From positions 682,001-746,000 of the forward strand of contig VNWV01000010.1 in the NCBI GenBank assembly GCA_009801085.1: a stretch of 64,000 nucleotides of DNA, written 5' to 3'. The stretch's first letter is position 1, and each line of letters starts with the position of its first letter. Positions 1 to 64,000 of this stretch are shown here, in pieces. Position numbers and translations under genes: made by a program. Below the pieces are notes generated by a model, which was not told the DNA's origin, searched no databases, and was given only the letters and a program-made list of their open reading frames with translations. Source of the DNA: Lasiodiplodia sp. COLG20. Lineage: Eukaryota > Ascomycota > Dothideomycetes > Botryosphaeriales > Botryosphaeriaceae.

Positions 1-57
1 CAGGGTGTGGTGTGCGGGCGTTTATTCGATAAAGTTTGCGATGTGAGCAATCACATT

Positions 58-1396
58 TCAGTCCATGCGCCTCTTTCCCAGTTCCTCGTCTGCCGACCGC
101 GTTCTTCCCTCGACGTCCTCCTCGTCTTCGTCAACCCCTGGCCACAGCACTTCTTTCTTCCGAATAGCACTCATCGTCGCTGCTGCCACGAGCAACCATG
201 CAACCACCAGCAGGATTGTCATTGCACTCGTAACCCCCTTGATTCCGTCACTGTTTAGCGCGTTTCCAATCTGAACCGCCGCAATGGTCAAGCCTGCCTG
301 CGGGAAGATGAAGCTCCAGTAACTCATAGTGAATCTCATCTTCTTCCACCCCAAGACGTTCGAAATGCTAGCCAGCGCGAAGAACCAGAACCCGAGCAGC
401 CACAGGAACACCCCGGCCGGCAGGCCCACCGCCTTCCACACCTGAGCCGCCGACGTACCCTGCACGCCCAGGAAGTCCGGAGGCAGGATCTTCGGCGCTA
501 TCGAGCCGACAGCCACGAACGTATTCGACGTGTACGCCGCCGGCCCCACAGCCACATACATGCCCGGCCGCTCCTTCTCCGCCGGTATGTCGCTGTTGAT
601 CAGCCGCGTGAAGTACAGCGTGTACATCATGAAGGCGATGCTCCACCCGAACCCTTCGAACATGAGCCCGCCGATCATGATGGGCAGCCCGCTGTCCGGT
701 GGCTGCGAGTTCTCCAGCCCCGCCCCCAACGGGCCAAGAACTAAAAACGGATACGCGGGCAGCAGCCACGCCGGCATCGCGTCGGCTACCGGCAGGCTCC
801 GCGTGTCGAAGATGACGTGGTATTGGAATATCACCACCAGGAGTGCGCACCCGGCGTATCCCCAGAAGAGGATCTCGAGTGTCTTGACCAGCCAGAAGCC
901 GCAGTATGGGGTACCGTAGAGCTGGATGTTGTAGATGATGAATGCGATGGACACCCTGAGGGATTCTGGGGTAAGTATTACAGATTACTCTGGGCTTGGA
1001 GAGAACCCACCAAAATGTCCCAAAGAAGAATGATTCCCGCGGATGGTGCAGAGAAAGTCCGAGAGACCCCGGCTTCATCACGAAACGAATCGTTATGCAC
1101 ACACTAAATGAGACGAACAGCACCAGATCCAAAATGAAGAAGATCTTTCCAATGGTGAAGAGGCCGTCAAATTTGAAGGGCTGTTGGGCCAAGAGTACGG
1201 CCATGGCGCCCGTTGCCATGGTGCATTCGAACCATGCCTACTCCATCAGCGAAGCAAAGATGGGTGATGACAATCTCGGCCTCACCCATGTGAAATGGCC
1301 GATCCGCTCCTTCCACGATACTTTACACGGTTCTGATTGCAGGGGCGTTTGACTGTTTGATGGACTACCTGACTCTGACCTGGACCGTTGTGCCAT
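58..1396 (-). CDS. Mae1-like C4-dicarboxylate/anion transporter (TDT/SLAC1 superfamily)
   Basis: Predicted plasma-membrane transporter of the tellurite-resistance/dicarboxylate (TDT) family, which moves malate and related acids. Model: exons 1396-1286, 1237-1011 and 955-58, giving 411 residues. The start is the ATG of MAQRSRSES. Intron 1 (1285-1238, GTGAGG..TAG) joins the family motif FTW to AWFECTMATG. Intron 2 (1010-956, GTGGGT..CAG) joins FFFGTFW to VSIAFIIYNIQLYG, giving the conserved block before the fourth helix. Many hydrophobic segments follow, consistent with ten helices, then a highly charged acidic tail (VDEDEEDVEGR). Family blocks match Mae1 rather than the sulfite pump Ssu1; the exact substrate is inferred only. 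Confidence 0.85.
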
Positions 1397-2199
1397 GTTC
1401 GATTTGGCAAGATTCGCAGAGGCTTGAGGCGGATAGGGTTTGGCTGTTTCGTGACAGGCTGGAGCATCCTTTTCGGGAAATATTTGTCCATCTATTGTGG
1501 TTATGCAGCAGAGTGCATTGAAATACGTCACCAAGACACCACGAGCGTGAGCACTATGCCCCAGCCGTGCACTCTGCCCTTTTAGCACGACATCCGCTTG
1601 AGATCCGCAGGCATTACGGATGACACGACCATCGGAGTCTGCACAATGCACCATTCAAAGAAACCGCATATCCGAAGCGTGAGGCCTGTCAAAACATCTT
1701 TGAAGAAAAGCTTGGTGAGACAAATTGCATTGTGTACGTCATCTTGAGCCTATCTTCACAACATTCGCAGAAGCTTATCTCTTCATGATCGCACACACAA
1801 AGCCGAGAGGCGTGTGCCTCAACGACAAGGATTCCGCCACCCTTACCTGTGCCCAACCTTGCCTTTTCCTTATGCGGCCATTCTATGATGCGCTCCGGGT
1901 AAATATGTGTCAGCCGTCCCGCTCGTCCCCATCGCCTTTCTAGAATGTGTGATCGTCGACAGGGTTGAGGCGGGTACGGCCGCGGGATCACGTCATGGTC
2001 ATGGGCCTTAGCTTCCGCCTGTGCAGCGGAATCCCACTCCGCTCCGTCGCTGCCAAGATTGACCCGCGGTTGGCATGAATATCTACATCATTAATCTTCC
2101 GGACGAAATGGTTAAGACCGGGGATTTGTTGAATTATCGCGAAATTTCTTCAGGGGTCACCTTCTATCATTTAATGCTCAAATCGTAAAAGGCACATCC
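1397..2199. other. Intergenic, upstream of the transporter
   Basis: I see no gene here. Short open frames overlap on both strands without recognisable motifs. It probably contains the promoter and 5' UTR of the leftward transporter. The sequence becomes AT-rich towards the right end. Confidence 0.5.
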
Positions 2200-2840
2200 G
2201 AGGGTCGTTAGGAGACTTGGACTTCAAAGAGAGGGAAGAACAATAAAAAGATAGATTGGTTAAATAATTCCACACTGAGTCCCGGGTTCTGAATTTAAGA
2301 CCTTCTGGTAATGGTGTTTAAGTAGGATATTCGTGATTATTCCTGCAACGCAGATACATTTATTTCGCGAATTCTAACCCGCTGGAAGCCACGCATGGCT
2401 TATTGGTTCATTATATGGATTAAAAGCAATCTTTGGATGATTCTATCAACCATAATTCAGCTGCATATTTTAGCTCGTTCACGCTGAAATCTTTTCGCAC
2501 CACGACACGCGCGTTTACTGCCATTGATTCGATTAGTGGTCAGACAAAACGGGTTAGGAGGTACTAAAAAGTAGAACATACTTTGGAGAAGTTTTCTCAT
2601 CAGCGAACTTCTTTTCACATGATGGATTCTACTAATCTATTCGCTCTGGTTATTTTGATTAGTGGTGGGTTGCTCAGCCTCATCTGTCGGGCGACGCAAG
2701 GATGATGTGTAGTCGAATGGCTCGCCACGTTGCCACCGCCACGCTTGCCTAGGAGGCTCATGAGCAGTTCTAGACACACGTACTCCACTTTAGCGAAAGG
2801 CTTAGCCCGGGCAAGAAACACTTAGCTTTATTAAGCTGCA
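2200..2840. repeat. Duplicated 3'-flank block R, copy 1
   Basis: This AT-rich non-coding block matches 14130-14870 along its length. Shared signposts, in order, are 'aatggtgtt..', 'tttcgcga/gtg..', 'cttttcgcac/ctttcgcac' and 'tggtgggttgctcagcctcatctgtcg', then 'ctcgcca'. A shorter match lies at 9870-10010. It sits directly 3' of the long zinc-finger gene. It has no long open frame and no clear terminal inverted repeats, so it looks like a diverged segmental duplication rather than a recognisable transposon. Confidence 0.65.
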
Positions 2841-2972
2841 GTGAGTAATATCATTATAAGTAGAAATTATCCATTCGTTAATGCTGAGCAAAAAAAGAAA
2901 AAGACCTAGAAGTCTATAAGAACCAGCCCAACATTTGTCTACTAGCGACTTTTCCTAAGAATCCACGGTTAC

Positions 2973-5315
2973 TTAGTGACTGGCATGTGTTCGGCGCCGT
3001 GGTACCCTTGAACTATTTAGACGCCCTCGTACTAACATTATAGCGGGATCACTGGGCGGGACCTTCGATCTACACGGTTCCTTGTCTACGTGGAGCCAGA
3101 GCTTGTCTGTACGCCTGAAGACTTCCCGACAATGTCGGCATATGAACACTCTGCCTGTTCCTGGTCCACATCCATAATTATCCTGGTGCCGATCAAGACT
3201 CCCCTTCTTTGCGAAGTCCATCCCGTGTTCAGAGCAAAAGAACGATGAACTGGAGTGTTTAGGAGTAATGTCGGTGGTCAGTTCATTGTCTGTTGCTGCC
3301 GTTGCTGCTATGCTTGCGGAATCTTCCATTCCTTCTGGCAGAGACTCGAATGCGGTTCCCAGTGAATCGTCCAGAAAAGGTGATGCTTGACCAGACTGAT
3401 CGCAACAAGAGTTTACAAGCCTCTCGAACTCCGCATCCGAAAGATCTTTGATCTCGCGAAAATATGGGAAAGATTCTAACTCCTCATTTTCGTATTCCGT
3501 TCTTAGAGTATCTTCGTCGTCTTCGAAGTTCAGTTCTGGCAGCCCTTCTAATTCTTTGCCATCTGTTCCGGAAGATGCCGTAGAACCCGAGCTGGTATGT
3601 GCTGAATCCTCCCCAAAATAGTCATTATTGAGAAAGTAACTTCCGTCGTTGCCGCCACTTTGAGAGCTACTGCTATCTTCAGTATCGTCTGATGGTGCCC
3701 ATGGTAAGGATCTCAATGAGAAAGAGTGGACATGCTCGGCAATGTGATCAAGAAGGCTCTTGGTATCGTCCGGGGCATCTTGTAAACAGATGGGACATGA
3801 CCGAACCTCGATGGGCATGGATCGTGAGCAAGCAGACAAGAATGTCGAAATCTGCTCTGCGGATATTCCATGGTGTTTCGTCTGCAGATGGTTGACGAAG
3901 ACGCTCTGCTCGTGAAATTCATTCCTATTGCGGCACACAAAACAAACCCAGTACTGGCCGCTCTTGTGTTCCTCTTTCATGTGTAGCATCCAAGTCTCAC
4001 GTGTGAGGTAGAAGTTCCATGGGTTTGGACAATCGTCGACGATACAAGTATACGGGAGTATGTCACCCATCAGATGCTTCCTTTATTGCTCCTCGTCAGT
4101 CAAATGTCAGAAGCCCCAAGGCCAGCTGTAGGATGCAAATAAACATACCTCCATTTGTTTCCCTTCGAGAAATATGCTGGTAGTGCTTGACAGCAACATG
4201 GACATTTGAAAATGTTTTGACTGGGCGTGATAGGCGGAGGTAGAGGATAGACAATTTTAGCGCCCGTGGACGAAAGGATAGTCTTGGAGAGTTGAGATGA
4301 TTCTTCCTTGGAAAGCTGAGGTGATTCTTCTTTGGGAATCTGAATAGGACTATCCACTGCGGATGCAACCGTAGCTGTCAAGGTATCTGGATGCCCTTCC
4401 GTATCACGCTGACTGGAGGCTTTCTTGATAGGTTTGATGAGATCGGGCTTTTGTGAATGAGGAACATGCTCATCAATCGAATCAGAATGATTATTGGCGT
4501 GTGTCTCTCTAATTTCAGCGAGCTTCTTCGAATGTCTTTGAGCATAGAGAAAGCGATTGCGGCGTCTCAAGTTCGCCTCTATCAGCCGTGATTGGATCGA
4601 GCTCAACGCATCAGCATTCAGCTGCAACATTTGCCTGCCCTCTTCAGAAGGCTTTGCTAGGATGATTAACTCGAGATGCTTTCTCAATACCCCGTGGTCG
4701 CTAGGGTCGAAGGAACTGTCCGCTTTTTGAAGCCTGGAATGAGACCCTGATTTGCGGATGGCAACAGTCAATCTGGAAATCTGATGTAAAGTCTTTCTCA
4801 CGTTTTCCCTATCTTCTGATACTTTTTCAAAGACCTCAAGTTGGTATTTTGATCGTTCTGTGTCACCTTTCATGGAAGATACTTTGTGATAGTGTATAGT
4901 GCTGAGCTTCAACGATGGATCTTCTTTTTGTCCGTGTCTTGATTCAAGTCCTTGGCTAGTTGTATTTGCAGCTTTCGGTTTACTGATGATCAATGCTATA
5001 GCTTGTATTAGATCTAGCGGTACGGTCCGTGAGAGAGATTATCAGCCCACCGTTCTGCTTGCACCGGACGATGAAGCCGTTAAGCATGCGGAGTAGATTT
5101 ACGGCGATTGATCTGATATCTGGTTCCAGGATAAGCCTCTGGTCAAGCGAAGCTCTCTCCTTTGCAGACGCGCCAGCACCCGCTGACCAGAGATTGAAAT
5201 CGGCCAACTGGTTTTCTGCCCACTCATTTTCCATAAGACATGGAATGTCCAGGCATGCTTCAAGAGATCTCCGGCAGGCCGCAGTGGCGTCAAATATGGC
5301 TGAGTGTGTAGCCAT
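2973..5315 (-). CDS. Long C2H2 zinc-finger protein (ZF1)
   Basis: Predicted nuclear or regulatory protein of a fungal multigene family; function unknown. Model: exons 5315-5051, 4995-4149 and 4080-2973, giving 739 residues. Introns are 5050-4996 (GTGGGC..TAG) and 4148-4081 (GTATGT..AAG); the second joins KGNKWR to KHLMGDILPYTC. The N-terminal ~90 residues form a helical domain (MATHSAIFDATAACRR) that I recognise from other fungal zinc-finger and NLR-like proteins. The middle is charged. From about residue 350 come a CPCC knuckle and three C2H2-like fingers, then an acidic Ser-rich stretch. Two C-terminal fingers follow, in the block ending FRRTDKLWLHVDKEPC. The first of these has C-x2-H where its paralogue at 18776 has C-x2-C. 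It is head-to-head with the S8 protease gene. Confidence 0.8.
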
Positions 5316-5618
5316 CCTGGCTTCGAAGAGTTACACTTTGTGTCCGAGTATGTGAGATTGCATGGAAGTTATGTGAGCCATGGTTGTCGGAAGTCTGTTT
5401 TCGGTGTCTTCAGTCAGCCCAGTCAATTGGTTCTTGGCGTGCGGGGCAGTGTTGCCTACCTACAAGGCTGAGGCCGCTTATCCTCCGGAGCTGATACCCA
5501 ACTCCTACCAAGGCACATATCAGCCCACTGTCAAAACAACCATTTCTCCCTGCGAAAACTGAAAGCACGATCCATACAGGAGTATATGGTTCACCAAGTA
5601 CCTTACAGTCCTCGAATC
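5316..5618. promoter_or_regulatory. Bidirectional promoter, ZF1 / S8 protease
   Basis: About 300 bp separate the two divergent start codons (5315 leftward, 5619 rightward), so the two genes probably share control sequences. I see no convincing TATA box. A short sequence 'tatcagcccac' near 5520 also occurs at 5040 inside ZF1. The assignment is from gene arrangement only. Confidence 0.5.
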
Positions 5619-8586
5619 ATGTCGAAGCCACCTCTTCTCAGTCATCGAACCTGCCTGATCCAAGAAGCTCTCCCAGTCATCGGTAAAATAGCGACAGATC
5701 TGGGAGCCGATCATCTGGATTTCGAGTTGGGCGAATTTGGAAGGTTACTCTGTACGCTTTCCATAAAAGCTCCAGACTGTGATTTCTCTACAAGGGAAAA
5801 CAGTCTCGTCGAGGCAAAACTCGGACGCATCCTTGACCATGTTGAAAGAGCATGCACTGTGAGTTCTAGCGCTTTTTAAAAAAATGTAAGAGATAATCTA
5901 ATCGTGTTGGAAAAGTACCAAAGTTCAACAGAATACCCGACGTTGGAAAAAATCGCTTCTGCTAAGGCATCGCAAGAAGCCATGCCTATCCAGTCCACTT
6001 GCATTCCCGCCGAATCAGAGAAAAACATCAAATTGAGCTTGAAAAATTATACTTCGGAACGTCCCGACTCGTTCAGAACCTTGATTCAGCAGCTCCGCGA
6101 ATTTTTGACTGAAAGCGAAATTGGCCCAACAGATGATGCATCCCCAGAAGTTGCTGTAAAAAAGGAAATCGTGCCTGAATACCCATTCCATGTAAACCAG
6201 GTTCTTTACCGAGCTTTATACCCTCACCTGAGCTCTTGTTTCTGCAATACTGGCAAGCTACACGACGCAAGGCTTCGACTGATGCCTCAGGAGGACTTGG
6301 TGGGTGACCGCGTTTTGCAGTTTGCAATGCTTTTCTCTGCTGCTCCGACCATTATGTCCTCCCGCAGCTCTATTACAGAATGGAAGGAATCGGAGATCCT
6401 TGTTCCAATTAGGTATGTATCTGACTTTTCCAGAATTTGGCGGATAAAACGCCAATAAGTTAACGTACCATTACAATAGAAATGTTCATGGCAAAAACAA
6501 TGCAAAGTCTAGCAAACACGTTTCTTTCGATAAAGCCATTGCTGGAGCACCTCATACCAGTAACTTCCATGAGAATCCAGAAAAGATTTATCCAGGCGAT
6601 TTCTGCGAGCTTCTCAGCTTCAGAGCAACTTCTATGCTCTCTTTCACGATCGATTTCTATGCGTTGAAATCACTCCGTGGCCATGGAGTCCCGCAAATAA
6701 AGGTGGGGCCGAAAGACAGCTTGTCACTTTTCGATGTTTTGAAGACCCGACCAATGTCGAAGAGGGAGAAGTGCACCCTGGCTTACAAGGTGGCAAAATC
6801 GGTATGGCAGTACTACGGCTCCAGCTGGATGAACGCTCCCTGGACACATCATGATATCCACCTTCTGGAAGACCAAAGCTCTGGACTGCAAAGATCCGCC
6901 AAAGATCTCTCTTGCGAGCCATATCTTGCTGCGACTTTCCGCGAGTCCAATTCAGATATTCCTGAGGATTATGACGCGGAAAGTGCGACGCACCATTACC
7001 CTCCTCAGATCCCCGCACTGGCTATTCTTCTGATTGAGATTGCCAGAGGACAGCTGCTGGCACCGGCCAATGCCGATGGCCGATCGATCGGCTATGGTTG
7101 CTCAGGAATAGACTCCTATTTTATGTCAGCTTGGAGCTCTTCGAAGAATCTGGGCGAAATAGATATTCCTCAGTATCAAGAATCGGTGAAGAGGTGTCTC
7201 GACCTAGATCTCTTTGCCGAAGCATCGCTCATCCCAGGATTTGGGGAAGACCTGAACGATGAATTGCACAGGAGACGGGAAATATTGTATCGAAAAATTG
7301 TGTCCCCATTGAAGGAACTACTTGCGGGTTCCGGTTGGCTACCCGACCATAATATCAGACGAAAAGTGATCTCACAGACAGCAAAGCGATCAGCGTTCAC
7401 AGAATTGGACGCGAAACTGTCGCGGAATAGGGAGTCATGCCACACCTCATCGACAGAAGCCATGAAAGCTGCTCTGGATATTGTTGCAGATAGACAAGAG
7501 GCTCAGCCTCCTAGGAAACGGGTCAAGTGAGTAAGCCCGTATCCACCAAATAGCATCAGAAATTGACGAAGATACAGGTCAACACACAAGACGCCGGAGT
7601 CTGCGTGGTTGAAGCAAATGCATGAAATTGGCGCCACATGTCCTCATCGCGAACACTCACCAATCAAAATTGCCATCCTCGATACCGGCTGCAGTTTGGA
7701 AGACTTGGGACCAATATTCCATGAAAATGATCAAGAAGCACATATACGCAAGAATTGGAAGGATTGGGCGGGGACTTCGACAGAACCGGAAGATGAACAT
7801 GGCCACGGGACGGCAATTACAGCCGTCTTGTTGAGAATAGCCCAAAAGGCCGAAATATACGTTGGACGTGTGGCCAAAAATCCCAGGAGTCTTCAGAAGT
7901 CGGGAGAAAACGTAGCCAAGGTGAGCACAGTTCGGCAAAAGAGCGCGGGACGCATGAGTTGACTCATTATGCAGGCAATAATCTACGCAGCTGCGGTTTG
8001 GGACGTCGATCTAGTCTCACTATCTTTTGGGTTCCCATCAGAAATCGATTCCATCACGAATGCTATTCGGAAAGCCGAGATGGTCAAGAATGACTCAATT
8101 ATTTTCTTCGCCGCAGCCGCAAACGAAGGAGCCAATAGCTACGAAATGTTCCCTGCCTACTTAGATTCCGTCATTTCCATGCGCGGGACCGAAGAATCGG
8201 GTGCCTTTGTGCCTAAATTGAATCCTCCTCCTATTCGTACAAACTCCGAAAACTACTTGTTTGGCACTCTTGGTACGAACGTCCCTTGGGACTGGCCGGA
8301 CGAAGATCCGGAAAAGAAAATGACAGGCTGTTCCATTGCGGCTCCACTCGCCGCTGGAATTGCGGCACTAATACTACAATATGCTGCTTCTTGTCCCGAC
8401 CTAGACGAGAAGAAGCAAAGAATGATCAAGAGTCGGAGAGGTGTGATGCAGGTTTTCAAGAAAATCTCAGTGAATCAAGGAAATGGGCGTTTTTACATTG
8501 CACCTTGGCATTTCTTCACCGAACATCAGGACGACTGGCTCACAGTACTATTCGACGTCGTTCGAGATCTACCACGGTCTTTGTAA
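5619..8586 (+). CDS. DUF7580-like / subtilisin-like (peptidase S8) protein
   Basis: Predicted intracellular serine protease with an N-terminal NLR-like or DUF7580 region. Model: exons 5619-5858, 5916-6412, 6480-7526, 7578-7920 and 7975-8586, giving 912 residues with all phases consistent. The start at 5619 has A at -3; an in-frame ATG at 5586 would add 11 residues and lacks it. The region around residues 250-560 resembles DUF7580 (SLFDVLKTRPMS, ..VWQYYGSSWM, ..ILLIEIARG). The S8 domain follows with a full triad: D630 in AILDTG, H671 in HGHGT, and S829 in GCSIAAPLAAG. Oxyanion N759 lies in AAANEG. Residue 828 is Cys where GTS is usual. There is no signal peptide, which fits a cytosolic role. 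Its 3' end abuts the gasdermin-like gene tail-to-tail; subtilases of this kind cleave and activate fungal gasdermins. Confidence 0.85.
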
Positions 8587-8587
8587 T

Positions 8588-9436
8588 TCAGATTTCCATC
8601 GGCGCAATACAAATGCAGCTTTCATTCCCTTCGGTCACTTCAAAGGTGTTGGTATGTGACTTGCCAGCATCATCTTCTGTGAAATTATCCGCAGTCACAG
8701 TGCTTGATTCAACCTCCACATCCGATTCCTCCTCTTCCGAGGACTCAGCCCCAAGGAATGTAGCCTTGGACTGATAGTCGCTAGCTTCCAACCTTGGATG
8801 TCTCCATCCCTTGGGAACAATCTTCAACAACTGGTACGCGAAAACGATGTCGTTGCCCGAGCGGAAAGAATTTTTCTGGCTCGTCTCCTGCGACAGTCCA
8901 GAATCTGCTCCCACTGATATCTCCGCGATAACCGGCACGGACGTCCCGATGCTACCTGCACGCGATGAGGCGGCCTCCGTAGAAGCTGTGAAGCCCTCTG
9001 AAATCTTCACGCCAGTGATCATGTACACTGGCCTTGACCATACGCTGCCGTATCGCATGATGTTCCTCACCCTCGGCACGCTCGCCCTTTCCCGTAGCTC
9101 CTCCTCCGAGGGGTCGTTCTTGAAATACACTGTCCTAAGGGTACTCATGCTGTACTCTATGTTCGTGCTCTTCCCATGCTCTATCCCAATGTTTCCGCCG
9201 ACAACTTGCAGAAACTGTGCCCAGAGGCCCATACTGATCCCATGGCCTGCTCCTCGGCCGACAGTGTAGTCGTATTCGACGGCGCTTTCGATTTCGGGTG
9301 TTGGTTTATCCGGATCGGGCTTGGTGAGGACTTTGTGCGGCTTGAATGGATCGGCAATGATGTTACCCAGAGCAATGGGGCCGTCTGGACGGAAGGTGAA
9401 GTTTGGCGCCAGAAGGTATGTTTTCATGAGTGCCAT
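8588..9436 (-). CDS. Candidate fungal gasdermin-like pore-forming protein (HET-Q1/RCD-1 type)
   Basis: Single-exon gene of 282 residues without signal peptide. Fungal gasdermins are 250-300 residues long, with an N-terminal pore-forming domain and a short inhibitory tail removed by a clustered protease, often a subtilase. Visible here are an N-terminal block (TYLLAPNFTF, GPIALGNIIADPF), a mixed alpha/beta middle (PVYMITGVKISEGF near 136-149), and a hydrophobic strand NDIVFAYQLLKI near 195-206. Next come a basic KGWRHPR, a strongly acidic linker around 231-245, and a ~35-residue tail. The cut site would plausibly lie between about 210 and 255. The call rests on remembered family style, size, layout and the S8 neighbour, not on an alignment. 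Alternatively it is an uncharacterised fungal family. Confidence 0.6.
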   Translation of the reverse strand: MALMKTYLLAPNFTFRPDGPIALGNIIADPFKPHKVLTKPDPDKPTPEIESAVEYDYTVGRGAGHGISMGLWAQFLQVVGGNIGIEHGKSTNIEYSMSTLRTVYFKNDPSEEELRERASVPRVRNIMRYGSVWSRPVYMITGVKISEGFTASTEAASSRAGSIGTSVPVIAEISVGADSGLSQETSQKNSFRSGNDIVFAYQLLKIVPKGWRHPRLEASDYQSKATFLGAESSEEEESDVEVESSTVTADNFTEDDAGKSHTNTFEVTEGNESCICIAPMEI

Positions 9437-9869
9437 TGTGGGCGACCTCGGCAGATGAATGAGAGTATTTTGTGTACTTGCGCGGAGAGGGAAGGGGAAG
9501 AGAAGTGCAGCCTTGCATACTCAAGTTGGCGACGCAGATACCCCGCTCTCAAGTTCATGTAGGTGATTTGGTAAGCACATCTTCGGTACCCAGGTACGTT
9601 CGGGGATTTCTGTGCGCAAATGCGCATTTTGTGGCTTGAATATTAAAATTGGAAATTTCCAATGCCATAGGTCCAGAAATTAATTGGACTAACGCTGAAT
9701 TCTGAAATTTTTGGGATTATAACAGTCCTTTGAAAATGTTTTCCGTGGTCTATTTGTATAATGCAGTCAATCTGGTTTATAACAGGCAAAGTTTGGATGA
9801 ATTCAGCGCAGCGAACAGTGAGATACTCTCTGCCTGACCTAAGACCTCTTTTCACACGGCAAAAACCTA
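9437..9869. other. Intergenic, upstream of the gasdermin-like gene
   Basis: Probable promoter of the leftward gasdermin-like gene, turning AT-rich after 9640. No gene supported. It may hold a very decayed left part of block R ('ctgaaatttttggg' near 9700), but I cannot align it securely. Confidence 0.4.
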
Positions 9870-10010
9870 TCAGTCCCTTCGCTCTGATTGCTTTGATTAA
9901 TAGTGTATTCCTCAGTTTCAGCTGTCGGAGAGCGCCGACGTGCTGATGTGTAGGTCAATGACTCGCCACGTTGTCGCCGCCACCACTCTCGCTCAGCTAT
10001 CCATTCGCCA
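9870..10010. repeat. Duplicated 3'-flank block R, copy 2
   Basis: This matches copies at 2640-2760 and 14740-14860. The shared order is 'cgctctg..ttgctttgatta', 'ctcag..tcagctgtcg', 'gatgtgtag', then 'ctcgccacgttg.cgccgcca'. It lies about 0.6 kb 3' of the short zinc-finger gene at 10583. Paralogous similarity continues through the 3' UTR up to that gene. Confidence 0.6.
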
Positions 10011-10119
10011 ATGGGGAATGTATGAAAACACCACAGTAGAACAAGCACATAAAGTACAAAGTGCCATTGGAGGCTCCTCTGAAGGATTCAGCCTGTCTGA
10101 CAGCTGGCTACAATATATC

Positions 10120-10582
10120 GCGTGCTCTATATTACATGGTTCGCTGCATGCGTGCATTGAATGTTGCAGCATGTGGGTGCATACATATTGCATTGCCTGA
10201 CCAAGTTGTCCATTGATGGATAAAGCGCCAAAACCCCGTGAGATAAATAAAATAACATATATGAAATCAAGGACTTAACCAACGACCGTTTCAAAGACAC
10301 AAACACAATCGGAGAAACAGTATAAAGAAAGAGCTAGTGGCAAGTATTGGGGAAAATAACGATGCAACATACAATACGCCGAAAGATGTGAAACAGGTCT
10401 AAACAGGGATACACCAAGCGAACAAGGCAAGTAACTCCAATCGACTTGTGTTCCCAACCCAACGCCTTGGAAGCTGAAACAGCATTCGCTGCAGCTGATA
10501 CCCAATCCGTGGAGTCATGCGCCCGGTTAGGCCTGAGTGGAGCCAAACGGCTTGCGCCCAACAAAACAGAGAGGCTTAAAAG
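10120..10582 (-). repeat. Duplicated 3' UTR of ZF2 (partner 15000-15503)
   Basis: Non-coding. Shared stretches with 15000-15503 include 'catgcgtg', 'gataaataaa/gaaataaatga', 'gagaaacagta.aaagaa', 'agccaaacgg' and 'aggct.aaaagcta' just before the stop codons. The pair shows that the short zinc-finger genes were duplicated with their flanks. Confidence 0.6.
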
Positions 10583-11494
10583 CTAGATCCGACGACGGTG
10601 CGTGCCCTTGGGATACTGCTCTCTTACCTTCACAACTGCCTGCTCCCTAGTAAGCCCCAGCTTCATGTAATGACCCTTGAGGCTGCATCGGCGCTTGAAT
10701 CTTTCTGTGCAGCCATAGTGGAGACGTGGGTTGCACTGGAACCGCCATTTCTCGCTTGGATTTCCACAAATCTCTTTCCGATGTCGATAAAGAGACGACT
10801 TGCGTGCAAACTTGCAGTGACAGGACAGGCACACAAAAGGGCTTTCGTTCCCCGATGTCGAGGCTCGGCTTGTTGGGGTATCTGGCGCTCCAGTAGCTGG
10901 CCTGGGCTTCCTTCCACTGATTCCTGGGGCTTTGAACTGAGAGAGCTTCTCTCCAGCAGGCTGTTCGCAGGAGCTCAAGTTGATGGGAGAGTACCGAGGC
11001 AGGTTTGTTGGTACGAGTCCTTCGCAACAGGGGTCGCCATCGGCACCAAGCAAGCCCTCCGATTCGAATGTCTTTTGTGAGCTAACGAGTTTCGACGTGT
11101 AGTATGGCCCGCTAAAAGAAATCCATTCGCGCATGAGGATGTGCGAGTCCGAGGTGGATGAACAGCCGGAGGATTGATCGATCGAGGGCGACCCCGGATG
11201 TACCAGAGCAACATCGGCCTTTTCGACCGGGCCGGGGATGCCCAGAGAGGCTTGACCAAGACTGGACAGCGCTGATAGATTCGAACTCCGGGGTACGAGG
11301 TCAGAAGAGGCCAGGCTGGACGACGAGGATGTCAGATCTACCGGAGGTCTAATCTTGTGTTGTGGGGTATCGAAAAACTCAGAAACTCACCCGGTATGGA
11401 CGTATTGATCATCTTGGAAATGAAGTTCTGGGGTAGAGCAGTACGGCCATCCACTTGGCATCAAAAAGGAATGATCCATGTTGGAAATCGACAT
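10583..11494 (-). CDS. Short C2H2 zinc-finger protein (ZF2)
   Basis: Model: exons 11494-11391 and 11348-10583 with a 42-nt intron (GTGAGT..TAG), giving 289 residues. An in-frame stop lies just 5' of the chosen ATG (MSISNMDHSF). The N-terminal two thirds are Ser/Pro-rich and low in complexity, like an activation region. The C-terminus has a finger FVCLSCHCKFARKSSL (C-x2-C-x12-H-x4-C), then an atypical C-x7-C finger ending FKRRCSLKGHYMKLG and a basic tail. It is paralogous to the gene at 15504 (same order CCEGL/CCGGL, finger, atypical finger). The paralogue lacks this intron. It may bind DNA; function unknown. Confidence 0.8.
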
Positions 11495-13640
11495 GCTTTT
11501 GGACTGCGTCTACGATAAAAATACCCTTCGGTTACCACGCACTGCCAATAGGGGTGAGCGATGATCAGTAAGGTAATAGGTTACCGGGACCTACTTACAA
11601 AAACAAGATGTCTCCGCTCGGATGGTGACGTTCAACGTTCAACGGGACTTCAAAGGAGATGGGGGAGACTATATTGCCGGCCGCAAGCAAACTTCCAACT
11701 GGTACCAGAGCGATGGAGAAAACGCCTGATGACTATGCGCTCCGGATCACCAAGCTTTTGGAGAACCCTGGGCTGTAGAGTAAGAAGAGTCAGGATCGAT
11801 GAAAGATAAACATGCTTGCGCTGTTCTCAGAGGTCAAGATATATATGGTCCTGCCGTTGAGGATTCCATCCGGATAAAGGATATTGAGTTATCTGCGCTG
11901 TTCCAAATGACGACAGACAGTGGCAGAAGCCGGAGGCGGGTGAACATGATATGATGATGGCTGGACCAACTTGGAAAGTTTCCTATCCTCTATTTGACTC
12001 ATATCACTTCAGTGATGATAGGCCTTTTCTTTGCTGCCCGGGCATGCCTGCACCAACACTCACACGGACACGTCGGCATAGTGCCTGCTGTTTGACGACC
12101 ACTGGTTGCTTCAGACCTGGATTTGCGACGACGACGACCACGACGACGACGACACTCAAGGGTATTTCCCTTCATCTTCCCACCAGAGTCTTGAAAGTAT
12201 GATTCGGGATGACGCGGACGCTGGCTTCGAAAGCTGCCAGAAGGAAGATGACCAGTAGATGAAAACTTCGTTGGAATAGTGGCAACATACGTGTCTGCTG
12301 TCAGCCATTAGCTGTTGGGGCGAATCATTCCATTGCGCCTGGTGTACCTCAGGAAGCTGGAAGTGTACATACAAACAGGTACGTTTTCTCGGCGCAGAAA
12401 ATCCAAATGACACAAACTGTTCAACACAGAGGACGAAATGTGGAGAAGGTCGGGAGGGAGACCATTACAAATGCAGCGGAGGGGTTTTTACATGAAGGAT
12501 ACCGGGCTCGCAGCAGATCACGGCGCGTGATTCCCCAAGTAAGCCTCATGCACGCTACGATGCCTCGCAGGGCTATTTGCTGGCACCCGTTCCATGGCCT
12601 AGAGCTGACATGCAACAGAGATGGTGTACCGGGACGGGAAGGGATCAATCAGTTTTCTATGCAAGACATAAGCACGTGATGAGTCCTCTGTCGGGCTTCT
12701 GGCTATGTACACCGTGCTGCCCCGCATGGACGCGCAGGTATCCACTAATGAAAATGATCTGTATCTTAAAACTTGTCCAGAGAAGATTTTTGCCCTCATG
12801 GGCTGGCCTCGATTGTTCTAAAACTGCCTTGACAGCATTGAATGGCCAACTTGCCCCGAGGAATTTGGAAACAACTGGCGAGACGATAAATGTTCACCCC
12901 GCCAGGATCAATATGCACAGCTTCAAGTAAGTGAGCCACTTGCTTACGAAGGAGACAAAAAAAGGCGATGATGCAGAATTTTTTTTCGGGAACGACGGCT
13001 GCAAGACCAGGATGCTCATGTAGGTGCGGCTGACTTTCTCTCTCTCTCTCTCCTCACTTCGGATCTAAGGAAGGCGTCGTTTCCCCACTCCCTTCATTCA
13101 TCGCATGTTGCTACTATGTGTAGACAAGATTCGTGCGGTGAAATGCCTGTCTGAGCCGAGTTGCGTGCGCTGTTGCATCGCAGTGGCCCTGCGCTCCTTG
13201 GGAGTAGGGGTCCGAGTCCCCACTCTTGGCCCTGAGTAAGATGCCGCGTTAGGTAGCCTGCAGCAGCATCGGCCTGCATTCAGCTGAGAAGTTGCCGCCA
13301 CAAAAAGTCTATAAGGGGAGGAGAGTTTACATTTCACGCAGCCTCCAGGCCGGCACGTTGCAGCATTACCCGGCTGATCGGCACGTCGCCTGATGCGAGC
13401 TCCTACAAGACGATAGTCTACATTTAAGATCAGCCAGGCCCATTGCGTCAGCGTGCACATCAGCGGTATGCGATTCGACGCATACGTGGATTACTCAAAG
13501 TCGATGCTGCACTGTAATCCGGGTAAGAGGTCAGAGATCTGTACCTTAAAACCCAGTGGAGGATGCCCTGGGGCGGTTCCAGTCGTACGAACCCCACAGT
13601 AGCCACATACTCATATTGCGCGAAAAACATGCAGTAGCTG
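11495..13640. other. Duplicated non-coding spacer (partner 16386-18640)
   Basis: No gene supported. Collinear similarity to 16386-18640 is visible at 11650-11690 ('gggggagac.a.tat'), 12480-12590 ('gcagcagatcacggcgcgtgat'), 12655-12740 ('ctgccccgcat') and 13230-13500 ('cgtcgcctgatgcgag', 'gtcagcgtgcacat'). It includes a (CGA)n run at about 12125-12154 and a (TC)n run at 13036. It probably holds the ZF2 promoter and 5' UTR. Confidence 0.55.
13034..13055. repeat. (TC)n microsatellite
   Basis: A pure run of about nine TC units in the spacer between two zinc-finger loci. Confidence 0.85.
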
Positions 13641-13649
13641 TAATTAACG

Positions 13650-14110
13650 GCAGTGATTAGGATCATAAATTGAAACATTCCATTTATCAATGCTGAACAA
13701 AGGCAGCCCGGCAATGATTGGGAACCAGCCCCAACATTTATCTACCAGCGACTCTTTGTAAGTATCCACAGTCGTCCAATGATTTACCTGTTTCCAGTGC
13801 CGCAGAATCTTTAACTTACCCAGGTTCTTTCAGACGATCACTATGGCGGGATCATCGGGTTGAACCTGCGATCTGCAAGGTTCCCTCCCCAGACAGCCCC
13901 AAAACTTGTGTATGCATCTAAAGAGCACCCAACAAGACTGGCATGTCCACTACTCCTGTTCCTGACCTATATCCATAATTTTATTGGTGCCAATCAAGAC
14001 TACCCTTGTTTGCGAACTCCAATATATATATGGCAAGAAAAGGATGGACCGGAGCTATTTACAGCAGTTGTGCCTTCACAGGAAAATCAATCGTCACTTC
14101 AGAAAAACAG
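13650..14110 (-). pseudogene. Remnant of a long-type zinc-finger gene (psi-ZF)
   Basis: The 3' end and last two fingers of ZF1 are recognisable at the DNA level. Matches include 'caatgctgaacaaa', 'ccaacatttatctaccagcgac', 'actatggcgggatcatcggg', 'cctgttcctgac.tatatccataatt' and 'ggtgccaatcaagactacccttgtttgcgaa'. They fall in the same order as 2880-3230. The reading frame is broken by indels, and the encoded fingers and the whole 5' part are gone. It occupies the position that the intact paralogue at 18776 holds in the second duplication unit. Confidence 0.75.
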
Positions 14111-14129
14111 GTACGGGAAGACCATCCAT

Positions 14130-14870
14130 CAAAGCCTAGAGAAGAGAAGAAAGGAGGAAAAAAGATAGCTGACTAGATCACTTAATACCGAGTCTCGGGG
14201 CCTGACCCCAAAATTTTGAAATGGTGTTCAGATGGAACACTCGTAACTGTCGCAAACCACGTCGCAGACAGCTCAATACTTTCGCGAGTGTCCAGTCCAC
14301 CAGAAGCTCTCAGTGGTTTTCTGGTTTAATTTATGGGCCAGAGACAATTTTTGGACGGTTCTGTCATTCACAGTACAACTGCGAGTTGTGACCCACTCGC
14401 GCCGAAGTCTTTCGCACTGCGACGCCCGCGTCGGGTATTATGAAACAGTAACAAAAATTGCGAGAAATTATTTGGACGTATTGAACAGTGCAAATGAATT
14501 GAATTTTACACTGCTGATTCTTATAATACAGCAGTAGAACTACGTGGTTATTTACACCAATTGTTTGGAATGATTTATAAAGTATAATGAATGGTGACGT
14601 TATTGCGGTGAGATAAACAAGAGGTTTGCCTTGGTGTTGAAGAAAAAGCAATGAGACACGGCAAATACACTCGGCAATACTAATGAATAACGATGAGTTC
14701 TGACAGGACATGGTACTCTTTTCATTTGATGGATCCCTCCAATGTATTCGTTCTGGCTGCTTTGGTTAATGGTGGGTTGCTCAGCCTCATCTGTCGCGGA
14801 ACGCCAGGTTTATGTGTATTCGAGTGGCTCGCCACCCCTGCCACCGCCACCCTTGCTGCTTAGCATCTGC
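14130..14870. repeat. Duplicated 3'-flank block R, copy 3
   Basis: The best-preserved partner of 2200-2840 (see that entry for signposts). It lies about 0.65 kb 3' of the short zinc-finger gene at 15504. Confidence 0.65.
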
Positions 14871-14999
14871 GTTCCACACCAATGAAATATGTGTGCCCAC
14901 ACCAGAGTCGACCAAGCACATGAGGATACGAAGGTCGCATTGGAGGCGGCTATGGAGTGGCCAACCACTCGTACCGCTTGCTGCAACGTATCGCACGCG

Positions 15000-15503
15000 C
15001 TATTGAACATGTCCAATGCATGCGTGTATTAAAATGCGACGGAAGCGGTTGCCTGCATACCCCTGGGGGCGGATGAAATAAATGAGCCAGGTCTCCCCCC
15101 GAACAACGCAATGTCATAGCCACCTCATCGAAATACTACCACGAGCAGAGAAACAGTACAAAGAACGAAAGAGCCGAACGAGGAGATATTGGAAGAAAGA
15201 ATAAGGTAACACGCGAGTACAAGTCGAGGCTAAAGTTTTGGCCGCTACACGAAACCTCAAGTGGGTAGAAAGGACGCGAAAGCTAAGACCAGAATCGACA
15301 ACAGAGAAAAAGCGGAAAACAGACTGAGCAGACAAGGCAACGAGAAGGAGAACCATCGAGTCAACATCCCAGTCCCCCACTTCAAACGTGCTTGGGAGCC
15401 GAACCAGCGTTCCCTGCAGATGGACCCACACCCATAACGTTTCACATCCCAGGCCCCAACCACAGCCAAACGGCACGGGCCGCAAAACGAAAGGCTGAAA
15501 AAG
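15000..15503 (-). repeat. Duplicated 3' UTR of ZF3 (partner 10120-10582)
   Basis: Non-coding 3' flank of ZF3, collinear with the 3' flank of ZF2. The best match is 'gagaaacagtacaaagaacgaaa' and the 60 bases before the stop codon. Confidence 0.6.
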
Positions 15504-16385
15504 CTAAATGGAACGACTGTGCATGCCTTTCCCATACCACTCCCTTATCTTCGCATCAATCCACTCCTCTGAGCGGCCCAGCTTCCTGTAATGCTGCTTG
15601 AGGTTGTCTCGACGCTTGAAGCCTTTCTTGCAGCCGGGATGAGAACGTGAGTCGCAGTAGAACAGCCTCATCGTCCCGCCACCACTTCCACGGCAGCTCT
15701 CGTTCTGATGCCGTAGTAGTGACGACTCGCACGAATACTTGCGCTGACAAGACAGGCAGGTGATGGTGGCTTCGCCCACGGAGCCCGAGGCTCGACGTGA
15801 CGCGGCGTCTGGCTTCCCCGCCCGTGTATGACGGGGCTTCGTCTTTCTGGCTCTTCCCGATGCAAAGGCCGGCCGGAGTCCCGCTCCGGCCGTCTGCTCT
15901 CCGTTGCTCGAGGTGGCGGGTGAGGAGCAAGACAGGCCATCCTCCTGCACCAGGCCACCGCAACATGGTCCACCGCCGAAACCGAAACGTATATCCGATT
16001 CGAACGGCTCCGGCGAGGTCCTCATCACCGGTGCGTAATGTGGCTCAGCAGTAGACAGGTACGGATAGAAGTAGGCATCCGTGTCCACAGAGTATGAAGA
16101 GCTGGGGACGCAGCCGGTGGCCGGATAGGGGTCGCCAGCAATGTACGACTCTGCGCTGAGAGACGTATACCCCGAAGACATCGAGCTCGACGACGGAGAG
16201 ATCGGATGATCGGACGGGTAGTCCTGGGTCTCCGGAGCGCCGGTGGACATGGCCGTGTCCTGGAAGTTGGTCCCTGGAGTGTTCCAAGCCTGCATCTCTG
16301 CGGTGGAACTGTACAGCCAGGTACTGGATGGCGCAAAGGGGCCGTTCATACTGAACGTCGAGGTGTGCCCGGGGTTCATCTGCAT
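15504..16385 (-). CDS. Short C2H2 zinc-finger protein (ZF3)
   Basis: Single coding exon of 293 residues, starting MQMNPGHTS; a second Met two codons on is equally possible. A probable 5' UTR intron (16451-16397, GTGAGT..TAG) lies just upstream. The N-terminal 190 residues are rich in Ser, Thr, Pro and Tyr. Then CCGGL, a basic linker, a finger ITCLSCQRKYSCESSL (C-x2-C-x12-H-x4-C), and a second finger FYCDSRSHPGCKKGFKRRDN with LKQHYRKLG. It is paralogous to ZF2, but more intact and without the coding intron. A transcription-factor role is inferred from fold only. Confidence 0.8.
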   Translation of the reverse strand: MQMNPGHTSTFSMNGPFAPSSTWLYSSTAEMQAWNTPGTNFQDTAMSTGAPETQDYPSDHPISPSSSSMSSGYTSLSAESYIAGDPYPATGCVPSSSYSVDTDAYFYPYLSTAEPHYAPVMRTSPEPFESDIRFGFGGGPCCGGLVQEDGLSCSSPATSSNGEQTAGAGLRPAFASGRARKTKPRHTRAGKPDAASRRASGSVGEATITCLSCQRKYSCESSLLRHQNESCRGSGGGTMRLFYCDSRSHPGCKKGFKRRDNLKQHYRKLGRSEEWIDAKIREWYGKGMHSRSI

Positions 16386-18640
16386 GATGTGATGCACTAT
16401 CAAAGGGGTAAGCCATGGCTTAGCACACAGTCGGTTACCATGTTCACTCACAGAAGTAGTAAGGTCTTGAAAGAAGGCAAGGCGCCGTTCAACGGTCGTC
16501 GGAAGAGATTGTGAGAAGTAGTGGCCAGCACTAACACTTCATATTACATTCAAACGATGGTAGAAAGGGACCGAGAGTTGTATTGGCTCAAGAAGATGTC
16601 AAAGAAAGAACTACCCTGAAGCGGCCGGCGCTCAGAAGTGTCAGGAGTCGGGATGAAATGAAGAAAGAGGTGCGCTTTTCCTGTTGATGAACAACGGGGG
16701 AGACAGGAACTATATACTCTCGCCGGCAAGAGTGTCATTCCATCAACGGGAAAGATGATGTGAGAACATCGAGGTGGTGCTGGCGCCGTTTCCCCGATGG
16801 CGAAACAAAGGGAGGGGTGCCTGCTTGGGTGAGATGGGTGGCGGGAGCCAGGGCGATCAAGCCATGGCTACAAGAAGGTGTGAAGAATACCTCAGGCTCA
16901 GACTGGGCGTGTCTCACCAACAGGATCGACAAGCAGTTCACTCGCCTGACCGGGCGTGGCTGCATGGACGCTTGCCCAAAAGTGTCGACACGCTGGCTCG
17001 GGCCCAACAACGAGTGGCTCTTCGCACGCCTCGAGCCTGCGATGCCGACAACTATATGCATACCCCTTCATCAATCCTTCCGCCTCATAGTGTGGTGGTG
17101 TTGGGGTGATGCGGGCGGTCGGGTCAAGGAGCGGTCAGGAAGGGGGAGATAGGACTGGCTGATGGGAACAGGATCGGAAGGGCCAGACGCTATCTGCGAG
17201 TATGTGAGCGAGCACCAACTGGCTCAGGCCACTACAAATGTGTCTGCGGCATGTTAGACAAACGTCAGCGTGCCAAACTGACCCTCTATCTTGCAGTGTA
17301 TACTCCCGCCAGGTTTGCGCATCCCAGCATAGAGGAGGAAAAAGAGAGGAAAGGACGAAAAGACACCAAAAGCACAGCGGAAGGCCTTCTACATAAATGC
17401 CACCAGGCTGGCAGCGGATTACGCGCGTGATGCATCAATAATCAGCATCATGCACCCTGCGAGTGCTTGCAGAAGTGGCTGTATGCCGACGCCCTCTTCA
17501 CAGCCGAGGACCGACACGAAGAGTACCCATGAGAGAAAGCACTGCGTGGTTTTCGAGGGAGGATTTCCAGGAAATTCTCGTCGTAGGGGCTACTTTGGTC
17601 ACAGCTTCAACAATACCCAGGCGCTTCACGTGCACGTAGAGGGTCACCTGTGCCACAATTCTCCACCCCATTGTATATTCAGCTGCCCCGCATAGATTAC
17701 TGAAAACCTGCTACACGAGTACCTTTAGAAAAATTTACATAGTTGTTCGTCACGAAAGGCTATCTGATGTCCATTGGCATCAACTTTGCCCAAGATGTCA
17801 TGAATTGAGCCATGGCATGGAGCGGTCGGACTGTCCCTGCAAATCTAGTAACGACCAGTGAGACGAGGAAGACCTGCATTGCTTTGTACAAGTGGCAATA
17901 AGGCAACCATCTTCGGATTGATAAGGCAAAAAGAGGCGACCAGGCTGCGTTTCGTGCAGGCGGAAGGGGCGCAAGGACCAAGGAAGGCTGCAGCTGTGTT
18001 TCTGCACAACCCACAGCCAGCGCAATTGAGGGGAGCATCACCCCTCAGCCGCTCCTCCCGACAAGCCTCTATGCTACTCCATCCCGATAGAAGCCGTAAG
18101 ATAGCCGGCCCGCTGAAATAGAGAGATGTATGCCATCATACCAGTACAGTGATGCTTTACGCCCCCACTGCGCGTTGAGGGCAACGACTCCCCCACCCTT
18201 GCCCGGTCGGCAATCAGCGGCGATTCCCCGTATTCGGCAGCCTGCTGCGATTACACACTCCTGCAGGCATGCAGCTGAACATGCCCATCTGTGTGTTGAT
18301 CCTGCAGCCGGAAGGAACTAGAGTTGACGCAGTCTCCGGGCCGCGCCGTCACGGTAATTCTGACTGATGGCCATGTCGCCTGTCGCGAGATGCCTCAAGG
18401 GGGCGAGGTGTAGATCCAACCTCGCCCTACTCACTATGTCAGCGTGCATATGCCCCCTGGTGATAGCCGTGCTTGGAATATTCCTAAACACCTCACAGAT
18501 CCAGGGTTCACTGCTACAAACATACAAATTAATTGACTTGGTCGGCTTGTAACAGTTGTACGGGCTTTTGGTGGAGTCTGTGTTCGTAGACACTGCGGTT
18601 TAATCAGCAAAACGCGTATAGCACCGAAAACACGATGTTC
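16386..18640. other. Duplicated non-coding spacer (partner 11495-13640)
   Basis: Upstream region of ZF3 with a 5' UTR intron near its left end. No gene supported. It is collinear with the ZF2 upstream spacer, which shows that the duplication was several kb long. Confidence 0.55.
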
Positions 18641-18775
18641 ACAGATAGAAGAATCAATAATTCGTCATAATTTCAAAGGTCTGAATTGAAGTCCAGCTCC
18701 AACATTTGCTGGTGAGTGAAGATCCCCACCAGTCGCCCATGATGAAATGCGTCCGATGTACAACGCCAAGTCTAC

Positions 18776-19533
18776 TCAGACGCTGCCGGTCTCGCGCTGA
18801 GCTGGACTAGCATCTTGAGAATGCTTTGCCAGATGATCGTTATATTTATCTGTCCGCTTGAAGGTCTCCTCACACTTCTCGCAAAGGATTAATTTGCCTG
18901 TTCCTGGCCCACAGTTGTAGCGGTCCTGGTGCCGAGCAAAACTGTATTTGTTCGCGAAGAATTTCTTGCATGGAGCGCAGTGGAAGAGTTGCTTGGATCG
19001 GCTTGGAATCTTTGTAACTCTAACCGGAAATCTGCCGTTTGCTGCCGCCGTGTGTATGAAATCTCCACAGTGAAGTTCTGCTTGGCCAGGCTGATCAACA
19101 ATCTGCTGTATCATCTCGTCGGAGCTGAAAGAACGGCTGCAACCCGATGATGGTGTAGAAACAGGAGTGCAAGAGCCCGTCGCGGATGATATCGAGATTG
19201 AGCTGCCAGAAGTCGAGGACGATGACACCGAGTTACTGGACGCTGGGCTGCCGAACACCGTGTCTCGGCAATCGGCGCAGCAAGACTGGACAAGGTACGA
19301 GAACTCCTCGTCAGACAGAAAGGCCACCGCGTGCGGTTCCAAATCGGAAGAGAAGGCTGTCTCGTGCGGTTCCAATTGTCCCGGCTCCTCGTGAATTTGA
19401 GGAAGAGAGGCCTCAAGGTCTTCCAACCAAGAATTCGGAGTCTGTGTTTAGAGCTTTAGTGTGTGTCGACGCTTCAAGAATGAATTCAACGAGTGCTCAC
19501 CTTCGTGCAGTCCATGCTGTCTGTCTTTGCCAT
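18776..19533 (-). CDS. Zinc-finger protein, truncated ZF1 paralogue (ZF4)
   Basis: Model: exons 19533-19501 (MAKTDSMDCTK) and 19441-18776, intron 59 nt (GTGAGC..CAG), 232 residues. It keeps the C-terminal half of ZF1: an acidic motif LSDEEFSYLVQSCC (ZF1 has LSDAEFERLVNSCC), a Ser-rich stretch, then two fingers. These are FHCAPCKKFFANKYSFARHQ..C (C-x2-C-x12-H-x5-C) and LCEKCEETFKRTDKYNDHLAKH (true C2H2), joined by CGPGTGK. The N-terminal helical domain and first finger array of ZF1 are absent, so a new short first exon was probably acquired. Function unknown. Confidence 0.75.
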
Positions 19534-22452
19534 GAGCAATATCATCAGTGAAGCTCATCATGGTTTTATACTGTTAGTATATGTGAAGATGGAAGGAAAG
19601 TATTCCACCATGCATTTCAGGTGATCGCCCACGATGCGGGAAAGAATCGTCTCCCGCATCTTTGGCATAAAATCTAACCCATTTTTGTTGTGGTTATCCT
19701 TGGTAAGGTGAGCATTGTCTGTGGAAAAAGTTGGTAGCAGAGCGTCCAATCGGGCGAGGTGGAGTTCCACCCGCATACACATTACCACTTCTCCCACATA
19801 GTCACCAACTTTTGCGACGCGGGATTACCACACGTGAGCTTCAAGGTATACCTCTGGCGATGCCACATCAGAGGGTGGCTCGCTAGTTGGGTTTTGGAGG
19901 GGCTCGGTGCTCCCGCCGATCGAGTCACGCCTGATGTTGAGTATGTGGGAGACACACAGCGCATGCGCTGCTGGATAGACGGTTGACAGATGAGTGACTT
20001 CGAAATCGACTTCGACGAAAGTTCCTTTAACGACTTGAAGCAGCATGGCACCCCCTATTCTTTGAGCACAGCAGCGCGACTCTCGACATATATGTCCAGC
20101 AAAGCCTCCTTAAGGCTACCGCGCTGAGTCGTTAATCTAAGGCCCCAGCCTGCATGCACTTTCAGTTTCTCGCATAGGCAACAGTGGCTGTGTTTTTGCG
20201 CTGCAAAAGCTGGTACGGCTGAGCAGATCTGTTCTCGCACAGCGGCGTCGGTTAATGCAAGCAGCAGCCTTGCAGCCCCATCGCGGCTCACCTCACTACC
20301 TTCAGAAATGGCACGCGAACATCCATAGAGCTCTCGACGCGCCCGAGGAGAATTTTCCCACTGCACATGAAACACGGCGGTTCCATACAATTGGCAAAAA
20401 CTTACCTTCAGCCGCATGTGTGGGAATCTCATCTGATATTCTCTCCCGCATCAACCCCGGTCGGTCCCGTCCAACAGAGATGCGGGATCAACGCACCACA
20501 TGCCACCATCTCCCGCAGACGCGTTTCGGAAACAGGGCGTTCCCCCCCTTCATCCCACAGATAGCTTAACCGGCATAGTTTTAGATCGGAGCACCTGCAT
20601 ACATTCCCGTTTCCCGCAGATTGGTCTTACCCAAAGCTACTTCGTCCTTTTCTTCAGAATATTGTGACGTACCATAACATCACCGAGGGGTTTTTTTTTT
20701 AAAAAAAAAAAGCCTCCTTAGCTGCCGAGACCACATAATGACATTGTGCGATTGGCTAATCTTGTACGGAAAATGGACAATTACCCATGGATTTTCTCCT
20801 CAGACAAAGCCTGTAGGCTTACCCATAATCAAAAAAGATCATCAAATGTGGTGTAGTAGTTGATAGTTCAAGGAAAAATAACACATGCATTACGGATTGC
20901 CTAAGGCTACGTTACATGTGAAAAAGCAAAAATGTAAAATCAGTGGTATCTTGATGCCCTTGCACGAATAGACAGGATGTCCCAATTTTGAGGGGGAAAA
21001 AACGGCGTCGCACCAATAAACACGTCCAAGAAAGGTACAGATGCAGAAGAGATGGTCAAATAAGAATAATAACATTCTGAAAGTCAAGGCCACCGTTCCA
21101 CTGATGTAGTAGCATCCAAGGTTGGAGAGCTCATGTTCCTTTCTTCGTGCAAAGAAGTTCGGAATGGCGCTTTGCCTTCATCTTCTCTCTCGTGAGCAGG
21201 ATATCCTGCCTTCGTCCCATCGAGGCTGTTGAAAAATTCTCCGAAGACAGTCTCTCGTCTGATGGGTTGCATTGCGCGGGTGTCGCAGTTGCATGGCGGT
21301 GAGATAAAGCGTTTCATGCTGTTGAATAGCATTCTGAAGTGTAAGAGGAGTGTACTGCACCAGAAAAGACGTTAGAAACGGCGCCAGAGAATGAAAATAG
21401 CTTGTTGCTTACTTTGGGTGCAAGGTATACATGTACCTTGACGTGACTGGTCTTCCTTCAGGAGAGGGGAGGAGGGCGGCTTATTCAGCGATGATGGAGG
21501 GACGTACTCTTGGCATTAATTCCATGGGACTCTATGAATTTAAATATCGCATGGCATCTGGACGGGAGAGGTATGTCGGTGAGAAGAAAGTCCCGTGTGC
21601 AGGCAGAAGGAGTGCTCACCAAGAATTTCTCAAGGCGCATGGAGGTGCACAATAGTTGCGCTCAGACAATTCATTTGATATCCCAACAACACCCACAGCG
21701 GCAGTGACCGAGAGCTCCAGTAAGCATTTGAAACAGGTAACGCGTGACGTTCGCGGAGAAGTGGGAAAAAACCCCCAGGCTCACATGCAAGCCCGATCGG
21801 AGTGGTGTTGTACGATTTTGCATGCAGGAGAATTGCTGCGTTGGCGGGAAAGACGTGGGAAACCTTGCGACCGGTGGTGCCAGCAGAGAGGGAAATAAAA
21901 AATAGCGGGGTAACGATGACCCATCATCTGCGGGAAACTTTTAGTCGGGTCAGGTTTCCGTTACCAATAAGCGTTCGCGTAGTGTTCGTGCATCGCCCTG
22001 CTCCCTGGACCAATGGCTGAATGCCCCCGCGCCCAACGAAAAAAATCCATTTTTCGTGCTGCTTGGCCAGAAAGCAAAGCGCATGGAAAGTTTCCCTTTG
22101 AATCATGGCATTCGAGTAGACCATCCGCCCTTGCAGTTGTATCCGCCTATGTGCATTCTTGGCTAGTGTTTCGCATCATGGTGTTCTTGGTGAAGGGTCA
22201 ACCCACCTAACGAGAACCATTGACCATGCTGCAATGAGCTCGCATGACGGGTAAGAGCGACGCGATATGTCGGTGAATCAGGCTTTGCAATGTGAGCGTT
22301 GAGTGGGTATCCGGTGCGCCGCAGGCCACGATACTCAAATCAGCCTCGTAATCCCTTCAGCCTTGTGGGCCGAAAGGCGAAGTTAAGCAGCACGATAGCC
22401 TGTCTAACATCTGCACACGTTCGAGCCACCTTCGTTCCCTCATAATTTCCCC
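19534..22452. other. Long gene-free stretch left of the HET gene
   Basis: No gene supported in 2.9 kb. It contains a T10/A11 run flanked by GAGGGG and GCCTCC near 20687-20718 (an imperfect inverted repeat). Several small overlapping frames carry no motifs. The right end should hold the HET promoter. Confidence 0.45.
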
Positions 22453-24471
22453 ATGGCTTCTACATTCAAATACACGCCGTTAAATCGGCAACGCAACCAG
22501 ATTCGCCTAATTGAGCTACAGCCTGGATCCTTTGGAGATTCTATTCTATGCACTGTACGCGTACAGTCTCTGGATGACAATCCAAGATACGAAGCACTGT
22601 CGTACGCATGGGGCGAATCCGGGAGAGAAACAAAGATTAAACTCGACGAGTGTCCATTTCCCGTCTCAACTAGTTTATTTTCTGCTCTCCAGAACATTCG
22701 ACACCAAAACAGCAGCCGGATTTTGTGGGTTGATGCACTGAGCATCGATCAGCACAACAACAGCGAGAAGGAATGGCAAGTAAGCATTATGGGCACAATC
22801 TTTAAGAAATGCTCCAAGGGCCTTTTGTGGGTCGGAGAAGAGTCCGAACCAGGTGATGCGTGGTGCCCTACCAAAAACCAAAACGACCCCAACCACTGCA
22901 CTGGCGCTCTTGCATTTGATGGTGCTTGCTCCTACAGCTCCGACCAGCATAATGAGGCCCAGACCTCATTGGGAAAGCACAAGCCAGTACGCAAGGACAG
23001 CAATCGTCGCCGGAGTTTCTCGTTTGGCTCTCAGGGCCTGGCCAAATGCAAACATTTGAATTGCAGATGGCACGGAAAAACGCCAAACATATCAGCATCC
23101 CTGAACCTGATGGAATCACTTCAGAAAGACAAGCACCTTAACGATATTTCGACGTTGAGCCATACATTTCTGCCTCGAGAGAAACTGGAATACGAAATCA
23201 TGGAACCACTCATAGCCCTTGGCGCTTTGATGAGTCGAAGTTGGTGGACACGCATGTGGACCGTTCAGGAAGCAGCCTTACCGCCTACCTCAACTCTATG
23301 CTGGGGCAAATCCACTTACTCATTAGAGAGCATGGCCACATCAGCCGAGAGGCTCTTTTTCCATTCGCAAAACTGCTGCTCTGCGTTCTTTGCCAGTCTG
23401 ATCCAAAGGCTGGACAAGCTATCGTGCGATGAGGCGACAGTGAACGCCCTATTCAACTTCCAGAAACACGTCCACACCTTGGAGTTGACACGAAGATGGA
23501 TACAAAAACCCGACGTTAATATCAACCTCATGGATTGTCTCTACAGTTTCCATAATCGAAAGTCAAAGCATCCTCGAGATAAGATATTTGCGTGTCTGGG
23601 CCTTTCCCCTTCGAGATTCGGACTCACGGCGGATTACGAAATCAACGAGCAACAGTTGTATAAAGACATCAGTCTCCATCTGCTGCGCTCATGCCCGGAT
23701 CGGTCACTCTCAGTTCTGTGGCGTGAATCCGAGCCTAACGATCTACTTCCTTCATGGGTCAAGGAATTCGACAGAGAGACAACGGCACTCAATCGACGTG
23801 CTCGGAGTGAGCATTACAATGCATCCAACGGTGGAGCAATTCACCCTGTAGACTGCACCAATGGTGTGCTCTCTTTTCTCGGGACAAAGGTAGACGTCCT
23901 CAGTGACGTAGCGCAATGTGCTCACTCCGCTTCTACGTATTCCGGATACCAGTTCTCGGCTTTCCGCGAATGGGCCCAGTTCCTCAAGGCTAACGAAAGC
24001 CAACTCAATTACGGTGACGGTTCTACTTGGCTCGATGTCTTTGCGAAAGCTCTGGGCGGAGATGTGGACAGATTACGTCCGGATCATTCCGGCCTCAGTG
24101 AAGAGAAGCTGCACGATTTTGTCCAGTCATTGACAAAGAAAAAGCCAAAAAATGACCTCATAGAGTCTTCATTGGCGCAGGAGTTGAATACTTCAGCTGC
24201 AGAGAGGAAAATGTTCACAACGAAACAGGGGCGCATCGGCTTGGGGCCGAGATGGATGCAACCAGGGGATGAGGTATGGATTCTCTCTGGAGGCAGTGTC
24301 CCATTTGTATTACGGCCTTTGCCAAGTCAAAATTCTGAAGAAGACGGTGTGGAGCAATCAAATTCCCAGAAACATCACGTAGTCATTGGAGATTGCTACG
24401 TTCAGGGTATCATGTTCGGTGAGGCAGTATCTGCAACAACACCTCTTTACCAACACGTGTTCCTTAAGTAG
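22453..24471 (+). CDS. HET-domain (heterokaryon incompatibility) protein
   Basis: Single-exon gene of 672 residues. HET domains (TIR-like fold) trigger cell death after fusion of unlike fungal hyphae. The three conserved blocks are in order: YEALSYAWGE (from residue 46), ILWVDALSIDQ (about 90-100) with KEWQVSIMGTIFKKC and LLWVGEE, and MSRSWWTRMWTVQEA (about 265-275). A Cys/His-containing insert separates blocks 2 and 3. The C-terminal ~400 residues lack NACHT, WD or ankyrin repeats and look like the usual uncharacterised HET tail. The GDEVWIL/GGSVPFVLRP block and a final GDCYVQGIMFGEA are typical of the family. It lies at the right edge of the accessory island. Confidence 0.93.
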   Translation: MASTFKYTPLNRQRNQIRLIELQPGSFGDSILCTVRVQSLDDNPRYEALSYAWGESGRETKIKLDECPFPVSTSLFSALQNIRHQNSSRILWVDALSIDQHNNSEKEWQVSIMGTIFKKCSKGLLWVGEESEPGDAWCPTKNQNDPNHCTGALAFDGACSYSSDQHNEAQTSLGKHKPVRKDSNRRRSFSFGSQGLAKCKHLNCRWHGKTPNISASLNLMESLQKDKHLNDISTLSHTFLPREKLEYEIMEPLIALGALMSRSWWTRMWTVQEAALPPTSTLCWGKSTYSLESMATSAERLFFHSQNCCSAFFASLIQRLDKLSCDEATVNALFNFQKHVHTLELTRRWIQKPDVNINLMDCLYSFHNRKSKHPRDKIFACLGLSPSRFGLTADYEINEQQLYKDISLHLLRSCPDRSLSVLWRESEPNDLLPSWVKEFDRETTALNRRARSEHYNASNGGAIHPVDCTNGVLSFLGTKVDVLSDVAQCAHSASTYSGYQFSAFREWAQFLKANESQLNYGDGSTWLDVFAKALGGDVDRLRPDHSGLSEEKLHDFVQSLTKKKPKNDLIESSLAQELNTSAAERKMFTTKQGRIGLGPRWMQPGDEVWILSGGSVPFVLRPLPSQNSEEDGVEQSNSQKHHVVIGDCYVQGIMFGEAVSATTPLYQHVFLK

Positions 24472-25528
24472 TCTCTTACATTCCATTCTTATTTCAATGT
24501 TATGGATGTATTTAGGACTGCCGATGAAGTCATTATCAGCTCCCAATCAGTGATTTCACTACTACGCCATGGAAGTGAGGGAGATGTCTTCACGCAAGAA
24601 CTGACGCATGTCGTCCTTCAAAGCCCTTTCAAAAAGAAGATCAAGGGCTTCAGATATTCCAGTAATGTTACTTCTCCGTATCTGTTCACTGTAGAGCCTT
24701 GCTCCGCGTACGCCCTCGTTGAGTCCAAGTCATCCAAACACTGTTTGATGTAACCACCACATGCAACATCAACTTCCACGTACGTCCATATTTCGCAGAA
24801 TCAAGAGCTTTCTATCTATTCATCGTGTTCAGAGTCGGTCTCCGAAAAGACCGACCTAAACGCCGACGTCTCGTGTGCTCCCCATCGCCGGATATCGGTG
24901 GTCCAACAAACATAATCCTGCACACGTCTGCACACAAATCCTTCAAGCTCAATTGAATTTCCAGGTGGCTCCGAAGCGTAGTGAATGGAGCCCATTGTTA
25001 CATGGGCAAGAATAGAAAAGGGGATAATGGGGCGATATAGGACGATCAGGCTTCGAATCATGCTTCGTACGGCACAGATTAGTGGAACAAATGGTTATGA
25101 TTGACAATCGACTGCAATTTTGGTTGAATCATCCTATGATGGCAGCGAATAAGCGGCCGTTCGGGCAGGTTACATTGTTGGGTATGGACCGGAACTCGGG
25201 CAACAGTGCGGCACGCGAGCCGATATCGCAAGACGTTGGCTAGAGCTGAACCGTGACATTGATCACGCATAGCTTCGCCTCACGTCCAACTCCGACTGTT
25301 CCGCAAAGGAATGTGATAGTGAAGGAAGGATGAAGTCTTCACCAGTACTCGAAATTCGGAGGGCGGAAGGAGTGTTGCAGGATGGTGTGCTCCACAAGGA
25401 TTCGGCGAGGCAGAGGGTGGAAGAGACAATGGAGTATTGAATAAATATCAGCAGCAGAGTATCGAATATGCTGAGCATCGCAACCTTCAATCTCAATCAC
25501 TCTACTCTGCTCTCAACTTTCAAACGCC
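24472..25528. other. Intergenic
   Basis: No gene supported. The last 100 bases hold an A/T-rich element ('gaataaatatc', near 25440) that may serve as the promoter of the secreted-protein gene. Confidence 0.45.
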
Positions 25529-26095
25529 ATGAGGATCTCATCCATTCTCTCCTCCTTCATCGCCACTGCGGCCGCGGTGAATATTGTCATATTCTCGGAT
25601 GACACGTGCTTCAACATCGCCCAATACGGCGATGGCGATGACGCAGTCTGCCTCGATATCGATGCCAACACATGCTGCGGAAGGGCGGGCGAGACGCTCG
25701 CCGGGCAATCGATTGGAGCGCAATGGGGGCAGACGACGCCAGTGGCGGGATCATACCAGAACGCACACTCGCACCAGAACAACAATCCCTGTGCAGTTCA
25801 AGTGTTCCGGTGCGCCATGAACGACGATGCTGCGGAGGGCACGTGTTGCTCCGGGGACCTTCCCGATGCAGTGCAGGGTGGCAGCGTGACGACTCCTTCC
25901 AGCCGTCGGATCAAGAGGGGTGGGCAGGTTTGCGCTGAGCCCAACGGCATCGCGTTCAACGTCAATGGGACCTACTTTGCCTTTTCAAAGGACTCTGACC
26001 ATGCTGGGGCTGTGAAGACGCTCGCCACGCTCGACGAGAAACATGAGTACGCAAGGACGTACGGACGTTATTTGGGCTCTTTCGGGAGGAACTAG
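25529..26095 (+). CDS. Small secreted cysteine-rich protein
   Basis: Single exon, 188 residues. A typical signal peptide (MRISSILSSFIATAAA) is followed by nine Cys, including two CC pairs (NTCCGR, GTCCSG), a pattern suited to disulfides. A dibasic site RRIKR-GG near residue 130 could be cut by Kex2, separating a Cys-rich N-terminal part from a ~57-residue C-terminal part with a single Cys. I do not recognise the family. Size, secretion and Cys content fit a candidate effector or antimicrobial protein, but that is inference. Confidence 0.75.
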   Translation: MRISSILSSFIATAAAVNIVIFSDDTCFNIAQYGDGDDAVCLDIDANTCCGRAGETLAGQSIGAQWGQTTPVAGSYQNAHSHQNNNPCAVQVFRCAMNDDAAEGTCCSGDLPDAVQGGSVTTPSSRRIKRGGQVCAEPNGIAFNVNGTYFAFSKDSDHAGAVKTLATLDEKHEYARTYGRYLGSFGRN

Positions 26096-26541
26096 AGCAT
26101 CACCGTCTGTTGATGGTCAGACCGCGCTCAGGAGCCAACTGTATAGCGCCGGACTCGTTGGGGATTTCTTTGGAATCGGGGTATACACTTTCGCGTCACT
26201 CTTTTAGCATACTGTAGATTTTTGCCACGCTGGTGGATAACTTAGTAAAATCGTTATTCCCGCATTCGCAAGGAAACACACGTGATGATTGAGAGGTTGC
26301 TAAAATGTGAGCACTGGGGCAAATGGATTCGTCATGTGGATACCATACCCAGGCAGCAGCTTCCAACATCCCCCTTTCCATGCTGCCTTCTGATAGGATG
26401 ATTTAAGCGGATCGTATCAGTAGCCTGGCTCCAGTTTTAAGGCTGCGTGGGCTCAAAAGGCCCCTCCGCTCTCCGACCTCGCCACATCCGTCCCCATCAT
26501 CATCTTCATCATCACTCCTTTGCAACACCGCGCAAAACGCA
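26096..26541. other. Intergenic
   Basis: Terminator region of the secreted-protein gene and promoter of the WD40-like gene. Nothing else seen. Confidence 0.4.
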
Positions 26542-27834
26542 ATGTCAACGCCATCGGAACCGGAGCGAGACTTCAGCAGGGATGGCGTAGCAGCCTCCTG
26601 GGCGGACGGACAGCCTTCGACATGGAACAGCGACACGCCATCTCTCGCTCTTCCCAGAGCTTGCATTACGGGATCCATCAGCCCAGATGAGGAACTTTTG
26701 GCAATTCTAATCCCTGGAGCCATAGTGATTGCTTCTCTCAACACCGTCACCATCAGTCAGACGATCGAAGTCGAAGGCGCAGAGAAGGCTACGCAGTCTT
26801 ACCACCTGGAGTGGCAGCCGGGGCGGCAGTACGCACTGCTCTTCAGCACGCCAGAGCTCACAAAGCTCTACCACATCAACCGAAACACGCTCGCGGTCGA
26901 GACTTCTCACAGCTTTGACAATCGAGCCGTCCCCAGTCTCACCTCGACAGCGTTCAACCCCTCGGGCACCAGGCTGGTCCTACAACACAAACCCGATCCG
27001 CCGGCAGAGTCACACCTCGAGGTCTGGACGACCTCCGGCACTGCTCCCACCCTCCATGCCACCCTCGACACTGCCTACACAAGCGCAAACATAGCCGCCA
27101 TATCCTGGCACCCCTCCGCCCCCCTCCTCGCCTTCAGTACCCTCTCCTCAACCACCCCCACCACCTCCACCTCCGAAGAAACCGCCTCTCCTCTCCACAT
27201 CTGGGACCTCACCACCGCCCCCAACGACAACACCAACCCCCGCCCCCTCGCCCCGCCGCCGCAGCACCACCAGTCCTGGCGCCACGCCTTCTCTCCCTGC
27301 GGCACCTACATCGCGCTCAGCGCCGGCACGCACGGGTTAGTCTGGGACGTACAATACGGCGCCCTGCTAGCCGACGTACGCGTCGCCCCGGCGTGGTGGG
27401 CGCGCTGTGTGCCGGCGTGGCAGCCTGCTACTGATACTACTACTACTCCGCGCGTGGCGTTCGGCGGCGCGGGCGGCGCGGTCACGGTGGTGCGGCTGCA
27501 AGCGCGGCAAGGGGAAGAGGTGCATGCGGTGGTGGAGCAGGAGCGGCAGCAGGGGCAGCAGGGCGGTGGGACGATGGAGGTGTTGGCGGAGGAGGTGGGT
27601 GGGGTGGAGTGGGTGGATGGGGGAAAGGGGTTGATTTTTGATACGGGGAGGGATGGGGGCGTGGAGGTTTGGTGTGGGGAGCGGAATGTGAAGTGGAGGA
27701 TGGAACAGCCAGCTGGGGAGCAGCAAGAGAAGAGGAAGAAAGGGGTGGTGGCGAGGTGGTGTGAGGGGAGGAGGATGATGGTTGTGTTGGATCGGGAGGT
27801 GGGTGTTGTGAGGTTTTGGCGGGTGCCAGGGTAA
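26542..27834 (+). CDS. WD40-like beta-propeller protein
   Basis: Single exon, 430 residues, no signal peptide. Repeating blade-like segments end in W-D or similar: YHLEWQPGRQYALLFS, SHLEVWTT, ISWHPSAPLLAFST, LHIWDLTT, WRHAFSPCGTYIALSA, GLVWDV and VEVWCG. The pattern fits a seven-bladed propeller used as a protein-binding scaffold. I cannot name the orthologue. Codon composition switches within the gene: the first 60% is C-rich on the coding strand and the last third very G-rich. Confidence 0.75.
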   Translation: MSTPSEPERDFSRDGVAASWADGQPSTWNSDTPSLALPRACITGSISPDEELLAILIPGAIVIASLNTVTISQTIEVEGAEKATQSYHLEWQPGRQYALLFSTPELTKLYHINRNTLAVETSHSFDNRAVPSLTSTAFNPSGTRLVLQHKPDPPAESHLEVWTTSGTAPTLHATLDTAYTSANIAAISWHPSAPLLAFSTLSSTTPTTSTSEETASPLHIWDLTTAPNDNTNPRPLAPPPQHHQSWRHAFSPCGTYIALSAGTHGLVWDVQYGALLADVRVAPAWWARCVPAWQPATDTTTTPRVAFGGAGGAVTVVRLQARQGEEVHAVVEQERQQGQQGGGTMEVLAEEVGGVEWVDGGKGLIFDTGRDGGVEVWCGERNVKWRMEQPAGEQQEKRKKGVVARWCEGRRMMVVLDREVGVVRFWRVPG

Positions 27835-29237
27835 CTGTGTGGCTTGTTTGTTTGGTAATCGGCTCTCTTCTTATACGACACTGCGGTGGGAAGGTAGAGG
27901 GCGCCGTGTTCTTTCAGTTTAGTATTGATGACGATGAGAAAGTCCCAAATATCTACGTTTAAAAAATCGAAGGAGAGAAAAGCAACGAATAGTACAAGAA
28001 GTGTATAAGATCAAAAAACAAAAACTTTATCATGCGTCTACCTCATATGCAGGTGAAGATACGTAGATGACTCTTTAATAAGATAGAAAGAGAAAAATAT
28101 ATAGAGTCACTTACACTAATCAGTAATAGCGTTGAAGTTTATTATCACAGCAAGCCTTCAATGTGTTTGTTACAAACCAAGAATTTCATGTTTTCCACGG
28201 AAGAATCGCAAAGCACAATATCAGGCACCAAAGCCCGCAAAGGACACACAGCCTGTGAGGACCTAAGGAACTAAGGAAGAAGCCAGCATTACGTTGTGCG
28301 ACCAGCTTTCTCCGCGGCCGATTATTATAAGGGATAATTACCAAACCCAACTCTTTGTTTTGCGAAAAACCCCAGGTCCAGCCATCTCTGATCAAACTAA
28401 ACTCTTGGATCGTGTAGTTGAACATTCTCTCAATATGAATTTATTTTTTACTACAACAGATATCTAGAGGCTAATCATGATTTGAAGATGGTAGGTTTTG
28501 GTGGAAAGTTGGTTTTGGCCGGTGATAGTTGGGTTTGGCCGGCGATGGCTGGGTTTGGAGGTTTGCACATAGCCCCTTATTACAACACGACATATTCGGC
28601 CCTTCTTCACAGGCTAGGTCGGCTGGTGAGAAAGTGAAAGAGCAGACTATTCCATCAATGCAAAAGACCCGGCGTGGAGGGCGTCCATCCGGCGTCGCTT
28701 CGATGACTCGGCGACGAGCGCATGGATATTATCAATCAATGCGGGCGATCGCGCCAGAGTCCAGCACATGCCACCTCATCAATGTCTGACGAGAACAGCT
28801 TGGCATCGTACTTTGGTTCCCTTAGAGAGAAGGTGCACCAGAGGAGATGCGGGCCGAGGAGCAGAAGTTGGAAGAGGGGCTGCGGAGCGCTTCCGGAAGG
28901 ACCTCAGGATATATATTGCACCATTTCTCCGTTATGCTTAATTCGTCTGCAGTTGATAGGGCGAACCGCCGGGCCGGGGAGGCAGACTCCACCATGACGG
29001 GGGACTTATCCGAGTGTAGACAACACTTAGCTATAAGATCCGGCCGAATCCGATATAAACAAGCAATATTCTCGTATTCCTCGCACCATGCTCGACTGAC
29101 AGCGTTGCTTCTCGGCCACGAACAACGGCATTTGCGTTGACCAGGACAGCACTATAAGACGCATATACTCCTGCAGCCAAACGCCGATCCCATCCCTCCC
29201 GCAACCCTCAACCAACAACAAAAACAAAAACAAAAAC
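27835..29237. other. AT-rich intergenic region
   Basis: No gene supported. The stretch 27940-28460 is AT-rich. Short direct repeats 'ggttttggccgg.gat' and 'gggtttggccggcgat' occur at 28507-28550. Confidence 0.45.
29153..29159 (+). promoter_or_regulatory. TATA-like box of secreted-protein gene
   Basis: TATAAGA about 80 bp before the ATG, with an A-rich, CA-repeat leader just before the start codon. Confidence 0.45.
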
Positions 29238-29795
29238 ATGCGCTTCACCACCACCCTCGCCTTCACCGGCCTCGCCAGCGCCGCGGCAGTCCTGCAGCCG
29301 CGCGCCACGACCTACAAGATCATCGTCGACACGAGCATCTGCGAGGACAACCGCGACTACAAGCCGCAGATCACAGGCACGGGCGCCTACGCCGGCGTCG
29401 ACCACGTCGACCCGACCATGCTCGACGGCTACGGCTGGACCGACATCCGGCCCGGCGACCCCATCTTCTGGAGCTTCGACGTGCCCGCCGACTACACCGG
29501 CCACGTCTGGCTGTACGACACGACGAACGGGTCCATCCCTGCGGATGGTCTCTCGGTCTACGGTCTCGACATCGAGATCTACAACAGCCCGACGGCGGAC
29601 AAGCCGAATAAGGCGTCGCTGGAGGCGCTGGGCGATGCGGCGCAAGACGTGCGCCCCGGCCCGCTGAGGACGGCGGCGTTTGATAGCCAGAACGGGATTG
29701 GGAATAACGATTGGGTTTCCAGCACTGATGGCGGGTTTGTGTCGAGTACGATTGCGGGCGATGGTATTTCGGTCGTCTACTGTGGGAATATCTGA
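29238..29795 (+). CDS. Small secreted protein, 185 residues
   Basis: Single exon. The signal peptide MRFTTTLAFTGLASAAA is followed by VLQPRA, a possible pro-peptide cut after PR. The mature part has few Cys and is rich in Gly, Asp, Thr and aromatics, suggesting a beta-rich fold (GYGWTDIRPGDPIFWSFDVP, GHVWLYDTTNG). Very GC-rich codons suggest high expression. The family is not recognised; effector or cell-wall roles are possible but unproven. Confidence 0.75.
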   Translation: MRFTTTLAFTGLASAAAVLQPRATTYKIIVDTSICEDNRDYKPQITGTGAYAGVDHVDPTMLDGYGWTDIRPGDPIFWSFDVPADYTGHVWLYDTTNGSIPADGLSVYGLDIEIYNSPTADKPNKASLEALGDAAQDVRPGPLRTAAFDSQNGIGNNDWVSSTDGGFVSSTIAGDGISVVYCGNI

Positions 29796-30210
29796 TGTCG
29801 TGTGAATACCCTGTAAATGCGTAGGTTTAAACATGATTCTCGACGCGCAGGTTTAGCGACATTCAACTCCCCGAGTGACTGAATTTTTGTATCACCAACG
29901 GCACATTCCATTGCCCTAGAGTATTTATACATCGATTACTCCTTTCTAGAAGCGTAAGGGTGGCTTCGTTTTCATATGAATATCTATCAAAAACTGCAGC
30001 AGCGTTGGGCTTTTTTGGACAATGTGGCTTGATTTGACTTACCTGACACATCTTCCAGTTTCTCCATTAACCGAGAAGATACATTTTCACATTAAAACAG
30101 GCTATAGAATGATTGAACTGAGCAATGAGAGAACCGCGATTTCCTGGTCCATGTGTTGTCGGACGACTTTTACTCTCCGTATATAACACCACCAAATCAT
30201 GGCCAACACC
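29796..30210. other. Intergenic
   Basis: No gene seen between the secreted-protein gene and the 5S rRNA gene. Confidence 0.4.
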
Positions 30211-30329
30211 ACGTACGACCATAGGTCGCAGAATATAGGGCTTCCCGTCCGCTCAGCCGTACTCAAGCTGCGAACCGGCCGATTAGTACTCAAGTGGGTG
30301 ACCATTGGGGAATCCCGGCTGTTGTACGT
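30211..30329 (+). rRNA. 5S ribosomal RNA
   Basis: 119-nt gene. The ends pair as helix I: ACGTACGAC with GTTGTACGT, nine base pairs. Internal landmarks match fungal 5S: CCCGTCCGCTC, GCCGATTAGTA, GGGTGACCA and GAATCCCGG. A T-run follows for RNA polymerase III termination. Solitary 5S genes outside the rDNA array are normal in filamentous ascomycetes. The variable middle is diverged in places, so a decayed copy cannot be excluded. Confidence 0.9.
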
Positions 30330-30345
30330 TTTGCCTTTTTTTTTT
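30329..30345 (+). terminator. Pol III terminator of 5S rRNA
   Basis: TTTT directly after the gene, then T10 a few bases on. Confidence 0.8.
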
Positions 30346-30349
30346 GCCC

Positions 30350-32918
30350 CTCCGTGGGACCCACCTCGGGCCGGCCGGCACCTGTTTGGGTAACCTCCGT
30401 ACTGGATTCCGGGCTTCAGCCGGGCCGTCTTGATTCGGAGAGGCCATGATTTCATTGGGTTGTTTCAAAAATTCGAATCTTGCTGTGGTTATCACCCGGG
30501 CAAGGAAAGTAGCTTTATGTTTTGTCCCTGAATCGTTGTCGTTTCATCTCTGAAAAGCAAGTTGAAGATGGTGGTCCTGCAAGAAATTCAGAGGGTTTAG
30601 ACTTTACGAAATTGGAGCTTGTCGAATAGCAGAAAGTAACGGAGGAGATCATCGACTATCACAGCAAATGAATGAAAATGCCAATTTCGATGTGCAGAGG
30701 GGTGCCTTGGAATGTGGCGTAAGTATGCCTCGGCTCTTATGGCTAAGAATTTAACCCGAGCATGAGGGACAACCTCGATGGCTCGCCACTGGTTGAGTTC
30801 ACGACAATGGCTCCCTACCGGAAGCTACAGTCCGATACCTTAGTTGTGAGACGTGGAAAAGAGTAAGGGTAGGAGTGAAGCAAGCAAGCTTGAGGCCTGA
30901 TGTAGTGTTGCCACAAAGATAGAGGGATTGAATGGGCCACAGAACACATTTGTCCAATTATACATTCGTATTTGCTATTCGATTTCAGAATTCAATCGAA
31001 TTACTACCAGAGGTAACGCAATATGTTCGTCAGTGATTTAGTCCTACAGCTCCACTGAGCAAGAACAGTAGGGTGGAGATGACGCGGCCCTGCTAAAAGC
31101 CTATTTCGCTCTTCCACTGATTGATGAAGTATGCTTCAGGGCCATGGGAAGACGCAAGAGGCAGGGAAATCGTGGGGTTTGATCGAAGACCATGGTGAAA
31201 TAGGAAAGTGCTTGAAAAAAAAAGAAATATTCTATTGGACGTTGTCTTTGATTTCCCTTTGAATCAGCGACCTGTCACAATGGAATTAAGCTACGCGGAT
31301 GATCTGCCATCGTCGACTAGTTCAATCTTGCGAACCTTGGTTGACAGATGGACAGAGCCGGCGGCTAGTTGTCTTTGTGCTTGTTGTGGCATAAGTGGCA
31401 GCAAGAAAAGATCAGCAAAGTATGAAAGTTATACAGTGAATAAAATGATGCCATGGTGCATGATGCCAAGAAGCATAATTCTGCAGCTCCCGGCTCTTTC
31501 TCCACGTTTCAGAATGACCTACCTTCCGTCCTGACGCAGGGCTGTGCGGTAGGGCAGAGAAGAGCGGCCGTCGTTTTCTAGCGCCAACACCACCGAGGCT
31601 AATTGGCCACGCGACCATGGCTGTAGCTCGCGACTGACACAGGGAGTGCCGTAGCGACGTAGCTGATCTCTCATTCACGACGTAAATTCCCAGCCACACG
31701 GCGTATCGTCTCGCAAATGCGCATCCACGTGGCAGTGCGGTGGGTTTTGTTCGTGAAATCCTGTTGCAGCGGATGCAGAAAACCCAGCGTTGTGGTGACA
31801 GCGGCGGCCTGATCGCCACGCATTACGACACACCGGAGCTGATTTGATGCCTCGATAGCCATACAACACGGGACGTATGTGTGTCGGTGACGCCCTCGGA
31901 CGTACGATGGTGGCGGCGAAGGTTTGCGGTGTGGCCTCGCAGCGGCGCGTGCCAGGGACAGAGACCCTACCGCTCGGTTAAGCTCGTCTTTTCGCGCGCG
32001 CAGCCTAGAGATCGACGGAGAGACGGCCAAATGCAACGGCGGCGGCTGGTGGTTTGCGGCAGTTGGTGCGAACGACGGGTTATGCGCCGTCGTGGCTGAG
32101 GCCGGCCATGTGGGGATGGGGGCGGTTACGACAACGACAATGACAATCTGCCGGCGGGCTGCCTCACGTGGAGCCGATATATCCGAAGAGTAGAGGCGGG
32201 TGAGCGATTCGCTGCGTCCGCATGACTTCCTGGATTTTCCCGTATAAGGATGGGCGGTGCTCTTGGCTCGGTGACGATCTCGCTTCATTGAGGGCGCTTG
32301 GTCGAGATCTGCGACGTGAGAGCTGAGGCCTTACGAGTCAAACTGGCTCCTGCTGCCCGGAGACCACGTCAGCGCGCGCTGCTCGAAGTCGAAGGCAGGC
32401 TGAGCCGTTGCGCCGACGGTCGATGTGCCCGGCGAGCCATGCTGGCGGTGCAGAGCCGGGTTCCGATGACGGCATTCTCCAACGAGGGAGTGTTTGATCG
32501 TCAGCCTGGGTGGGAAGACGGGCAGATTGCCGTGGCCATGGCGCGTAAAAGTGTGGCCGACGAGACGGAGGTGTTGAGAGAGTGCGGTGCGAATTGAAAT
32601 TCCGGAGGATAAGGGTCGGCGATCGCTAAAGGCTTGGCGCCTTCTTGAGACAGCCGAAGGAAAAAAAGATATTGCGCTCATGGCCCGATGCCGGTCCGCG
32701 CCCACCTACAAGACTGTCTCCAAGCAACTTCCGCCATAGCTTAATTGATCACAAGTGCCGAAAATTTGATAGTCCCAAATAAAATGTCAAAGCGGCATCG
32801 TCATGGGAGCTGTCCACCGAGTTTACCCCACTTTCGGACCTCCGCTTGATGTCTGCTCAACCCCAACAACAACACAACAAGACAGCAAAAAGATTGTACT
32901 GCCAGACGGCAAAAGAAA
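30350..32918. other. Long gene-free stretch
   Basis: No gene supported. The left half is AT-balanced and unremarkable. The stretch 31550-32600 is GC-rich with long overlapping frames on both strands and no motifs; the openness is probably a composition effect. Confidence 0.4.
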
Positions 32919-33025
32919 TGTCCCTACGCAGAATCGAACTGCGGACCTTCGGATCACTACCTCTGAGAGGAAGTCACACTGTTGTAGTATGAGACCGACG
33001 TCATAACCGACTAGACCACAGAGAC
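32919..33025 (-). tRNA. tRNA with intron, probably Met (CAT)
   Basis: The acceptor stem GTCTCTG pairs with TAGGGAC (two G-T pairs), discriminator A. D arm GTC/GAC. Anticodon loop CTCATA read as CAT. T arm CGCAG-TTCGATT-CTGCG. About 33 nt of intron lies 3' of the anticodon. One T-T mismatch closes the anticodon stem, so the identity is less certain than the tRNA call. A B-box-like GGTTCGA-type sequence is present. Confidence 0.75.
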
Positions 33026-33530
33026 TGTGGGAAGGCCTGTGACCTTCTCTGTTAGGATGCCAGTGGCACCCTAGTCGTGGCAAACCGGCTCGCTTGTTGA
33101 CTTTATATCGACTCAAAGGTAACTGATACGTTCAGCCGAGGACGAGAGCCGGCAGTGATGAATTCCTTCTAACCGTCGAAGTTGCTTGCTTTGATTTATA
33201 GTAGAATGAACAGAGATCTCTTGAAAAGAGCTGTACTAGAAGAGGGAGCGCGGCGCTGCTCAAGATTCCCAAGAGAACCCACCTCAAGCTGGCCTTTCAT
33301 CGACAAAACGAATTTCTGCACCACCCATGTCGCACGCCTAACTACGTAACACGCGTGGTCCAGTATTCGCTTACATAGTGCTACGTAAGAAGCTGCGGGC
33401 CCAAAGAGGCGTTTTACCGGAGAAATCCGCCGTCAGCCGCGGCCGAAAAAAAAAATCCCGCCTCCACCCCCATTCGACCCACCCACACCCACACCTCCAC
33501 AACGCCCTCACGAGCAAAAAGAATGCGCTG
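33026..33530. other. Spacer between tRNA genes
   Basis: No gene seen. Confidence 0.4.
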
Positions 33531-33635
33531 TACGACGGCCGGGACTTGAACCCAGGACCTTCAGTGTAGCCCAATCCGGCACAAAGGCCGCTAATTGTGT
33601 TAGACTGACGTGATAACCAACTACACCACCATCGC
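33531..33635 (-). tRNA. tRNA-Val (AAC) with intron
   Basis: Acceptor stem GCGATGG/CCGTCGT with discriminator A. The anticodon stem TCAGT/ACTGA is perfect around loop CTAACAC (anticodon AAC). T arm CTGGG-TTCAAGT-CCCGG. An intron of about 31 nt lies after position 37. The neighbouring tRNA at 32919 has the same orientation. Confidence 0.88.
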
Positions 33636-34239
33636 TTATTAAGCCCGTTTGGGATCCCCATTGGGGCATTTGTTGAAATTAGCCCTGCCAACACGATAAA
33701 TAAAGTGCGCATTTTAATCCTACCAAAGCACTACACCACCAGGCTGCTCGTTGTCGAGTTGTATAGGGTGGTGGTGGTCACAGTCAGGTCCCGGCGGTAG
33801 TGGGTTTTCTCGCCGCCAAAACGCCTTCTCTGATGATGCTAGCAACGTGCCGCTATGCACATAATAATCTACAGTATTTTCTCTGCATTTCCATGGCAAT
33901 ATAAGCCACCATCACTGTTGGGTTGTGTTGGGATGGTGATGGCGTGGTTCGAACTCAGCAGACTTCAAGCGAGAGACGGCGCCCCCTCACGTCTATCGGT
34001 ACGTATGTACTGCAATACTGCGCTAGCTGCGATACAGTATCATGGATACAGTCGAACAGTTGCGTAACACCCAACGTGGTGCGATACAAGCAGATCTCGG
34101 TCAAGGGTCTATGGCCCATCCGCCGTAAGCCAGCCATACACAAGAAGCAGGGTCGAGTCCTCCCACGGCCTTGGCCCTTCGTTGGACCACTTCGCAACTG
34201 ACAACCCTCCCCAAGCCAGACAAGGTATGGACTTTTCGT
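33636..34239. other. Intergenic
   Basis: No gene supported. A tRNA-like scrap 'ggttcgaactcagcagacttcaag' at about 33948 does not fold into a tRNA. Confidence 0.4.
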
Positions 34240-35218
34240 TCACCTTAACGGGCTGCTAGAAAGCTCACTCCTTGCTGTCCCTCCAATTTCCAGCCCTCTG
34301 TTTGGACTGTTGGGGGCTTCCATGATCGCCTCTTGACCTGCCTCGGCAAAGTAATGTGTCACCGATTGCTCCAAGATCGCAGACTGTACATGCCGCCTCC
34401 GCCTCACAAACAGCACGAGAAATGCAACAACCACAAGCAAAAGGACGCCACCCAGTACGCCTGCAACAATAGCCACCGTGTTATCATTCCCGCCATTAGG
34501 ATGAGACTGAACCGAGTTTGTGCTTTGTTGGCTGGCATCACTAGTTGTTGAGTTCTTATTGTCGCTGGAGGCGTTTGAGTTGCTTAATAACTTGGTCGCG
34601 ACATCGTCTATAGAAATGCGGGCTTTGGTGTTGTTGCAACAGTCGACTTCATCGTTTGTACGCCTGTCTTCTTGCTTGCGACAGCAATATTACCCGTTCT
34701 CGCAGTAAGTAACATGTGCGTGTTTCCAGTCGGGGGCTCTGACTATATGTTGACAGTTAGCTTAGTATTTTTCTCTACCAACAGAAAAGGCAGCCCTCGT
34801 TATCTTCTTATGGTTTCGAGTTTTTTTTCTTAAAGAAAAAAAAAACACTCAACATGTGAACTTAAAACATACCATTATCGCATAGTGTCAAACACCCTTC
34901 AGCCGTCCCATTCGGGTCAGTACATCCCACCGCATAAAGCTCTCCGACTACGCCCTCGTCCATCGACATGCAAAGGCCGCTCATAGTGCAGACATCTGGA
35001 ATTTTGTTGTAGATTCGGCAACAAGAGCTCGCAGTTGCGCCATCAGTGGTATTGCACGGGCCGTATCCGCCGAATGCCATCTCGCTCCCTTGAAAGTCAT
35101 AGCACATTGAGCGAGCGTTCAAGGCTACAACAGACCAGGGAAAGGTGACGATTAACCGCATGGCAGCGAAATGCACCGCCATCAGAAATGTAAAAGGCGA
35201 AATAAACGGTAGTGACAT
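34240..35218 (-). CDS. Type I membrane protein, Cys-rich ectodomain (possibly interrupted)
   Basis: A fungal surface-protein family with secretion signal, Cys-rich outer domain (CYDFQG.., CRIYNKIPDVC, GLCMS, GCLTLC), a Ser/Asn-rich stalk, a single helix (AIVAGVLGGVLLLVVVAFLVL) followed by RRRR, and a short cytoplasmic tail. Exon 1 is 35218-34873 and intron 1 is 34872-34743 (GTATGT..TAG). The rest runs 34742-34240 but has an in-frame TAA at 34692-34690. Either a 30-nt intron (34693-34664, GTAATA..CAG; unusually short) removes it, giving 272 residues, or the gene is broken. Without the stop the text would read CENG-x-YCCRK, which looks like true family sequence. The start codon is uncertain. 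Confidence 0.65.
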
Positions 35219-37279
35219 GATTGGGCTGGGGAAGATGTAAGCAGAGGATGCGAATTTTCACTCTGTTCTTCGATCTTTTGGGTCAGGGTACGGGCTTTAT
35301 TTGTAGCACTCAACAGCCTTAAATTAATTCTTTTGGTATTACAAGAAAAAAAAAAAAAACAAGCACACCACAGCCTTGTGTACACAACGATGGCCACAGT
35401 TGTGCTACATTTGCAAGTGCGTCATCTCGTTGGCTCACTGCATAGCTTGGCTCATTGCACAGCTTGGTACTGCGGCTGGAGATACGGTTGTGGCTGTGAT
35501 TGTGGGGCCGTGCTCTAAGTATTTCGAACCACTATACACAGCGTCTTTTCATGCTTTGCTCAACTGCTTCAGGCAATTTAAAGTATGTCCGAGCCTTATA
35601 AAAATCTTATAGATCTATCATTTCTATCTAGATATTGACCCATCGCCGCAAGATTTCCGTGCTTGCGGGACTAGATGTGCGCAGCTTTTACCATTTCAAT
35701 ATGCAGTTCAGCCTTAAGAGAGTAGGAAAAAATAAAGGCTAGTGTATAAGAGGCCAACCAACTTCTCTTGCTCATCCGCCTTTCTGCAGGCAAATTGCGA
35801 GCGCGCATGCCTTAGATGGGTAGCAGGGCTCAAAAGGGTAAAGAAAGCGAATAAATCAGGAATGTTCGGTCGGCACCCCACCATCGCACGGTCAAGATAA
35901 GAAGACAGCGTGCAGACACATAGTAGCAAGCTGTCCGAACTTTAAGCTTCTAGTTCAGTCACTGGAATGGGCAGGGAAAGCCTTCCACGTTTACTGCCTT
36001 CGATTTTCTTTCGCCTACACCAACCACCCTTGCATATTGTAAGGCTCCAATCCCTCACACGTTGCGTATATTAGTCTCAAATTCCGAGCTTCGGAGGACT
36101 TGCAGTTGGGGACCCGAGGTACGGACGTAAGTGCACAATTGTCATCACGTGCGCTTGAATGTGAGTAGTTGCTGAGACCATTTACCCCAGAGTATTAATA
36201 CGAGCTTTTAAGTCGATCCATTACGATATTCAGAGTCAACTCTATTTATGCGCAAGCCACAATGTCATTCAGGCCCACGAGGAGACAAGGGATACATGCT
36301 CAGCCTCGTTGTGAAGCAAGGCACAAACCGGTCAGGCGACGTGGCGCAATAGCTATCGGTATGGAAGAAGGGCGATTGCAAGCATCGAATGCTTCTGAAA
36401 ATAGAGCCATTCGATATATTGAACGCAAATATTGCGCGCCGAAACCAGGATGACGATAAAGAATGTTAGAACTACCCTGAACTCTTCGCGTGAATGCTTG
36501 GAAGTATCCACAACATGATAATTTTTGGAAGACATCATAACTTCTGCGCTGCTGTGATACACGAATCGTCACACGCAAGGGCGACTCGTTGATGCCACGC
36601 TCTGCAAAGAGGCAAATCCGAACCGGCAACGCCGAGCGAGGATAACGCCATTGCCCAAATGCGTATACCAGGTCAGTTTTGAGATAGCGATAAGGACAGA
36701 AGTCGTGCGTTGCTAAAACAGAAGTTGCGGCAACCACTTTCCAACTAAGCGCCAATTGATGGCAAGCGGACCACACTCCGCCGAACCGTCATCAACACCG
36801 CAACCAACCAATCGCTCATATCACCCATGTTATCAAGAATCCTTTCCGTGATCAAGCGCCTCCCCCACGATCCCAAGTGACCTCATTAGTGGCGTCATGT
36901 TGGCGACAGCCATCGAGACGGCGTTGCGCAAGCGTACCAAGCCATGAGCCGACCTCACCGAAGAAACCCGGGGCCGCCGTTCCGGAATCCGGCCAAGTGT
37001 ACCTGAACAAGCGGGGCAGCAGAGCAGATTGTTCGTCACTCATGTCGCAGCTAGCCGTATAGCGGTAGTCGTCTTGGAGGATCAGGGTCCTTGGAATCTG
37101 GCGCCCGATGATGTCATACTACGTTATCTCAGCTCTCGACTTCCGCAACCAACATCATACCCCGCGCTCTGGCGTAACTGTGCCTATCAACCGGTTCTCG
37201 CTGCTCTGTGCCAAGTTTCTAGAAGCCCCAACCGGGATAGGGAGTAAAGAATAGTAACGTAGCGCTAGGGCGGGAAGTG
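35219..37279. other. Gene-free stretch
   Basis: No gene supported over 2 kb. A poly-A tract (35344-35360) and short motif-less frames only. Confidence 0.4.
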
Positions 37280-37287
37280 TATATAAT
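37280..37287 (+). promoter_or_regulatory. TATA box of the 77-residue protein gene
   Basis: TATATAAT, about 88 bp before the ATG, followed by a CA-rich leader. A good TATA box suits an inducible, strongly expressed gene. Confidence 0.6.
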
Positions 37288-37374
37288 ACGGCCAGACTCG
37301 AGAGTTTACAGGAACCATCACACTCAATCAAACCATCAATCTTCATTCAAACAAATACATCCAACACATTTATC

Positions 37375-37736
37375 ATGGACAAGCTCGCAAGCAAGCTCGG
37401 TGGTGGCTCTTCCTCCAACAAGCAGACTAGCGGCCAGCAGGAGGACTACCTTGACAAGGGTGCGCATCAGATATTCGACCCCTTTTATCCTATCACTAAA
37501 CTGACACCTACTCATCTGTAGGTCTCGATGCTGCCGAGAAGAAGTACGGCGGCTCGTGGGGCCAGGACACCGAGAAGCACAGGGCGATGAACGAGAAGAT
37601 CGTATGTCCTTCAACCAAACCTTATCTCTTCCCGCTCAGCCACAGTACTAACAATTTCGCTATGCAGACCGATACCGCTCGCGACAAGTTCGAGAGCATG
37701 ACTGGCAAGGACGTTCCCGACAAGATCTCCAACTAG
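37375..37736 (+). CDS. Small hydrophilic stress-type protein (77 residues)
   Basis: Model: exons 37375-37459, 37522-37601 and 37668-37736; introns 62 and 66 nt. It encodes MDKLASKLGGGSS.., then DKGLDAAEKKYGG, and ends KFESMTGKDVPDKISN. I recognise this as a small conserved family in filamentous ascomycetes, rich in Lys, Asp, Gly and Ser and predicted to be disordered with short amphipathic helices. It is often linked to stress or conidia in annotations, but its molecular role is unknown. Three exons for 77 residues and a strong TATA box support a real gene. Confidence 0.85.
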
Positions 37737-39946
37737 AGGGAGGGAAAGAAACTGCTCAAATTTCCCCATTGTAATATGGCACGACGTAACGAGATACACC
37801 ACCTCTTGTAATGATAAAGCGCACGCACAACAGAGGTCCGCCCGTCGGCGGGCGTGATCAATAGTAATTCAAGAGAACCTTACGATCCAATTTGACAATC
37901 CCCAACACGTGTACGCACAAGCGACTGGAAGACAGTCGCAGTGACATCTGCAAAATCCGTGTGCCTGATCATCGTCATTTCACTACGTTTCGGCCTCCAA
38001 CCCTTTAGTCCCCTTCCCCGCGACGACGACTCCAAAACTCACTCCAGCCACAATCAAAAATTTAAAACCCTAGCACGCATCTACTCCACACAACGAATTG
38101 TGAACGCGATCATGGTCGCTGTGCGGCTCTGCGCAAAGCGCCGCAAATCTCGCAGGGCGCCGCAGGCCCCCCCTCACCGGTTTTCCTGGGCACCAAGCTT
38201 TTCCTACCTGTGGCTGAAGCATGGTCGCTTCTCTCCTCGCTCTCCGTTTGACATTTTCGCCCGGGAAAACCCTACCCCCTCACAGACAGAAAGAACAAGG
38301 AGACTGCCGTGTGCACCTGCGCGCGCCTTTTTGTTCCCTTGCGTTGCTTTACTCGGGGAGAAGCGAGATGGGGGCCGCGGCGGCGGCCGCACTAGGTATG
38401 AGTGTTCGTTCTATTAGATCTCCTGCACATCTCAGCACTAGTGTCTCGACGTGATCCTTGCCCATATTGTACGAGATACGAAAGAAGAGGCAGGGGAGAG
38501 CAGGAAAGAACCACGAACGAAGAGTGGAAGGAAGGAGAAAGAAAAAAAAAGACCGGCCTGGATGTCTGCGACTTTGACACACGGACAGTCCTGACACAAG
38601 GTTCTCATCGTTCAGCTGGGGCAGGGGCCCACAACGTCTCGCGCGCGTGTGATTGTTGCCGAGTACCCAGATGGCGCGCAATTCGTGATTTTCCAACGCT
38701 CACGCATGGCGCTTGGCTTTTGCGCCTCCCCCCCTCTGTGTGTCGCGGCGGCAGTGCTGCTGACCGTCAGCCTCCCTAGACGCCCATATCGTCTCTCCCC
38801 CCATCCGTTGCCGCACCTCGCTCAAGTGCGGTTCAATGACATGCAGCAGATCCAATGTTACCCCGCCCTTGCTCGGTGAGACCGAGGGAACTCCCTCCTC
38901 ATCCCGCACTCCCGCTCAAGAGGCGGCTACCCGTCGACCAACGACTGGCTCCCAGCGAATCCTGCGCTGCGGTACGCTACCGGGTGCGCCCTTCAGCCAG
39001 GCCAATCAGCGCCTCATGACACAATACTCTATCCTCACATGCCAGACGTCGTCCCATCGAGCTCATCGAATAATATTGCTATCAAAGGTTCTCCATTTCG
39101 TAGTTACAGCACATTCCGGGTATTGTGAATCCGACCGTACCCGGCGCTTTAACTTCCGAGTTTCGCGAGTATTGGTTAGATGTAGAATATAGGGAAAAAT
39201 AAGCCTATGACAACCCCCACCCTACCGACACCATGCTGGGGATGATTCAGAATTGTAAAGCAAATAATTAAACGCAAATAGTGGCCGAGGAAGATGCTTT
39301 CGGAGTCGTGTGCCAGCCACTTCCTCCACCACTACTCGGTCCACCGGTACAGAGAAAAGACGAGCAAGGAAACCAGCTGACTTAAGTTTTCTGCGCCCCA
39401 AGCTGAGGTTGACCACCGTTGCTTGGCTGCGAGCTTCCATATCAGACCGCGGGTGAAGGCGTCCGGGTTGATAGCGGGGGTGCCGACGCGGCATGCAAGG
39501 AGAGCGAGGTGGAGTGGGTGGCAGCGACAGCCGCCTCGGTCTGAGAAGTGAAAGAAATGAGAGACCATGTGCCGAATGTCAAACAAGCCGCTTCCCGAAC
39601 ATAACGCCTTTCTACCCAGGCTGTGGAGAAAAAAGACCCCGAAAATATCTGACAGAGAAAGAGCACGCGACGTCATCATCGTCGAGAGCGAGGTATCGAA
39701 TTGCGGGCTATTCTGCGTTTCCGGGCTTCCGAAAAATTCGAGAGAACAGCCTCTGGTTAGATTCTCGTCAAGTACGTTTTACGCCGGTAGAAACCAAACA
39801 ACCCAAGGACATAATACAAGAGAGGACGACGGCCGGTCATTCCGAGGTTGGAGATGATGCTGGCCAGAGGAGCGCGCGCGGAGGTGGAAATATGGCGAGA
39901 AGTCAAGTGATTCGAGGGAGATTCGTAATCGTGACAGCGCAGTCGT
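37737..39946. other. Gene-free stretch
   Basis: No gene supported over 2.2 kb. Both flanking genes end towards it, so it is a convergent intergenic region. Confidence 0.4.
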
Positions 39947-40899
39947 CTAGTCGTCGTCGGGGTTTCTCACCTGCGCTAATGTTAGCACTTTTCGGCAAAA
40001 TTTTCACGCGCGCTGTCGCATACCTGGAGAATCCTTCTCGAGTAGTCCTGGTTGTCGGCAACGCTGCCATTGCTCATTCTCCTCGCGAACGCAGGGTCGA
40101 GGATCGTGTCGTTGAGAGACGAGGTGCCGGGTGCCTTGCCACCAGCCACGAAGTTGTTCATGCTCTGGCGCTGGCGGTACTCCTCCTCGACCTGCTTTCT
40201 GCGCTTGTGCCTCAGGAAGAGGAGAACACCTCCAATGATTGCTGTCATGACGACGACACCGACAACGACGCCTGCGGCGATGCCAGCCTTGTTGGGACCA
40301 TCGGATTTGTTAGAAGCGTCGCTGGCTTGCGCGCCCTTGGTAACGACGATGGTTTGGCCACCTCCGACAGTAACGACAACAGGCGTGCCCTGCGTGGAGC
40401 TGGAGGACGAAGATGATGAAGACGAGCCGCCATCGAAGTAGTCGACCTCGTTGTTATCCAGACCGCTGAGATAGACCTGCCAGTAGTTGCGACCACCGCC
40501 TGTTCAATCCGTCAGCATTCGCACCATTTCATCAGAGCGATAGTACGCACAGTTGTCTTGGGGGTAGCCATTGCAAGGTGTATTGCACTTGTCGTCGTCA
40601 ACCTTGCTGGACTTTGCAGGGATTTTGTTTCCACAGAAGCAGTTGCTGCCGTTCACGAGAGCCATGACAGGGTATTCCAGACCCACACAGATAGGCTGAC
40701 AGTTGCCCTGCGTCTGGAAGGTATAAGAGCCTTGGTCCTCGAGCGGCTCAGATGACGAGAAACACCCCTTGTCTGTCATGGAGTGAAGAGAGCCCGTGTA
40801 GGTCGGCGTCGACGTCTGCGTCTTGGTACCGGGTATCGCGGCCACGGTGGAGAGCAGCGACGATGCCGCAATGGCGGCGAGGAATAGTCTTGAGGCCAT
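39947..40899 (-). CDS. WSC-domain cell-wall integrity sensor
   Basis: Plasma-membrane mechanosensor of the Wsc family, feeding the Rho1/Pkc1 cell-wall pathway. Model: exons 40899-40551, 40499-40024 and 39970-39947, giving 282 residues. Signal peptide 1-21. The WSC domain covers about 40-130 (DKGCFSSSEPL, GNCQPICVG, NCFCGNKIP, CNTPCNGYPQDNCGGGRNYWQVYLSG). A Ser run and Thr/Val-rich stalk follow, then one transmembrane helix (AGIAAGVVVGVVVMTAII), a basic stop-transfer (RHKRRK), and a cytoplasmic tail. The tiny last exon supplies VRNPDDD, the family's characteristic acidic C-terminus. Intron 1 splits the conserved DNC-GGG. Confidence 0.93.
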
Positions 40900-43313
40900 G
40901 GTAATGGATCAGGGTGTTGCCAAAGGGTGGAGCGGAAGCGACAGCGTCAAAGCCTGACAGTCGGTTAGTCAGGGACTAACGGCGGCACGGTCGGAAGCCG
41001 TGAGGTTGCGAGCGACTCGGTCGGCGACGTACGGATGGGTCTGTTGATGTTGATGAAGCCGCGTCGTGGGCCTGCCTGCGAGCGCTGGGTGGGAGATGCT
41101 CGGGCGGGTCCTGGGTGCGGGCTCGGGTGGGTAGCTTCAGGCGTCACGCGTGACACTCGGTCGGGTTGGCGGCAGTTCACAAAGGGCTCGATGGGGTGCG
41201 AAGAACTGAAGTCGTGATGACTTGAAGCTGAGAGCGAGAGTATCAACGGCGTCGTTCCAGCACAGCGCTCGGCGGAGGCTGAAACGCCAGGCGTTGGAAT
41301 TGGAGGTCACGTCGGTCGGGTGGGCGTGGAATGTGTGTTTCAGCGGGCGAGTGTTTGATGGGCCCCTTTCCCGGCGAACTGAGGGCACACGCGTTTCAAG
41401 GAGCGGGTGGGCAAAGAGCGTGGTGTCGTTGGCGGTGGGAGGGACAACGACTTGAGGGTTGGGTAAAGAACGTGGGCGGGAAGTTAACGGAAGGTGGACA
41501 TGGCGATGCTGGCGAAGGTGGAGCAGCCGGGCAGCGCGAGGCGTGTCGCTACTGGCCGTCAGGAGAGGGCGCCGGCGGCAGCATGGAGGTTGCAATTTCG
41601 CGCCCGCACGCGCCAGGGAGTGCTCCCGAGGGTCACGCAGCAGCCGGCCCAGCGCGCCCACCACCCTCCCGCCTGCATGAATTATTGCCCACCCTCGCAC
41701 CGTGCCTATTAATACGCGCATCCTCCGCGCTCCACGCTCCCTATCGCGCGTACAATGGCTGTGTTTGCGAGAGCAGATAGACGGCCGACGCTCTCAACAA
41801 GCCCCAACGGTCGGAGCCGGCGACGCGCCAGGGCTGCGCTGCCAAGGGTGCCGCCAGGGCTGCCGCTGTTTGACCACACCGAAACGGGGCTGATTGCCGC
41901 TGCGCGCCAGGGTGCAGCAGCACCAGCTGGGCAGCTAATGCAGGAACCGGCTGCACAGCACAAGCGCGCACGTGAGATGGCATTGCATAATTCCCACTCA
42001 CAAATCCCCGAGTCCTATGTTCCCGTCAGCGAGGCGACGCGCCCCGGCCGTTCCGCCGGCGACCGCGATCCAGCATTCCTCGGCCGCGCTGCCGTCCACG
42101 CCGGTCCTGAAGATCGTGCGGGCGAGGCTCGCCGTCAGCCTGCTGTCAGGGCGCGCACCGCTGCTTCAGCCTTAGGCCAGAACGGACGGGACGGTAGGGA
42201 AGTGCGGCCGCCTTCTCCACGCATGCGTTTGCCGGATCTCCGTCGGCCGCCAGGCACCCAGACCCGCCGTTTCCAGCAGGGGAGCGACCGCTCCTTCGCC
42301 GTTGCGAACCACACTGGAAGCCTCGGGAAGCGGTGGGCAGCCCGAGCGAAAGTGGTCAAAGTTGAGCTGCCAGTTTGCCTTCGCCGAGCCATCCGCGAGC
42401 CGCTTGCGCCGCCAGGAATCGCAACACGAGCCTAGGCATGTGAGGCTGGTCTGCTCTTCCCGCTACGCCTGATTCAGTCCTTGCGGGGAGCCTTCGTGCT
42501 GTCCAGAGTCCAGACTCGACCCTAGAGCCGATCCTCTTGCGTAATCAGTGCAGCCCGCGAATGCGTTGCCTGTTCTGTCCTTTGACTCTGCTCGCAGTGG
42601 TTCTATAATAATCTCTCGGCGATCACACCGAGCCATCTCTCCACCCTGACAGCATTCTCGCGCGGATACGGTTCCCCAGACCGTCCCGCCGGGTTGGCTG
42701 GGTATCCCCCGTGGCAGAGGCGCAGTCGTCAGCAGGCACATGCGCCTTTTTCAAGCTTTACGGCCTCCAGACACTTGGCTCAGGGACAACTCAGCCGCGT
42801 GTCGTATGCTTTTGGAATCTCTCAATATTGACTAGGCTTTGCGGCGCTGCATCCACTTTGTCTCGGCTCATGCTCTCGAACAGGCAGCGTAGCTCTATCA
42901 AACTGACGGCAAAACAGATCGACTGGCACAAGCCACTGCTGGCGACGAGCTCCGCTTGTGGCAGATAGATTAAGCAGCCACGCGCGTAGTGCTGTGTATA
43001 AGGCATGCCTGCACAACCACCGTCGCACGCTGTATCCTCAGCCAGTCAGCGTAGCATTGCATGACCGAAGCAACGTTGGTAGAGGTAGTACAGTAAAAAG
43101 CTGAGACAATGCTGTTTCTGATTCACTGCTCAGATGTTAATGTCAGCCCAGCGATGGTCGAGTTGTGGAGGGAGCAAGCTGTGTAAATGGGCGGATGTGA
43201 TTGGTGTATTGGCGTCTTACGTGATACAAATCCGAAAATTACGACGCGACTTACAACTTCGACCAGCGCCAACGAGCTCACGCGTGCAGGCATGACTTCA
43301 CCACTCGCCGTCC
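40900..43313. other. GC-rich divergent intergenic region
   Basis: Upstream of both the WSC gene (leftward) and the mitochondrial-type gene (rightward). It contains an open frame of 226 codons at 41755-42435 that I reject as composition-driven. Long 5' leaders or upstream frames of the WSC gene could lie here. Confidence 0.4.
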
Positions 43314-45945
43314 ATGCCCCCCCGCACACCTGCCTGCCGTGGCGCAGCGCAGTACAACATCTTTCGACACACGCAGCCAGTTTGGATCACCGATGAACTC
43401 CTCGCCGACGCCTTCCACCGCTTCCTCAACGTCTCCAATGCAAGTCGCAAGCGCTATGGCAGCAACGTCCCAGGGCCATTGGAGGCTAGGAGAAGAGCTT
43501 CGAAGAGGCGCATAATGGGCCTCGCCGCCGCCAGTCCAGGAATTGGCCCTGACATTGGCGCGCTCTTTGGTCCGGACAAGTCGCTGCACCAAGCTTGGAG
43601 CTGGGAGCCACCAAAAGGAACAGAGCAGCGGTTGGGCTGGGAACGTACGTTTCGCTATCGACTACATGGATCTACAGGAACCCGCTGCTAATGCGCTTTT
43701 AGAACCAACCCCTTCAGCTTTACCGCAATGGCTGTCCGATTACAATGTTTCCACAGAGGAAAAGCAGCCCCGCATTTTGGACCCTATTCAAGAATACCGA
43801 CTCCGCCTCGCCAGCGTCCGCGATGTAAATGGCTTGGAAGCACTATGGTCGGATATTGGAGTCGCGCCAGAACACATGCATCTATTCAGCCAAATGGCCA
43901 ACACGCATTTTCTGGACAACCTTGACACAAGAGGGATGGGCTATCCGGCATTATTTGGATTTCTCCGGAACCCAAAGCTGAATGTTCCTGAGGCCAAGAA
44001 CATCAAAACGTTCATCCATGCAATTATCAAAAAAGGCATGCCAATTGGTTGCCTTGGCGAGCTCATCAACAGGATCCGAGATTCACTCAAACTCGGAGCA
44101 ATGTTGCCTTCGGAGCTGGACGACATCGTGGACAATATACCCAAGTTATGCCGCAAAGTGTGTCGCCAGCCTGATGTGACTAATGACTGGGAATTTGGAG
44201 CGTACTGGGCCATATGGCGGGGGTTGACATCATGCAAGATCATACCTCCAGATCATTTCGACACTTCTGTCGTCTGCAAAATGGTTGAACGTTTGCTGGT
44301 GCTCGAAACACCTCCCGAGATCCAAGATATTGCAAAGCTCCAAAAATTGCGATCTACCGGCCATACAAATGCCGCGCTCTTCCGCCTGGAGATTTACCGA
44401 CATCGTTGGCCAACTGCAGACATTGCGAAGCCAGAAAATTTCGCAGCACACTTCGCTTTTTGGGCCCGATTACTGGCCAAGTCCAACATAAGCGACTCTG
44501 CCTCCACTTCGGATGGTTTGGAGTGGCGGGTCATCAGAAGCGTTGTGGATTCCATGAGCTTAGAAAAAGCGCAAGAAGTCATGGCAGAGACTACATCACT
44601 ACTTCTTCCTGCGAAATTTTCGATGGACGAGGAGACGCAAAAAGCCCTTCAGCTTTGGTTCTCTTGCATCTCCAAGACTTGCCACCTCCTGAACCCCACC
44701 ATCAAACGGATCGACGTCTTTGCGCGATGCCCTGAAGTTACTTCCCGCATGGATCCAACTCTGGCCGTTCCGTACCTCAAGCGTTTCTATCCTCATGAAA
44801 TCTGCCAATTATGGATGCATTATTGGATGCCGCAGTATATCGCTAAAGATAAGTCCGTCAAGAATTTCAAGCTTTCGAGACAGCAACTGCAGAATGGCTT
44901 CAAGAAGCGGATGAAGCACCCCGATAAACCCCACGATCCGAGGATTACACAATTCTTCGCTGCAATTTTGACTCTAAAAGACGAAAAGCTGCCGTACAAA
45001 ACGGCATTGCCGAAAGTTATGGAGCTCATCTCAGCCTTGTATGGCCCTGATATGGCTCATGACCTTTATAAAAGATTATTAGTCTTTGAACAACTTCAGA
45101 TCCCAGATCCACATGTTGTTGCAGCCGTGATGGAAGCAGCATGTGAGAACTATCCTCGACAAGCGCTAAAGTACTTTAAAGCCAACAACAACGTTTGGCT
45201 AAGCCTATGCCCGCGACTACCTCTCGCGCTCATCGAGCACGGCATTCTCCCGCGCGACGAGCTGTTTTGCCTCCTCGACCACAACGACCCGCTCGACCGC
45301 GTGCCACCCGAACACCGCGAGACCTTTAGGAACAGACTCTCAGCCCTCCGCGTCGACCTCGTCCACCTGATCGCCCACGCCTACGCCACCCAGACGGCTT
45401 TTCCCCACCGCCACCGCTTCCGCAACGTCTACTTCTGCTACTTGTGGCTACGCGACCACGGCGCGCCGCTCGGTCCACTCCTGTCCAAGGCCCTCGTCCG
45501 CACCGCCGTCACCGGCCCTCTCGAGAACCACGAATGGGTGTCGACGAACAAGCTGCGCTGGGTCCTGGGCCTGGTGCGCCAGATCGAGGGCCCCGACGTC
45601 GCCACGCAGCTCGACCACCTCGTCTGGCGCTGGCGCGGCGACGTCATCATGCAGGCTCGCCGCCGCTGGGACGAGGCCGGCCTCTTCCGCCGCGTCGGCC
45701 CTTCGACCGTCACCATGGCTCGCCGTGCCGGCCTGTTCGACCACGACGCCCCGCGCTGGACGAGGTGGTACCGCAAGATGACGATGAATTCGGGCTTCTT
45801 CGCGCCCAAGTGCGTGCGTAGGCCGAGGTTTCAGGGTGCTCAGAAGGGGGCGAAGAAGGTTTGGGGGAGGTTGGATAGGAGGTGTGGAGGGAAGGGTGGG
45901 TGGAGGAGGCCGTATAGTCCGTGGAAGTGGCAGCCGACGTATTGA
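43314..45945 (+). CDS. Large probable mitochondrial helical protein, family unnamed
   Basis: Model: exons 43314-43644 and 43703-45945, intron 58 nt (GTACGT..TAG, branch-like GCTAATG), giving 857 residues. The N-terminal block ADAFHRFL..GPLEARRRASKRRIMGL is a pattern I associate with mitochondrial fungal proteins of PPR or RNA-processing type. The remainder is helix-rich with repeated 30-40-residue segments but no clear PPR signature. A very basic tail (KCVRRPRFQGAQKGAKKVWGR) suggests RNA binding. The start is uncertain: a second frame beginning at the ATG at 43292 (MTSPLAVH..) reads like a presequence. The last 700 bp are much more GC-rich than the rest. Confidence 0.75.
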
Positions 45946-47376
45946 GGTGGATCGGTGCTGATGGGGTGGATTGGCTTGGGGAGTCTCGTGCATAATAACC
46001 CTTGTGGGTATGGAAAAGATCCTGAACATTGAGAAGTCGAGTCAAATACGAAGCTGCAGTGACCGCTGGTCGCTTTTAACTTTACTCCCTTCCTGATGTC
46101 CACTTGAACGTGAGGCCTTTTCGATGTCCGAGAGGTGGCCGGTCTTGTCATCCTGTTCCACCGGATTAAACATGCCCTGAAGGCTTTGGGATTCCCCATC
46201 TTCTTGCCTTCTGAGAGAAGTACGTCCATTTCCAGGTGACTGGCTACTGGCAAACAGCAAAAATAATGGCAAACAACGAATGGAAGAGAGGCGAAAACCA
46301 TGGAGTCCACCCGATCATCCGTCACTCCGAGAGTCCGCACAACAAATTTCTGATTCGATAATAGCCGCTTGTTTCTTCTTGATAGTGGTGCCAGCTCCTT
46401 TGAACACCCTGGCCATGGTGATCTCCACGAGTCCTTTCTCCAAGGGGTGATCTGGAAGCGTGCGTCTATTCATAGATTGGCTTCTGGTTCCATTGTTACT
46501 TGTTTTCGCTTTCGTCAAGGGCCGTTTGAGTCCTTTAGAGCCCTCACTACTAAGTTTTGTGGCTCCCACTTCTTCCGGGTGAGGCCCCCGTCCACTTCAA
46601 AAGCCCGCCAGTGTTGGATTCTTGTTTACTGAAATGCCGTATATCCTTCTACTATTGGCTTGCCCAGCTTTAGTGGATGACGCTCTCGACCAAGTGTGTA
46701 GCGCTTTCAGAGACCGTGAACTTAATTTTTGCATCGTGTTGTTTGAGATATTTTGCGAGCTTGCTGCACTTGCTGAACATGGATAATGTACGCGTAATGG
46801 TAATGCTACTTCATATCCTAATAATTAAGACTAGCTCGGTAGAATATCTGCAGTGTTGACTTCGCCATCATGGGCTGATTGAGTAATGAGGAGCTTTATT
46901 CTCGAGGGAAAAAAGTCAAGAGAATCAGCAATGTTCAACAATATCTTCATAGAAGTACTTGTCTTCTTTCCGGTAATTCAACGTGTAAAATTGAAACCTA
47001 TGTGCAAATACTTTGATCAAAGTTGAAAGTAACCTATGCTCCGTGAAACTTGAAGAAGGTATATAGAGCATACGTAGAGTACCTGTAGTAGAGTAGACAT
47101 ATATAAGCTGCTAGGTGATCGACTCTAGTAAATAGCAAATAGGGGTAAATATTATGGAATCCACCAGATGCCTGTTACTTACCTCTTTAATACTCGGTTC
47201 AATAAAGTTATCTTGCCTCCGCATTGAGCATGAAATAAGTACTGAAAACGAGAAAAAAGGCCGTATGCATATTGGTGAACATGTATTCCCTTCATCAAAT
47301 CATATATACAAGTAACTACATATAGACATTATGTTCCCACTTGGAACCCATTTTCCATACAACTCTCAAAGACGCT
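45946..47376. other. Intergenic, AT-rich right half
   Basis: Convergent region between two genes. No gene supported. The stretch 46620-47340 is AT-rich. Confidence 0.45.
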
Positions 47377-49284
47377 CTACCTGTGGTAGACAGTGGAAGC
47401 ATAATCCCTGAACAACTTCATGCCAGTAGCCCTGTAGGTGTCATCCTCGATGTAGCTGGTGACGTTGGCGTGGAAAACCATGTCCTTGGGGCTAGCAACA
47501 TCGTAGGGCTCCCACTTCTCGACGGTGGCGTTGCCCTGGAGGTTGTAGCCGTTGGGGTCGAGGTCGACGAAGAAGCTGGCCCAGGAGGCGCTCATGAACT
47601 TGGCGAGGTCGACGTAGTTCTGGCCACGGTTCTCGAAGGGCTTGGACGAGATGGGCTCGTTGTAGCCGGTGCCGAGAATGTTGTTGAAGACAAAGGCAAC
47701 CTCCTGGAAGTGGGCAGCAGCCGTGGCACCGTTGGGGATGGCGTTGAAGCGGAAGCAGTAGGCCGGCAGGCCGTGCTCAGCCCACCTCTCGCACGTCAGG
47801 CGGCGGTTGCCAACGAAGTAGTGGTCACCGTAGTAGGCGGCGCTGCGGCGGTACTGGGCGCCTTGGGGAGCACCGTAGCGGAAGTCAGGGGGCAGGAAGC
47901 CCAGCGGCGGCGAACCAGGAATACCCTCGGCGGGGATGTCCGGGTAGGCAGCAAGAATGGTGGATGTGAAGTTGGAAGGAATTCCAGAGGCTGTGACCTC
48001 GCATGAGTCCGGTTTATTTTGGCTGTTAGCGGAAGGACGGGCAGACGTACACTGAAGCGTCTTCACGAAGTCTTCGGTGGTATTGATACCCTGAGGTCCA
48101 AAAGATTGGCCCTCGTCCGAGTTTGCTCCGATGATGATGGGCACCTGGACGAAGTCACCCTTGACGAGTTGCTCCGAGGTCTTGCCAGCGATGAAGTCGT
48201 AGTCAATTGCCGGTCCCCAGCTGGTCAGAGCAGTCTGGTTGATGACGGCGTTGAGATCTTCGTAGGGCAGAGAACGCAGGCAAGCAAGACCATCGGTGGA
48301 GTTGGAGCAGCCAGTCTGCGAGAGGACCGTGTCGTACCTCGCCTGGAAGCCGGCGCTATCGTTCAGGCTGGAGTAGTAGATAGGGGAGCCAGACTCCATG
48401 ATGGCAGCACGGAAGAGACTGTCGTCACGGCCATTGTAGGCAGTCAGCTGGAAACCGACGGATGACCCACCGGCGGATTCTCCAAAGATGGTAACTTTGT
48501 CGGGATCACCTAAAAATGGATGAGTGATGCGAAAAACAGATGAAGGTGACGGAATGACGTACCGCCAAAAGCGGCAATGTTCTCCTGGAGCCAGTGAAGG
48601 GCCAGGCGTTGGTCACGAAGACCAATGTTGGTGTTGCCAGACTCTTGAACAGCATCACCATTCAGGAAACCCCAGGCACTGAGGCGGTAGTTGGTCGAGA
48701 CACCAATGAAAGGCTTGCCGATATCAACACCGTTCTGGACGATGAAAGACAAGTTGTACCGATGGTCGCCACCACCACCCTTTTTGCATATTAGTTGATG
48801 AATACATGGTAATGAAATATTGAAAACAAACCTGGGTGTAGCCACCACCGTGGATCCAAAAGGCCACAGGGAGAGACTGGTTCTCATAGCCTGAAGGCTT
48901 CACGACATTGAGGTACAAGCAGTCCTCGGAGATTTCGTAGCCAAATTGGTCAGACTATTATGGTTGTTAGTGGCTGACTCGTGCGTGAGAATAGAAGCCA
49001 AAACATACGCCGTAGCCAATGCACGAAGGAGCATAGCTGGTAGCGGACTGGGTACCCTCAAAGGTGCTATTGAGGGACTGAGGCACGCGGAACCTGAGCT
49101 CGCCGACAGGAGGCTGAGCAAAGGGAACACCGAGGAAGAAGTCCTGGTTGTACTCGGCGTTGTGAATGCCCTCAATGGTTCCGTTCTTCACGGAAGCAGT
49201 GGGAGCAGCAGCCCGGCGCGAGGCGGGAGCGGCAAGCGCGGCCTCGGAGGCGGCGAGCAAGATGGTGCTGTAGCCGTAACGCAT
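47377..49284 (-). CDS. Secreted type B carboxylesterase / lipase
   Basis: Alpha/beta-hydrolase of the cholinesterase/lipase family, cleaving carboxylic esters outside the cell. Model: exons 49284-49009, 48954-48832, 48779-48563, 48509-48051 and 47990-47377, giving 562 residues. Signal peptide MRYGYSTILLAASEAALA. Family blocks: FLGVPFAQPPVGELRF, SEDCLYLNV, oxyanion WIHGGGY, and catalytic Ser in FGESAGGSSVG. The acid is probably in ANSDEGQSF. The fourth intron (48050-47991, 60 nt, GCTAAC branch) is in frame; without it the protein gains 20 residues not found in the family, so splicing is favoured. The usual catalytic-His block near the end is not obvious. Confidence 0.88.
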
Positions 49285-49363
49285 CTTGACTTTTTGGGAA
49301 AAAGATGGAAAAGGCCGAAAGATCGCCTGGTGTTTCGTGAAACGGAAGTGCTGGAGCTGGGAG

Positions 49364-49370
49364 CTTTATA
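49364..49370 (-). promoter_or_regulatory. TATA box of the carboxylesterase gene
   Basis: TATAAAG on the minus strand, about 80 bp before the ATG. Confidence 0.5.
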
Positions 49371-51360
49371 GTGGTCGGCACAGGGCAATGATCATCGGGG
49401 AGGGAGGGAAGTGCCGAAGGTCCATGTTGTGGATTGCCGAAGTGAAGCCTGTTGGGAGGGAAAGTAGCTGAGGCGAGTCATTAGGCTATTGGGCTCGGAG
49501 TGGTGACGAGACGAAAGCCGGGGCGGGGATGCCATGTTGAGGGGTGCGCGGGCGGGGCTCTGTCTTGATCGAGGACGTGCAAAAGGTGGAGGCGGAGATG
49601 ATGGAGAAGGCAAGAAGCGCCGCCGAAGACGCGGCAAGTGCACCCCGGCGATGCACCGCCGTGCCGGGACGAATTAGCGAGACGCTCCCCGCAAAGCGAT
49701 CTTCTGCACTGCGCCGCACCCCAGACCCGACCCGCGCAGCCCAACAACACAGCGTCAGCGAAGTGCCGCGCGCCTTCCCGCTCGCCGTCAGCAGTTGCGC
49801 CATGAGGAGTACGTTCCCTGCTGCCGATATGTCGATGATGCGGTGGGTCTTCGGCCACCGGGCCTTGGCTTGTCCTTGGCCCGCAACCCTGGCCGTTTCT
49901 GGAATCAGGAAGCGCCTGGACGCGCTTGAGCCCCGTGGGGTGCAGGGGTCCCGTCAGTCCACGCCCTCTCCAACAGCGCCTTTGCCGACCGGAAAACGTT
50001 GCCATGACTTGTGACGGCAGGATCCGTGGTTCGACCGTCTTGTTTCATCACCAAATCCTCTCATGTCGTCGTCTCACTTCGAGCTGACCGTGGTCGCCGA
50101 CTCAGGCACACATGGCTAAGCTTTACGCCCGAGAGCCTCACCCACCTGCCAAGTCGAAGTAATGCGTCAGACCAATATCGGCTCCCACTACAGTAGCCAA
50201 GTCGTCCATCCACTTCCTCATACCGCCTGGCCGACCCCGCTTGTCCGCAGGAAGGATGGGGTGCGCAAATTTCAGGAACGCGCAACAAGGCCGTTAAGGT
50301 CCACTTTTGGCGCCAATCCTGACCCATCGTCTTTTGCCGCATAATACGAATACCGATCCCTGTCCTTTTCTCCTTATAGTGTGAAGTTCGGCAGTTGAGC
50401 TTGCCGATAACATGGGTGAAGAGAGTGGTACAAAGTCACGGTGGATCAGCTGCCTTTTACGTCAGGCGCTGCATCTGGCAGTTCGCCGCTTTTCCCTGCA
50501 CTGGTCAATTTCGGAGTCCGCGGTCGCCCGATCTTTCTAGGAAACGAACCACGCCCAAGCGGTCAAACGTTCTGTCGATCATTTACTGCACGACCGACCT
50601 TAGCATTTCTATCTGTCTGCAAAACTCATCGCGAATGATCGTGCCTGAGTCAAACATTGAAGGGACAAGCTTAAGCATACATGCTAAGCTCAAGTCTATC
50701 TCTCGCTACCACTATCCCGGATAAACCCTGTCCTTACCATTCATACGTTATCTGCAGCTCACCGCTCTAGTGCGTCTAGTATTCGGTAGAGGGTCTCTAG
50801 GTGATTTCTACTTTTAGAACCCGACCCTCATGCAAGTTCTCCAGCTTCTACGGTCCCTAGCATCAAGTTTATTAAGACCCTTCACTTTTGTCCCGCACTC
50901 CGTACTCTCGATGATATTCATGCCGACCCTTGTCCTTATTCACGCTCGGAGATCCGCTCCCTGAGAATGCATAGAACTTCGGTGATGCTCGTAATTTACG
51001 CGCTTCTTTTTTAGTCTGTACTGCTAAAGTTATCTGAGAAGGACGCCGAGTTTTCGGCTTCATGGACAGCCGGCCCCGAAACAGATGTGCCGAGTGCTGC
51101 CGCCTGCTTGAGGCCCCAAAACAGCACCTCCATATCCATTGTATCCGCATATTGTTCCTGTCGAATATCCCGAGGCAGATGCTTCCATAACTCACACACG
51201 ATGAGAGCGTCAGAAGAAGCCGTGGCGTCTCGTCGCCTGCATTGCCCGCAATCAAGTATCCCAACCTTTAAGTTTTCCCTGTGTATTGTCGCTTTCATTC
51301 ATAAGTTACCGTGGTAAGCCATTGCCATCATCCAGCTGAAGATCAGAAGAGTCCAGCCCA
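49371..51360. other. Intergenic
   Basis: No gene I can support over 2 kb. The frame at 51298-51011 (minus) reads protein-like (CELWKHLPRDIRQEQ) but has no homologue that I recognise. Confidence 0.4.
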
Positions 51361-51960
51361 TCATCCTCCGCCGCTGATCAGCTCCTCCGTCCACCCCAAC
51401 ACGCTCCGCACCGCCTCGCGCCTCGTCGGTGCGATAGCTAGCCGCAGCAGCGCGTGCGCCCGCCGCAGCTCCTGGAAGCTGGTTCCCCTTGGCCCGTCGG
51501 GTGCGCAGCCTCCGCCGTTGCCGCCGGCGCCACTACCACTATTGGTGCTGGCATTGGTGTTGGCGTTGGTGCTGGCGACGCGCTGGTTGCCATTGCGGTG
51601 GTTCTGCTGCTGCTGGCGGTCGTGGCGGAAGAGCAGCGCGCGGTAGCCGCCGTCGTCGCCGTGGCCGATGGCGACGTCGTAGGTGTAGCGGCAGCCGAAG
51701 AGGACGCGGGCGTTGGCTGTGCGTGTTGCGCAAGACGGGGTTAGCGAAGGATATCGGGAGGGGTGATGGTTTATGGTATGGCGGGATGGGGCATGAGGAG
51801 ATAGAAGTGTTTGATGCAATGCGCGCGCGCGCGCAGAGGTCGCCGGCGCAGGGCAATTCACGGAAGCTGTGTGTGTCGCGGACGTACCTTTGATCTGGTC
51901 GATCATGAGGGCGCAGGTGTGGAGCTCGGACTCCAAGGCTTGGTCGTGGGCTTGCGCCAT
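51361..51960 (-). CDS. Small conserved protein with Q/N-rich insert
   Basis: Model: exons 51960-51888 (MAQAHDQALESELHTCALMIDQIK) and 51716-51361, intron 171 nt (GTACGT..CAG) containing a (GC)n run, giving 142 residues. The first exon is an amphipathic helix. The second has a compact block GCRYTYDVAIGHGDDGGYRALLF, then a low-complexity run of Gln, Asn, Thr, Ser and Gly, and a C-terminal helix (ELRRAHALLRLAIAPTRREAVRSVLGWTEELI). I do not know a function. The two good terminal blocks around a disordered insert suggest a real, fast-evolving gene. Confidence 0.6.
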   Translation of the reverse strand: MAQAHDQALESELHTCALMIDQIKGTSATHTASVNCPAPATSARARALHQTLLSPHAPSRHTINHHPSRYPSLTPSCATRTANARVLFGCRYTYDVAIGHGDDGGYRALLFRHDRQQQQNHRNGNQRVASTNANTNASTNSGSGAGGNGGGCAPDGPRGTSFQELRRAHALLRLAIAPTRREAVRSVLGWTEELISGGG

Positions 51961-52700
51961 CTTGGAATGGATTGGGGAAAGCTTGTGGTGGTTTCTTGGT
52001 GAGCCGGCGGTTGTGTGTGCGCGTTTTTGAGCTTGGGGGTGGATGGAGGGAGAGTCGGGGTGGAAGTTATGGATCGGGGTTTGTGCGGCGGCGGCAGCGG
52101 TGACATTATTGTCAATAGAAGCAGCTGACTGGTTGTCTCCATCAGTTACACCTTTGGAAGAGCACGGCCTCGTGAGTGCGCGGAGATGAGGAACCGTAGT
52201 AACTCGCGGCGCATTCAGATGGGCTGTGGACAATGCCGCTCCAGCGCATGAGCTTCTTAGAGGAATTGGAAGGAATGACTTGGGATGAATGGCGTTTCAC
52301 TGGTCAATATGATCACGAAGATGAGGCAAAGTGGAAGTCAAGTGAAGAAGAAATTTCATTCAAAGCTGTTTGTATGCGATCGGAGACGAGAAGAGAACTG
52401 GAAAGCTGACCGAATCGGTCTATTACCCACCCAGCCCTTCCAACACTTGAGATTGGAAAGACTGAATTCCTTCGAAGGCGCGCCAAAAGGACCCCTGGGC
52501 TGGCCCTTGTTGCTTGGCTTCCAACCATTGGTTATCTGCCTTCGAAGACCCTGACCACGCAATATTTATAGAGGATAGCGTCCGTTTCCTCTTGAAGCCT
52601 TCAGTCCGTCAATATCTTTCGTTTGCTTAGATCTAAGCCCTCTTAGAGGTCATAGAGTCTTATGCAGTCCCAACTCCCACTTGAGATAAGCCAACAGCGA
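51961..52700. other. Intergenic
   Basis: No gene seen. Promoter of the small leftward gene at its left end. Confidence 0.4.
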
Positions 52701-52705
52701 AGCTT

Positions 52706-52927
52706 TGTAACCCCCAGATCCCACTTGGTCTATGTCCAGAGTCAAAGAACCGAAACCCCCAGATCCCACTTGATCTAAGCCAGAAGGCAAAGACTCATAG
52801 CCACCAGATCCCACTTGGTCTAAGCCCAGAGGCAAAGGACCGTAGCCCCCAGATCCCACTTGGCCAGGAAGAGCCGACGGTAACCCCCAGGGTCCCACTT
52901 GATCTAAGCCAAAAGGCAAAGAGAGTT
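52706..52927. repeat. 45-bp minisatellite, about five units
   Basis: Unit of about 45 bp, core 'ccagatcccacttggtc', then 'taagcc.agaggcaaag', repeated five times with 5-20% differences; one unit is about 7 bp shorter. Read on the minus strand without stops it gives repeats of GLDQVGSGGY. The frame has no ATG before an upstream stop, so coding is doubtful. Confidence 0.85.
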
Positions 52928-53389
52928 GAAGACGAAGAAGGTGAGAGGACGTGGGGTTTATGTAGATGCTGGAAGTGGCCCCTGCGCAGAGCGCCGGCTA
53001 ATGGTCACTTGCCTACCTATGCCCAGGCAACGCTCTCACCCAGTGATTGGTCAGATGCGTAACAGAGGCACGTGTTACTGGTGGCAATCTTCCAAACTAA
53101 CGTCAGAGTCAGAACAGTGTTGATCAAGGCTCTGGGCTCTCACTTTCTTAGAGCTTCCATATGCACGCACACACTGCCAAGGCCCGGTCAAGGGAACTGA
53201 ACCCATCCACAAGCACCGCAAAGCGAAGATCGAACCCACAAGCACTTCAGTCACACGCATCTCCCTACAAGCGTCGCCGTCGTCCGCTCTACGCAATGTT
53301 CGCTAGCGCTGACGCCTCCGCAAACATGGCGCTGCGCGGCCTTTTGTCGTCAGGTCTGTAGTTCTTGAAGCTCTTCCCTCCAATCTCGC

Positions 53390-54050
53390 GTTTCTCACTC
53401 GCAAACTCCTGCTTCAGAGCCGCTTTGACGGCCGCCACGATCTTCCCATACCAGGCCCGATACCGTTTCCATCGACCGCGGGTGGTTCAGCCATTTGTCA
53501 GCTTCGCGAAGGCATCTCCGCATCGAACCAGCTGCGTCAACCGAATAAAGCGTCCGATAGAACGCCCAGGCTAGGCATCTGGATGGCGAAAATTCTGGAC
53601 AGTGCTGTCGGCCTTGCCGAGTACGACCAGATTGCACCGGTGCCTGAATGAGAATGAGTGCTTTTTGGCAATGCACCAAGCTTCGGGAGTCAGCGATGAC
53701 CTGAAGCACGTCCCTCCCATGAGCTCAACGGTATCGGCTCCTCAAGGCGCTCCAGCAACGCTTCGCAGACGGAGTGGACCAAGGACATCCGGAGGTGGGA
53801 AGTTTTGTCCGTCGTGCGCAACCCCATCCGGCCCCCAGTCAGCGCGAGAGGAAGTAGTGCAACTACCGCTTCCACCGCGGCACCACCGCTGTGCTCAATG
53901 AAAAGATAATGAAGAAGGAGGGCATCAGCAAGTACGTAACTGTGCACGAGCTCACGGAGGGTGAGCAAACTGCGAGAGGATGGACGTCGATGAGTAAGCG
54001 CGGTGAGGGCATAAAAGCAAGAAGAAGTCAATGTAGACTCTGGCAAGGAA
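53390..54050 (-). pseudogene. Possible decayed BTB-like gene
   Basis: Minus-strand fragments in different frames recall the fungal BTB pattern: LRELVHSYVLADALLLHYL (about 53990-53930), then YRTLYSVDAAGSMRRC (about 53560-53510). Between them the frame shifts and no splice model restores one. Weak call based on two short resemblances. Confidence 0.25.
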
Positions 54051-54674
54051 GTGCTTTAGCTTGAACAAGTAACCAAATCAATCCACTTAGCGCTTACTTC
54101 TGAGAAGAGCACGGCGGTAACAGGTGGAAGGGAACGTATGTAGGCTTGGGGGTGGGTGTTTTGAAAAATGGCAACCAATGTCGTTCACTGATGTACGATA
54201 CTTGCGAGAGGGGTATCGCAGCCGAAGTCATGTCGTGGGTAGCTGAAGCCATCGCCCGGATCGAACTACCCACATATGTTGGTTTTCTAAAAACAAAAAA
54301 TGAAACAAAGAAAGGGAGAAGAAAGAAGAAAAGGTTGAGGTATAGTCATGCCTGGGACCTTTCTGTTCTTCACACTAGCCTCTGGCTGCAGTAACCCTCT
54401 TTACGCGGCGTAGCCCCTTGTGCCGGAAGACGCTTTTCCCGTCAGTAATGGTCTCTAAGACAAGGAGTAACTCTAGCTGTCCAAGAACCGGAAGAGATTT
54501 TACAACGGGCTGGATAATTACAACTTCCACTCCGAGATGTACATAACAAGCGCTAAGCTCAAAAAAATTAACGAGAAGCCGCCGCAAGAAGAAAAGTGAT
54601 ATCAAATACTGATGGGGTATCTTAAATACGAACGGAAACCTTGCATGCGGCCTTTCCTGAAGTGCATGAAGTGG
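54051..54674. other. Intergenic
   Basis: No gene seen. It includes a purine-rich stretch (54290-54340). Confidence 0.4.
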
Positions 54675-55880
54675 TCATATTCCGAAGCTACTCATGACAT
54701 CACCTAAGGTCTTCTCTTTCGCTGCGCGCAGTTTGCGTCTCTTTCTCGGAGGCTCTGCAGGAGTTGGAGGTTTCTTGGTCTCCTCGCCACCAAGCTCTGT
54801 GGGGTTGGCCCGCCAGAACCATAATGCCCTGCCTTCTTCTGGCATCACCAAGGTTGTCGAACGCTTGAATAATGAGAGCACGGGTTTCTCGTCGGTTTCG
54901 ATTTTGGCGGGTAAAGACAGGGTTGGGGATGCGGCACGTCGATAGTAGGCGCGCATGGCATCATGCACGTTGGAACTAAAAGTCCATTCGATGTTGAGCT
55001 CATGAGCCGTCGAGTTTCTGGATCTGAGTTCAGCATCCTGCGTTCTGATTGTCAATGGAACTTACCGGATAGCTGATTTCCAACCAAGCTCCTCTGCTTT
55101 GTCGAGGCGAACATTACATCCACTCAGGTTGCAGAGGGTTAAAGCTGGAAATGTGCGTAGATAGCCTAATGTACGGGTGGATATGTATGGGAGGCAGACG
55201 AGAAGTAAAACGCGGAGCTTGGAGAAGACATGGCCATCCTTTGCAGCTTCACTCCAGCCTCTTATGACGCGGTCATCCATACTATCCGAGCTCGGGCCAA
55301 GGATGGCGAGAGCACCGAGGTTCCGGATCTTGGTCATCTTGGCCCAGTCATGCTTGGAAAGCTCAGGGTCTTGTAGCGTCAAGTGAGTGACCCATTCGAA
55401 GTTTGGCGCAATAATTTGCTTAACGATTTCATTAAATGCGTAATGGGCATTCAAGTTCAACAAGGGGATTTTGCGTGTTTCCTGGAAAGCGTGGCGCTCG
55501 TCAGGATAAGCTCTGACAAATAGGCGCCAGACGCGCAAAGAGTCAAGGCGATAGCGTCGGATCTGGGCCCAAATCTTTCTTCCAACGGTCCACGGAACGC
55601 AGGCAATGGTTTCGTAGTCCAGATTATTGAGCTGCAGAAGCACAGAGCGAATGGCAACCTGCTCCAGGCAGGCGGCTCCCGTGGATTCGGTGTTCCGAAA
55701 GTCGACAAGATCGGCAACAGCTCCGGTAGTCGCAGTGACCCATGAGGGGTACATGGAGGTCATGCTGCAGTGTGTCTCGGAGAAGACCTGGCCACTTCCC
55801 TGGTCATAGGACTCATGCGCATGGTGGACGCGACGGCGCGATATGAAGCGCGTCAGGAAAGGTTGCGGGCGGTGTTCCAT
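54675..55880 (-). CDS. LRR/F-box-like protein of unknown function
   Basis: Model: exons 55880-55066 and 55023-54675 with a 42-nt intron (GTAAGT..CAG; joins KSAIR to SRNSTAHELN), giving 387 residues. The start at MEHRPQPF is chosen over an upstream in-frame Met at 56075, which would run into the divergent promoter. The body has Leu-rich segments (LEQVAIRSVLLQLNNLDYETIACVPW, VTHLTLQDPEL, LRVLLLVCLPYIS, FPALTLCNLSGC) in the style of fungal F-box/LRR hypothetical proteins; no clear F-box. The C-terminus is basic (PRKRRKLRAAKEK), a possible nuclear localisation signal. Function unknown. Confidence 0.75.
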
Positions 55881-56156
55881 GGCGACTGTGCGCAAAGCGA
55901 GCGTGCAGAAGAATGCATCAGTTGCGGGGTGAGCACATAAGAGAAAGTTGCGAAAGCGACAGTGTGTGGAGTAGTGTGAGTGGCCAGGAGAAAGTGTCTC
56001 ATATGTGCGCGTGCTTATCGATAGCTGCCGCCGATGCTCCCGCACCTTAGACTCGGTCTCCGCAATCGCTCTCACTCATATACCCTCCCCTCCTCCGCTC
56101 TCGCTCCGCCTCCAATGCTGCTGGAGCCATGTGCCCCACGGTAACCCGTCTCGAAG
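55881..56156. promoter_or_regulatory. Bidirectional promoter, LRR-like / J-protein genes
   Basis: 276 bp between divergent starts, with C/T-rich tracts near 56090 and no TATA box. Inferred from arrangement. Confidence 0.5.
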
Positions 56157-57038
56157 ATGCTCATCAAGAAGCCCGGCCTCGTCCTCTGCTCGTACCAGAG
56201 CGTTCAATGTGCGGCGCCACAGTCTAATGCGTCATCATCCGCACGCCGCTCCCGACACCCAGTCCATATCCGCACCTACGCCGACGTCGCCAGCACGCAT
56301 GGCGCATGCGATAGCGAACACTTTCCGTGGCCGGCGTCTGCCAGTCAGGGAAAGCTGCCCACGCCGTACGAGATTCTCAAGCTGAGAAAGGGCTCGCCCT
56401 ACAACAAGCGCAGTTTCTACGAGCTTGTGAAGATATACCACCCGGATCGCGCTCTTCCCTCGCATGTCCGATCCGACATCTGTCCGCATCCCATTCGCCT
56501 GGAGCGCTACCGCTTGATCGTCGCCGCCCACACGATACTGTCCGATCCGTCGAAACGCAGCGCATACGATCGCTGGGGCGCCGGCTGGGGCAGCGCAAGG
56601 GACATACAGCCCCCTGCGTACGACCGCGTGTACAAGTGGAAGCCTGGCGAGGATCCGACGGTTAATGCGACTTGGGAAGACTGGGAGCGCTGGTACAACC
56701 GCGACCAGAAGAGCGATCAGCACCCCATATTTATGTCCAATGGAACGTTCGTAGGACTCATATTTCTCGCTGCTGCCTTGGGTGGGTACGGCCAGGCTAC
56801 TCGGGCAGGACAATGGGGGAATACCATGATTGAGCAGAGGGACATTGTGCACGCCGAGACAAGCAGAGAGTTGAAGAGGGTCAAGCAAGCCGCCATGGCC
56901 TGTGGCGATCGCGAGCAGAGAATCCAGAGTTTCTTGCGACATAGAGATGCGGCTACAAATGGCGAAGAAGCCTACAGGAGGCTTCTACCGTACAAGGAGG
57001 TTTGTTCCAGTGAGAATGTCAAGGGCACCGAGCTCTGA
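56157..57038 (+). CDS. Membrane-anchored J-domain (DnaJ-like) protein, probably mitochondrial
   Basis: Single exon, 293 residues. The first ~45 residues are rich in Arg, Ser and Ala with almost no acidic residues, like a mitochondrial presequence. The J domain spans about 68-140: TPYEILKL, the HPD triad at 95-97 (KIYHPDRAL), and AHTILSDPSKRSAYDRWG. A Trp/Tyr-rich linker and one helix (about 192-211, FVGLIFLAAALGGYG) follow, then a charged C-terminal helix. J proteins stimulate Hsp70 ATPase. The single membrane helix suggests an inner-membrane or similar anchored co-chaperone; the orthologue is not identified. Confidence 0.85.
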   Translation: MLIKKPGLVLCSYQSVQCAAPQSNASSSARRSRHPVHIRTYADVASTHGACDSEHFPWPASASQGKLPTPYEILKLRKGSPYNKRSFYELVKIYHPDRALPSHVRSDICPHPIRLERYRLIVAAHTILSDPSKRSAYDRWGAGWGSARDIQPPAYDRVYKWKPGEDPTVNATWEDWERWYNRDQKSDQHPIFMSNGTFVGLIFLAAALGGYGQATRAGQWGNTMIEQRDIVHAETSRELKRVKQAAMACGDREQRIQSFLRHRDAATNGEEAYRRLLPYKEVCSSENVKGTEL

Positions 57039-57740
57039 GGGCCATCGTCTCGGGTTCGGCAACTCCGGTGGACCTTCACCGGTCGAGCTTTGGCTTACCA
57101 CTCTCGGCATTGAGCGGATGGCGTTTGGAGTCTTGGTTCATACCAGGAAGGCGTTGTAGGGTATTTGCGGTCGATTTCTTAGCAATAACAGCTGAAGCAA
57201 CCTGATGGAGCTCAATGCACCTTGAACGGCCACGCCCTTGTGTTTCCGTCGCCACATCTGACCACTGACCACCAACTGGTCCAAGACAACAGCGGCCATG
57301 GTAGAATACGGGTTGCCGCTGACTCCCACGTCATCCACGATCATCAGCGGCAACACCACAAGAACTGAATGAAGGGCCCCCAACAACGACCACGCCATGG
57401 TAATGTTCGGATGCTACGCTGCCTAACCCCACACAGTCAATGAGTCGATGTAGCGCTTCGACAACAGCTCTGAGTGGCGCACACGACTAAGATCATCGGC
57501 GGCGGCCCGTTAAACCTGTTTCAGCTTCTGCTCAGGGTTCCCTCGGCCAGCTGCTGCGCCACAGTTGTGACGATGCGCTGGACACCGGCCCTCTCCACTG
57601 TTACTGCCACAGCTATCGCTGCCCTTGCCGTTTGTATATATTTCGCCCCTCCGGACACTCTCTCTGCCGCTACACAGCAGCTGCTTCGCACCCTTGCCTT
57701 TCCACCTGCATACTTTACCTCCAAATCGACGACTTCAAAA
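57039..57740. other. Intergenic, upstream of chitinase
   Basis: An in-frame extension of the chitinase gene from an ATG at 57573 would add 56 residues with a hydrophobic helix. I consider it less likely than the start at 57741. No other gene supported. Confidence 0.4.
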
Positions 57741-59222
57741 ATGGGTGGCGGTGACGGATATCGGACTGTGGCGTATTTCGTCAACTGGGTTGGTGCAACC
57801 TCAACAACATCAAATTGCATCGCAGAACTGACATGAATGTCTTCTCAAGGCAATCTACGGTCGTCAGCACAACCCTCAAGATCTCCCGGCCGAGAAATTG
57901 ACCCACGTGCTCTATGCCTTTGCCAACGTGCGACCGGACACGGGTGAAGTGTATAGTCACAACCAATCCGCCACCATGCACCGAAAAGAAGCTGACGTCT
58001 CTCCCAGATACATGACGGACAGCTGGTCCGACGTCGAGAAGCACTACCCGAGCGACTCCTGGAACGACATCGGCACCAACGTCTACGGCTGCATCAAGCA
58101 GCTCTACCTGCTCAAGAAGCGCAACCGCAACCTCAAGATCCTGCTCTCCATCGGCGGCTGGACCTACAGCTCCAACTTCGCCGCGCCCGCCTCGACGCCC
58201 GCCGGCCGCCAGCGCTTCGCCCAGTCGGCCGTGCAGCTGCTCAAGGACCTCGGCCTCGACGGGCTCGACGTCGACTGGGAGTACCCGCAGGACGACGCGC
58301 AGGCGCGCGACCTCAACCTGCTCCTCCAGGAGACGCGCCGCGAGCTCGACGCCTACGCCGCGCAGCTGCGCAACAGCGGCGCCAACCCGAACGCGCGCTT
58401 CCTGCTCACCATCGCGGCGCCGGCGGGCCCGCAGAACTACTGCAAGCTGCACCTCGGCGCCATGGCGCAGCACCTCGACTTTATTAACTTGATGGCGTAC
58501 GACTTTGCCGGCTCGTGGGACTCGTGCGCCGGCCACCAGGCTAACCTGTATCCCTGCCATCATAATCCCAATTGCACGCCGTTCAACGCCGAGCAGGCTA
58601 TCCGCTACTACGTCCAGAACGGCGTGCCTGCGTCCAAGATGGTCGTCGGCATGCCGCTGTACGGCCGTGCGTTCCAGAATACCGATGGCCCGGGGAAGCC
58701 GTACAGCGGTGTTGGCGAGGGGAGCTGGGAGAATGGCGTGTGGGATTTCAAGGTAACTGCATCTCCTCCTGTCTTGATATAATCGTGTGGATGCTCACGG
58801 GGATCTGCCAGGACCTCCCCCGCCCCGGTGCCCACGAGCACTACGACCGAGACGCGTGCGCAACGTACTGCTACGACCCGTCGACGCGGACCATGGTGTC
58901 GTACGACACGGTCGAGATGGCGGTGCAGAAGACGGGCTTCATCCGCGACAACGGCCTCGGCGGCGCCATGTGGTGGGAGTCGTCGGCCGACAAGAAGGGC
59001 GAACAAAGCATCATCGGAAACGTGAGTGATGCTTTACGACAACACCATCAACACCATAATCATCACCAAAGTTCGACGACTGACCATGGATTCTTTTCTT
59101 TCAAAAAGGTGGCGAAGCACATGTGCGGTTACGATGGCGGAAAGGCCGAGTTTGTCGAGAATAACTTGGCGTATCCGGATAGCAAGTGGGAGAATTTAAG
59201 GAAGGGAATGCCCGGTGAGTGA
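57741..59222 (+). CDS. GH18 chitinase (fungal class V, ChiB1-like)
   Basis: Endochitinase of glycoside hydrolase family 18, hydrolysing chitin in wall turnover or autolysis. Model: exons 57741-57788, 57850-57950, 58008-58752, 58812-59021 and 59109-59222, giving 405 residues. It starts [16 protein letters not shown] without signal peptide, as in intracellular ChiB-type enzymes. Family blocks: [23 protein letters not shown], and catalytic DxxDxDxE (D134, D137, D139, E141; [12 protein letters not shown]). Also [22 protein letters not shown] and [12 protein letters not shown]. Intron 2 (57951-58007, 57 nt) is in frame and without stops. It is called because its removal restores [11 protein letters not shown] and removes a 19-residue insert. 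Start at 57573 possible. Confidence 0.9.
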
Positions 59223-60601
59223 GTGGGGTTGGACTTGATTCAGCTGTGGGTATGAGGATAATGCTGGGCTGTTGTCCTTTTCTTTTTTTCTTGAAATTGA
59301 CCACGTTCCTTTGGCTTGATACCTCCGACATTTGTAGTTTCTGGCCGGACTAGAAAGTCATCAGGCGAGGAAATTATTACGATTTTACGTACTACCATTT
59401 GGATGTCTATGATGATGGACGGACGGAAGGGAGCTATCATGTGGTGGCGCCAATCAAGTGTGTGGATGCTGAAACAGAGGGAGAGCGGCAGTCAAATCTG
59501 ACTACACGTGCATATTTGGCTGCTTACGCCGCACGACAGCTGTAGCCCCTTTCACAACGGCGCCCTGCAGGACTGCAAGGCATTTTTACAGTAAGTCCGG
59601 CTTGTCCGGTGTGCAGCTGTGGTATCTGCGACTCACCTGATGGTACGCGCCAGTAGGAGCATTTTCCATTCTATCCCCGCTGAGTAAGGCGGATGCTGGG
59701 AATAGCTTGCATAGAAAGCGATGCTGACGGTAAAGTCCGAGCTGCGGCGGCAACTATTGGGCGAGGGTGTCCAGTCAGGTTAAGGATCTTACTCCTAATC
59801 TATGCATTCTCGCTAAAATACTGTGCATTATTCTTGCTGCCTGTTGGTCTTGAGAATGCCTGTGGTACAATGACTCGTACGAAGTGCTTCGTTGATCTGG
59901 ATTTTGGTGTATGAAGATGCGGGGAAATGATAGGGATCGGACTACGAAAGGCGCGAGCGAGTGCATCGACGTCAGTGTGTTCATAGTAACTCGTAACGGC
60001 CATGGCGTGGCCCAAAGCGGAAGAAACGTCGCAAGCGGAGACCGGACGAAAGAGTTGGACCGCCGCCAGCGGGAAGACTAACGTGCCGGTTCCGCCGGCA
60101 GATGTGCCTCGACTCTCACCCGTCCAATCAGGACCAGAGCAATGTTACCTCCAAGGACCTCGGTTGCTCCACCACCACTCCGCATGGTTGCATTTCACAG
60201 CCATCATTGCGCCAGTCAGCAAACGCAAACGCCCACTGCTTTGTTGGAACTGACGTCTCTCTTGCCATGGCCGGGGCGCCTACCGCCGCACCAAAATTGC
60301 CGGTCTCGGCCTAGCCGGCGGCTTAGCTCGTGCTGCAGACAAACTTCCATGTGCCCCGCATGGTTGTTTTAATTTGGCGAACACGCACGCGAATCTGACA
60401 TGAATCCCTGTTTCGAATCCTTCACTGTCCGGCCATTCGGGCCCCGCTGATTGCCCGCCGGAGAATGTCAGCGTCCCGAGTGGGCCTACCTTGAAGCCTG
60501 CAAAGGAAAGGCACCCACATCTTTAAATCTACCTCTCGCCCGGCCTCCAGAAATACCTGTCCTACACTCCCCCATTCCTTCCGACGGTAACAATATCGAC
60601 A
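59223..60601. other. Intergenic, upstream of P450
   Basis: No gene supported over 1.4 kb. The P450 promoter lies at the right end; no certain TATA box. Confidence 0.4.
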
Positions 60602-62363
60602 ATGCAGCCCGTCGCATTCCTCGGCCTCTGGGCCATCGCCGCCTACTTCATCTACAGCGCCATCACCCACATTGCCACCTCACGCCGGCGGGCCCGCAAG
60701 GCACGTGAACTCGGATGCAAGCCGCTCCCCAAGTTGAATTTGAACGATCCGCTGGGAATCACCAATGTGCGCATGCTCCTCAAGGCCGATAAGGAGAAGC
60801 GGCTGCCGGAATACAGCGAGGAGCGCATGGCCCTCATCAGCGAGCGTGAAGGCCGTCGAGTCACGACACTTCAAAACACCATTGCAGGTGAAATGGGCTA
60901 TTTTACGATAGAGCCCAAGAACATCCAGGCCATCCTGGCCACGCAGTTCAAAGACTTCGAGTTGGGCGAGCGGAGGAACGGAAACTTCAAGCCCCTGCTC
61001 GGCCACGGCATCGTAAGCAGCAACACCAAACCCTACTCTTTTTAAAGCACGTCTAACTCTCAATCAGTTCGCTTCGGACGGCAAAGCGTGGGAGCACTCG
61101 CGCGCCCTGCTGCGTCCGCAATTCGCGCGCGAGCAGGTCAGCGACCTCAAGCTGGAAGAGACGCACGTGCAGAACATGATGCGCGCACTCACACCCAACG
61201 CCGAAGGCTGGACCGACGTGACGGATATCCAGGTGCTCTTCTTCCGCCTGACGCTCGACTCAGCCACCGAGTTCCTGTTCGGCGAGAGCGTCGACAGCCA
61301 GCTCGCCAGCCTGCCCAACTACCGCGGCAGCAAGGACCTCGGCGATGTCCCTCCTGAGCGTGATGAGCGCATGTTCGCGTTTGCTTTTGACAAGGCGCAG
61401 TGGCATTTGGCTCGTGCTGGACGGTTTGGTAAGCGGTACTGGTTGGCGCACACGGCAGACTTTAAGAAGCAGTGTCGTGATGTGCACGCGTTTGTCGACT
61501 ACTTTGTCCAGCTGGCTCTGTCCAAGGACGCGCGGGAGGCGTCCCTAGAGAAGGGAACGGGTAAGAAGGAGAAATACGTCTTCCTGGATGAGCTTGCTGC
61601 ACAGTCGCGCGATCCCGTGGTCCTGAGGGACCAACTGTAAGCCCCCCCTCGACACCACCACCACCACCCCCTATTCAACACCATCACCACCACAACTCAA
61701 GATCTCTTTTACTAATAAGCACGTAGCTTAAATATTTTACTTGCCGGCAGAGATACCACCGCATCGCTGCTATCCTGGCTCTTCCGCTTCCTCGCCCAAA
61801 ACCCCGAGACCCTCTCCAAACTCCGCCGCGTCATCATCGAAGAATTCGGCGACTACGACTCCTGCAACCCCGACGACATCACCTTCGCGCGCCTCAAAGC
61901 CTGCACCTTCCTGCAGCACACGCTCAACGAAACCCTCCGCCTGCAGCCCGTGGTCCCGCTGAACTCGCGCCGCGCCGCCGTCGACACCACGCTGCCCCTC
62001 GGCGGCGGACCGGACGGCCGCAGCCCCGTCTTCGTGCCTGAAGGGACTGAAGTTGGTTACAGCGTGCACGTCATGCAGCGCCGTACTGACATTTGGGGGC
62101 CGGATGCGGCGGCCTTCAGGCCGGAGAGGTGGGAAGGCAGGAAGGTCGGGTGGGAGTATCTGCCGTTTAATGGCGGGCCGCGTATCTGCATCGGTCAGCA
62201 GTTTGCGCTGACTGAGGCTAGTTACGTTGTTGTGAGGCTGCTGCAGAGGTTTGATGCGGTTGAGGGGTTGAATGTGGATGGGAGGACGTTGCATGGGTTG
62301 ACGTTGACGAGCTGCCCGGGCGATGGCGTGAAGGTGAGGTTGAGGGAGGCGAAGAGGGCTTAG
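60602..62363 (+). CDS. Cytochrome P450, CYP52-like (alkane/fatty-acid hydroxylase type)
   Basis: ER-anchored haem monooxygenase. Model: exons 60602-61012, 61068-61636 and 61727-62363, giving 538 residues. An N-terminal anchor (FLGLWAIAAYFIYSAI) is followed by CYP52-style blocks: LGHGIFASDGKAWEHSRALLR, I-helix LLAGRDTTASLLSW (A333-A339), ExxR E395-R398 in NETLRLQP, VMQRRTDIWGPDA, FRPERW, and haem loop FNGGPRICIG with Cys481. The 90-nt second intron has an ACTAATA branch site. CYP52 enzymes omega-hydroxylate alkanes and fatty acids; this substrate is inferred from similarity of blocks only. Confidence 0.93.
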
Positions 62364-64000
62364 AGGGGGAGTTGTTTGTAGATGGTGTGGGCGAGGTTGT
62401 GAGATGTCGTTTGTTAATTTCTTTTTTTGAGCGGGTTTGCACGGGTATTGGGCGGTGGGTTGTTTTTGAGTTCTCTGCTCTGGTTTAGCTTGGACGTGTA
62501 GATATGCGGAAATGTCATGTATGATACTTCTTTTACGTAGTATGTTAGTTTCATTTACAAGCAGATTTCATGATATCAGAATCTCCTGGTGGTCGTCTGT
62601 TTCGTTGTCATTACTAACGCTGTAGCAGACAGCCAAGCTCTGGCCATTCATTTTGTTCAATAACGAAAAGATCTTTCAAGGAGAATGGCGTAAATACAGA
62701 AAAGGAGCCTCAGCTACATGCACTCTCCGGCTTGGAGGAAGACAGTCGGAGCAACATCCGTGCAGCGTGGGTAGCTGTAAGATGCGAATCCCGAACATCT
62801 TGCCCTGCTGCCTGCCTGCCCGTATGACTGTCCACCCGCACACAGAGCGCGAGGGAGCGTCCCACGGTCCCTTCACCTATGACTAACTAAGCCGTGCTGG
62901 TTGTTGTGCCAGTCCAGAGCCAGTCGTCCTATGACGCAACCGAACCGGAGCATGCCCGTCCCAGCTTCGGATAGAGGGCAGCGGCGAAAAAGTGTATAGG
63001 CAGCAACGGAGATGGATCGAGGCCGATTATGGCATGGCGAGATGGACGGCGTTTGCAGGGTGCTGCTGCTGCCTGGCGACTGTCAGAGTACCAACAGACC
63101 CTCATGGGCAGAGAGTATCGTCGCGCCCTTTCGCATTACATTGTAGCTCTGCAAGCGGCACCGGTATGGCACAGGATGGACTATGGATGCGTCGTAATGG
63201 GGGCAGCGTGGTGTGACGGTGGGTGGAGGCAGAAGTCGCGGTCGCGGTCGCGGTCGCGGTCGCGGTCGACCATGGGAAACGGGGTTGCGCTGAGGCGGCG
63301 GCGACAACAACGCAGTCGAAACTGCTAACTATTTGCCATGGATGGCTTTCTCTACCGATGCTCACGAGGGGCAAGTGCTATGATCGGTGCCGGTGTTGTG
63401 ATGCGTTGCATGGCGCTGCGTCGCGTCGCTCTAGCTACGGTCAACATTGAACGAGGTGCAGGAAACGATAACGCGACGCGTCGAGCGTGCGTCGAGCTAC
63501 ATCGAAATCCATGAGAATCATGAGAATAATGATTAGCATATGATCGAGCAGAGGATTCTTAAGAATGTAGTGCATGAGAGGCGGGTGTGCCACTGCAGGG
63601 GCATCCCTTTGGTGGCATCCCTTTGGAAGTCTCTGCAACAGTAAAATTTTGTGTTAACACCATCAATGAGCGTTTCTAACGACGAAATGTTCAGGTCGTT
63701 CATCTATGAACACGATACTCTTCAACAATAGCATCAAGACGAACAAGAAGACCAGTGCAGACCTCACCTCATTAGATGTTGTCCAGGAGTTGTCGAAAGC
63801 TCTAATGGCCTCTTCCTTACGGTCCCGCGCAAGGCGAGTACGTCGCAACGAAAAGGATTTGGCAATTGCCAGAAGATTTCCAAATATTCCGTGCCGATCC
63901 GAAGACCAACACAAGCGGTCATTAGTTGTAGTTTTCAACTAGCAATAACGCGGCATCAGACGAATCTTCACTTGCACGCGTATGCCCTAGCACCAAGATA
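62364..64000. other. Intergenic to window end
   Basis: No gene supported; short motif-less frames on both strands. Contains a hexanucleotide repeat at 63235. Confidence 0.4.
63235..63268. repeat. (GTCGCG)n hexanucleotide repeat
   Basis: Five full units and a sixth partial unit, pure. Encodes Arg-Ser repeats in one frame, but no gene context supports coding. Confidence 0.85.

Follow-up and report, generated by a model that had tools for sequence, protein, structure and literature searches.

Does a pair of tail-to-tail genes in the fungus Lasiodiplodia sp. COLG20 encode a pore-forming gasdermin together with the protease that would fire it, and is the pair complete in itself? The window, that is, the whole stretch of 64,000 nucleotides of contig VNWV01000010.1 that was analysed here, had originally been predicted to hold a two-gene cell-death module made of a gasdermin-like pore former and an NLR-like subtilase. 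Gene models place both genes where they had been predicted, with stop codons 1 bp apart. It is likely that the locus carries a fungal gasdermin and a dedicated S8 protease in a three-gene unit, composed of a zinc-finger gene (-), a DUF7580-S8 protease gene (+) and the gasdermin gene (-) and working by the mechanism proposed below (Table 1). This reading draws on predicted fold and sequence, a complete catalytic triad, gene anatomy and the recurrence of the unit in the genome.

Table 1. Features of the putative gasdermin-protease unit, in positions of the window; residues are those of the encoded proteins.
Feature	Position	Strand	Remarks
Zinc-finger gene, C2H2 type by motif	2973..5315	-	head-to-head with protease gene; ORFs 5330-4983, 5038-4103, 4082-2976
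303-bp region between start codons of zinc-finger and protease genes	5316..5618	.	candidate bidirectional promoter
Protease gene	5619..8586	+	ATG 5619; 912 aa; exons 5619-5858, 5916-6412, 6480-7526, 7578-7920, 7975-8586
N-terminal helical region of protease, ~residues 1-155	5619..6140	+	intron 5859-5915 inside
DUF7580 domain, residues 176-527	6201..7323	+	Pfam E 4e-23; intron 6413-6479 inside; probably kinase-like
Peptidase_S8 domain, residues 624-848	7663..8391	+	PF00082 E 1e-15 (Pfam); intron 7921-7974 inside
Fungal gasdermin gene (by fold and sequence)	8588..9436	-	one exon, 282 aa
Pore-forming N domain of gasdermin, ~residues 4-228	within 9436-8588 gene	-	predicted fold
Acidic linker of gasdermin, residues 229-246		-	model and alignment
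A-T-x-x-D/N-L/F motif of gasdermin, residues 247-252		-	conserved in alignment
C-terminal beta-hairpin tail of gasdermin, residues 262-279		-	model and alignment

The identification of the 282-residue protein as a fungal gasdermin is supported by its modelled fold and by its sequence. The structure prediction returned a gasdermin N-domain fold rather than one of another kind, with RCD-1 as the closest fold, and sequence comparisons agree with it: a profile of 84 sequences matched RCD-1 (E 2e-13) and the HET-Q1 entry 9uv9 (E 3e-6), a single-sequence search reached RCD-1-2 (E 1.5e-4), and the bGSDM model was matched at E 4e-8. Pfam assigned no family to the protein at E <= 1, and none of the 16 families matched by any of the 84 sequences at E <= 0.1 was a gasdermin family; a match to a Pfam gasdermin profile (e.g. 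PF04598) is not a defining feature of fungal gasdermins. Protein homologues number 180 at E <= 1e-3, the closest named relatives among the matches listed (the best 120 of 180) being those of Sarea resinae and the Botryosphaeriaceae (~49-51%), and close homologues have the start MALxKTYLLAPN in common. The layout that had been anticipated, a beta-rich N domain, an acidic linker and a short tail, is seen in the model and the alignment, with pLDDT below 50 at residues 229-247 and 255-257, in the acidic stretch, and the beta-hairpin tail after it. Of the 81 alignment rows with a residue at these positions, 66 have D or N at position 251, and 59 have L, 13 have F and 5 have I at position 252; Cys276 is kept in 60 of the 77 rows that reach it. 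HET-Q1 of Podospora anserina is reported to be cut after F238 with the loss of 40 residues (PMC10989679). From sequence, we infer that the likeliest cleavage position in the window gasdermin would be F252, which lies 30 residues before the C-terminus; the conserved motif at residues 247-252 could instead serve folding of the tail.

The neighbouring gene is modelled with open frames and GT-AG introns, and much of what had been predicted for its product holds. It is an S8 protease (E 1.3e-15 in the whole-genome search as well) with a complete triad by motif, namely D630, H671 (in HGHGT) and S829 (in GCSIAAP), whose roles we take from general knowledge of S8 proteases; it has no obvious hydrophobic signal at its N-terminus by eye, which points to an intracellular enzyme; and DUF7580 lies in its N-terminal part. 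The NLR-like label was not borne out. At E <= 1 the Pfam scan returned DUF7580 and Peptidase_S8 and nothing else, without NACHT, NB-ARC or repeats, and the region beyond the protease domain consists of the N-terminal helical part and DUF7580; an NLR reading was therefore discarded. A full-length protein search with the protease gave at least one match and a region search at least 11, each of which comes from a nematode-trapping relative of Orbilia and 10 of which carry PNP_UDP_1; among the matches listed, none of these homologues supplied neighbour-gene evidence. Residues 13-178 are homologous to the N-termini of DUF7580 proteins from the Orbilia group (35% identity and E 6e-20 at best), and the model of one DUF7580 protein (P0130) reaches its highest confidence in a helical bundle. 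DUF7580 itself is probably kinase-like, as judged from the low-confidence model of a relative for which 50 of the 50 matches listed are protein kinases. Profile comparison of DUF7580 with two kinases of the genome (hhalign) was not significant, at a probability of 0.3%, and protease exon 3 found no match by sequence in the PDB at E <= 5. The DUF7580 alignment, read by eye, has an H-x-D-I-like stretch in most rows covering it and no visible DFG, and for this reason the residues suggest a pseudokinase.

Whether such a pair recurs was addressed by DNA-level searches covering one genome (G000, 43.5 Mb in 88 contigs), which contains 7 gasdermin-like and 25 S8 matches. The gasdermin matches stem from one single-protein search, so that diverged gasdermins near other DUF7580 genes could be missed. 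Four of the seven have an S8 match within 5 kb, which is more than chance would give: random placement yields such proximity with P ~4e-8, or 3e-4 when three paralogous pairs are counted once. A like arrangement is found in three pairs: that of the window, L016 (contig C1, 3.70 Mb) and L017 (C1, 3.71 Mb). The L016 and L017 gasdermins are 46-50% identical to that of the window and their proteases 30-49% over aligned pieces, with stop-to-stop spacings of 2 bp and 109 bp, respectively. Both protease models keep the triad and have four introns placed correspondingly to those of the window gene, an agreement that is partly by construction because the search zones were set around frame breaks and the models fitted to similarity. 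Being paralogues, the three DUF7580-S8-gasdermin units are not independent. Co-occurrence, which had been expected in related genomes, is documented within one genome, at two diverged paralogous loci, and extends to other species only through the gene order implied by one protein, P0001 (see below). In a fourth pair, L019, the S8 frame lies 3.4 kb from a diverged gasdermin, in divergent orientation with another frame between, and is preceded by a TPR-like frame scoring under the Pfam cut-off. At the other 21 S8 loci, taken with flanks of 1.5 kb (L001-L008) or as stretches of up to 10 kb (L022-L034), there was no match to the gasdermin profile at E <= 0.5.

L018, L020 (partial) and L021 (a relic), which make up the rest of the gasdermin matches, lack an S8 match within 10 kb. 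At L018 (1844-5203; C1, 0.457-0.460 Mb), a diverged gasdermin-like gene, whose frame is interrupted either by a stop or by an intron that was not recognised, adjoins a HET-domain frame (E 7e-27) and not a protease. The L021 relic (3679-4960; contig C34, 2.475 Mb) retains the start of a gasdermin (35-50 residues), which is followed ~60 bp downstream by part of a zinc-finger gene; it has no S8 match. CHAT proteases were considered as partners of the unpaired gasdermins and rejected, since none of the seven gasdermin matches has any of the 5 CHAT matches within 20 kb. L016 and L017 form two tandem complete modules (C1, 3.698-3.718 Mb), each flanked by a protein-kinase frame, and a truncated third sensor fragment is present at L017:8639-9409 (N-terminal match E 3e-4, the rest by eye). 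A kinase gene as conserved fourth member was likewise rejected: the corresponding stretch of the window has no kinase among frames >= 110 aa, by eye, and one frame in it is a SLAC1-type transporter. Elsewhere in the window, a HET-domain gene occurs at 22408-24468 (+), 13 kb from the module (PF06985, E 1e-24), and local clustering of incompatibility-type genes around the module is possible.

The two-gene module of the original prediction stands as regards the convergent gasdermin-protease pair, but it overlooked the zinc-finger gene lying head-to-head with the protease. Since a zinc-finger gene accompanies DUF7580 across the genome, the unit more likely comprises three genes than two. There are 20 DUF7580 matches in the genome and at least 20 zinc-finger matches (E 2e-260 to 2e-4, with the largest frame as query and 22 candidates scored). 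A zinc-finger match is found 2.0-3.3 kb from 15 of the 20 DUF7580 matches, divergently oriented in 15 of 15, against 0.11 pairs expected under random placement, a figure that a zinc-finger family larger than 20 would raise. This genome-wide pairing is the most interesting result of the analysis and goes beyond what had been predicted. Among the papers listed from the open-licence literature searched, no title or opening of an abstract describes it, and DUF7580 is not mentioned in that literature. A related zinc-finger gene has the like place and orientation at L016, L017, L036 and L037. On the zinc-finger frames, Pfam gave matches under curated cut-offs only (zf-Di19 in the window, zf-C2H2_4 at L017); P0001, which shares the zinc-finger tail, carries precomputed C2H2 families, and the C2H2 label is otherwise given by eye on motifs. 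The gene may be acuF-like. P0001, from another source, is 83% identical to the window gasdermin over residues 1-210, and its tail is homologous (50%) to the window's zinc-finger gene. It may be a prediction spliced across the protease, or reflect a deletion; either way, the join would imply a like gene order in its source. More zinc-finger-related sequence is present in the window at 10586-11386 (-) and at 13794-13952 and 18821-19054 (-).

The three DUF7580 matches with an S8 domain are the three with a detected gasdermin, and the other 17 have none of the seven gasdermin matches within 10 kb (L036 alone was also profile-scanned). Outputs of non-S8 DUF7580 loci were read at two of these 17, L036 and L037. 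At L036 (2733-5282; contig C12, 1.845 Mb), DUF7580 and PNP_UDP_1 are joined in one 850-aa frame paired with a zinc-finger gene, and the 6.5 kb covered there, of which ~1.2 kb is downstream, contains no gasdermin match reaching E 1. A review presents PNP_UDP domains as immune modules that hydrolyse ATP (PMC12881547). The L037 N-terminus resembles a membrane-acting helical domain by eye; Pfam lends it no support. Because S8, PNP_UDP_1 and possibly helical outputs are found at paired loci, the zinc-finger/DUF7580 pair could be a common sensing part with exchangeable outputs. We propose, tentatively and with somewhat less than even confidence, that divergent zinc-finger and DUF7580 (kinase-like) genes form a modular immune receptor pair, duplicated genome-wide and fitted with exchangeable executioners, of which the gasdermin unit would be one output of a general system. 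The executioner would be an S8 protease firing a convergent gasdermin, a PNP_UDP domain in the protease's place, or an N-terminal membrane-acting helical domain.

A doubtful but substantial possibility is that only the two convergent genes form a unit, the zinc-finger gene being a transcriptional regulator or a promoter-sharing hitchhiker with no part in sensing or killing. The short common upstream regions, with start codons 231-335 bp apart at the 5 loci examined (likely in-frame ATGs; at L036 the second, the first giving 114 bp), suit co-regulation, and the association is incomplete: a zinc-finger gene is missing at 5 of 20 DUF7580 matches (the four weakest and C1 at 3.04 Mb), and DUF7580 is missing at 5 of 20 zinc-finger matches (the L021 relic, two in the neighbourhood of the window, contig C88 at 0.68 Mb and C1 at 6.43 Mb). 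However, the pair is kept at 15 loci despite the divergence of the zinc-finger genes, the other 14 paired ones being 23-47% identical to that of the window over the matched part, which argues against hitchhiking; co-regulation alone could explain it.

For the three-gene unit, proteolytic activation of the gasdermin is proposed because of the HET-Q1/HET-Q2 precedent. At rest, the short C-terminal tail would keep the gasdermin inactive, while the helical N-terminus and the kinase-like DUF7580 part would restrain the protease. The protease would be freed by a trigger, for which the zinc-finger partner might act as a relay, and would then cut the gasdermin within its acidic linker; the D/N-L/F motif (F252) or its immediate vicinity is the most likely site. 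The freed N domain would then assemble pores and kill the cell or hyphal compartment. It is rather unlikely that the locus is instead an allorecognition (het) locus, at which polymorphic alleles of the pair trigger incompatibility as for HET-Q1/HET-Q2 rather than defend against parasites. The two fungal gasdermin systems described in the review act in allorecognition (PMC12881547), and the copies and relics in the genome suggest birth-and-death turnover. Yet het-Q1 and het-Q2 are given there as idiomorphs, different genes at one locus (PMC12881547), whereas both genes are intact in cis here, and a sensor-effector unit fits this complete pair better. Activation in the manner of RCD-1, in which an allelic or paralogous partner would switch on the uncleaved gasdermin and the protease would do something else, appears improbable: RCD-1, the closest fold, is reported to work without cleavage (PMC12881547), and two paralogues at 46-50% identity exist in the genome, but each of the three gasdermins adjoins its own protease gene with an intact triad, and the gasdermin has a conserved tail beyond the N domain. 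A decayed or silent locus without present function is very improbable, in spite of the relics at L021 and L017:8639-9409, given the open frames, GT-AG introns, full triad and conserved tail of the window copy.

The locus is a well-supported addition to the known gasdermin-S8 clusters, from which its sensor architecture and its third gene set it apart as a variant. The stimuli that activate the sensors of fungal death pathways are named as a major open question (PMC12881547). A sensor part with one genetic partner at 15 loci and differing outputs offers a concrete candidate for the upstream partner of a gasdermin protease, the occurrence of S8 or PNP_UDP on a related sensor is a natural swap to exploit, and the zinc-finger/DUF7580 pairing is a signature by which further systems of this kind can be sought in genomes. 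If DUF7580 is a pseudokinase, a kinase-like sensor and a gasdermin-firing protease would be united in one polypeptide.

Among known systems, the likeness to HET-Q1/HET-Q2 that had been drawn holds for a gasdermin with an S8 partner: HET-Q1 has 278 aa against 282 here, a short C-terminal tail, and a cleaved F238 comparable to the conserved linker L/F of the window gasdermin. HET-Q2 differs in having 388 aa (PMC10989679), against 912 aa with DUF7580 here, and in being the idiomorph of HET-Q1, whereas here both genes lie in cis with a zinc-finger gene alongside. Alike in arrangement are the Q2L-gasdermin two-gene clusters of fungi, in which a gasdermin adjoins a multidomain S8 protease; they are described as the commonest class, with ~63% of fungal gasdermins (PMC10197012). 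Features of Q2L-type proteases found here are the S8 domain, the complete triad, an intracellular nature (by eye) and the adjoining gasdermin gene. Architectures named for these clusters include WD40, ANK, TPR, NLR and 'kinase-like', in contrast to DUF7580 with a zinc-finger neighbour, and the term 'zinc finger' does not occur in the three fungal gasdermin reviews used. RCD-1-1 and RCD-1-2 of Neurospora crassa, with 257 and 244 aa, are activated by the counterpart allele without cleavage, unlike the window gasdermin, which is longer, at 282 aa, through a longer tail, and lies next to a protease gene. Bacterial gasdermin-protease defence systems are alike in that a gasdermin adjoins a protease gene and in that the window protein matches the bGSDM model, and unlike in that the window unit is eukaryotic and its protease gene has introns. 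Finally, MLKL has a helical bundle followed by a kinase-like domain, the order that models suggest for the sensor part here; an S8 protease follows in the window protein, and the likeness is one of domain order only.
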